Origin: Methylophaga sp.
GTDB taxonomy: Bacteria; Pseudomonadota; Gammaproteobacteria; Nitrosococcales; Methylophagaceae
NCBI GenBank assembly: GCA_002733105.1
Contig: NVUI01000007.1
Span: 51,093-91,345, forward strand
Reading direction: 5' to 3'
Length of the DNA stretch: 40,253 bases
Part shown: positions 1 to 40,253 of the stretch, piece by piece
Layout: each line of letters begins with the position of its first letter
Position numbering within the stretch: the stretch's first letter is position 1
The notes under the pieces: generated by a model
What the model was told of the DNA's origin: nothing
The model's input: the letters and a program-made list of their open reading frames with translations, nothing else
Databases searched by the model: none
Position numbers and translations under genes: made by a program

Positions 1-1600
1 TTTTTTTCTTGCAGGGCTTGGGTTAAGGCCTAAATCGTATGCCTACAGCGGCTTAGCAGTTGTTTTTTCTTTAGACACATTGCGTTTTACTGAGTATTTA
101 GCCAATGAAGGCGGCTCAACAAGAGCTATAACAACCTATGGATGGGGTGCGGTCATTTGGGGGTTGGCAATGTGTTTACTCTTATGGGCTAACGAAAAAT
201 ATGATTATGAAGAAAAACAGAAAATTGTAGAGAAAACAGGACAAAAACTAAAACAAAGTTATATTGGCGCCTTTTTGTTTTTTTTGTTACTGAGCCTAAG
301 TGTTTTCTGGGCAATTAGCGATAGGGTCAATGCCAGTGACAATGAACTATATAACCTTAAGCATTACGCTTTTAAAAAAGGAGATATTTGTCGGCTTCAA
401 CCTGAAGAATTTATAGAGCGAATACCATTAGACCGGCAACATGGGCCGCTAGAAATTGTGGTTGTGGACAAGACCAAAGACTATACTCGAGGCTCTATAG
501 CCAACCCTAAAAGGCTTGTTAGTGCCGGAATACCTTGGGTTAGATATCAGGGTGACTTTCATCTCGAAAAAGACAGCAATACAATCGTTATAGCTGAGGC
601 AGAGGCCACGCCGCCTTTTGCCACGATATTTGTGAAAGATATAAGAGAGGATGACGAAGATTATGTAGAAGTGAAGTTAGTTGAAACATCGGCCAATAAA
701 GTCATATTTGAACAACGTTGGAATTTCAAAACATATTTCAAAGCATGCCCAGATTATTATTTTCATTCGTGGAGAAATAGGCTTGATGTACCTAGTAGAA
801 TGTTATTTGAGGCACTTAACTTGCCCATAACAGAACCCGGTAGTAGAGCTGTTATTGCACCACAAGAAGCTAAAGAAATAGAAGTTAAGGTATCAAAATA
901 TGAGTTAAATTCAGAGCATCGAATCATAGCGACTATGCGAGGTAGAAATAAACAAAATGGAATAGAGTTCAATGACTCTTTCAAAATAAATAATCGAACT
1001 TATATAGGTAGGAGTGATTTAAGGAATCTATTGGTTCAGGATGGCCGGCTATATAAATACTCAATCAATAAGTCATCTGGTAAAAAGAAAGCGGCAGTCT
1101 ATATCAGAGAAATTTATCCAGATAGCTTTTCTACGCGTTGGTATGCTTCTGTGCCTGTAGAAGTTCCTGATGTGCTAATTGATAGAACAGGTATTTCCAA
1201 ATTAGTTGTTAAATCAATCCACGAAAAAAATGGCAAATTGTCGGTAACAGTAATTGATGTGATCGAAATGGAAAAGATTGATATTCAAGCATCAATAGAA
1301 ATGGATAAAGCTGTCAGAGCTATAAGCCCAGATATCAAAGTAAATTTAAATTCTAGTGATATATCAGTCCAAACAATTGAAGATTTGATAAAAAATAAAC
1401 GAACAAGCTATAAAAAAAAGGAACAAGAGACAAATAAAAGGAAATGTAATGATGCTGCTTGGTTAAAAAAGAAACAGGCAGAATTACAACTTAAAAAACA
1501 ACAAGGAAAGAACTTAAAAGATTGGGAAGAAAATAAGCTAAAAAGAGTAGTTAAGCCTGATCCGGAATCTAAATTCTGTAAAAAATATTTAAAGAGCTAA
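1..1600 (+). CDS. Membrane-anchored protein of unknown function (5' truncated by window)
   Basis: The ORF track starts at a TTG at 80, but the same frame is open back to base 2, so the true start lies left of the window. The visible part has three or more hydrophobic segments: one at the very start, one near VIWGLAMCLLLWA, and one in FLFFLLLSLSVFWAI. A soluble domain of about 400 residues follows, predicted outside the membrane, with a Lys-rich tail ending in a cysteine-containing KFCKKYLKS. I recognise no family. It is AT-rich like the rest of the island and is followed by the opposite-strand primase-helicase gene, so it is probably cargo of the mobile element. The coding call is firm because of its length and good codon structure; the function is unknown. 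Confidence 0.75.
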   Translation, partial: FFLAGLGLRPKSYAYSGLAVVFSLDTLRFTEYLANEGGSTRAITTYGWGAVIWGLAMCLLLWANEKYDYEEKQKIVEKTGQKLKQSYIGAFLFFLLLSLSVFWAISDRVNASDNELYNLKHYAFKKGDICRLQPEEFIERIPLDRQHGPLEIVVVDKTKDYTRGSIANPKRLVSAGIPWVRYQGDFHLEKDSNTIVIAEAEATPPFATIFVKDIREDDEDYVEVKLVETSANKVIFEQRWNFKTYFKACPDYYFHSWRNRLDVPSRMLFEALNLPITEPGSRAVIAPQEAKEIEVKVSKYELNSEHRIIATMRGRNKQNGIEFNDSFKINNRTYIGRSDLRNLLVQDGRLYKYSINKSSGKKKAAVYIREIYPDSFSTRWYASVPVEVPDVLIDRTGISKLVVKSIHEKNGKLSVTVIDVIEMEKIDIQASIEMDKAVRAISPDIKVNLNSSDISVQTIEDLIKNKRTSYKKKEQETNKRKCNDAAWLKKKQAELQLKKQQGKNLKDWEENKLKRVVKPDPESKFCKKYLKS

Positions 1601-1734
1601 TGTCTGCTTGTGGCACGTAAGCGACGGTTTACTCAAAAGTCATTATTAATTACATTTTTAGGCCATAAAATATACATTTTAACTACATACCCTATATTAT
1701 ATATAATAGGCTTCATAGTCAGAATGTATCCCAG

Positions 1735-4707
1735 TCAGACCAATCTGTAGTTATCGGGTAAGCTAAACATATCAATCGTGAAAAACTCATTCACATATAG
1801 CTTAATCGTAACGGGAGTTCCATTTCGTTTATCTTTTACGAATATTTCTTGAATTGTAAAATGTTCGTCCAACGTAATTTTATGATTACTAATAAGTTTA
1901 GGCTCAACACCTATTGCATCTGCCAGCTTTCCCACTTTAGCCATAACGTAGGTATCTTCCTTTATTTTCCACTCAATCTTATCAATCAATTCAATTGTGT
2001 TAGCTCGCCGCCTATCGTCAGGATCTTGAATTATCAACCTATCAATAACAACACGTTGCACCTCATTGGTAAATAAAAATAACTCCTTTGCTTCCTGTGT
2101 ATGTACCATCCGTAATCTATGCAATGCTTGCTCAGTTTCACCTCTACAAAAATGCTCGATCAATCCACTCATAATGGGATTGGCATAGTGAGGACGTGCT
2201 GTCTCATAATGAGGTTTGTCTTTTAAATTAAATATTTCTATATTGTTTTCAGTCACAAACTCAGAATCAAGATCATCACCAACGCGGAAACCATAATTTA
2301 ACATTCTAAACATGTTTTCAATTGCCGTATTACCAATAAAATGCCTACCAATCACATATAACTGCTCTACATCTTCAAAGCGATTTAAACCCCGTATATT
2401 GCCAAAATATCCACTTGCCACAACATTATTCAGCTTCCCTTTCAACTTACTAACAATATGACGATACGTAATAATGCCAATTTTTTTACCTTGCGAGAGC
2501 CTTGATATTTGCTTTGCTAATCGTTCAAGTTTTATGTCTGTTTCATCTTTAAAGTATGATCGGCTATAAGTTTTATACGCATATTGGGTAATCGATACTT
2601 TGCTACTTGGCTGAACATTAATCTGTTTAAAATTCTCATCAAACTTACCACCAAACACCTTACTAACCACTGCTGCATTGGCTGTAGCATCCAAGTACAT
2701 CATCGGGATATCATCAAACCTGCTCATTAATTTCTTTGGCTTGGCGACATAAAGCATGTCATTACTTACCCAAATACCATCATTTGTAATGTTTTCATCG
2801 TCATTTTGGGCATTCATTTGAAGTATCGGTTTAAATGCTGAGCAATAATTGATTCTTTCGGCAGGTATGTAATTTTTGATTATTTCATCTACATCTAGTG
2901 TGCTGTAATTTAAATTATCAAATGATGCATCATAAAGTTCTAACTGCCTCTCCTGCTCATGATAATCATCTATAAGCTGTTCTGCGTTATCATTAATAGC
3001 CTCACGCAAGGTTGTACCCATTCGCACCGTCGCCAGTATATTTTTTATACTCTCCGGCGAGCTATACATACCATAGGAGTCCGCCCCACTTTGACTAAGT
3101 ACTTGCCCAATAATATCTTCATCAACAATTAAATAATGCGTTTTATTTCGATGTTCATTCGGGCCAAAATTATCAGCATCAAATCCTCCAGCCCATAAGC
3201 TACTGTAGTTAAATAAATCATTGTGGGTAACAATTCTGATTAAAGGTGAAGCTTCAAACTGAGATACGTACTGACAGCCCACCCTTAATGGGCAATTGCA
3301 ACAAAAACGACTTATTTTCTTGTCAAATAACACCTTATCTTCTACAAGTAATGGGTGCTTACAATATGATCCTTCAGTGATTGCTACCTCACCATCAATA
3401 ATGTTCGCTTGATATCGTCCTTTGTAGTGCTGTATTAGTTTCTGGGTATTACCTTTTAACATCGCCTTTTTTTGTTTTTGCCTAAAATCTCCCCCTTCAA
3501 ACTGATACTGCTCACATAAACGGTTAAATTTATCTATATATTCCTCGGCTGTTTCGTGCGTTTTAACAAAAATGGTTACTCTTTTCCCACAACCCTTGAC
3601 GATAAATTCGTTAAACAAATACCGCTGGATAGTGTCGGTTTTACCAGCACCAGCAGTTATATTTACAAATACATCTTTTTTAGTTTCAAAAAAATCATCT
3701 ACTATTGCATTAAGTTTTTCAGTTGCATGTTCAGCAGGTATGAAATCGAACTCAAAGGTTGGCTTTAATTCAGTTATTTTCGGCTTACTATTTCGTCGTG
3801 GAGCAATGTAGCCATGCTTATGTGCAGTATAAAACAGTGATTTTATCGTGATGCCATTACTTGATGATGTTGCTTTTGTCCAATTATCTATTTGTTTGAT
3901 ATGTTTTTCTTGCGTGTTATCAGGTTTATTCCAATGTGATAGCAATAACCCTTTGACCTCTTGCTCATTAAGTACATTAAGCAATGCAAAGGTAACTTCC
4001 ATTCGCTCAGTATAGGAATAGTCTCGGGGTATATACGACAACGCTTTTTCTATGTCTTCATGATTGATTTTGTAGTTTTCAATATTACTAATCTGTTTTG
4101 CATTAACGACCTGTCTATCTTTCGTATTAAGGGCTACCTTTTTAGCAAAGAGCCAATCAGTCACTGAAACCGCCAAACAGTGCTCGTTATAATAACAAGT
4201 AGCATCAGAACCATAATAGCTACCCGCATTGATGTTTTTCATTGCCTTATCTAAGGTGATATCCAACGTGTTTTGGTATCTTTCGTGTAGATCTAAGTAA
4301 ACAAGAGCGTAGTCCTTTTTATCTTCTAGTTCGTCATCGGTATAGATGGCAAATTTTAATCCACCGCTTGGACTGTAAAAGCAAAATAATATTTCTGGTA
4401 ATACGATTAACTGCTGTCGAACAGCTTCAATATCCTTGTGTGGGTTATCTTTTTTATCTAAATCAAATAACACAACACCTGTTACCGTGTAGTTTTGAGA
4501 TAGCGCTCTAGTTTCAGAGATAATACAAGGGTTAAAAAATGGCCTGTTTTTCTTGGCTACTACCTTGTATTTTTCAGTTTTCACGTCATGTATCACATCA
4601 GACAAACTTACTGACTCAATATCATTAACCCGCCAAACATGAGGCATGCTGTAACATGTAATGGTGTGTTGTAGTGTGGTGGTTGAGGTTATTATGTGAA
4701 AATTCAT
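1735..4707 (-). CDS. AEP-type primase (BT4734/VirE-N-like) fused to an SF2, DinG/XPD-like helicase
   Basis: This 990-residue protein is probably the replication or processing enzyme of the mobile element. An N-terminal region (about 70-185) resembles the BT4734-like/VirE_N primase fold, with the acidic motif LFDLD at 80-84 and YSPSGGLKF at 111-119. Residues 215-300 look like a PriCT_2-type primase C-terminal domain. A helicase part follows: Walker A TAGAGKT (351-357), a cysteine set C449, C469, C470, C472, C478, a DinG/XPD-like RIVTHNDLFNY stretch (491-501), and Walker B LIVDED (526-531). Cysteines lying between the two Walker motifs match the iron-sulfur position of XPD/DinG helicases. The start at 4707 has AGGAG 10-14 bases upstream, inside the end of the preceding small ORF, so the two genes are likely coupled. 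Domain names rest on motif reading, not on a search. Confidence 0.7.
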   Translation of the reverse strand: MNFHIITSTTTLQHTITCYSMPHVWRVNDIESVSLSDVIHDVKTEKYKVVAKKNRPFFNPCIISETRALSQNYTVTGVVLFDLDKKDNPHKDIEAVRQQLIVLPEILFCFYSPSGGLKFAIYTDDELEDKKDYALVYLDLHERYQNTLDITLDKAMKNINAGSYYGSDATCYYNEHCLAVSVTDWLFAKKVALNTKDRQVVNAKQISNIENYKINHEDIEKALSYIPRDYSYTERMEVTFALLNVLNEQEVKGLLLSHWNKPDNTQEKHIKQIDNWTKATSSSNGITIKSLFYTAHKHGYIAPRRNSKPKITELKPTFEFDFIPAEHATEKLNAIVDDFFETKKDVFVNITAGAGKTDTIQRYLFNEFIVKGCGKRVTIFVKTHETAEEYIDKFNRLCEQYQFEGGDFRQKQKKAMLKGNTQKLIQHYKGRYQANIIDGEVAITEGSYCKHPLLVEDKVLFDKKISRFCCNCPLRVGCQYVSQFEASPLIRIVTHNDLFNYSSLWAGGFDADNFGPNEHRNKTHYLIVDEDIIGQVLSQSGADSYGMYSSPESIKNILATVRMGTTLREAINDNAEQLIDDYHEQERQLELYDASFDNLNYSTLDVDEIIKNYIPAERINYCSAFKPILQMNAQNDDENITNDGIWVSNDMLYVAKPKKLMSRFDDIPMMYLDATANAAVVSKVFGGKFDENFKQINVQPSSKVSITQYAYKTYSRSYFKDETDIKLERLAKQISRLSQGKKIGIITYRHIVSKLKGKLNNVVASGYFGNIRGLNRFEDVEQLYVIGRHFIGNTAIENMFRMLNYGFRVGDDLDSEFVTENNIEIFNLKDKPHYETARPHYANPIMSGLIEHFCRGETEQALHRLRMVHTQEAKELFLFTNEVQRVVIDRLIIQDPDDRRRANTIELIDKIEWKIKEDTYVMAKVGKLADAIGVEPKLISNHKITLDEHFTIQEIFVKDKRNGTPVTIKLYVNEFFTIDMFSLPDNYRLV

Positions 4708-4712
4708 ATCGT

Positions 4713-4994
4713 CTAAGCTCCTGTGTTACGTGAAAACTTAGTGATTGAAGACTTTACTTTTCCTTTGAGGAAATTGTCGCTGCCGGTCTTTTTTACGGAT
4801 CTGAGGCCAGCACTTTTTAAGTCAGCATAGAACTGTTCTATCAACGAGCAGGATACAAGAACGACGAGGTGGCTTTTAGTCTGGACATATTGCTTAATAT
4901 GTTGGCCTAAAGCATGGCTTTTGTTAGCACCGAAAAGTGCAGAAACGATATTTACAGTCGTATTGCTGTAATTAAAAATAGCATTAGAAGACAT
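4713..4994 (-). CDS. Small protein encoded upstream of the primase-helicase
   Basis: A 93-residue ORF with ATG at 4994 preceded by GGAG at suitable spacing. It ends 5 bases before the primase-helicase start, and its last codons contain that gene's ribosome-binding site, so the pair is almost certainly one operon. The sequence has a hydrophobic core (SHLVVLVSCSLIEQF) and a basic C-terminal tail (KKTGSDNFLKGKVKSSITK). I do not recognise the family. By position it could be a DNA-binding accessory or regulatory factor of the element's replication module, but that is inference. Confidence 0.55.
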   Translation of the reverse strand: MSSNAIFNYSNTTVNIVSALFGANKSHALGQHIKQYVQTKSHLVVLVSCSLIEQFYADLKSAGLRSVKKTGSDNFLKGKVKSSITKFSRNTGA

Positions 4995-5079
4995 GGATAC
5001 TCCAATAGTGTCTTCATAATATAGTTGTAACTCACGGGGTTCTTAGAAAATGGTGAGATTGCCCTCACACATTGTGTTA

Positions 5080-5109
5080 GTTTTAGTTGTTTTCAATTCG
5101 ACTAAAAAC
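5080..5109. promoter_or_regulatory. Inverted repeat in the divergent promoter region
   Basis: The arms GTTTTAGT (5080-5087) and ACTAAAAAC (5101-5109) are separated by 13 bases, in the region between the minus-strand primase operon (start 4994) and the plus-strand gene at 5223. There is no T-run, so a terminator is unlikely. An operator or a structured leader is possible. Confidence 0.3.
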
Positions 5110-5222
5110 AGCGGATATTTTAACATTTTTCAACTGATTTAACTACCCGACAGTATGACTCGACGGACAAGTTTAGTAATGGTAGAGTGCTAGTTGGAAA
5201 AATCATAAGGTCAGGATGAAAT

Positions 5223-5504
5223 ATGTTCAAAAAGCAGCCCATCTGTGAAGTATGTGGTGACAATGAAGCTACCTTCGTTTCATTAATCCCAGTCCAACCA
5301 AACTCAATGGATGGTAGTTGGAAATTTACGTGTGATTGCACGTCACAAATCGAAAAAAATCCCCTCCCGATTAACAAAATCTTTTCAAGCCCTACTGCTA
5401 CAGCTGAATGGTTAGAACACATGCGTGAAAAAAATTGGTTTAAGAAAGATGATTTCTTGGCGATGATGAACCGTTATCATGATTGGCAAGGTATAGAAAA
5501 ATAA
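5223..5504 (+). CDS. Small zinc-ribbon-like protein
   Basis: A 93-residue protein with an N-terminal CEVCGDNEA motif and a later CDC pair (TCDCTSQIEKN), a spacing that could make a zinc ribbon. No membrane segment is visible and the C-terminus is Trp/Tyr-rich (RYHDWQGIEK). The start at 5223 has AGGTCAGGA upstream. It diverges from the primase operon. The family is unrecognised; small zinc proteins like this are frequent island cargo. The overlapping minus-strand 100-residue ORF is treated as its shadow. Confidence 0.6.
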   Translation: MFKKQPICEVCGDNEATFVSLIPVQPNSMDGSWKFTCDCTSQIEKNPLPINKIFSSPTATAEWLEHMREKNWFKKDDFLAMMNRYHDWQGIEK

Positions 5505-5587
5505 ATCTCATGAGTGCACAAAAGTTTGCCGAATGAAGCGATTTATGACGGAATTGCAATAAATTACTTTTCTTACAATAAAACACT

Positions 5588-5665
5588 TTACTCAAGCGAT
5601 TCACCTTTATGCCAGCGATCCCACATCAGGGCTTTCTGACTTTCCGTGTAATAAATCCGTGGTCT
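5588..5665 (-). pseudogene. IS30-family transposase N-terminal remnant
   Basis: Too short for the ORF track. Read on the minus strand from about 5665, the frame encodes RPRIYYTESQKALMWDRW and then HKGESLE before a TAA. From memory this is the characteristic N-terminus of one branch of IS30-family transposases, where the ORF would normally continue for about 300 residues. No start codon remains and the catalytic domain is absent, so this is decayed insertion-sequence debris. The flanking stretch 5666-5931 has only short interrupted reading frames on this strand, consistent with a degraded region. No terminal inverted repeats were found. Confidence 0.5.
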
Positions 5666-5931
5666 TTATTGCATCTGCCTTTAGAAGACGTTCTTTTTCC
5701 GTCTTTATATCCGATGTTATAGGGTGAATGCCGAAAACAGCTTCTAAGTATATTTTAGTGGTAAGCCACTAATTCTTTGGACAAGACACCCAATATCTTC
5801 TCATAAATACTGCTTTTCCTTTTTTCAAGCTCGCAAAAATAATTGCCTTTAAAATTAAAGGCTCATGCCACCACTTAAACTAATTACTATACTTGTGTAT
5901 AAAACATCTTATTCATGATATCCCCTAAAAT
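5666..5931. other. Gene-free, apparently decayed stretch
   Basis: Between the IS30 remnant and the end of the 336-residue envelope gene there is no intact ORF above about 50 codons. Minus-strand fragments such as TKIYLEAVFGIHPITSD are open for 40-50 codons but lack a start and are interrupted. I read this as eroded coding DNA from an earlier insertion. Confidence 0.4.
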
Positions 5932-6942
5932 TTAGTTACTACATTTAAATAGAGCATCCATGTAAACAACTCCAGATATTTCAGCATTCTTTAAGCCTGC
6001 TCGAAATAGCTCAGCTTCCCATTTAGACATATTTTCATTTTTGTTCTGTTCGATACGGGTTAAATCATATGCCAGGTCTTTTCTGTCATCTTTAGAGGCC
6101 TTTATTGAGTTTTTATGTATAGTTACGTAAATACAACCACAATATTCTTTAAAATCAGCTCTGCCTTCACGTACCTTATCTTCGGTAATTTCGTTAGAAT
6201 TTATTAGTAGTGCCATAGACATTATTCTTTCACCTTTAGCTAAACATGCTTCATATGGTTTATTAAAAGGTCCAGATGTAACACTTCCAATATTTTCTTG
6301 AACAAATATGGTTTGGTTTGATTTTGCAGTTTTTACAGTTTGTTGCCTCTTTATTTCTCGGTCTCTTTGAAGTTTAGCTTCAATAATTTTATTTTCAGCT
6401 CGTATATCAGAGAATATCTCACTTACAGTTCGATCATCAGTATGATTTCCAGATTTATATTGCTCTATTAGTTCTTCAGCTTTAGCTAAATTAGCAATAG
6501 ATTTTTCAGAAGAATATTTCGGACGATTACGTTTAAGACTCGAAATGATACGAATTAATTTATTCCTAATTTCATGCCCATTCATAACATCAACCTGTTC
6601 TTCTGCATATCGACATCTTTTAGTTTTAAATTTCTCTGGGCAGTATTCCTCTGCCTCCTTAATATAGGGCTCTACCGTATATTTCATAGGAGCAACTTTT
6701 ACTGTTTTCTTAACATAGAAACGATGAATTTCATTATATCTGTCACTATTTTCACCACCATTTATAATATACCCATCACGAGTCATAGTTGGTGTTTCCT
6801 CATTTGGTGATTTCGTTTCTTTTTGTGGTGTACTTACTGTTTGAATAGCTTCCTTAACAACTTCATCTAATATTTTCCCGAGATCGAATCCAGCATAAGA
6901 TGGTGTAGATATTAAAATAGTTAAAAGTAATAATTTTTTCAT
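5932..6942 (-). CDS. Secreted or periplasmic protein of unknown function
   Basis: A 336-residue protein with a clear Sec signal peptide (KKLLLLTILISTPSYAG, cleavage likely after SYA). The mature part is hydrophilic, Lys/Glu-rich and helical, with cysteines in the pattern EEYCPEKFKTKRCRYAEEQ, then EACLAKGER, EYCGCIYV and a final FKCSN, suggesting disulfides. The start at 6942 has a GAGAAAG-type ribosome-binding site. A terminator (6968-6997) separates it from the two minus-strand genes upstream, so it probably has its own promoter or relies on readthrough. No family recognised. Confidence 0.6.
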   Translation of the reverse strand: MKKLLLLTILISTPSYAGFDLGKILDEVVKEAIQTVSTPQKETKSPNEETPTMTRDGYIINGGENSDRYNEIHRFYVKKTVKVAPMKYTVEPYIKEAEEYCPEKFKTKRCRYAEEQVDVMNGHEIRNKLIRIISSLKRNRPKYSSEKSIANLAKAEELIEQYKSGNHTDDRTVSEIFSDIRAENKIIEAKLQRDREIKRQQTVKTAKSNQTIFVQENIGSVTSGPFNKPYEACLAKGERIMSMALLINSNEITEDKVREGRADFKEYCGCIYVTIHKNSIKASKDDRKDLAYDLTRIEQNKNENMSKWEAELFRAGLKNAEISGVVYMDALFKCSN

Positions 6943-6967
6943 AATATTTTCTTTCTCAAAGTCTAAT

Positions 6968-6997
6968 AAAAAAGCCTCTGTATTTAAGAGGCTTTTA
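6968..6997 (-). terminator. Rho-independent terminator, usable in both directions
   Basis: The arms AAAAAAGCCTCT and AGAGGCTTTTATT form a GC-containing stem with a 7-base loop, flanked by A-runs and T-runs. On the minus strand it lies just after the 120-residue membrane gene that ends at 7022. Confidence 0.8.
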
Positions 6998-7021
6998 TTG
7001 GTGTAATTAAGTGCAAAAGAA

Positions 7022-7384
7022 TTATTTAGATAAAGGAAGCGTTACACTTAACTTTTTTTCTATCTCATCAATTTCACCATTTTCAGCCGATGTAACTTCA
7101 TAGCCCTTTGATACCAAACCTTGTACGTATATTTTGTTGTAAATGAATCCAAATATAATACCCGTCCAAAGAGGTATTGACTGTGGTGGCACAGTTGGCG
7201 CTACTGTCGTAACAAAAGCTCCGAACACAATAACAATTAGAAACATAATGATCGCCCATTTCCAATCACCACGTAAAAGTGGAACAAAAATAGTAAAAAA
7301 CAATGTTGTCCAAGAATATCCGACTGGTGCCTTTTTCATTTGATCTGTATGTTTACTTTTAAAGTGCAGTGTCTCTTTTGCCAT
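7022..7384 (-). CDS. Small inner-membrane protein (DUF2628/HrgC-like appearance)
   Basis: A 120-residue protein with two or three membrane segments (WAIIMFLIVIVFGAFVTTV and IPLWTGIIFGFIYNKIYV) after a hydrophilic N-terminus containing PVGYSWTTLFFTIFVPLLRG. The aromatic-rich SW-x-x-LFFxxFVPLLRGDWKW segment resembles DUF2628/HrgC-like small membrane proteins; this is a resemblance from memory only. The ATG at 7384 has GGAG upstream. It lies 45 bases after the SHOCT protein gene on the same strand, so the two probably form an operon ending at the 6968-6997 terminator. The function is unknown. Confidence 0.6.
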   Translation of the reverse strand: MAKETLHFKSKHTDQMKKAPVGYSWTTLFFTIFVPLLRGDWKWAIIMFLIVIVFGAFVTTVAPTVPPQSIPLWTGIIFGFIYNKIYVQGLVSKGYEVTSAENGEIDEIEKKLSVTLPLSK

Positions 7385-7429
7385 TACATCTATCTCCTAA
7401 AAATATTTTGTAGTAGTTATCAAAAATAG

Positions 7430-7978
7430 CTATGACTCTAATAGCTGTTTCTTTTGCAGGTTAAATTCATTAAGTGTAAGAATTCCTCTATCCTTCATTG
7501 ATGCTAGTTGCTCTAGTTCATCCATAAGCTCCTTTGTTGATGTTGATGGAATATTATTTGATACAGATATTTGATTTACTTCTTGGGCTGTTGCTTTAAA
7601 TGCCTGTTTAAAATATTTGATTGGGTTATCTTTTGAGCTGAAATTGAGAACAGCGGCACATAGAAAAAAAACCATGAACACACCTGTTAAAAAACCCAAT
7701 ACACAGAAAAACCACGCCAACTTACCGAGCTTAACTGTCCCTTTTGCATTCAGTAAAAGCTGGCCATTTTGTATCCTTATTTTAGCTTCTGCCTCAACAA
7801 CACCCCACTCCCACATCCCTTTTAAACCACTACTAATCTTTACATGGTCAGAGTTGATATTAACGCTATCATCATCATAATAATTTACTAAATGAGACTG
7901 AAACATCTTCAGTATTTCTTCTTCAGTAATGGTGTTATTAGTTAATACTTCTGCTTCATGTACCTCAATAAAGGCCAT
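7430..7978 (-). CDS. Membrane protein with C-terminal SHOCT domain
   Basis: A 182-residue protein. The N-terminal half looks like a small beta-rich domain (MWEWGVVEAEAKIRIQNGQ, a pleckstrin-homology-like or DUF pattern). A hydrophobic stretch (LAWFFCVLGFLTGVFMVFFL) forms one or two membrane passes. The C-terminus ELEQLASMKDRGILTLNEF followed by KKQLLE is a standard SHOCT motif, an oligomerisation or anchoring module. The ATG at 7978 has AAGGAAG upstream. The gene diverges from the XRE regulator across a 97-base region with two palindromes, so it is a likely target of that regulator. Confidence 0.7.
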   Translation of the reverse strand: MAFIEVHEAEVLTNNTITEEEILKMFQSHLVNYYDDDSVNINSDHVKISSGLKGMWEWGVVEAEAKIRIQNGQLLLNAKGTVKLGKLAWFFCVLGFLTGVFMVFFLCAAVLNFSSKDNPIKYFKQAFKATAQEVNQISVSNNIPSTSTKELMDELEQLASMKDRGILTLNEFNLQKKQLLES

Positions 7979-8027
7979 AACAACTTCCTTGAACTGTTTG
8001 TAAATAGCAATATATTTAAGCTCAATT

Positions 8028-8060
8028 ATATTCTAATTTCGAATATCTTGTAAGCACAAG
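8028..8060. promoter_or_regulatory. Adjacent palindromes in the divergent XRE/SHOCT promoter
   Basis: Two inverted repeats abut: ATATTC-N7-GAATAT (8028-8046) and CTTGT-N4-ACAAG (8047-8060). They sit immediately upstream of the XRE-type regulator start at 8076 and between divergent genes. This is the usual place for an autoregulatory operator. Confidence 0.5.
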
Positions 8061-8075
8061 CATATTAGATTGGAT

Positions 8076-8339
8076 ATGATAAAACCCAAATCAATATACG
8101 ACCCCCTATACAACAGCTTTATTAAACGACTTGTTCAAGAACGTAAGCGACTTAATTTATCCCAAGTAGAAGTTGCCGATCGTTTGCAGATGACTCAATC
8201 TGATGTATCAAAAATAGAAAATAATGAGCGAAGGTTAGATATTTTAGAGTTGAAAAATCTACTCGCTATTTATCAACTAAATGAAAATATTGAGCTTAAA
8301 AAGGCTCTAAAGAATTTCTTTGATCTAGATATCAAATAG
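8076..8339 (+). CDS. XRE-family helix-turn-helix transcriptional regulator
   Basis: About 87 residues. An HTH_3 domain covers roughly residues 16-70: RLVQERKRLNLSQVEVADRL, then MTQSDVSKIENNERRLDILE, with recognition helix around QSDVSKIENNERR. The ORF track begins at a TTG at 8070; the ATG at 8076 is preferred, although the ribosome-binding site is weak in either case. It is a cytoplasmic DNA-binding protein of the small phage- or island-repressor type. It probably represses itself and the divergent SHOCT operon through the palindromes at 8028-8060. It is convergent with the small gene pair ending at 8404. Confidence 0.85.
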   Translation: MIKPKSIYDPLYNSFIKRLVQERKRLNLSQVEVADRLQMTQSDVSKIENNERRLDILELKNLLAIYQLNENIELKKALKNFFDLDIK

Positions 8340-8403
8340 CATATCCATAAAGGCTACAAGTGGCATCTACTGATATCATTACCCCCTACTAACCAATGTG
8401 GAA

Positions 8404-8518
8404 CTAAGTTGATAATTGCTGATTTAATGCCTGCCTAATCACATTAGATACAGTTTCACTGTTTTAATGCTTCCAGTAGTTCAGGACTAATTCTAAAAGC
8501 ATATATTTTCTTATTCAT
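8404..8518 (-). pseudogene. Frameshifted ribbon-helix-helix (CopG/Arc-like) regulator
   Basis: Not in the ORF track. From the ATG at 8518 the minus strand reads MNKKIYAFRISPELLEALKQ and then a stop. In the +1 frame, starting just before that stop, it continues SETVSNVIRQALNQQLST and ends with TAG at 8404. Together these make the strand and both helices of a short ribbon-helix-helix protein. One extra base in an A-run (TTAAAAC) explains the break. The inter-helix turn is shorter than in CopG, so a small deletion is also possible. It starts 4 bases after the end of the 74-residue gene, as in a two-gene regulatory or toxin-antitoxin-like operon. Confidence 0.5.
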
Positions 8519-8522
8519 TAGT

Positions 8523-8747
8523 TTACTTTTTAAATTTTCGTGATTTTTGTAATTGATATGCCATGCTACCAAGTGAAAAATGAAGTGTCTTCATCAAGAT
8601 ATCGATCTTTTTGGCAATATCGTTAGTTGAATGAACAGCAGTTAGTGCTGATTTTAATTTTCTTTCAATTGCTACAGCAAATAATAGACCTTCATTGGTC
8701 TGTTCTATTACTTTAATGTCATGTGTAAATTGTTTATACGTTTTCAT
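8523..8747 (-). CDS. Small helical protein of unknown function
   Basis: A 74-residue protein, largely helical (HDIKVIEQTNEGLLFAVAIE) and basic at the C-terminus (LQKSRKFKK). It is followed 4 bases later by the broken ribbon-helix-helix ORF, so the two were probably co-transcribed. I recognise no family; an accessory or toxin-like partner of the RHH protein is possible but unsupported beyond position. Confidence 0.45.
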   Translation of the reverse strand: MKTYKQFTHDIKVIEQTNEGLLFAVAIERKLKSALTAVHSTNDIAKKIDILMKTLHFSLGSMAYQLQKSRKFKK

Positions 8748-9154
8748 ATTAATAATCGTTAATCCTTAAATGTCTGACACAACTTAACAATAAAGCAATT
8801 TAAATTATGCCTTTAACCAAATTACGTAGAAGAAATTTCAAAATTAAAACACATCTTCAATGCTTTCGTTATTTACCCTATTTACTGTAACGTCTTGTGA
8901 TTTTTTATCCTTGATAACTCTACTTTTATTTGTATTACATAGTTATTTATAAAAGTTTGAATTCGTAGTCCATCATATGTTTTCCATACGCTTACTACTG
9001 CTTAATAAACAGCAAACTGAAATAATGTAATAAAATATACAAAATATTACATTTACTTATATACCAACACTTATAGAGATAAATAATTTACGTGTTCACA
9101 TATTTGTAATAAAATGTATAAGATTTATTTTTTTATTACATTAAGAGAGAAGGT
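8748..9154. other. AT-rich gene-free region upstream of the recombinase
   Basis: About 400 bases, very AT-rich, with no convincing gene on either strand. A start-less 30-codon minus-strand frame (KDKKSQDVTVNRVNNESIED) may be decayed coding DNA. The right half contains the two GTAATAAAAT repeats annotated separately. Confidence 0.5.
9027..9139. repeat. Paired GTAATAAAAT inverted repeats upstream of the integrase
   Basis: Two copies begin with GTAATAAAAT, at 9027 and 9106, and each ends in the inverse ATTAC (9046-9050 and 9135-9139). The first is a compact imperfect palindrome (GTAAT...ATTAC, 24 bp); the second is 34 bp. They lie 15-130 bases upstream of the recombinase start and could be operators or recombinase arm sites. 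Confidence 0.45.
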
Positions 9155-9762
9155 ATGGGTAAAGCCGGACGACCTAAAGGAACAACTGGACAGGCACAAG
9201 TCCTCGCTGGGAACGATGTCAATGAACTATTAATTTATCTTTATCAAACCCATAAAAAAAACGGTAAGCGAAACATGGCAATAGTGATGATGAGTTTCAA
9301 ATTAGGTTTGAGGGCAAAAGAGCTGGCAGCTCTAAAAATTAAGGATGTCTACGATGGAAATAAATTAAAAAACACACTTCGATTAATCGCTGAATATACA
9401 AAAGGCAACAAACACCGAGACTTGCCATTAAACAATGAAGTACTTATCGGGATACTTGAGACCTACATCGAAACAAGAAAAGGTTAATATTCAATATAAA
9501 TGCCCCCTTGTTCAGATCACAACGAGGCAGCTATTTTTCTCCAAATGCAATGGTTCGCGTTTTAAAAAATATTTATATTAATGCTGGATTTGAAGATGCT
9601 AGCTCGCATAGTGGAAGGCGATCATTATTAACGAAGCTCGCTGATGAAGGTGTTTCAGCATTTCATATACAAGAGATTGCAGGTCACGCTAGCGTACTCA
9701 CAACTCAAAGATACATCGATCACAACCCAATTGTAATCGCTAATATTTTAAAAAATGTTTAG
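9155..9762 (+). pseudogene. Tyrosine recombinase/integrase, broken by a frameshift
   Basis: Two adjacent ORFs (9155-9487 and the frame containing 9508-9762) together form a short tyrosine recombinase of about 200 residues. The first half carries the first catalytic Arg (FKLGLRAKELAALKI) and the beta-strand Lys (YTKGNKHRDLPL). The second half carries H-x-x-R (SSHSGRRSLLT), the GH motif (IAGHASVLTTQ) and the nucleophile Tyr (QRYIDHNP). The frames join near 9478-9488 at an AAAA run, where one base change would restore reading into NINAPLFRSQRG. There is no separate N-terminal core-binding domain, but the start (GKAGRPKGTTGQ) looks natural for short recombinases of this type. RBS AGAGAGAAGG. Either inactive or read by frameshifting or a sequencing error. 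It marks the region as a mobile island. Confidence 0.85.
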
Positions 9763-9845
9763 TGTAATACATCTCATTTTACATCTTATGCTAGCCTTTC
9801 CTCATTGCCAAAATAGTCTGGATATCTATCATGACGAAGTAATAC

Positions 9846-11723
9846 TTAAATTTTTAATGTTTTATTCTGTTTGTTATAAAAGTCACCAACACACCTTGGG
9901 CCGCTATTTAAATCTTCATCTATCATGGATGTTGTGAATATAATTTGATGATCTATTTCAAGAGCATCAGATAATTTTACGACTTCACGTTGAAAAAGTT
10001 GACTTCTTTCCTCTTTCATTCCCTTATCTTCAATATTATCTATCAATAAAAACCGAGGGTACAAATAAGTTGAATCCATACAAGAAGCTTTTAACATTGC
10101 CAGTCTGAATGAGTTTTTTAGATACACCATTGAACTTGCAGAAAATAAAGCCCTTTGATCAATAGACACTCTATCATCAGCAAAATCAAACTCAATATTT
10201 CTTCCATCATTAAAAACTTCTTCATGTCCAGTATCAGCATGAACTAATTCAAGTGTAGCTTGTGATAGTTTATATTTTTTTTGTCTAATTGCACTTTCAT
10301 TTCGGGCTTCTAATCTTTTAATATCTGCATCTAGAGAAGTGACTCTGCCTTGTAAATTCTCACGCTCTTCATATAATCCATAGAGTTTTGCAAACTCTTC
10401 TTTACTTTTATTTAAAGCTGAAACCTGATTATTTAGTGAGCCAATTTCATTAAGCTTCATCCGTAATTCCAGAGTAATCTCTCGTTGCGGCTTACTCAAT
10501 ACTTCAAAGTTTCGTTCTTTCTCATCAAGTTTCGTTTCTACCTGACTTAACGCAGTTTGATACTCTTGGAGGTAACTCTGCTTATATTCGATAAGCTTTA
10601 ATGACTCAGCTATCTGAAACTCAATTTCTTTTCTCACCTTAAAGGTTGGATCAAAACCACTATCTTCAACAGTTTCGTTATTACCACATACAGAACAACC
10701 TAAATCATGTTTAATAAGCTCCTTCTGGCATGCAGGGCAATGATTAAATGCAATATCTGATAATGCATTAATCGTCTGCTTAGTTTCTTTTAAAGCTTCT
10801 ATACGAGCTTGTAATGAAGTAATAAAAAGTTGTGAATCATTAATTTCAAATGAAGTTGTAGAAATTTGATCTGATACTTGAGCTTGCAGTTTTCTATTTT
10901 CTTGCACTTCTATCGTTAGTTTTTGTAGGATAGACTGTTCACTTTCAGAACTATCTTTTCCAGTAGAGGAATCAATTTCTCTTTCTAACTTGTCTACAGA
11001 GTCTTGCCTCTCATTAATCTCTGAATCAATTTCAGCCACAGTCTTAATCGTGCCACCCAGGAAAGAATGAATGGTTTTAATTTCTTTCACTCTACTATCT
11101 AAAAGGGCTTCTAATTTTTGTAAATCTACTCGTTTTTCATAAAGTGAAAAATCTGACAACCCTATTAACAGCTCGCCTATTGCTTGTCTTTTTCGTGGAG
11201 AATCAAACTGATCAAACTTAAATAATCGATCAGGTGACGTCATCTGGTCTACATACATCATTCTCAATAATTGATGCATAGTGATACTATTTTTATCTTC
11301 CGACTTTGAATATGGAATTCCTAGTTCTCTGAAAATAACCTTATAAAAACTTTCTTTAGTATCGGCATTGTATGGATATCTTATCCAGTCTGTAATTTTC
11401 GCTTGAATTGCATCATCAAATGTACCAGAAAAAATGTCCATTCCTTTACGTCCACCTTCCTTTATCTCCCGTTTAAGAGTAAATATGTTCCCACTCAAAT
11501 TAACTTCAGTAAAAACAAAGTCACATGATTTCGCCTCTTCCTTAAATTTAGTTAAATCACCACCCAGGCCATAAAAAATAAAATCAGCTATAGTAGATTT
11601 ACCTGAGCTGTTCGAACCTCGAATAATATTGACTCCTAAGCCAAACTTTTCGTCGTATGCTGTCTTATTTCCTTTCGTTATAACTAATCGATTCACCATT
11701 AAAAAGGGTTTAAACTGGGTCAT
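9846..11723 (-). CDS. ABC-3C system ATPase: SMC/Rad50-like ABC ATPase with zinc-hook-like cysteines
   Basis: A 625-residue protein. Walker A is GSNSSGKST (36-44) near the N-terminus, and long coiled coils occupy most of the middle. A CPACQKEL...CSVCGNN four-cysteine set lies near residues 326-346 at the coil tip, like a zinc hook. The C-terminal head has a signature-like ALFSASSMVYLKNSFRLA and Walker B-like FLLIDNIED. Its start overlaps the middle-component gene by 14 bp. The ABC + middle component + effector/CTD arrangement is that of ABC-three-component conflict systems. The ATPase would be the sensor/motor that controls the membrane effector encoded upstream. It ends convergent with the recombinase. 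Confidence 0.85.
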   Translation of the reverse strand: MTQFKPFLMVNRLVITKGNKTAYDEKFGLGVNIIRGSNSSGKSTIADFIFYGLGGDLTKFKEEAKSCDFVFTEVNLSGNIFTLKREIKEGGRKGMDIFSGTFDDAIQAKITDWIRYPYNADTKESFYKVIFRELGIPYSKSEDKNSITMHQLLRMMYVDQMTSPDRLFKFDQFDSPRKRQAIGELLIGLSDFSLYEKRVDLQKLEALLDSRVKEIKTIHSFLGGTIKTVAEIDSEINERQDSVDKLEREIDSSTGKDSSESEQSILQKLTIEVQENRKLQAQVSDQISTTSFEINDSQLFITSLQARIEALKETKQTINALSDIAFNHCPACQKELIKHDLGCSVCGNNETVEDSGFDPTFKVRKEIEFQIAESLKLIEYKQSYLQEYQTALSQVETKLDEKERNFEVLSKPQREITLELRMKLNEIGSLNNQVSALNKSKEEFAKLYGLYEERENLQGRVTSLDADIKRLEARNESAIRQKKYKLSQATLELVHADTGHEEVFNDGRNIEFDFADDRVSIDQRALFSASSMVYLKNSFRLAMLKASCMDSTYLYPRFLLIDNIEDKGMKEERSQLFQREVVKLSDALEIDHQIIFTTSMIDEDLNSGPRCVGDFYNKQNKTLKI

Positions 11724-12213
11724 ATCTGTACTCCATTAAACCTGTTCTTTTTTTCAATCCTGACTCTCCCATCAGATCAACTTGATTCAAAATATCAATT
11801 AAACTACTCATGTAGCCATCAGAATATTTCTGATTATTACTTAATAAATTAGTTATTCCTTTAGCATCAAAACCTCTTGAGAGCCTTAGCTTGCCATTAA
11901 TTTCACTAAAGATATCTTTAGCAATCAGTATTTGAAGAGCTTGAATATGATAATCTCCCATTTCAGAGAATAATCGTTTTTTATCAGGTAATATTTCATA
12001 TGGTTCATGTATCTTTGCAGCTTTTTTCTTTACATCTAATACACCCTTAACTCTTGGAAAAGCGATACTTTCAACGAGATATGGAAATACAAAAAATATA
12101 TCGTAGATTCTTAAACGAACGAAATCAAACTCTTCAAGATTTTGTAACTTAGCAATTGTGATGAACCTGTACATGCAATGATATAAATCATTGCGAGGAT
12201 GATAAATAATCAC
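11710..12213 (-). CDS. ABC-3C middle component
   Basis: A 167-residue protein beginning MIIYHPRNDLYHCMYRFI, with IYDIFFVFPYLVESI and a C-terminal winged-helix-like region (HIQALQILIAKDIF onwards). This resembles the middle-component (MC) families that bridge the ATPase and the effector in ABC-three-component systems; I cannot assign the exact MC subfamily. The gene begins 3 bases after the CTD gene ends and overlaps the ATPase start by 14 bp, so the three are translationally coupled. The operonic order is strong support; the sequence resemblance is from memory. Confidence 0.7.
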   Translation of the reverse strand: MIIYHPRNDLYHCMYRFITIAKLQNLEEFDFVRLRIYDIFFVFPYLVESIAFPRVKGVLDVKKKAAKIHEPYEILPDKKRLFSEMGDYHIQALQILIAKDIFSEINGKLRLSRGFDAKGITNLLSNNQKYSDGYMSSLIDILNQVDLMGESGLKKRTGLMEYRYDPV

Positions 12214-12216
12214 CGC

Positions 12217-12855
12217 TTAATCCCATTCAATGTAACAATTACCTGTAAGCACATACAATAAACCATATAAATCCTCCTTATCTATTAGCAAGCTACATCC
12301 TTCGACACTATGTAACAGAGGTCCGATAATTTTATTTACCACCAAATCGTCTATTTCATATTCTTGGAATTCACGAGACTTTACTCGTGAGCTAATTTCA
12401 GATTGAAAGGTAACTCTGATTTGCACGAGTAAATGTGTGTAAATTTTCTGAGCAGATTCAAAGTGAGAATTTTTCATTATTTTTTTTGTTATGGACTCTT
12501 TCAGATCCATCGCCATTTCAACTAAATGAGCTCTATTTCCACTATTTAGTTTTTCATTCAAATCGCGTAGAGAACCTTCTACTTTTCTATAAAGAAAATT
12601 ATTTAACTTATCAGAAAACTCTTTATATTCATGATCTAACAGTATTTCTTTCTCATGCTCTTCAACTAGTTCTTTTAATATTGTATCTTCACGATATATC
12701 AATGGCCCATAGTTATTATTTATAGAGTTATCTATTAAATCTCGGGCTGCGACCTTATCAGCAGTTATATTCTTTTGTGTCGTCTTATTCGCGTCAAATA
12801 CCGGCACTCTGTTATCCCTTCTTATCCCGCCCAGTAACATCACCTCCAGCGACAA
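12217..12855 (-). CDS. ABC-3C C-terminal domain (effector-associated) protein, probably the 3' part of a split effector
   Basis: A 212-residue ORF, largely helical, ending LLYVLTGNCYIEWD, a tail I recognise as typical of ABC-3C effector C-terminal domains. It lacks a convincing start: the ORF-track start is a TTG, and the nearest ATG (12840) has GGAGG only 2 bases away. Its first codons overlap the preceding 63-residue ORF by 44 bp in another frame. Skipping one base near 12812-12825 would fuse TM-GGDVTGRDK to RDNRVPVFDANKTTQ and give one effector of about 255 residues with an N-terminal membrane anchor. Split effector, frameshift mutation and programmed shift are all possible. Confidence 0.75.
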   Translation of the reverse strand: MSLEVMLLGGIRRDNRVPVFDANKTTQKNITADKVAARDLIDNSINNNYGPLIYREDTILKELVEEHEKEILLDHEYKEFSDKLNNFLYRKVEGSLRDLNEKLNSGNRAHLVEMAMDLKESITKKIMKNSHFESAQKIYTHLLVQIRVTFQSEISSRVKSREFQEYEIDDLVVNKIIGPLLHSVEGCSLLIDKEDLYGLLYVLTGNCYIEWD

Positions 12856-13003
12856 TATTCTCTTGTTTCACTTGGTTATCAGGGTTTTTTTTGCGAAAAA
12901 CTATCCATCCAAGCACACTTCCGATAACACTTATAATGAAAACGCCTATACCTGAAAAAAGCACATCAAAGTTATCCTTAACCCATTGAAAACAATCTTT
13001 CAC
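12812..13003 (-). CDS. Single-pass membrane segment of the ABC-3C effector (separate ORF or frameshifted N-terminus)
   Basis: A 63-residue ORF with a GTG start at 13003 and AGAGGG upstream. One hydrophobic helix (FSGIGVFIISVIGSVLGWIV) is followed by a KQENIVAGGDVTGRDKKG tail. The GGDxxGRDK pattern commonly occurs in conflict-system effectors, just before the conserved C-terminal domain. It overlaps the CTD ORF by 44 bp in a different frame. This suggests that both parts belong to one transmembrane effector, which would act at the inner membrane when released by the ATPase complex. Confidence 0.65.
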   Translation of the reverse strand: MKDCFQWVKDNFDVLFSGIGVFIISVIGSVLGWIVFRKKNPDNQVKQENIVAGGDVTGRDKKG

Positions 13004-13229
13004 GACAAACTACCCTCTTAATTAAAGCTACCTACTCATTCAGGGCATAATTTATAATAAACCCAAAGACTTAAGGCTAACATATCATAGAAATACAATG
13101 CAAAGATGAGTCTTTAAGTTAATCATGTGATAACTGATACACATTCCTGATACATTTGTATTATAATTAACACTTATGTGTGCTGATATAACTGCCGTAT
13201 AGCAGTGTCTTGGTTTTGGTGGTAAGTCC
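13004..13229. other. Gene-free region between the ABC-3C operon and the island end
   Basis: No credible ORF. The AT-rich stretch next to the GTG at 13003 should contain the ABC-3C promoter on the minus strand, but no clear -35/-10 pair stands out. Confidence 0.4.
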
Positions 13230-13245
13230 CTGACTCTCCGCCATT
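13230..13245 (+). other. Probable attachment site: tRNA-Ser 3'-end remnant
   Basis: The sequence GTCCCTGACTCTCCGCCA, ending at about 13243, matches the T-arm/acceptor 3' end of a tRNA-Ser, with discriminator G before CCA. A tRNA-type terminator follows 12 bases later. No matching GGAGAGT 5' acceptor strand or cloverleaf exists in the preceding 100 bases, so this is a duplicated 3' fragment, as left by integrases that use tRNA 3' ends. The complete tRNA would then lie beyond the left edge of the window. Confidence 0.5.
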
Positions 13246-13255
13246 ATATTAAATT

Positions 13256-13287
13256 AAGCCTCTGTTTTAAGGGGCTTTTTTGTTTTT
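13256..13287 (+). terminator. Rho-independent terminator after the tRNA-Ser remnant
   Basis: AAGCCTC pairs with GGGGCTT (one G-T wobble) across an 8-base loop, followed by TTTTTGTTTTT. It is placed as a normal tRNA transcript terminator, supporting the view that backbone DNA begins here. Confidence 0.8.
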
Positions 13288-13600
13288 ACGATTTCACAAA
13301 CACGTCTGTTGTACCACGTGATAGCCGTTGAATTCTACCCATCCAATAAATCACTTTATGAAATGGAGACATTTCACCATCATCACATTCTAGTCAAACA
13401 GCTTGGAATGCCCTGCAGCATTACTCCATGTGCTATAACTGCTCTATCAGCTAAGTCTTGATCTACTGTTGATCAAGCTGGACTGGATTAAAGATATATA
13501 TAATTATCCTTAAAATGTAGGAAAAAGAGGACGAACAACATACTATGGCACATCCCAAATCATTCCGATCCTGGGCATAAATCTGAATTTAGGAATTAAC
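13288..13600. other. Gene-free stretch with a small hairpin
   Basis: No ORF supported. A perfect 7-bp stem, CTTGATC (13457-13463) and GATCAAG (13471-13477), surrounds a TACTGTT loop; the spacing is too wide for an Anr/Fnr box. The cupin gene's promoter presumably lies in the last 100 bases. Confidence 0.4.
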
Positions 13601-13951
13601 ATGAAAGAAATTACAGTTGATAGCAACCCAAGTGAAACACTTTTAAAAGAAATGGGTGCTGCTCACTGGCCAACATGGGAAAAAGAAGTATCTGTATTTA
13701 CGTGGGAATTTGTTACAACAGAAACAGCACTTATTTTAGAAGGTGAGTGTGAAATAACACCTGCAGATGGAGGCGCTTCAACTACTTTCAAAGCGGGTGA
13801 CTTAGTGGTATTTCCATTAGGCTATAAAGGTAGCTGGGAAGTGAAAAAAGCGCTTAAAAAACGCTTCAAACATAATGGGGGTAACGTTGTTAAATGTGCT
13901 TTTAACCGTTTGAAAATATGGTCAAACTTCACTAAATCAATTATAAAATAA
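13601..13951 (+). CDS. Cupin-domain protein (DUF861/Cupin_3 type)
   Basis: A 116-residue cytoplasmic protein with the compact Cupin_3 pattern: EMGAAHWPTWEKEVSVFTWEF, then ALILEGECEITPADGG, then FKAGDLVVFPLGYKGSWEV. These correspond to the two cupin motifs of small DUF861 proteins related to ureidoglycine/ethanolamine-type cupins; the substrate is unknown. Typical members end soon after KKRFK. Here about 20 extra basic residues follow (GGNVVKCAFNRLKIWSNF), so the C-terminus may be a frameshifted extension. It appears to be monocistronic and faces the convergent lipoprotein gene across a long palindrome. Confidence 0.8.
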   Translation: MKEITVDSNPSETLLKEMGAAHWPTWEKEVSVFTWEFVTTETALILEGECEITPADGGASTTFKAGDLVVFPLGYKGSWEVKKALKKRFKHNGGNVVKCAFNRLKIWSNFTKSIIK

Positions 13952-14081
13952 AATTCACCTCTATTATTGCCACAATAACTGCTTCTGATATTTTGACAAA
14001 TTGGTATTCTGAAGATGAATAAATATCACCTTCTTTACTACCCCGTGCTATTAAAAAAATCTGGAATTTTTTCTATTTTTC

Positions 14082-14122
14082 TTGTTACAGCTAATATACT
14101 TATAGTGTATTATCTGTAACAA
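14082..14122. repeat. Near-perfect 41-bp palindrome between convergent genes
   Basis: The arms are TTGTTACAG + TAATATAC (14082-14099) and GTGTATTA + CTGTAACAA (14105-14122), with a 5-base TTATA centre. There is one internal C/T mismatch and one wobble pair. It has no adjacent long T-run and lies between the cupin gene and the convergent lipoprotein gene. Confidence 0.75.
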
Positions 14123-14210
14123 AATAAACTATATTATCTCTTTAAATCAATAATTTATTGACATTTATAACCCAGCTCTAATCTACTGTTTTGTGAGTTA
14201 AATCCCGGCT

Positions 14211-14696
14211 TCAATCATTTTTTGTTAACCATGCTAAAAATACCTCTTCAGTGATCAAGCCAGTTATTTTTGTTTTCTTATGGTGTTCATCAAATAAAAA
14301 AGTTAGTGGTAGCTCGCCTCGCCAACGCTTATCAACATCAAAATATAAAGTCTCAGCATGCGGCATAGCAAAAACCCACGCTTCCATTTGTTGCAAATTA
14401 AACGACGCTAACGTAGATCTGATCGTGTCTTTATCCAGAAAGGGATCGGTTGCTACGGTGATCAAGTTTATCTCAGGATGCTGCTGCAGAGTTTGGCCAA
14501 ACTGCTCTAATTCTTTCATGCAATATGCACAGTCCTCAGACCAAAACATGATGAGATAAGCTTTGCCCTGATAGTGTTTTTGTATGTTTTCAAATGAGCC
14601 TTTAACAAAATTGTTAACTTGTTGTTGCTCAGTGCAAGCACAAATAAGCCAAATACAGATCGAAACAATAAACAAACGGCTAATTATCAATTTCAT
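14211..14696 (-). CDS. Thioredoxin-fold lipoprotein (TlpA/ResA-like)
   Basis: About 161 residues. The N-terminal lipoprotein signal has a lipobox-like LICAC, so the protein is probably anchored to a membrane facing the periplasm. The thioredoxin fold has the redox motif CAYC (LIMFWSEDCAYCMKELEQF) and the cis-Pro region ELPLTFLFDEHHK. The family reduces disulfides or metal sites in periplasmic proteins. ATG 14696 is preferred over the GTG at 14699. The gene overlaps the end of the upstream Asp-box gene, so they are translationally coupled in a TonB receptor-propeller-thioredoxin operon. It may keep the CACC motif of the propeller reduced; that is inference. Confidence 0.85.
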   Translation of the reverse strand: MKLIISRLFIVSICIWLICACTEQQQVNNFVKGSFENIQKHYQGKAYLIMFWSEDCAYCMKELEQFGQTLQQHPEINLITVATDPFLDKDTIRSTLASFNLQQMEAWVFAMPHAETLYFDVDKRWRGELPLTFLFDEHHKKTKITGLITEEVFLAWLTKND

Positions 14697-15927
14697 CACC
14701 GTTAATAATTAATTTTGTTTGTAAACTATGAGCACCACCAACAGTGCTTTCAGTCCATAGCAGTAAAAATTCTTTATTCATTGCTATCACTCTAGGGTGT
14801 GATGAACGGATGCCTTTTGTTGATATTGCTATCTGCTCACCCCATGTTTCGCCACCATCCTGAGATAAGGCATATACCACTTCAAAGCCACTTTCGCTGA
14901 TCTGATCCCATGTTGCTAATACGATGCCATTGTCCAAAACAGCAATATCACTGTGTACAGCACTGCTATCACCTAATTGAATTTTGGCAGACCAACTTCG
15001 GCCTTGATCTACCGAGTTAAGATAATAAACCCCAAGGTATTGCTCATGACCTGTCGCCACAGTGGCATGAAATTGTCCTGACTCATCAAAAGCAAGACCA
15101 CCCCCAATATGTGGGCAGCCTTCAAAATCCCAGTTAAAGTCTCCGACTGAACTTAAACGCTGCCACTTTCCGTGTTGATCCACTTGGCCTAAGGCCATAT
15201 CAGACGGTTGTTTGTCTCGGTATAAAACATAGAGTTGGCCTTCACCATCAAAACGAGCCGTGTTCCAACAACATGCACAGGTTTGTTGATCTAAGGTTTT
15301 ATTAGCGAGCCATGTTATTCCGCCATTTTGGCTGTGGGTATACCGCATACCTTGTGAGCCTTTGCCAAGCTGTTGTCGGCTATCTAACCAAACTAGCGAG
15401 ATCTGTTTCTCATTGCTATCCATAGCAAAAAAACCATGTGCACCATCCCAGTCTGCCGGCATGCCTGCTTGCTGCCAACTTTGTCCACCATCAGCCGATC
15501 GAACACTCATCATCGGTCCGGCATTATGCGGTGCCCCTTCTTTTTTGCTCATCCATACCGCCACAATATTATTGCCTTGCACCGCCAAACGCGCATCATT
15601 GCCACGATGAAATTTTGCCGTGATATCCATAGTCGCAGTGATATTCACTAACTTGGACCATGTTTGGCCATGATCTGGAGAAGATTGATACCAAAGGCTT
15701 GCTTGATCTTGATCTTGATCTAATTTCCCCAGCAATAAATGCAGCCTGCCATTAACAAACTTTATATCAACACTCACCACACCGCTTGTCGAATGAGGCC
15801 GAACAGAAACGCCTGCTTGCTCAGTCGTTGAGCCATGTTGATGTGTGGTTCTATCGTGACTAAAAAAATAGACGGCTAAAGCCAACACAAGCACAGCTAA
15901 GCCTATTATTATTTTTTGCTTATTCAT
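14680..15927 (-). CDS. Asp-box (BNR) beta-propeller, sialidase-like fold, membrane-anchored, with CxCC motif
   Basis: A 415-residue protein with an N-terminal membrane anchor (IIIGLAVLVLALAVYFF) and five Asp-box repeats: SSPDHGQTW (82-90), SADGGQSW (144-151), SQNGGITW (199-206), SVDQGRSW (305-312) and SQDGGETW (355-362). The fold is therefore a six-bladed sialidase-like propeller, but that does not prove sialidase activity. An unusual CACC (217-220) and a CPH (271-273) could bind metal or be redox-active. The protein lies between a TonB receptor and a thioredoxin-like lipoprotein, 23 bases after the receptor, which points to uptake or handling of a metal or cofactor at the cell envelope. Confidence 0.8.
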   Translation of the reverse strand: MNKQKIIIGLAVLVLALAVYFFSHDRTTHQHGSTTEQAGVSVRPHSTSGVVSVDIKFVNGRLHLLLGKLDQDQDQASLWYQSSPDHGQTWSKLVNITATMDITAKFHRGNDARLAVQGNNIVAVWMSKKEGAPHNAGPMMSVRSADGGQSWQQAGMPADWDGAHGFFAMDSNEKQISLVWLDSRQQLGKGSQGMRYTHSQNGGITWLANKTLDQQTCACCWNTARFDGEGQLYVLYRDKQPSDMALGQVDQHGKWQRLSSVGDFNWDFEGCPHIGGGLAFDESGQFHATVATGHEQYLGVYYLNSVDQGRSWSAKIQLGDSSAVHSDIAVLDNGIVLATWDQISESGFEVVYALSQDGGETWGEQIAISTKGIRSSHPRVIAMNKEFLLLWTESTVGGAHSLQTKLIINGDEIDN

Positions 15928-15950
15928 TATTTATCAGCCTCAATATTACG

Positions 15951-18008
15951 CTACAGTTTAAAGTCAACACCAATATAAACTTGCCTTGGTGCACCCGGTG
16001 TATAACGTTCACTACCATAGTTAATGGTCGCACTTTCTGCATAGAGGGTATCGGTGAAATTATTCACCCGAGCATGCAAGGATAATTGCTCATCTAATTC
16101 ATACCGTAATTTGATATTACCCACGTTATGACCATCATATTTTTTGGTATTTTCATCATCCATCCAAGATGAACCCACATGTTCCCACTCCACCATCGCG
16201 GTGAGACCTTTAACTGCTTTGGGGGAGTAAATTAACCGTATATTAGCCACATTATTAGGTGCACGAGATTGCTCATTGTCACCAAAATTGTCATCATCTT
16301 TGAACTTGTGTTTAGAATAGCTATAAGCAACTTTGGATATCAATTCGTCGGTCAACTTGGATGCCAACGATAATTCGATGCCTTTATGAGTAGTTTCATT
16401 GCCATTGACATAAAAACGATCGCCCGAGCCATTTTCTCTACGTACAATCGTATCGTCAATAAGCAAATAGTAAATAGCAGAACTAAATTCATGACGTGCT
16501 GTTTGCCATTTATAGCCGATCTCATAAGTATCAGTGATTTCTTCATCTAAGGAAAAATCAATATTATTAGTTCTTAAACTATATAAACGACTGGCTTGTG
16601 GGATGCGAAAGCCATTAGCATAACGGGCATACATAGTTTGTGAGTTTGATATTTGATATGCCAAATCTAATTTTGGGCTTAAATGATTAAAGGTTGGATC
16701 ATTATCAGAACTTGCACGAGAATAACTAGAAGCAGCATATTGGCCATCCGCTAAATTATTGCTATATTTATAACTATTAATGTCATAACGCAAACCAGCC
16801 CCTAATTTGAGTTTATCATTTAGCTGAATTTCTATGCGAGAATAGGGTGCAAAAGCACGGTAGTTAACGTCATAATCATAAATTTTACCTGCCGCGACAG
16901 ATGTTCCCCAACCACTAGGAACATAATCAAACAATTGAGTATATTGACGATTTGCACGAGTAAATTCAACATCGAATCCAGAAATATTACGAATCCGGCC
17001 AAAGTTCATGCTAGCTTTTAGCAATAAGCCCACTGTCTTTTCTTCACTATCATTCTCAGGTAGATTATTTTCCCAAGTGGCGATATAACGATTACGGTTG
17101 CGTCGTAGGTAAGCGATTGAATTTAACTCAACATTATCATTTATAACATGATTCCATTCTATATTTAAACGAGCAAAATCAAATTTACGCTCAACATCAA
17201 TACCACTGGAGATAGCATTTTCTACATTACCTACAGACTCGGTATTATGTTTAAACTCATCTTCACCAATTAAGTCTCCTGCCATTTCAGCTACCGTTTT
17301 ATTGATGCTTAGGCCAAACTTTATCGTATTGTCATCATCAATATCATTGACATATTTCAGCGCAAATTCTTCACGATCATATTTAGTATGATCACGCCAA
17401 CCATCACTTTCGGCATGTGAAATAGTGGCAGAGATATTTGAGTGATCGTCAATTTCAAGGCCACCTGTTACCCCATAACGACGAAAGCCATCACTACCCA
17501 TTTCAGCAGAAACCTTAAAACCTTGTTCTTCAACGGCAGCTACAGATAAGACATTAATTGTGGCAGCCACGGCATCAGAACCATAAAGTGCCGTACCCGC
17601 CCCTTTCATTACTTCAACAGAACCTGCAGAACTGAAGTTGGTATAAGCAAGACCGTTATGATTGAAAAAACCGGAAGATTGAACAGGCACACTATCTTGC
17701 AAAAACAAATAATAGGGACCGGTATTAGTGGGCAATCGAATGCTGGTCATATGACCAATCGATGAACCTGTTTGGCTGATACGTACACCGGCAATGGAAT
17801 TTAACAATTCTTTTTGAGTTGCAGCATTATCGAGCTTCAGCTCTTCACTTTTTTTATAACCAATACTGACAGACTGTTCAAATGCAGATTGCTGTGTGCG
17901 TGTTGCTGTGACCGTCATACCATCTAATTCAGCATGTTCTGCATAGGTGTTACTCGCCGTTGCCAAAACCACAATACCAGATAAAACAGGCTTAAAATTT
18001 AACTTCAT
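15951..18008 (-). CDS. TonB-dependent outer-membrane receptor
   Basis: About 685 residues. A signal peptide (FKPVLSGIVVLATASNTYAE) is followed by a plug domain starting MTVTATRTQQSAF, with a KELLNSIAGVRI segment and SVEVMKGAGTALYGSDAVAA. The rest is a long 22-strand barrel ending RQVYIGVDFKL. ATG 18008 is better spaced from AGAGAG than the track's 18014. It leads the operon with the Asp-box propeller and TlpA-like genes. The ligand is unknown; copper or another metal or cofactor is plausible given the partners and the copper enzymes nearby (NosA/OprC-like role), but this is inference. An imperfect Anr-like site lies upstream. Confidence 0.9.
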   Translation of the reverse strand: MKLNFKPVLSGIVVLATASNTYAEHAELDGMTVTATRTQQSAFEQSVSIGYKKSEELKLDNAATQKELLNSIAGVRISQTGSSIGHMTSIRLPTNTGPYYLFLQDSVPVQSSGFFNHNGLAYTNFSSAGSVEVMKGAGTALYGSDAVAATINVLSVAAVEEQGFKVSAEMGSDGFRRYGVTGGLEIDDHSNISATISHAESDGWRDHTKYDREEFALKYVNDIDDDNTIKFGLSINKTVAEMAGDLIGEDEFKHNTESVGNVENAISSGIDVERKFDFARLNIEWNHVINDNVELNSIAYLRRNRNRYIATWENNLPENDSEEKTVGLLLKASMNFGRIRNISGFDVEFTRANRQYTQLFDYVPSGWGTSVAAGKIYDYDVNYRAFAPYSRIEIQLNDKLKLGAGLRYDINSYKYSNNLADGQYAASSYSRASSDNDPTFNHLSPKLDLAYQISNSQTMYARYANGFRIPQASRLYSLRTNNIDFSLDEEITDTYEIGYKWQTARHEFSSAIYYLLIDDTIVRRENGSGDRFYVNGNETTHKGIELSLASKLTDELISKVAYSYSKHKFKDDDNFGDNEQSRAPNNVANIRLIYSPKAVKGLTAMVEWEHVGSSWMDDENTKKYDGHNVGNIKLRYELDEQLSLHARVNNFTDTLYAESATINYGSERYTPGAPRQVYIGVDFKL

Positions 18009-18549
18009 ATACATTACTCTCTATTACTAACCAACGTTATTTCTACTCGCTAAAATAGGTTAGCAGCCTAAAATGTCATAAATAAAGTATTGATTTTTCT
18101 CCTTGTTATATTTAGGTTTTTTGACTTAATCAAAAAGTGTCATTCGGTGATATGCCACAAAAACAGACCAAAACCTGACATTTTTGTGACAGTAGAAACA
18201 AACAGGATTTAGTGGTTGCGCAAAAAGAGTCTGGGGGCAGGTTCAACTAACCGTTCGTAATCAAGTGAGGTGAATTAGATAAGAATTGAAACTATCATGA
18301 GAATAGACGGCCAAGGTACCGTTATTGAAATTGAAATGTTTTGAGGTGAGTGAAGTTGTCTAAATGGTGTTGCAGATTTTTATGTGGATAGTATTGAAGG
18401 CTTGAAAACTGTCATGAGACAACTTGTCAAAAAAAGCGCTCAGTCCTAACGATTACTTTTACTCACTCAAGCAAATGAAAACCCAGCATCAAGTGATTTA
18501 TCCAAATGCTAGTTAGGGTTTTGTCTCATATCAACAATCTTCAATTACG
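18009..18549. other. Gene-free region upstream of the TonB receptor, with a decayed ORF
   Basis: No intact gene. Near 18120 the sequence TTTTTGACTTAATCAAAAA is a 7-bp inverted repeat around CTTAA; it is one base short of an Anr/Dnr box. TGACA repeats occur at about 18177 and 18188. Downstream, short plus-strand fragments (MRIDGQGTVIEIEMF, then GVADFYVDSIEGLKTVMRQL) look like pieces of a decayed gene. The receptor promoter should be within the first 150 bases. Confidence 0.4.
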
Positions 18550-19473
18550 CTACTCTTTGAATAACTGCACGGCTGAAGGTTTGTTCAAGTGATATTCACT
18601 CAATTTCTTGGATTGCTCACAGAAGAAGACAGCAAGTGGTTTAGTGTTGCCAGATGTTTGTGCGTGTTCCAAAGTCGCATAGTACATCGCTTTATTATAA
18701 CCATTAATGTCAGGTGGCATTAAACCAGCTTGTAAGTATTGTGCAGTCATAATTAACCGTCCAACACGACCATTACCATCACCAAATGGGTGGATAGACT
18801 CAAAATGTGCGTGTGCTTTAGCCATATCCATAACAGATTCTATGCCACGATATTTACTCACCCAGTATTCTATTTCTGCTTCAATATCTTCAGGATCAGT
18901 GGTAGCCACTTCTGCATCAGGAATGATCCGTATATTCTTAGAATATTGACCCGCATCGCGACGAATATTTTGCATCAAATTATAATGCCAATCGCGGATC
19001 TGTCTTGAATCAATATCAAAACTGTCTTCACTAATCGTATCCATCATTCTACGTGTTGCATTAGCCACACCAACGACTTCAAGTACCGCCTGGGTATTCA
19101 TATCATTAGGTATTATATTGTCAATGACTTGCTTAAACTTTCCTTCATCAACAGACACTTCAATTTCCAACGAGCCAAAACTTAATCGCCTTGCTAATAC
19201 ATCTTTTAAATTAGGTTCAAAAAAGAAGTTATTAGGTAATACTGTTGATTCAATCTCAATATCATTAAGTGAATCCAAGCCAATGACCTTACAGTACCAA
19301 AAATCAATTGAATCGCGATTTTCTGCATTGATATGACTATCATCATCACGCCAAACCACAATCGTGTTTCGTGAAACACCAAGTAAATTGCTTAACTTAA
19401 CTGAAGTCTTAACAGTAGGATGATTTAATAAAACCTCAATTTTATCTTTGTATGAAACATCTTGATACGCCAT
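18550..19473 (-). CDS. Fic-domain protein (putative AMPylase) with N-terminal HTH-like region
   Basis: About 307 residues. The Fic core is intact: ESIHPFGDGNGRVGRLIMT carries the catalytic HPF-x-x-GNGR motif, with the flap region before it around NTQAVLEVVGVANATRRMM. Fic enzymes typically transfer AMP from ATP to a protein target. The first 50 residues (LSNLLGVSRNTIVVW) look like a small HTH, and the DNA upstream is full of TGCAT repeats, so autoregulation is likely. ATG 19473 is chosen over the track's GTG at 19491 because GGTG sits about 8 bases upstream. It is not in an obvious operon; an antitoxin partner is not visible. Confidence 0.9.
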   Translation of the reverse strand: MAYQDVSYKDKIEVLLNHPTVKTSVKLSNLLGVSRNTIVVWRDDDSHINAENRDSIDFWYCKVIGLDSLNDIEIESTVLPNNFFFEPNLKDVLARRLSFGSLEIEVSVDEGKFKQVIDNIIPNDMNTQAVLEVVGVANATRRMMDTISEDSFDIDSRQIRDWHYNLMQNIRRDAGQYSKNIRIIPDAEVATTDPEDIEAEIEYWVSKYRGIESVMDMAKAHAHFESIHPFGDGNGRVGRLIMTAQYLQAGLMPPDINGYNKAMYYATLEHAQTSGNTKPLAVFFCEQSKKLSEYHLNKPSAVQLFKE

Positions 19474-19527
19474 ATTGATCACCAATAACACGGGTTAACT
19501 GTCATTTATTATGACATATTAGCACAT

Positions 19528-19609
19528 AAAGTGCATGGTTAACTATAAACAATGCATTTTACCATGCATTTTTCGGCTTAAATTCATTATCATGAATGTA
19601 ATGTGCATT
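19528..19609. promoter_or_regulatory. TGCAT repeat cluster upstream of the Fic gene (putative operator)
   Basis: TGCATGGT (19532-19539) and ACCATGCA (19561-19568) are perfect inverted arms, and the flanks AAA and TTT extend the match. Another ATGCATTTT lies between them, and a GTGCATTT follows near 19602. ATTCAT-N4-ATGAAT (19582-19597) is an additional small palindrome. The cluster starts 55 bases upstream of the Fic start. Confidence 0.55.
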
Positions 19610-19671
19610 TGATTACACTAAAACCAGAAATTAGCGACGATAGTAATACTTATGAGTAGCCCTCTCACACA

Positions 19672-20907
19672 CTAAATCGTTTTCCTATGCCCAAAGGGTT
19701 TCCATGCTGGTGCAATCACATTAGGCATGCTTGAACGATCAATTAATCGTAATGGTGCGATAGTAAACTCACCATAGCGTTGATTGATGTTATCTACAGT
19801 TGTGTTAAGTTTGCTGCGTTGTTGCGTTTTATTGCTATCGATAAACAAGTCGGCTTGTTGTTCTGTGTGGGGATCAAGCGCAGTGACTTGTACTTGCCAG
19901 ACACCCTGCCCCTGCCAATGTTGCATGGTAAATTGTCGGCATATAGCAAACAAGATATGCCCATCATCGGTATCAGATGACAGTCTAGTTTTGGTTTGTA
20001 GCCAGCCTTGTTGAATTTTAAGGCCAATATAAAAATGACTCGCCTTATATTGGTGTTTTCTTAATCTAGCAGCGACCTTCTCACTCATATGCTGGAAGTA
20101 AGTTAGGATGGTGGTTAGCTCGTTAGTTTGTGGTGGCATGACTTTACCATGGCCAATAGTTTTAGGTGGCTTTACGTTAACCTGTACCGACTCTGGGTCT
20201 TTACCTTGTGCCATGAGCCATATTCGCCTGCCTACATTGCCAAATCGTTTTGCAGGAATACTAATAGGGATCTTTTTCATATCGCCACAAGTGATAACGC
20301 CATAGTCCTTTAGGAAATTGGCTATACCTTTATTGATCCCGCTTATTTCAGTGACAGCTTGTGGTGCTAAGGTTTGCTCTGCTTTCCATGGTTCAATCAG
20401 CGTTAAGCCATCTGGCTTATGTAGTTTTGCAGCATACTTGGCCGTTGTTTTATCGCCGCTAACACCCACACTACAAGTGAGTCCAGAGACATTACTCACG
20501 ACCTGTTTAACTTGTTTAGCAATGTCTAAAGGTGAGCCTAATAGGCTTTGACAATGAGTGGCATCAAGAAAGGCCTCATCAACGGAATAGACTTCTAAAT
20601 CAGGTGTAATACTTTGCAGGGCTGCCATAATATTAGTGGATATTTCGGCATATCGGTATGGCCTTGATGGTGCTTGTATCAGTTCAGGGCAAAGTTGTCT
20701 GGCTTCTTTTAGTCTCATCCCCGTTTTAATACCATAAGCCCGAGCTTCATAGCTTGAAGTGATAATAGTTGTACCTTGTTTTCCGTTAGTAACAGCGACA
20801 GGCCTATTGTGCCAGAAAGGGTTATCTTGCTGTTCTACGGCGGCAAAGAAGCAGTTCATATCCATCAGGATGATCACTCTTGGCCAAGGCTGCGCGAGAT
20901 CTTTCAT
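19672..20907 (-). CDS. Y-family DNA polymerase (DinB/Pol IV-like translesion polymerase)
   Basis: A 411-residue protein with the Y-family catalytic motifs: ILMDMNCFFAAVEQ (first Asp near 16) and SVDEAFLDAT (near 107). Other family signatures are SSYEARAYGIKTGMRLKEAR, LTCSVGVSGDKTTAKYAA and GINKGIANFLKDYGV (HhH). The little-finger domain follows. It inserts nucleotides opposite damaged template bases. It is somewhat longer than E. coli DinB and ends PAWKPFGHRKTI; I do not see a clear beta-clamp motif there. The start at 20907 has a poor ribosome-binding site. A partial LexA-like half-site is about 30 bp upstream. Confidence 0.9.
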   Translation of the reverse strand: MKDLAQPWPRVIILMDMNCFFAAVEQQDNPFWHNRPVAVTNGKQGTTIITSSYEARAYGIKTGMRLKEARQLCPELIQAPSRPYRYAEISTNIMAALQSITPDLEVYSVDEAFLDATHCQSLLGSPLDIAKQVKQVVSNVSGLTCSVGVSGDKTTAKYAAKLHKPDGLTLIEPWKAEQTLAPQAVTEISGINKGIANFLKDYGVITCGDMKKIPISIPAKRFGNVGRRIWLMAQGKDPESVQVNVKPPKTIGHGKVMPPQTNELTTILTYFQHMSEKVAARLRKHQYKASHFYIGLKIQQGWLQTKTRLSSDTDDGHILFAICRQFTMQHWQGQGVWQVQVTALDPHTEQQADLFIDSNKTQQRSKLNTTVDNINQRYGEFTIAPLRLIDRSSMPNVIAPAWKPFGHRKTI

Positions 20908-21244
20908 TACATTAAAAGATCATATTTTTGAGAATAGCTGTACATATACCTGCCCTTACTCAATGAGAATATAGTGAGAAGAGAAAATATAGAGAAAATC
21001 GAACAAGAGATCAAATTGGGCTATTTATCTTGTTGATATAGCTTATCTCTAATAATAGTTATTTTTTAAAGTGCGCTAACAGCCCATTTATATTGACGGC
21101 TATTTAGTGCTGTCACGGTTATTTCAATTAGGCTATCTAAAAATAGCTCTTCAACTGTCATTGCTTCGGGTGTATCGTTAAGGTAATTTATGGTTGCTCT
21201 ACCTTTTGATCTCGTTAGTAACAACGCATATAGGTAATGACATT
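20908..21244. other. Divergent intergenic region, polymerase / cation ATPase
   Basis: No strong gene. At 20938-20952, CTGTACATATACCTG is a half-conserved LexA-like site (one arm good, the other poor). A 31-codon minus-strand ORF from about 21163 (MTVEELFLDSLIEITVTALN) has only a weak GAAG upstream; it is noted but not called. Confidence 0.4.
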
Positions 21245-23944
21245 ATGGACCAGTTGAATAAGAAACCGTGGCACCACATACATCAAGATGAAGTTCTGGA
21301 ATATTTTGAAACGTCATCAATAGCTGGTTTGAGTCAATTATCTCTAACAGAACGTCAGCAAAAATATGGTCTAAATGCATTACCTGAAGAAAAATCACCT
21401 AGTGCTTGGCAACGTTTTTTGTACCAATTTCATAATGTATTGATTTATGTATTGATGATGGCTGCCATCGTCACTGCATTATTAGGGCATTGGGTTGATA
21501 CCGGTGTGATCTTTGGTGTGGTGATCATTAATTCAATTATTGGCTTTATCCAAGAAGGTAAAGCTGAAAATGCCTTGCGGGCGATCAAACAAATGCTGTC
21601 TTCAAAGGCAACCGTCATGCGAGATGGTCGACAGCTAACAGTGAGTGCAGAAACGTTAGTGCCAGGTGATATTGTATTATTACAATCAGGTGACAAAGTA
21701 CCTGCCGATCTTCGTTTAGTGCGAGTAAAGGGATTACAAATCCAAGAATCAGCCCTCACCGGAGAGTCAGTTCCTGTAGAAAAAATGGCTGAGTTGGTTG
21801 CTGAGGAAGCCGTAATTGGTGATCGTCTTTGTATGGCCTATTCAGGTACATTTGTCACACATGGTCAAGGCTGTGGTGTGGTGATCGCAACAGGTGGCCA
21901 TACTGCCTTAGGACATATCAGTGCCTTAGTTGCTAATGTCGAAGGCGTAACAACCCCCCTGCTCAGACAAATGGCACAATTTAGCCGTTGGCTAACACTG
22001 GCAATATTAGTGATCTCGGTCGTGAATTTTGCCTTTGGTTACCTAGTTAGAGACTATGGTGTTGCCGATATGTTTTTGGCATCAGTCAGTTTAGCGGTTG
22101 CAGCTATTCCTGAAGGTTTACCAGCCATTATGACGATTACTTTAGCTATTGGCGTGCAACGAATGGCACGTCGTAATGCCATTATCCGTCGATTGCCAGC
22201 AGTAGAGACGCTGGGCGTAGTATCGGTAATTTGTTCTGACAAAACGGGTACTCTCACCCGCAATGAAATGACGGTTCGTACTCTTGTAATGACCGGGAAT
22301 CAATTTAATTTTTCTGGTACAGGCTATGATCCACATGGTGAAATTACGCTAGCCAATAATGTACTTGTCACAGAATCACATCCACAATTAATGGCAGCAT
22401 TAGAAACTGCAGTTCTGTGTAATGATGCCTCACTTGAGCAACATAGTACCGGCTGGAAAGTACATGGTGACCCAATGGAGGGTGCATTATTGGTAGCAGG
22501 GTTAAAATACGGTATCTCTGCTGAATCGATTGGCAAGCGTTTACCTCGAACAGATATTATCCCGTTTGAATCTGAGCATAGGTTCATGGCAACACTGCAT
22601 CATAGTCATAATGATGAAGCCTTTATCCTGCTAAAAGGTGCACCAGAGCATGTGATTGAGATGTGTAGTTATCAACGTACCATTGGTGATGATCAACCGC
22701 TGGATAAAGCCTATTGGTTAGAACAGATTGAAGTGATGGCAACTAAGGGTCAGCGAATATTAGCTATTGCTACTCAGACTGTACGTCATGATCAACGAAC
22801 ATTGAATTTTGAAGACTTGAATAACGGTTTAACGTTGTTAGGGCTATTTGGCTTAATTGATCCGCCCCGTGAAGAAGCAATTTTAGCCGTTCAGACCTGT
22901 AAAAAAGCAGGTATTAGAGTGAAAATGATCACCGGTGATCATGGTGCAACGGCGCTTGCAATTGCCCGGCAACTTCATCTAATCAATACAGAAAAAGTGA
23001 TCACTGGACAAGATTTAGAACAAATAAGTGATGAACAATTACAACAACAAGTAGAAGAGATCGATGTTTATGCACGGGTGAGTCCAGAGCACAAATTACG
23101 GCTAGTGAAATTATTACAAAAACAAGGACTAATTATTGCTATGACCGGTGATGGCGTTAATGATGCGCCGGCGTTAAAACGTGCAGATGTGGGTATTGCA
23201 ATGGGACAAAATGGTACCGAAGCGGCGAAAGAAGCTGCCGAAATAGTATTGGTGGATGACAACTTTGCTTCTATTATTCATGCGGCAGAAGAAGGAAGAA
23301 CGGTATACGATAATTTACAAAAGGCTATTTTATTTATTTTACCGACTAATGGTGGCGAAGCTCTTATTATTCTCGCAGCCATTATATTTGGTTTTCAACA
23401 ATTACCTCTCACACCCGTGCAAATCCTATGGGTTAATCTGATTACTGCCGTGACTTTAGCGTTAACACTTGCATTTGAACCTCCAGAAAAAAATGTAATG
23501 CAACGACCACCACGTGACGCCGCTGCACCGATATTGTCACAGTTTTTAATTTGGCGAGTTTTATTTGTGTCGATAATATTGATGGTTGGCACTATAGGGT
23601 TATTTCTATGGGAAACAGCACAGGGTGCTAATATTAATTATGCACGCACGGTTGCTGTGAATACATTGGTCATGTTCGAGATTTTTTATCTATTTAATTC
23701 ACGCTATATTATTGAATCGGTACTCAATTGGGAAGGCTTTACAGGCAATCGCTTCGTACTAGTAGCCATTGGACTATTGCTTCTTTTTCAGCTTGGTTTT
23801 ACTTATTTATCACCTATGCAGACATTATTTGGCACGGCATCTATTTCTATCGATGCTTGGTTGCGGATTGTACTGGTGAGTACTTCGGTATTATTTTTAG
23901 TCGAGATTGAGAAGTGGTTGGGGCGCTATTTTAGAAAGCACTGA
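21245..23944 (+). CDS. P-type cation-transporting ATPase, P2 (Ca2+-type) family
   Basis: About 900 residues. The N-terminal cation-ATPase domain ([20 protein letters not shown]) is followed by the actuator motif [10 protein letters not shown]4 motif [19 protein letters not shown], phosphorylation motif [13 protein letters not shown], nucleotide-binding [10 protein letters not shown], and hinge [18 protein letters not shown]. Six C-terminal membrane helices complete a ten-helix P2 pump, probably exporting Ca2+ or a similar divalent cation. The M4 PEGLP favours P2A. ATG 21245 (MDQLNKKPW) is preferred to the track's start at 21194, since AGGT lies about 9 bases upstream. It appears to be monocistronic and is convergent with the PCu(A)C gene. 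Confidence 0.9.
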
Positions 23945-23980
23945 ACATTTGTTGATATAAGAAACTAGACATTAATGGTC

Positions 23981-24436
23981 TTACCAATTCGGCCGAATTA
24001 GTATATTGATTTTAATTATGCCTGATTGTTCAAACTCTAAAAATAGGGTCGCTTTACTGCCATCAATAAAGATCACGGGAGACAGATCTGAAAACATTAA
24101 ATGAAATGACATAGGTTTTAAAACCAGCTCTGAATGTGCTTCAATCACAATATTAGGTATATGGGTCATGCGTGCCTTGCCTGACTGTATCTCTGTTTTG
24201 TGCAACATTACGGCTCCAGCATTACTGGTTATTTTAAGTAATGTGTCTGAGGCCTCACCGGTATTTTTAATAATGCCATAACCTGCGGTGTGTCTAGCGA
24301 CTTCTGGTGGTAAAACAATCCAAAAACTTTCAGTTTCAATATTAGGCTGCTTGTCTGCATTGCTATTGCCAGCAGATGCTAGCATTAAAACTGAAAGCAT
24401 GATGAAAACAATTTTTAGCATGGATAGATTATTCAT
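23981..24436 (-). CDS. PCu(A)C periplasmic copper chaperone
   Basis: A 151-residue protein with a signal peptide (KIVFIMLSVLMLASAGN) and an exact copper-binding pattern H-x10-M-x21-H-x-M (H79, M90, H112, M114: HKTEIQSGKARM ... FHLM). The family carries Cu(I) in the periplasm and, with SCO proteins, assembles copper sites in oxidases and reductases. It is the last gene of the nirK-NTF2-SCO-PCu(A)C operon and overlaps the SCO stop by 8 bp, so it probably serves copper loading of NirK (inference). It converges with the P-type ATPase. Confidence 0.93.
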   Translation of the reverse strand: MNNLSMLKIVFIMLSVLMLASAGNSNADKQPNIETESFWIVLPPEVARHTAGYGIIKNTGEASDTLLKITSNAGAVMLHKTEIQSGKARMTHIPNIVIEAHSELVLKPMSFHLMFSDLSPVIFIDGSKATLFLEFEQSGIIKINILIRPNW

Positions 24437-25073
24437 TAATTAGCTGCTGTATTTTTTTGATAAATTGTTCTACTGGTGTACCGGTATATTCTAGGCTTCG
24501 TGTAAGCCCTTGTTTATCTATTAAATATAATGTCACTGTGTGGCTGTAGAGTGAGGCGTTATCTTCTTTAGCCTGTTCATCATCAGCAAATAATTTGGGA
24601 TTAACACGACGAATATTTTGGGTGGGAATATTAAGCACTGATAGCCTGTTATATTCGGCCTGATAAAGTGACACAATATAATCAATCTGTTCTTGTGAGC
24701 CAGATAAACCAACAAAGTCTTTATTGAAGTGACCAATAAATGATTTTAAATGTCCGGGCGTATCATATTCTGGATCAATCGTAACAAATATAATACGCGT
24801 TTTTTGCTGTTCATTCGCTGATAGTCCACCGTAAAGCCGCTTTAGGTATCCTAAGGTAAAAGGACAAATATCAGCACAGTTGGTATAACCAAAAGCTAAT
24901 ACCACCACCTTGCCAGCATAGTGATTAAACTCAACCGCTTCTCCATTAGTATCCATGGCAGAGAAATCGCCACCGACACCACTTAAAACAGGCAATGTTT
25001 GCTCTGCAGTCACGATAAAACTTGAACAGCTGAATAAGCTGATAAAAGCCAGTGTAGCTAACTTGTTTAACAT
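24429..25073 (-). CDS. SCO1/SenC/PrrC-family copper-site assembly protein
   Basis: About 214 residues. The N-terminal signal or anchor (LATLAFISLFSCSSFIV) precedes a thioredoxin fold with the copper motif C66-x3-C70 (YTNCADICPFTLGYLKRL) and the distal His in SLYSHTVTLYLID. SCO proteins bind copper and reduce disulfides while building Cu centres. ATG 25073 overlaps the stop of the preceding NTF2-like gene, indicating coupling; the track's 25088 start is less likely. It is followed by PCu(A)C. In this context it is probably dedicated to NirK or other copper denitrification enzymes. Confidence 0.93.
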   Translation of the reverse strand: MLNKLATLAFISLFSCSSFIVTAEQTLPVLSGVGGDFSAMDTNGEAVEFNHYAGKVVVLAFGYTNCADICPFTLGYLKRLYGGLSANEQQKTRIIFVTIDPEYDTPGHLKSFIGHFNKDFVGLSGSQEQIDYIVSLYQAEYNRLSVLNIPTQNIRRVNPKLFADDEQAKEDNASLYSHTVTLYLIDKQGLTRSLEYTGTPVEQFIKKIQQLINE

Positions 25074-25943
25074 AGTAAGCCCGCCCAAGGTGCAATATCT
25101 GGCAGTAAATGTTGTTCTTTAATCGAAATAACATGCCACGCATTATTGTCTTGTATCTTGTATTCAATTTCTTGGTGTATTTTTGCCAGAACAGGCTTGC
25201 CTGTTTGGTTAATACCTTTCCATTCAACAATAAGATCCAAGATAAAGGTGTTTGATTTTCCTGCTATCTTTTTTATATCAAGCGAACGCAATAAATGCCC
25301 ACCTTTTGCTAAATACTGTTTACGCTTAGCCAATGTAGTGGCAACAGATCCCTGTATTACATCACCGCCTATTTTTACTGAATAGCTGGCTTTATCTAGC
25401 CATTGATCTGCATATATTGTTGCTTGCATCATTTCCACACCATCAAGATAGGCTATCCATGCATAGGCAAACTCACGCGCTTTATAATGAGCACGATTAA
25501 ATTTTATCGTGTGTACTACTTCTTTTTGTTCAACCTTATTTATCGATATGCTTTTAATGATGGGTTGAGCAAATGGCAATAATTGAAAGATAAATGTCTC
25601 ACTGATTAATTGGCTATGTTCACCAGTGGTATTTTTATAGCTAACAAGTGAATCAACACTAAACTGATAATTATCTGAACCTTCCACTTTGGTCAGATCG
25701 GTTTCGGTAATATGTATTTGTGTCATATTATGAGGATAATAGGAACGATACAGATCCCATTTTTTCTCGGTCGCGGCAAACGACACATTTTCATTTGTTG
25801 TGATTAAACTGCCATACCAATTCATCACGATAGAAGCTATTGAATTTAGTGATGTGGTGTATTCAACTCGGTCATCTACTTCTGCGGGGACTGCTGATAC
25901 AGTCCCCACACAAAATAGAATTATTAATAAAACAAATTTCATA
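25067..25943 (-). CDS. Periplasmic protein with two tandem NTF2-like domains, nirK operon
   Basis: About 291 residues. A signal peptide (KFVLLIILFCVGTVSAVPA) starts at ATG 25943, preferred over the track's 25984. The mature protein has two similar halves. Residues about 25-140 (IVMNWYGSLITTNENVSFAA ... YQFSVDSLVSYKN) and about 160-285 (YAWIAYLDGVEMMQATIYAD ... FILDLIVEWKGINQ) look like an internal duplication of an NTF2/SnoaL-type cone. I do not know its function. It lies 45 bases (46 from the stop) after nirK and overlaps the SCO start, so a role in NirK maturation or a small-ligand or copper-handling role is plausible. No metal-binding motif stands out. Confidence 0.7.
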
Positions 25944-25988
25944 ACCGTTACTGTTGAAAACCTGCTTTTCAAATTTAATCTCAATAGC

Positions 25989-27110
25989 TTATTGAATCGG
26001 GCCAGGTTTTTGTACTTGTTCCATCAAGTCATTATTCCACTCACCTTCTACTGATACATGAGCCGCTGCACCCAACATCACCGCTTCGATTAAGTTATGA
26101 TTAACATAAGCATAAAGCCCTGGTTGTTTGAAGGTATATAGTGCTGCACCTGCCTCACCACCTGCTATTGACCATGTTTCACGGTTAGTTGTAGGGACAT
26201 CATTAAATGAGCCACCTGTCCAAACTAAATCACCATGACCACCAATCAAATGAATACGAGTATCACGATTGGCTTGTGAATGAAGGAATAGAACTGTTTC
26301 CCCTACTTTGGCTGTCATTGCATTTTCGCCAGTCAAAGCACCGACTTTGCCACTAAAAGTAAGGTGTGTAGGGATTAAATTTTGCATGACAGCCATCGTG
26401 TCAGCCATCGCTAATGCTGGGCCATCATAACGTTTAAAATTGCCCTCTTTATCTTGAGGAATATACCAATCTTGCTCACCGATATAATAGGCTTTGTCGT
26501 ATGTCACCGTATTACCTTTTTCATCTTTTAAACCTTCACGTGGCAATATCATAATGGCACCATTCATACCAGAGACAACGTGGTAAGGAATCATCACACC
26601 GCCTGGTGCACAATGATAAACAAACACACCTGCTTTGGTTGCTTTAAATCGAAGTATGACTTGTTGTCCTGGTGCTACATTGGTTAAACCACCACCACCC
26701 AACGCCCCTGTTGATGCGTGGAAATCTATATTATGTACCATGGTATTTGTTTTAGGATTTTTTAACGTTAGTTCAACATAATCACCCACATGGGCAACAA
26801 TCATTGGACCTGGGTTTGAGCCTTCAAATGTCATTGCTTGCACAAATACACCCGGCGCAATTTCCATTTCTTTCTCGACGATTTCCATTGTCATTGCCAC
26901 AATTTGTGGGCCGCCTTTTGCCACTTGATCATGTTTTGGTAAAAATGGTGGCGCGACTAATGTTTGTGTCACACGCTCAAGTCCTTGGGCCTGTGATGCA
27001 ATGCCCACTTTACCAACCTCAAGTTCTTCACCAGAAAATGAAGGTATTGAAAATGCTACAAGAGATGCAGCAATGGTCATGCTTAACCCTAACTTTTTCA
27101 GATAGTTCAT
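25989..27110 (-). CDS. nirK: Copper-containing nitrite reductase NirK
   Basis: About 373 residues. NirK reduces nitrite to NO in the periplasm. A signal peptide ([19 protein letters not shown]) is followed by two cupredoxin domains. Type 1 copper ligands are H126, C167, H177 and M182; type 2 ligands H131 and H166 are visible in [13 protein letters not shown] and [19 protein letters not shown], with catalytic D129. [11 protein letters not shown] and [13 protein letters not shown] hold the second-domain His residues. ATG 27110 has GGAG 7 bases upstream; the track's 27197 start lies inside the Anr box and is wrong. The promoter has an Anr/Dnr box centred 41-42 bases before the inferred start site. 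Confidence 0.96.
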
Positions 27111-27162
27111 ATGTTTCTCCAATAATTTATTAATAAATGGCGCTCGGTTTAATACTGATACG

Positions 27163-27204
27163 AGTATCCACTCAGTTAACAAGGCCATCCTTGACATAAA
27201 TCAA
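27163..27204 (-). promoter_or_regulatory. Anr/Dnr box and promoter of nirK
   Basis: TTGACATAAATCAA (27191-27204) fits TTGAY-N4-ATCAA. On the minus strand a -10-like GATACT lies about 22 bases after it, which puts the box at -41.5, the class II activation position. It explains why nirK is expressed separately from norD. Confidence 0.8.
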
Positions 27205-27213
27205 GAGAAATAG

Positions 27214-27253
27214 GTTAAATAACCCATATTTGGGGCTAATATGGTTATTTAAC
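27214..27253 (-). repeat. Perfect long hairpin between norD and nirK
   Basis: GTTAAATAACC (27214-27224) and GGTTATTTAAC (27243-27253) are perfect 11-bp arms, with a further 5-bp ATATT/AATAT stem inside, one bulged C and a TGGGGCT loop. There is no T-run after it on the minus strand, so it may be a 3'-end stabiliser or Rho-assisted terminator for norD. Confidence 0.7.
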
Positions 27254-27268
27254 ATGAAGTAATGGTTT

Positions 27269-29104
27269 TTAGCGTGTTAACCGCAAATAAAGTAAAGGTA
27301 ATTTTGCTGGTAATTCAGCTGCATTTTTGATCAGAATATAAGCATTTTTGCCAAACAGATAAGGTAAGTAGTCCTCTGCTTTTTCATCAATGGTGACACA
27401 GAATGGTTGCAGGCCTTTTTTCTCGGCCTCAAGTATTGCTTGTCGAGTGTCCTCAATGCCATAACGCCCTTCATATTTATCTAAATCATTAGGTTTACCA
27501 TCGGTAATAATCAACAACAGCTTTTGAGTTGATGTTTCTTGTTCTAATAATTGACTAGCGTAACGTATAGCCGCCCCCATACGAGTGTAATAACCGGGAC
27601 GGACAGCATCAATATAACCTCGAATATCATCGTTATAACTATCATCAAATCCTTTGATATTAGAAAATCGAACATGACTGCGGTTACGTGATGAAAACCC
27701 ATGTAAGGCAAAACGATCGCCAGTGACACTCAATGCTTCTGAGAATAGATAAAGTGAATCACGGATAACATCAATGACTCTTGAACTATTATTAATATGA
27801 GCATCTGTCGACAACGATAAATCGGCAAGTAACATACAAGAGAGATCGCGAGTTTCATTGCGAAGATCCCGATAAACAGGCGTATCACCATTCACTACAC
27901 CATGTTTGCGATCAGTCAGAAAATTGATATAGTTTTCTAAATCCAGTTCAGTACCCTCCGTTTGTCGGCTTACCCAGTGACGTTGTGGTCGTAAAATTTC
28001 AAACTGACGCCGGATCCTTCTGGCTTGAACTTTTAGTCTTATCGGTAATTCAGTCGCCTCAGTATCACGTGATGTCATCGGTATAATGCGACAGTGACCC
28101 TTTTGTAGGATCTGTTTTTTATAGTCCCATTCATCAATAGGAATACCTTCACCTAATACGATGTCATCATATTGGCTGGCCGGTAAATCAAGATCCAATT
28201 TGATTTTACTTGCTGACGTTTCTGCATCTTGAGCAACAGTGATATTATCCATATCTTCTGCTGTTTGCATGGCATTATCATCGTCGTCATCGGTGCTGGT
28301 ACGATCTAATTTGCTGTATTCCCCCCAACTCCACAGACTTTCTAGACGAAAACTCATCAAACCATCATTACCTTCAGGCATATCGGTACGATTACCTTGT
28401 TTACGCTTTTGCTGTTTTTGCTGCTCTTTTTTAGTTTGCACTGCCTCAGGCATATCAGGATCCGCAGGAGGTTTATTTGTGCTAAATTCTAGCGGTGGTG
28501 GCGACGGATGTAACCAGAGTGGTACGGGCTGTGGTGGATGTTTGGCATATTGCAGATTAATTTTTTGCGTTGAATTTAATAATGCTGCACGAATAGCGTG
28601 TTCTTGCTTGGCTTCTCGCTGAGTTAAATCCCTTGGATCTGCACGCTGCTCTAAATGAGCATCCACAAGCTGTTGATAACGACTTTTCAACCCCGGCCAT
28701 ACTGCTAATGTTTTAGCCGTGCGATATTGATTTCGGCTGATCCAATCACCCTTTTCAACACTAATAACCGATAATGCCGTTAGCCATAAATAAAGATCAA
28801 GATTAAGCTGCCTAGAGGAAAATAAGGCAATATTTTCTGGTAATCGCAGTGTTTCTTCATCTCGCCACGCATATTGCGTTTTATCACCTATCCCGGCAAT
28901 CCGTTGTAACAATGAACGTCTGGCATTCACTGTAGAATCAGTGGCATTTTCAACACGTAAACCACCTTCACCACCCAAGGCACGAAAAAATATCCCTGCT
29001 GTGAGCCGAATATCATCCAGATAAACAATGGCTTCAGGAAATTGTTTATTGGCATGTTTGGTGATGAACCGATGCCATGTTGAACCGACTAATTCTTCTA
29101 GCAT
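27269..29104 (-). CDS. norD: NorD, von Willebrand A-domain protein for nitric oxide reductase activation
   Basis: A 611-residue protein, the length of typical NorD. The C-terminal VWA domain has a MIDAS motif DLSLSTD (CMLLADLSLSTDAHINNSS) and the GAAIRYASQLLEQ and KLLLIITDGKPND segments. The middle is acidic and low-complexity (DRTSTDDDDDNA). NorD works with the MoxR-type AAA ATPase NorQ to insert or activate the metal centres of NorCB. It ends the nor cluster; nirK follows across a hairpin with its own promoter. It starts 3 bases after the stop of the small zinc-ribbon gene. Confidence 0.93.
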   Translation of the reverse strand: MLEELVGSTWHRFITKHANKQFPEAIVYLDDIRLTAGIFFRALGGEGGLRVENATDSTVNARRSLLQRIAGIGDKTQYAWRDEETLRLPENIALFSSRQLNLDLYLWLTALSVISVEKGDWISRNQYRTAKTLAVWPGLKSRYQQLVDAHLEQRADPRDLTQREAKQEHAIRAALLNSTQKINLQYAKHPPQPVPLWLHPSPPPLEFSTNKPPADPDMPEAVQTKKEQQKQQKRKQGNRTDMPEGNDGLMSFRLESLWSWGEYSKLDRTSTDDDDDNAMQTAEDMDNITVAQDAETSASKIKLDLDLPASQYDDIVLGEGIPIDEWDYKKQILQKGHCRIIPMTSRDTEATELPIRLKVQARRIRRQFEILRPQRHWVSRQTEGTELDLENYINFLTDRKHGVVNGDTPVYRDLRNETRDLSCMLLADLSLSTDAHINNSSRVIDVIRDSLYLFSEALSVTGDRFALHGFSSRNRSHVRFSNIKGFDDSYNDDIRGYIDAVRPGYYTRMGAAIRYASQLLEQETSTQKLLLIITDGKPNDLDKYEGRYGIEDTRQAILEAEKKGLQPFCVTIDEKAEDYLPYLFGKNAYILIKNAAELPAKLPLLYLRLTR

Positions 29105-29107
29105 AAG

Positions 29108-29311
29108 TTATTTGCCTATGAAGGGTGACCAATCTGGTGGTAACCAAAACATCATAAAAAAGCAGAAAATAACGATGGCTATAAACCAGTAAATAAACGT
29201 TCTCTGCCGCTGCGTGCCGTGATTGGGAGGCAAGGGAATACCACAGCTATGGCAATATTCATCACTCTCTTTAACACCTCGATCACAGTGTTTGCATGTC
29301 AAATTATTCAT
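29108..29311 (-). CDS. Small zinc-ribbon membrane protein in nor cluster
   Basis: 67 residues. Two CxxC pairs (LTCKHCDRGVKESDEYCHSC) form a zinc ribbon, then one hydrophobic helix (FIYWFIAIVIFCFFMMFWL). It overlaps the stop of the preceding 126-residue membrane gene by 4 bp and precedes norD. I cannot name a family. A regulatory or assembly role for NO reductase is possible from position only. Confidence 0.7.
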   Translation of the reverse strand: MNNLTCKHCDRGVKESDEYCHSCGIPLPPNHGTQRQRTFIYWFIAIVIFCFFMMFWLPPDWSPFIGK

Positions 29312-29688
29312 TTTGAAAAAGAGCCTATTAAGGGACAGTTGTACTCCATTCCTTTAATTGCCCTAGAGAACCCAACGATACCCACAAATAAGAATAGCGG
29401 TACAACCAGCATAAAATAAACCTCTAGAGAAAATAATGCCGTTAACGATGCATAACCATCTGTTAACAATATAAAGGTATTAATCGCAATGAAAATAGTC
29501 AGGCTGATAGTACTGGCAATCAAGCTTTGTGTTAAATGTTTTTTGCCAACAGATGAAGTCTGTTGATATTTCATAAAATAAAGGGCCCATAATGCCAAAT
29601 AGAAGATACCCACAAACAGCAGATTAGCCATAAAAAAAGCTTCTGCAAAAGCAGCTGTATGATCATTTAGTGAAGCTCTCTGATCCAT
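29308..29688 (-). CDS. Integral membrane protein of unknown function, nor cluster
   Basis: 126 residues with about four membrane helices (FFMANLLFVGIFYLALWALY, LIASTISLTIFIAINTFILL, YFMLVVPLFLFVGIVGFS). It lies between norQ and the zinc-ribbon gene, with an 11-base gap to norQ and a 4-bp overlap downstream. I have no firm family name; small membrane proteins of this kind recur in nor operons. It is probably an assembly or accessory protein. Confidence 0.65.
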   Translation of the reverse strand: MDQRASLNDHTAAFAEAFFMANLLFVGIFYLALWALYFMKYQQTSSVGKKHLTQSLIASTISLTIFIAINTFILLTDGYASLTALFSLEVYFMLVVPLFLFVGIVGFSRAIKGMEYNCPLIGSFSK

Positions 29689-29699
29689 AAAAATATCCC

Positions 29700-30497
29700 T
29701 TAAGCTATCGCTATTTTTGCTTTAACCACTTCCATTAGTGCTGCTACTGTTTCTTCATCATCACTTAATGGTTCTATAATAGCTGCACGACAAGCGGCTA
29801 TCGGATCAAAACCTGACTTGATCAATGTTGCCGCATACACCAGCAATCGTGTTGATGCTGATTCTTCCAAATCATGATCTTTTAACACTCGTAATGCATG
29901 TGCTAATTCGATTAGCTGTGTAGCAATACCATGGCTGATATCGGTTTCTTGCTGGATAATTTTTGTTTCTGTTTCAAGATCAGGATAATCAAATCTCATG
30001 GCAACAAAACGCTGTCGAGTTGATGGTTTCATACCTTTTAATAAATTTTGATAACCCGGATTGTAAGACACCACCAGCATAAATTCTGCTGGTGCTTTTA
30101 GTATTTCACCGGTACGTTCTATCGGTAATATACGGCGGTCATCTGACAAGGGATGAAGGACTACCGTTGTGTCTTTACGTGCTTCTACAACCTCATCCAA
30201 ATAACAGATAGCGCCCTCGCGTACCGCTTTAGTTAAAGGCCCATCATGCCAATAAGTCTCACCATCACCAATTAAATGCCGTCCTACCAAATCGGCGGCA
30301 GTCAGATCATCATGGCAGGCAATTGTATATAATTTTCGACCTAATTTAGCGGCCATATGTTGAATAAATCGGGTTTTACCACATCCTGTCGGCCCCTTTA
30401 TTAATAAGGGCAATTGATTGTTATAAGCATGTTCAAATAACTCAATTTCATTATGCTGATCTTGATAATAAGGCAGGTCAATTGTTGTTTCATTCAT
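29700..30497 (-). CDS. norQ: NorQ, MoxR-type AAA+ ATPase
   Basis: 265 residues. Walker A is LLIKGPTGCGKTRFI (GPTGCGKT at 35-42), Walker B GAICYLDEVVEA, sensor 1 FMLVVSYNPGYQNLL, and Arg finger region KPSTRQRFVAMRF. NorQ pairs with the VWA protein NorD to mature NorCB. The family keeps this length. It starts 10 bases after the hemerythrin gene ends and lies two small genes before norD. Confidence 0.95.
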   Translation of the reverse strand: MNETTIDLPYYQDQHNEIELFEHAYNNQLPLLIKGPTGCGKTRFIQHMAAKLGRKLYTIACHDDLTAADLVGRHLIGDGETYWHDGPLTKAVREGAICYLDEVVEARKDTTVVLHPLSDDRRILPIERTGEILKAPAEFMLVVSYNPGYQNLLKGMKPSTRQRFVAMRFDYPDLETETKIIQQETDISHGIATQLIELAHALRVLKDHDLEESASTRLLVYAATLIKSGFDPIAACRAAIIEPLSDDEETVAALMEVVKAKIAIA

Positions 30498-30506
30498 GTT
30501 AAATTC

Positions 30507-30980
30507 CTACTTAGACGGTAATGAATGAGGATCAAAACCATTCATCACCGCAAACTGTGCTGTAATCATATCCATCGAGTTAACGTGATTATTGAACCAC
30601 TCAGGCCAAACGTTAAAAACATAGTCTGCAAGCATGCCAATATCCTTATCTAATTCCCATGTTGTTACTATTCTCGTCATTTCAGCCAAGGCATTGTCAT
30701 GTTCACCAGAATGTACCGGATACATTGGAAAATTAGTCTCTAACATTAGGCTGTTTTCTCGATCAAAGTGGGCTAGTGTATGTTGTAGCCAATTTCCTAA
30801 TAATGGCGTAATTTTGTTTGCTTCATTTTCCTTAGACGTCTCATTCTGTTGATACTCAGTAATTAATTCACCCAATTCTTGAACCATGTCAATTTCTTCA
30901 AAATGCGTATTATTCATAAAATCAATATCGACATGGGGGATACGTTCTTTATTCAAAATTATTTTAATGACTGACGTCAT
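30507..30980 (-). CDS. Hemerythrin-family protein in nor operon
   Basis: About 157 residues from ATG 30980 (the track's 31058 start is too early; GGGG lies 8 bases before this ATG). All hemerythrin ligands are present: H26, H71-x3-E75 (AHFDRE), H90-x3-H94 (VHSGEH) and H132-x4-D137 (NHVNSMD), so a di-iron site is predicted. Hemerythrins bind O2 or NO in a four-helix bundle. The gene overlaps the norF-like stop (ATGA) and precedes norQ, so it is a built-in member of the operon; an NO- or O2-sensing or scavenging role is inferred. Confidence 0.88.
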   Translation of the reverse strand: MTSVIKIILNKERIPHVDIDFMNNTHFEEIDMVQELGELITEYQQNETSKENEANKITPLLGNWLQHTLAHFDRENSLMLETNFPMYPVHSGEHDNALAEMTRIVTTWELDKDIGMLADYVFNVWPEWFNNHVNSMDMITAQFAVMNGFDPHSLPSK

Positions 30981-31243
30981 ATGGATGCCCCTATTAAATA
31001 TAGAATGGCAATGGCCAGGCAGACCATTGATAACCAGCCATACATGATGGCCCGCCATAAGAAAGACACACCTTTTAATTCCATAAAATCACGGATAATA
31101 AAAATGCCTTTTGTGTAGGCCGTTATGACTAAAATAACAACGGCAATACTACCGCTATGGCCAAATTCACCCATGGCATAACTAGATAATGTCAGTAACA
31201 TCATTGTTAGCCAAATTGTATGTATGTTGTAGTAGGATTTCAT
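30977..31243 (-). CDS. norF: NorF-like / cytochrome oxidase subunit IV-type membrane protein
   Basis: About 88 residues from ATG 31243, which overlaps the norE stop as ATGA; the track's 31279 start is inside norE. Three hydrophobic segments (IWLTMMLLTLSSYAMG, GSIAVVILVITAYTKGIFII, YGWLSMVCLAIAILYLIG) match the short COX4/NorF family. It is thought to assist NorCB activity together with NorE. The symbol is used by context plus resemblance. Confidence 0.75.
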   Translation of the reverse strand: MKSYYNIHTIWLTMMLLTLSSYAMGEFGHSGSIAVVILVITAYTKGIFIIRDFMELKGVSFLWRAIMYGWLSMVCLAIAILYLIGASI

Positions 31244-31827
31244 CGAATTATGTACACCAATGGGAATAAAATGATCCAAACCAAATCAACCATATGCCAA
31301 TAAGAAGCACCTGTTTCTACCCCGGTGTGGTTCTGAGCATTGTATGCGCCTCGTTGCGCTTTTATCGCCACCGCTAATAAAATTATCATGCCTAAAATGA
31401 CATGCAAAACATGAAATAGTGTCAATGAAAGATAAAACATATAAAAAGTATTGGTGCTTAAACTAATGCCTGTTGCAAAAGTACCCACATATTCGATTGA
31501 CTTTAAAATCAGAAACCCTGCCCCTGCCGCAAGTGCTGCATAAAGCCAATAAATGCAACTTTTAACCTGGTTAAGCCTAATCGCATGTACTGCACGAATA
31601 ACAAAATAGCTAGAGCTAATTAATAGCAGTGTATTAGCCGCACCTAATTCACTATTAAGTGTTAACTGATACTGATTAAACAGTTCAATATTCTGTAAAC
31701 GGGTGACAGCATAGGAGATAAAGAACAAGCCAAACACAAGTAATTCCATAAAAATAAAAAACCAGATGGCTAAATCACCCGGTAATAATTTTGGCTCTGT
31801 TTCAATATATTCAGTCAATACGATCAT
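31240..31827 (-). CDS. norE: NorE, cytochrome c oxidase subunit III-like protein
   Basis: 195 residues, five membrane helices with the COX3 pattern: LAIWFFIFMELLVFGLFFI, then ANTLLLISSSYFVIRAVHA, FYMFYLSLTLFHVLHVILGM and GASYWHMVDLVWIILFPLVY. NorE belongs to the nor accessory set and is encoded next to NorF. It has its own perfect Anr/Dnr box (31880-31893) just upstream, suggesting that the second half of the nor cluster starts a new transcript here. Confidence 0.88.
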   Translation of the reverse strand: MIVLTEYIETEPKLLPGDLAIWFFIFMELLVFGLFFISYAVTRLQNIELFNQYQLTLNSELGAANTLLLISSSYFVIRAVHAIRLNQVKSCIYWLYAALAAGAGFLILKSIEYVGTFATGISLSTNTFYMFYLSLTLFHVLHVILGMIILLAVAIKAQRGAYNAQNHTGVETGASYWHMVDLVWIILFPLVYIIR

Positions 31828-31854
31828 CTTATTTCAATAAATTAAGTGTCTATA

Positions 31855-31893
31855 TTGAAGCTTTAGATTGTTTTATGCCTTGATACGTATCAA
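31855..31893 (-). promoter_or_regulatory. Perfect Anr/Dnr box upstream of norE
   Basis: TTGATACGTATCAA (31880-31893) is an exact TTGAT-N4-ATCAA palindrome, inside the 67-base gap between the 126-residue gene and norE. On the minus strand a -10-like TATAGA follows about 25 bases later. It is the best of the three boxes in the window. Confidence 0.85.
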
Positions 31894-31894
31894 G

Positions 31895-32257
31895 TCATTT
31901 TGATAAGAAAGTCTTTTTTAATTTCTCACCAGTCCAAGATCGGGTGAGTGTCCATGTTGCAAACAAGATAAACATGGCGTGAACAATCACAAAATAAGTA
32001 ATCACATAAACCCAAGTCCATGGTGAATCAAAACCACCCAGAAGAATCATCAGAGCACTCACTAGTAGCAATGCTACAGCTGCCACTAAATTGGTCTTTA
32101 TACCGACAATTACATAATATCGATCAATCATATTTGGGCTCGTTTTCTTATAGAGCAGTAACAAGAAAATAAAACTGATGACGGGGAAAACCGTCAGATT
32201 TAATAATGAAACTAAAGCAGCTGTTGATGCCCGTTTTAACTGTAATTTATCTGCCAT
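31895..32257 (-). CDS. Integral membrane protein between norB and norE
   Basis: About 120 residues from ATG 32257 (AGGAGAAG is well placed; the track's 32275 start is earlier). Three to four membrane helices: AALVSLLNLTVFPVISFIFL, VAAVALLLVSALMILLGG, WVYVITYFVIVHAMFILFA. No named family recognised. It is separated from norB by two hairpins and from norE by the Anr box, so it is probably transcribed at reduced level by readthrough from norCB. An assembly role is plausible. Confidence 0.7.
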   Translation of the reverse strand: MADKLQLKRASTAALVSLLNLTVFPVISFIFLLLLYKKTSPNMIDRYYVIVGIKTNLVAAVALLLVSALMILLGGFDSPWTWVYVITYFVIVHAMFILFATWTLTRSWTGEKLKKTFLSK

Positions 32258-32277
32258 CACTTCTCCTATTCCCAAGC

Positions 32278-32334
32278 AAAGATACCGCCATTATAGGCGG
32301 TATCTTTCTAACACTATTGTCATCAAACAATAGT
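32278..32334 (-). repeat. Two tandem perfect hairpins after norB
   Basis: The first has arms AAAGATACCGCC (32278-32289) and GGCGGTATCTTT (32296-32307). The second has arms ACTATTGT (32313-32320) and ACAATAGT (32327-32334). Read on the minus strand they follow the norB stop directly. Only a short T-rich tail is present, so they may act as an attenuator or mRNA stabiliser separating norCB from the accessory genes. Confidence 0.75.
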
Positions 32335-33723
<1,389 letters not shown>

Positions 33724-33730
33724 CTACCCC

Positions 33731-34168
33731 TTAACCTTGAATATTTGGTGGCCAGTCTCTGGCAGTCTTAACGCCATCAACATATTTGAGAAACTGAGCA
33801 AGTGCTTCCAATTGTTCGTCTGTTAAATTGAACTGCGGCATACTGCGTCGGCCAGGGATCCCATCTACAGGACGATATTTGATAAACGCTTTAATCGCTT
33901 CAGTACTCTCACCAAAACGGGTATAGACATTGCCAAGCTCGGGTGCAAAATAAGCCCCCTCGCCTAGCAAGGTATGGCAACCAATACAGTTGTTGATTTC
34001 CCACAACCGTTTTCCTGCTGCAACTTGTTCGGTCAAATTTTCTGAATTATCCGTTTTGGGTAAACTTTTAACGGTATCAACAGTCAAACCAATAAGTACT
34101 AGGAAGAAGAAGACAGCCCCCCCATAGTAAATATTGCGGGCCATACCCTTTGTAAAGGTTTCTCTCAT
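33731..34168 (-). CDS. norC: NorC, cytochrome c subunit of nitric oxide reductase
   Basis: 145 residues. One N-terminal membrane anchor (GGAVFFFLVLIGLTVDTV), then a periplasmic c-type heme domain with C61-I-G-C64-H65 and axial Met M110 in GRRSMPQFNL. It passes electrons from periplasmic cytochromes to NorB. The start at 34168 has AGGAGAGGAG upstream. It is the first gene of the norCB transcript, with an Anr/Dnr box placed about 42 bases before the inferred start site. Confidence 0.97.
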   Translation of the reverse strand: MRETFTKGMARNIYYGGAVFFFLVLIGLTVDTVKSLPKTDNSENLTEQVAAGKRLWEINNCIGCHTLLGEGAYFAPELGNVYTRFGESTEAIKAFIKYRPVDGIPGRRSMPQFNLTDEQLEALAQFLKYVDGVKTARDWPPNIQG

Positions 34169-34202
34169 CGTTAATTCTCCTCTCCTATTAGAATTGTGGC
34201 AC

Positions 34203-34245
34203 AGTATATTGTGTGCAGAGACGAGCCCGCATTGACTTATATCAA
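34203..34245 (-). promoter_or_regulatory. Anr/Dnr box and promoter of norCB
   Basis: TTGACTTATATCAA (34232-34245) is a good Anr/Dnr box. On the minus strand TATACT (34203-34208) follows 23 bases later, placing the box at about -42, a class II activator arrangement like that of nirK. Confidence 0.82.
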
Positions 34246-34298
34246 GTCATACAATTGAGTATCGGAGAATAGTGTTTGAACGGGTGCAGAACTAGATG

Positions 34299-35018
34299 TT
34301 ATCCCTCAAGCGAAATTAATTGACGTAGCCTTTCAATATCAATTAATTCAACCTGTGGGCCATCCAATTTAATTAATCCTTGTTTAGAAAGATTTTTTAA
34401 TGTTCTAGATAGTGTTTCAGGCTTAATAGATAGACGTGAAGCAATAACATGTTTAGGTGCCACCAGACTCACACCCGTACGGTCATTATTATCTGTTGGA
34501 ATATGGCTTAATAGGTAATCAACTAAACGAAAGGTGGCATTGTGTAGTGTTAATCTATCAACCTCGTTCACCATCCAATGCAGTCTTTGACTCAAATTCC
34601 CCAGCAAATTAATACATAAATCATTTGATGTATTCAGTAATTTTAAATAGGTTTTCGCATGAATACCCACCACGACTGATGGTGATATTGTGATCGCAGA
34701 AACAGGATAACGAGACCCGCCAAAAAAAAGAACAGCTTCGGCAAAGGTCTGGCCAGAGCGAATGATCTCAATGACTTTTTCATCACCACTGGGGGCCAAC
34801 CGTTGTAGTTTAATACTTCCTGAAATAAGCAAATAGATGTCAGTAAATACGGCACCTCGCTCAAAAAGAGTGCCATTTTCAGAAAGTTGTACTGCATGTG
34901 ACGCCTGCACAACCTCATCAAATTGCTCAGGCTCTAGTGGCTGCAACAGAACACATTGCCGCATCATATTTAAAATAGTGTCATTTAACTCAATACTTTC
35001 TATTGTAGAAAATTTCAT
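34299..35018 (-). CDS. Crp/Fnr-family regulator, Dnr-like (denitrification regulator)
   Basis: 239 residues. A cAMP-binding-fold sensor domain (residues about 20-145, with SGSIKLQRLAPSGDEKVIEI) and a C-terminal Crp HTH (VIASRLSIKPETLSRTLKNL). The recognition helix has E-x-x-S-R (ETLSR), which reads TTGAT half-sites, matching the three boxes in this window. The N-terminal cysteine cluster of Fnr/Anr is missing (only one Cys near residue 22). It is therefore more like the NO-responsive Dnr type than an oxygen-sensing Fnr. It lies just upstream of norC, and the pair probably forms a regulatory circuit. Confidence 0.88.
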   Translation of the reverse strand: MKFSTIESIELNDTILNMMRQCVLLQPLEPEQFDEVVQASHAVQLSENGTLFERGAVFTDIYLLISGSIKLQRLAPSGDEKVIEIIRSGQTFAEAVLFFGGSRYPVSAITISPSVVVGIHAKTYLKLLNTSNDLCINLLGNLSQRLHWMVNEVDRLTLHNATFRLVDYLLSHIPTDNNDRTGVSLVAPKHVIASRLSIKPETLSRTLKNLSKQGLIKLDGPQVELIDIERLRQLISLEG

Positions 35019-35177
35019 AAGTTTTATGACTCACTCTGAGATGGTTAATTAAGGCTAGACCGATGAATATTACCACTATTTTAATGGTTGCTTTTATTAA
35101 TATTGGTTTTAAAAACAAGCTATATATCTTATTTAGAATCATAAATCGACTAAATCTCAAATTTTCTGGGCAATACC

Positions 35178-35206
35178 TTGTAATCGTAATTTTCGATTAC
35201 TATAAT
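35178..35206 (+). promoter_or_regulatory. Strong promoter with overlapping palindrome upstream of the peroxiredoxin gene
   Basis: TTGTAA (35178-35183), a 17-base spacer and TATAAT (35201-35206) make a near-consensus sigma-70 promoter. The perfect inverted repeat GTAATCG (35180-35186) and CGATTAC (35194-35200) covers the -35 and the spacer and abuts the -10, as an operator would. The leader to the ATG is about 70 bases. Confidence 0.7.
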
Positions 35207-35281
35207 TAAAATATCTTGTTTTACTAATGATTAATTATGGCCGACAATCATCATTTATCGACTCTTAACTAGGAATTAATA

Positions 35282-35800
35282 ATGACAAATCAAGTACCAG
35301 ACATTACATTTAAAACTCGAGTTCGTGATGAAAGCATAGATGGAGATAATCCTTTCCGCTGGCAGGATGTGACAACTAACGATATATTTAAAGGAAAAAG
35401 TATTGTCGTTCTGGCTTTGCCTGGTGCATTCACCCCGACTTGTTCAAGTACACATCTTCCTGGTTTTGAAGCTAAATATGATGAATTTAAAGCAAAAGGT
35501 ATAGATGAAATATATTGCTTGAGTGTTAACGATGCTTTTACCATGTTCCAATGGTCTAAAAACCTAGGGGTGGAAAAAGTAAAAATGCTCCCTGATGGTA
35601 ATGCTGACTTCACCCGGTTAATGGGCATGTTAGTCAAAAAGGAAAACCTAGGTTTTGGTGACCGTACCTGGCGTTATTCAATGCATGTGGTGGATGGTGA
35701 GATCAAACAACTATTTGCTGAGCCGGGTTTAATGGATAACTGCCCAGATGATCCTTTCACATGTAGTGATGCTGATACGATGCTGAACTACTTAGTTTAA
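35282..35800 (+). CDS. Peroxiredoxin, Prx5/AhpC-TSA redoxin type
   Basis: 172 residues with the Prx5 motif LPGAFTPTCSSTHLPGFE (peroxidatic Cys in PTCSS) and the typical tail MHVVDGEIKQLFAEPG followed by PDDPFTCSDADTML. It reduces hydrogen peroxide and organic peroxides in the cytoplasm, using glutathione/glutaredoxin or thioredoxin. The start has TAGGA upstream. It has a strong promoter with a palindrome, so a redox-responsive regulator is plausible. A terminator follows, and the next gene is pqqA. It is divergent from the Dnr-like gene. Confidence 0.93.
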   Translation: MTNQVPDITFKTRVRDESIDGDNPFRWQDVTTNDIFKGKSIVVLALPGAFTPTCSSTHLPGFEAKYDEFKAKGIDEIYCLSVNDAFTMFQWSKNLGVEKVKMLPDGNADFTRLMGMLVKKENLGFGDRTWRYSMHVVDGEIKQLFAEPGLMDNCPDDPFTCSDADTMLNYLV

Positions 35801-35818
35801 TAATTAAGTCAGTATTAT

Positions 35819-35853
35819 AAAAGGCATCAGGCGATTTAGTCTGGTGCTTTTTT
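35819..35853 (+). terminator. Rho-independent terminator after the peroxiredoxin gene
   Basis: A stem of about 12 bp (AAAAGGCATCAG with CTGGTGCTTTTT, two wobble pairs) around a 10-base loop, with a T-run to 35853. The pqqA ATG begins only 22 bases later. Confidence 0.85.
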
Positions 35854-35875
35854 AATTTGGATTAGAGAATTTATT

Positions 35876-35947
35876 ATGTGGACTACACCAGAATATTCAG
35901 ACATTCGTTTCGGTTTCGAAGTCACAATGTACATCTGTAACCGTTAA
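35876..35947 (+). CDS. pqqA: PqqA, PQQ precursor peptide (orphan copy)
   Basis: A 23-residue ORF absent from the ORF track. The peptide starts MWTTPEYSD and continues [13 protein letters not shown]. The conserved E15-x3-Y19 pair (EVTMY) is what PqqE/PqqD cross-links to build pyrroloquinoline quinone, and the RFGFEVTMY core is diagnostic. No pqqB-E genes are in the window, so this is an isolated copy, possibly a second pqqA beside a main operon elsewhere. It is squeezed between two terminators and has only GAGA about 9 bases upstream as a ribosome-binding site. A promoter may overlap the upstream terminator. Confidence 0.93.
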
Positions 35948-35964
35948 GCAATAGTTAAAAAAAT

Positions 35965-36000
35965 AAAAGCCCCAGTATCGTGAGATATTGGGGCTTTTTT
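35965..36000. terminator. Bidirectional rho-independent terminator after pqqA
   Basis: AAAAGCCCCAGTATC pairs with GATATTGGGGCTTTT around a GTGA loop, followed by T-rich sequence on both strands. It serves pqqA (plus) and the convergent small periplasmic gene (minus). Confidence 0.9.
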
Positions 36001-36022
36001 ATTGTAAAATTACAACAATAAT

Positions 36023-36322
36023 TTAACGAGATATTATTTGGTAATAAGCATCACTTGCAGGGTGAAATTGATGGCCTTTTAATTGTTGCATTTGGCTATC
36101 TAGTTGCTCTTTAAATGAAGGCTTCTGTATGTTAGTAGCGACCAACTGGTTATGGGCCTTCACTTGCTTATAGCGATCACTAAAGAAGTTAAACTCTTGT
36201 GGACGCAACTGCTCTTTCTGTACTTCTAGTTGATCGGAAAAACTATAATCTGTAGCAGCCTGTGCAGACGTTAATGATGCACTTATAGACAAAAATGTCG
36301 TTGCTAAAATAATATATTTCAT
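36023..36322 (-). CDS. Small secreted protein with internal duplication
   Basis: 99 residues with a signal peptide (IILATTFLSISASLTSAQAA). The mature part contains two similar units: SFSDQLEVQKEQLRPQEFNF then SDRYKQV, and SFKEQLDSQMQQLKGHQFHP then SDAYYQI. This looks like a tandem duplication of a 28-residue helical motif. GGAG lies upstream of the start. No family recognised; monocistronic, convergent with pqqA. A periplasmic location is inferred. Confidence 0.7.
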   Translation of the reverse strand: MKYIILATTFLSISASLTSAQAATDYSFSDQLEVQKEQLRPQEFNFFSDRYKQVKAHNQLVATNIQKPSFKEQLDSQMQQLKGHQFHPASDAYYQIISR

Positions 36323-36484
36323 CGCTTTACTCCAATAAAGTTAACACATTAAAATTCTGAAAAATAATGTATTTATTGTAATAAATCGACTCACTTATAT
36401 GAAGGGATAAATATCCTATTCTGATAAGGAACCTCTTCCCGAATATACGGCTAAAGGCTACCTGTCCTTAGTTTATAGCCAAAA

Positions 36485-36958
36485 TTAATGTCTTATCGAG
36501 CGATCTTGGATAATCTGATATACGATTCCGTCTCGAAAAATTACCTGTGTCCTGAATTGGCCATATTTCTTAAAAGTCCATTTTTCCATTTCATATGTTT
36601 CAACTGAAACATATCTCACCTCATAGGTATAATGATAAACCTCAAAGCTCTCCAGATAATACTCAATATCACTTGGCTGATAATTCTTAGGGCAAGCTTT
36701 ATTGACGTCATCCCAAGACATACCCTGTTGGATCAATCGATTACTACAGCGATAAGAATCTATCAATTTTTGACTGTCCATTAATTTGTTCCTTTTTAAT
36801 GGAATTCCGTTAATCTCAGTTGCCGACTTAGCGTCATAACAGTTAAGCCGTTCCCGCTTATTAACCATTGACTCACATGAAGGTTCATAGAACATGGCTT
36901 CAGCCGAAGCCAGAACAGAAACTAACAACAAACAGAGTGTAAATATCGCTTTAATCAT
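36485..36958 (-). CDS. Periplasmic DUF2845-like protein
   Basis: About 157 residues. ATG 36958 gives a clean signal peptide (KAIFTLCLLLVSVLASAEA); the track's start at 37021 is a TTG. Cysteine-containing SCESMVNKRERLNCYD is followed by YRCSNRLIQQGMSWDDVNKA and then EKWTFKKYGQFRTQVIFRDG. The second part resembles DUF2845 (RCxNxLIxxG...V...C, ending in a W-x-x-x-x-G-x-x-R-x-x-x-F-x-x-G strand pair); this is from memory. The function is unknown. It sits 66 bases after cmoB on the same strand. Confidence 0.65.
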   Translation of the reverse strand: MIKAIFTLCLLLVSVLASAEAMFYEPSCESMVNKRERLNCYDAKSATEINGIPLKRNKLMDSQKLIDSYRCSNRLIQQGMSWDDVNKACPKNYQPSDIEYYLESFEVYHYTYEVRYVSVETYEMEKWTFKKYGQFRTQVIFRDGIVYQIIQDRSIRH

Positions 36959-37024
36959 GGTAGATACTGTTTCAAATTGAAATATATAGCTTATCGACAG
37001 GTTCAGGCCAAATCGGTTCAATCA

Positions 37025-37999
37025 TTACTTCGGTGCAGTTGCAACAAATGTTGCTCGCACGGGTGCAGGATATCCTTCCATCGTCTTTGTCCGATCGTTA
37101 GGATCAAGAAAATCAGCTAATGATTCAAATATCATCCAATCAGTTTGGCGTTGTTCTTCAATACTAGTGGTGTTGACATCAACACAACGTATATTTTTAA
37201 ACCCACTCCTTCGTAGCCAAAGCTCCATTGTTGTTATCGAAGGAATAAACCAAACATTTCGCATTTTGGCATAGCGATCTTCAGGCATAAGAGTGGTCTC
37301 ACTATCCCCTTCAATAATAAGTGTTTCAAGCACTAATTCTCCACCGGGACGTAAGCAGGAGCGTAAGTCATATAAATGTTCTATAGGCGAGCGACGATGA
37401 TAGAGTACCCCCATCGAAAAGACAGTATCGAAACAGGCTAGTTGAGTAGGTAGATCTTCAATACCTATTGGCAGTACATAATGATTCTTATCGCCTATGT
37501 ATTTTTGCATTAGCTGATATTGCATAACAAAAATTAAGGTGGGGTCAATCCCCAGCACTAAGTCTGCACCCTCACCTATCATTCGCCAACCGTGATATCC
37601 ATTACCGCCACCAATATCTAACACCTTCTTGCCTTTTAATGAATGGATATGAGGCAACACTCGCTCCCATTTCCAATCAGATCGCCACTCAGTGTCAATA
37701 TCGATACCAAATAAACGATATGGTCCTTTTCTCCAGGGATGGAATTGTTTCAATTGTTCAATAAAAGCATCACGACGGCTGTCAGCCAGATCTGCTTTGC
37801 AACCAATTTCAATGTTATCTTTTAATGCCACATGTGAAGGCTTAAGTTCTGGCAAAGCATTCATGGTAGCTTGCCACCTCTCCATATCACCATGACCATC
37901 AGCCACTAGTTTTTCAGCCACCAAATCTTGTAATTGTCGAGCCCAGTCTTCCAAGCCCATTTGTTCAAGCTGAGGATATAAAGACTGATAAGGGTTCAC
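37025..37999 (-). CDS. cmoB: CmoB, tRNA U34 carboxymethyltransferase
   Basis: 324 residues, the standard length. It transfers carboxymethyl from carboxy-SAM to 5-hydroxyuridine at tRNA position 34, giving cmo5U. SAM-binding motif [18 protein letters not shown], the typical [20 protein letters not shown] and [20 protein letters not shown] are all present. It overlaps cmoA by 4 bp (ATGA), so they are coupled. Both enzymes act in sequence in the same pathway. Confidence 0.97.
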
Positions 38000-38730
38000 T
38001 TAATCGCCACCAATGACATAAAATTAAAGCACTGAAACCAAGTATGACTAAATGTAAATCCAGCATCGCTTAAACGCTGCTGATGGCAGGATAATGTTTC
38101 TGCAATAAGTACATTTTCTAGCGCAGCCCGCTTCTGGCTTATTTCTAGATCACTATAACCATTAGTACGTTTAAAATCATGATGTATTGCCGTTTGGAAG
38201 TCTTGTTGCTTAGGATCTTCAAAGGCTATTTTCTCTGACAATATCAATATACCACCCGCTTTTAAACCTTGATAAATACGTGTTATTAATATCAAGCGTT
38301 CATCCAGTGGAATAAATTGTAAAGTAAAATTCAATACCACCACTGAGGCATTTTCAATATCGATCTTTTGTATATCAGCACAGACAAGTTTTACTGGAAC
38401 CGTTGATGACGGATCTGAATCCAGTATTTTTTGGCCTCGCGTTATCATTGCTGGTGAATTATCTACAGCAATAATGTCACATCCTGGCTGCTTGATTCGC
38501 TGGCGCATTGATAAGGTGACGGCGCCCAATGAACATCCTAAATCGTAACAATGGCTATTTTTTTGGGCATATCGTGCCGCCAAGATACCTATATTAGAAA
38601 TCAAAGTGCCATAACCAGGAACAGAACGTTGAATCATGTCAGGAAAGACATCCACAACACGTTCATCGAAACGAAAATCAATCATTTCATCCAGTGGCGA
38701 GGCATAAATAGCATCTGGATTTTTTGCCAT
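37996..38730 (-). CDS. cmoA: CmoA, carboxy-S-adenosyl-L-methionine synthase
   Basis: 244 residues. It makes carboxy-SAM from SAM and prephenate for CmoB. Recognisable segments are [20 protein letters not shown] near the N-terminus, [19 protein letters not shown] (motif I), [19 protein letters not shown] and [15 protein letters not shown]. It overlaps cmoB downstream by 4 bp and tsaB upstream by 1 bp, so tsaB-cmoA-cmoB form a tight translation operon. Confidence 0.97.
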
Positions 38731-39413
38731 TATTGCTCGCCTTTCTTTTTTGCTACATTATTTCTTAAGTAAACGGGTAAGGCCTGTTCTGCCGGCAATA
38801 AAAGCCCGGCTTCAGCTTCGCGTTGAGCAAGCTTAATAATACTACTCGCTTGAGGATAGTGTTTAACGCTTACTTTCGTTAAATTACCCTCAAAATGGTC
38901 CGTTAATATTGACTCATATTCACCCCACCCTGTGCCTATGCCTATCCATGATTTATCGCTTTGAACAACAAAATCTTCAGGAGGACAGACTCGTTCTTGA
39001 TCCAGAATACTAGCCAAACCATTGATACGCTGAAAACTGGCACAATATATCTCACCCATTCGGGCATCCATTGCCACGGCAATATATTCAGCATCGGAAC
39101 TATCCATTACACCTTGAGCAACCGCTGCTAACGATGAAACAGGAATCACTGGCACATCACGAGCATAGGCAATACCTTGAGCAACACCCACACCAATGCG
39201 CACACCAGTAAAGGATCCAGGTCCTCGACCAAAGGCCACTGCATCAATCATAGAGATAGTCGTGCCAGCCTGGTTAAATAACTCATCCATCATCCCCAAT
39301 ATAAGGTCTGAATGACCACGCTGCGTCATTTCAATACGTTCATATAGCTTGCCCTGATAAAGCAAAGCAGCTGAGCAACATTCAGTACAAGTGTCTAATG
39401 CAAGGATATTCAT
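38730..39413 (-). CDS. tsaB: TsaB, t6A tRNA-modification complex subunit
   Basis: 227 residues. TsaB is the ASKHA-fold partner of TsaD/TsaE in N6-threonylcarbamoyladenosine formation at A37 of tRNA. The N-terminus ILALDTCTECCSAALLYQGK, the GRGPGSFTGVRIGVGVAQGI motif and VAMDARMGEIYCASFQ are diagnostic. It lacks the metal-binding His pair of TsaD, as expected for TsaB. It heads the tsaB-cmoA-cmoB operon, two tRNA anticodon-loop pathways together. Confidence 0.95.
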   Translation of the reverse strand: MNILALDTCTECCSAALLYQGKLYERIEMTQRGHSDLILGMMDELFNQAGTTISMIDAVAFGRGPGSFTGVRIGVGVAQGIAYARDVPVIPVSSLAAVAQGVMDSSDAEYIAVAMDARMGEIYCASFQRINGLASILDQERVCPPEDFVVQSDKSWIGIGTGWGEYESILTDHFEGNLTKVSVKHYPQASSIIKLAQREAEAGLLLPAEQALPVYLRNNVAKKKGEQ

Positions 39414-39501
39414 TTGTTCATAAAACTGTCAATTAAGGGTAATAACTGCTCATTATAATTCAAACCATGCATCGTGTTCACAGTAAAAGGAGATCAAAAT
39501 A

Positions 39502-39609
39502 ATGGGATACATTATTGATGTTATTTACATCATGCGTGAAGTGATGATTCTAAGCTTTGTGGTCATCACATCACCTATGGGAATTATTAGTGGTCTGCTA
39601 CTATTATAG
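39502..39609 (+). CDS. Small hydrophobic peptide, 35 residues
   Basis: Below the ORF-track length. ATG at 39502 has an AAAGGAGATC ribosome-binding site about 7 bases upstream and ends in TAG at 39609. The sequence is one or two hydrophobic helices (MGYIIDVIYIMREVMILSFV, then SPMGIISGLLLL), so a single-pass small membrane protein is likely. It is 28 bases before the next plus-strand gene, with which it is probably co-transcribed. Unrecognised. Confidence 0.6.
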   Translation: MGYIIDVIYIMREVMILSFVVITSPMGIISGLLLL

Positions 39610-39637
39610 ATAGTAGTAGCTTATGAAGGAGATAGTG

Positions 39638-39889
39638 ATGGCCGAACAACATATTCAAGCACTCAACCTGTCTGCACAAGGTGATTGGCATGCTGCTCAT
39701 CGACTTATTCAAGAATATAGCGACGAATTAGCCTGTCTGGTTCATGGCTACTTACATCGTGAAGAAGGCGATATGAGTAATGCCAGCTATTGGTATAGCC
39801 GAGTAAGCCAAGATATCCCTGAAAATAGTCTGGAAGACGAATTTAATCGCTTACAGCAGATGGCTAATAATGTGGGATCAGACTGGTAA
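39638..39889 (+). CDS. Small helical-repeat protein of unknown function
   Basis: 83 residues from ATG 39638 (GAAGGAG about 7 bases upstream; the track's 39623 start is less likely). A TPR-like pair of helices is suggested by LNLSAQGDWHAAHRLIQEYS and GYLHREEGDMSNASYWYSRV. The C-terminus EDEFNRLQQMANNV is a third helix. A cytoplasmic protein; short homologues occur as hypothetical proteins in proteobacteria, by memory only. It converges with the YgiQ-like gene with no gap, the stops meeting at 39889/39890. Confidence 0.75.
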   Translation: MAEQHIQALNLSAQGDWHAAHRLIQEYSDELACLVHGYLHREEGDMSNASYWYSRVSQDIPENSLEDEFNRLQQMANNVGSDW

Positions 39890-40253
39890 TTAACCGCGTC
39901 GGCGTTTTGTAGGCTTGGTCGCCTTTCTTACATGTTGAGTTTGAAATGTTTTGCCTGTTGAGACACGGTGACTGGTTCGTTTTCCTTCACCATTACTACC
40001 TGTCCCTGCCGGTTGCCATGTTGGAATTAAATGTTTTTTGCCATTACCAATTAAATCAGTTCGTCCCATTTTCTGTAATGCTTCTCGTAACAGTGGCCAG
40101 TTTTCAGCATCGTGATATCGTAAAAAGGCTTTATGAAGACGTCTAACTTTAATCCCTTTTGGTACGCTAATATCTCCGCCTTTCCGTTTCACTTTGTGCA
40201 AGGTGTTTTTGCCAGAATGATACATGGCCGCCGCAGCAGACATTGGCGATGGC
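39890..40253 (-). CDS. ygiQ: YgiQ-family radical SAM protein, C-terminal part (truncated by window end)
   Basis: The frame is open to the last base of the window, so only the C-terminal 120 residues are present. The conserved YgiQ tail [18 protein letters not shown], then [20 protein letters not shown] and [16 protein letters not shown], is clear, followed by a basic tail ([12 protein letters not shown]). The radical SAM CxxxCxxC domain should be further right. Function of the family is not firmly known. Confidence 0.85.

Follow-up and report, generated by a model that had tools for sequence, protein, structure and literature searches.

A single intact reading frame on the minus strand of the 40,253-nucleotide stretch of Methylophaga sp. 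DNA analyzed here (contig NVUI01000007.1; hereafter the window) encodes a 990-aa protein in which an AEP primase, a PriCT_2-like domain and a DinG/XPD-like helicase are fused (1735..4707, from the ORF, Pfam and homology). An earlier note on this DNA had proposed an island protein that combines a primase and an Fe–S-type XPD/DinG-like helicase in a single polypeptide. The proposal is supported by Pfam and NCBIfam matches of the primase, by profile and fold homology of the motor, by a tetrad of conserved cysteines and by a tRNA-Ser/att context, with the Fe–S cluster and the AEP fold as predicted features. Computation shows that the two halves are fused, which families they resemble, that the four cysteines are conserved and that the setting is a mobile one. 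We consider the protein to be probably the replication primase–helicase of an integrative island of ~15.4 kb, with a DinG/XPD-like motor.

The primase half

Pfam and the sequence bear out the motif order given earlier: DxD, PriCT_2-like domain, Walker A TAGAGKT, cysteine set, THNDLF and VDED. The protein had been placed at 1735-4994; the 990-aa ORF ends at 4707, and the rest of that interval holds a separate 93-aa ORF (4713-4994). All coordinates of protein features below refer to the minus strand.

The BT4734-like (VirE-N type) AEP primase domain spans aa 52-173 (4189..4554), where PF08800 matches above its gathering score (E 6.7e-9; 36.4 bits vs a cut-off of 22.4). The NCBIfam model for CRISPR-associated PrimPol type B (NF040562) also matches (E 1.4e-10), below its equivalog cut-off. 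The predicted metal-binding AEP motif I, D82-x-D84 (FDLD; 4456..4464), is invariant in an alignment with the primases of the Imhoffiella relative (L038) and of a viral contig (L085), and the stretch VVLFDLD follows the hhhDhD pattern of motif I in BT4734-like AEPs, with D82 and D84 kept in the three sequences. In the same alignment the position expected for AEP motif II (sxH) is occupied by SPSGG without a histidine (aa 112-116; 4360..4374), a candidate nucleotide-binding loop of BT4734-like AEPs in which S112, P113, S114 and G116 are invariant. D168, conserved in the three sequences, is a candidate for motif III (hD/E). A PriCT_2-like domain follows at aa 219-295 (3823..4053), where PF08707 scores below threshold (16.7 bits vs a cut-off of 22). 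The AlphaFold model of the N-terminus is of low confidence (pLDDT 42.6), and no AEP was found among the Foldseek matches of this model (best E 0.16).

The window protein has PF08800, DxD and SPSGG in common with BT4734-like/VirE-N AEPs and with DbCAPP. DbCAPP, a type B PrimPol, is an active primase–polymerase that is inactivated by D86A/D88A (PMC8211822), and D82/D84 of the window protein lie near this pair by position. DbCAPP provides an active example of a related primase domain; primase activity is predicted for the window protein. BT4734-like/VirE-N AEPs and DbCAPP occur stand-alone or fused to a VirE-type helicase (PMC8211822), whereas the motor of the window protein is DinG/XPD-like. The primase of the viral contig (L085:3956-4903) is a stand-alone BT4734-like protein of 315 aa; beside it lie genes that resemble an SNF2 helicase and a sliding clamp (both named by eye).

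The helicase motor

The motor was compared across an alignment of 37 divergent members. In motif I (Walker A, TAGAGKT, aa 351-357; 3637..3657), G355 and K356 are invariant among the 34 members with residues at these positions. The segment THNDLF (aa 494-499; 3211..3228) aligns as the equivalent of the DinG-type NHHL segment, with H495 in 32/37, and motif II (Walker B, VDED, aa 528-531; 3115..3126) retains D529-E530 throughout (37/37). Motifs II and III are 142 residues apart in the window protein and 119-257 in its relatives; the insert between them (approximately 2728..3075) is mostly helical in the AlphaFold model of the window protein and sits at the Arch position. It is followed by motif III (LDATA, aa 672-676; 2680..2694; D673 in 37/37), a family signature FGNIRGLN (aa 768-775; 2383..2406; R772 in 35/37 and G773 in 36/37) and a motif VI-like QALHRLR (aa 860-866; 2110..2130), whose Q860, R864 and R866 are present in 37/37. 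Cysteines aside, the positions kept in all 37 members are the DE of motif II, the D of motif III and the Q, R and R of motif VI.

When the 37-member profile was compared with PDB sequences, XPD ranked first (5h8w, E 3.4e-5) and DinG was among the top matches (6fwr, E 4.9e-4). A previous profile of 15 members had found XPD at E 0.04 only; thus, the XPD signal became stronger as members were added. Most of the motor is modeled with confidence by AlphaFold, and the first 15 Foldseek matches of this model are all DinG, XPD or CasDinG (E 2.6e-10 to 3e-6), with low to moderate TM-scores (0.26-0.53). The alignments used for folding contained no rows taken from plasmid records. The model phrog_2488 matches 5/37 members (window protein, E 0.0036); in control genomes it behaves as a DinG/YoaA/XPD family, matching E. 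coli, B. subtilis and archaea, and it also matches the host's own 637-aa DinG/YoaA-type helicase. For the motor of the window protein and its family, Pfam reported no DinG-type match and only weak DEAD/ResIII matches.

The window family and the DinG/YoaA and XPD helicases share a common order of motif I, four cysteines, an HH/TH segment, motif II, an insert at the Arch position, and motifs III and VI. They differ in that DinG/YoaA and XPD have DEAH in motif II whereas the window family has DE (DED in the window protein, DE plus other residues in relatives), and in motif VI, which reads Q-x3-R-x-R in the window family and Q-x3-R-x2-R in DinG/XPD. The window family also has a primase in front and sits on mobile elements. 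Because the final H of DEAH is missing from motif II and the spacing of motif VI is different, the motor is termed DinG/XPD-like and not DinG.

AEPs of the All3500 type have been reported in fusion with UL9-like SF2 helicases (PF02399, pVOG1685/9714), and a motor of this kind would lie outside the XPD/DinG side altogether. Kazlauskas et al. (2018; PMC5862659) describe AEP fusions to remote UL9-type SF2 helicases, and the 93-aa ORF upstream of the fusion gives a weak PF02399 match. We regard a UL9-like motor as very unlikely, however: the 25 families that the 37 members match at E<=1 do not include PF02399, XPD and DinG lead both the sequence and the fold searches, and XPD and Rad3 are absent from the text of Kazlauskas et al., where the motors of element AEP fusions are RepA, DnaB, MCM, D5, VirE, DUF927, DUF3987 and UL9-like (PMC5862659).

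The cysteine tetrad

Between motifs I and II of the DinG/XPD-like motor lies the arrangement C449-x19-C469-x2-C472-P-x4-C478 (3274..3363), identified from the family alignment and from hhalign as a predicted Fe–S cluster. Cysteine occupies these columns in 36/37, 37/37, 37/37 and 37/37 of the divergent members (one row has no residue for the first), and among 1531 alignment columns they are the only ones with at least 15 cysteines. The spacing across the 37 members is mostly 20, then 2-13, then 5 residues, with extremes of 15-34 for the first gap and up to 19 for the second. In an hhalign comparison with six DinG/YoaA-type proteins, all four cysteines fell on conserved cysteines of the host DinG/YoaA-type helicases (probability 94.6, E 6.4e-8). 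Of the residues assigned to the Fe–S position in the earlier note, C449, C469, C472 and C478 are thereby retained, whereas C470 is unconserved.

The tetrad probably holds a [4Fe-4S] cluster, an assignment of cluster identity that derives from the sequence. The four cysteines could instead bind zinc as a structural ribbon; a Cys-x2-Cys with a later cysteine at x5 is compatible with this, and the metal is not readable from sequence. Yet all four match cysteines conserved in DinG/YoaA-type helicases at the equal place in the motor, and XPD and DinG are the top structural matches, so that zinc binding appears decidedly unlikely.

Relatives with exchangeable primase modules

About 36 relatives of the window helicase were found on plasmids, phage contigs and chromosomes. 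As a direct tblastn query the window protein gave no match in phages and one weak match in plasmids, and single-protein pattern scans found little. Relatives were reached by tblastn chaining via a plasmid (L003) and a genome locus (L004), which led to plasmids of Rhodobacterales, Rhodospirillales and Hyphomicrobiales and to the 4170-bp pM02_c11740. The first alignment for the pattern search was too diverse, and a four-sequence alignment served instead; its profile recovered 30 loci, 23 of them on genome contigs and the other 7 on viral ones, from Thiomargarita to Elusimicrobia. Of 199 genome matches, most span motifs I-Ia only (Mfd-like) and were left out of the count. Two candidate relatives were dropped, one as Mfd (L005) and the other as a TOPRIM-KaiC-type ATPase (L024). 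Within the host's class, clear members are present in 3 of 369 genomes: that of the window, G286 and, with a more distant member, G187. At the distant locus (L057), the helicase ORF carries a similar cysteine set and is overlapped in another frame by an AEP-like DxD ORF (L057:2337-3323).

The constant part of the family is the motor. The closest relative, from Imhoffiella (L038), has a BT4734-like AEP followed by the motor, in the same order as the window protein. Toprim_3 is found in seven relatives (L007, L010, L011, L012, L028, L037 and L054) and Prim-Pol in one (L016), and others (e.g., L003, L004, L032 and L044) have N-termini with AEP-like DxD stretches and no Pfam primase match. Some relatives have no recognized primase half, and several have no long N-terminus. 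The complete circular plasmid pM02_c11740 (L011, JX202564.1; 4170 bp) has as its sole annotated gene a TOPRIM-Cys4 helicase fusion, annotated 'TraC', and its remaining ORFs are short. In four further plasmid records (one of them, from Skermanella, over 50 of 53.8 kb), no second gene is named as a replication initiator; since PLSDB annotation is incomplete, the missing second Rep is weak evidence.

Among known systems, PrimQH and All3500 also combine a primase, PriCT and a motor per chain on integrated elements (PMC5862659). A survey of polyvalent proteins describes RadC fused to DinG/RAD3-like helicases and mentions primases separately (PMC5512222), and the text of a DinG review makes no mention of primase (PMC11981726). 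In the open papers searched, no description of a primase fused to a DinG/XPD-like helicase was found. RepQ, RepY and RepW were considered as kin of the window protein and set aside as unrelated by published description.

Proposed role in element replication

Element replication is favored because of pM02_c11740, the plasmid records without another initiator and the fusion to a primase. In the proposed mechanism, after integrase-mediated excision from tRNA-Ser the protein would open the circular form of the island and provide it with primers. Primer synthesis would be the task of the BT4734-like AEP domain, assisted by the PriCT_2-like domain. The C-terminal SF2 motor, as kin of XPD/DinG, would travel 5'→3' on single-stranded DNA, i.e., the lagging-strand template, a polarity that we infer from published accounts of XPD/DinG (PMC10450177; PMC5679670). 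With the motor moving in this direction on that strand, the primase tethered to it could make successive primers behind or alongside the motor, and bulk synthesis would fall to the host polymerase III. The layout would be analogous to that of T7 gp4 or of DnaB–DnaG. T7 gp4 combines a TOPRIM primase with a RecA-type helicase that forms ring-shaped hexamers, and like the window protein it joins a primase in one chain to a motor presumed to move 5'→3'.

That the motor recurs on plasmids and phages while the primase part attached to it changes points to an uncharacterized family of element-replication proteins. Tentatively, this family may be a widespread and undescribed one of mobile elements, in which a DinG/XPD-derived Fe–S motor is combined with an exchangeable BT4734-like AEP, Prim-Pol or TOPRIM primase, could replicate plasmids as their sole large protein and is possibly sensitive, by way of its cluster, to the redox state of the cell. 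The known roles of XPD/DinG-type Fe–S helicases are in repair and transcription and in type IV CRISPR systems. If the proposal is true, a replicative role would be added for Fe–S helicases, along with a replicon type seen without a curated Rep family, and both primase–helicase coupling and redox sensitivity would become testable in a single polypeptide.

The island and its neighboring genes

The island of ~15.4 kb lies at tRNA-Ser(tga) (C15:48800-48889), 2.2 kb left of the window, and a tRNA target, an integrase and a flanking direct repeat are all present, as in tRNA-integrated islands. The distal att repeat, TCCCTGACTCTCCGCCAT (18 bp; 13227..13244, plus strand), equals the 3' end of tRNA-Ser. 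A tyrosine integrase follows the tRNA gene left of the window and is split over two frames (L022:14986-16495), and a second integrase fragment is found deeper in the island (window 9155-9487). The island may therefore be defective or a composite, or an assembly error may have produced the shift of frame in the integrase.

Directly upstream of the fusion, the 93-aa ORF (4713..4994, minus strand) resembles the N-terminal part of an SF2 helicase. Its Walker A is degenerate (GANKS), and it matches phrog_2467 over positions 7-86 of 502 (E 2.5e-5). A search for its relatives found none. The small upstream partner envisaged in the earlier note is therefore not upheld: the ORF is unconserved and appears to be a piece of a different SF2 helicase. 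This truncated fragment, the two-frame integrase and the second integrase fragment would suit a decaying remnant in which the primase–helicase no longer acts. Such decay seems unlikely, given that the 990-aa frame is intact, keeps its catalytic motifs and cysteines and is preceded by a GGAG ribosome site.

The island also carries an ABC-3C defense cluster as cargo (AAA_23-type ATPase, MC5 and CTD9; 9846..12855, minus strand) and an HTH gene. With a defense cluster in the same island, the DinG-type motor and primase might serve in fork restart or against invading DNA, on the model of CasDinG or of PIWI-RE-linked DinG-like helicases, and not in replication of the element; DinG-like proteins act in SOS repair and in CRISPR type IV (PMC11981726; PMC10450177). 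Relatives are nevertheless carried by plasmids and phage contigs, in one case by a 4.2-kb plasmid on which nothing else is annotated. None of the genes near the relatives examined is named as Cas, and the N-terminal partner is a primase wherever one was identified. A defense or repair role is thus quite unlikely, and replication of the element remains the preferred reading.

Two further genes were noted in the window. A 506-aa ORF (80-1600) between the integrase and the primase–helicase has apparent hydrophobic segments at its N-terminus and no confident Pfam match. A 182-aa protein (7430-7978) ends in a SHOCT-like stretch that scores 26.5 vs a cut-off of 27 bits.
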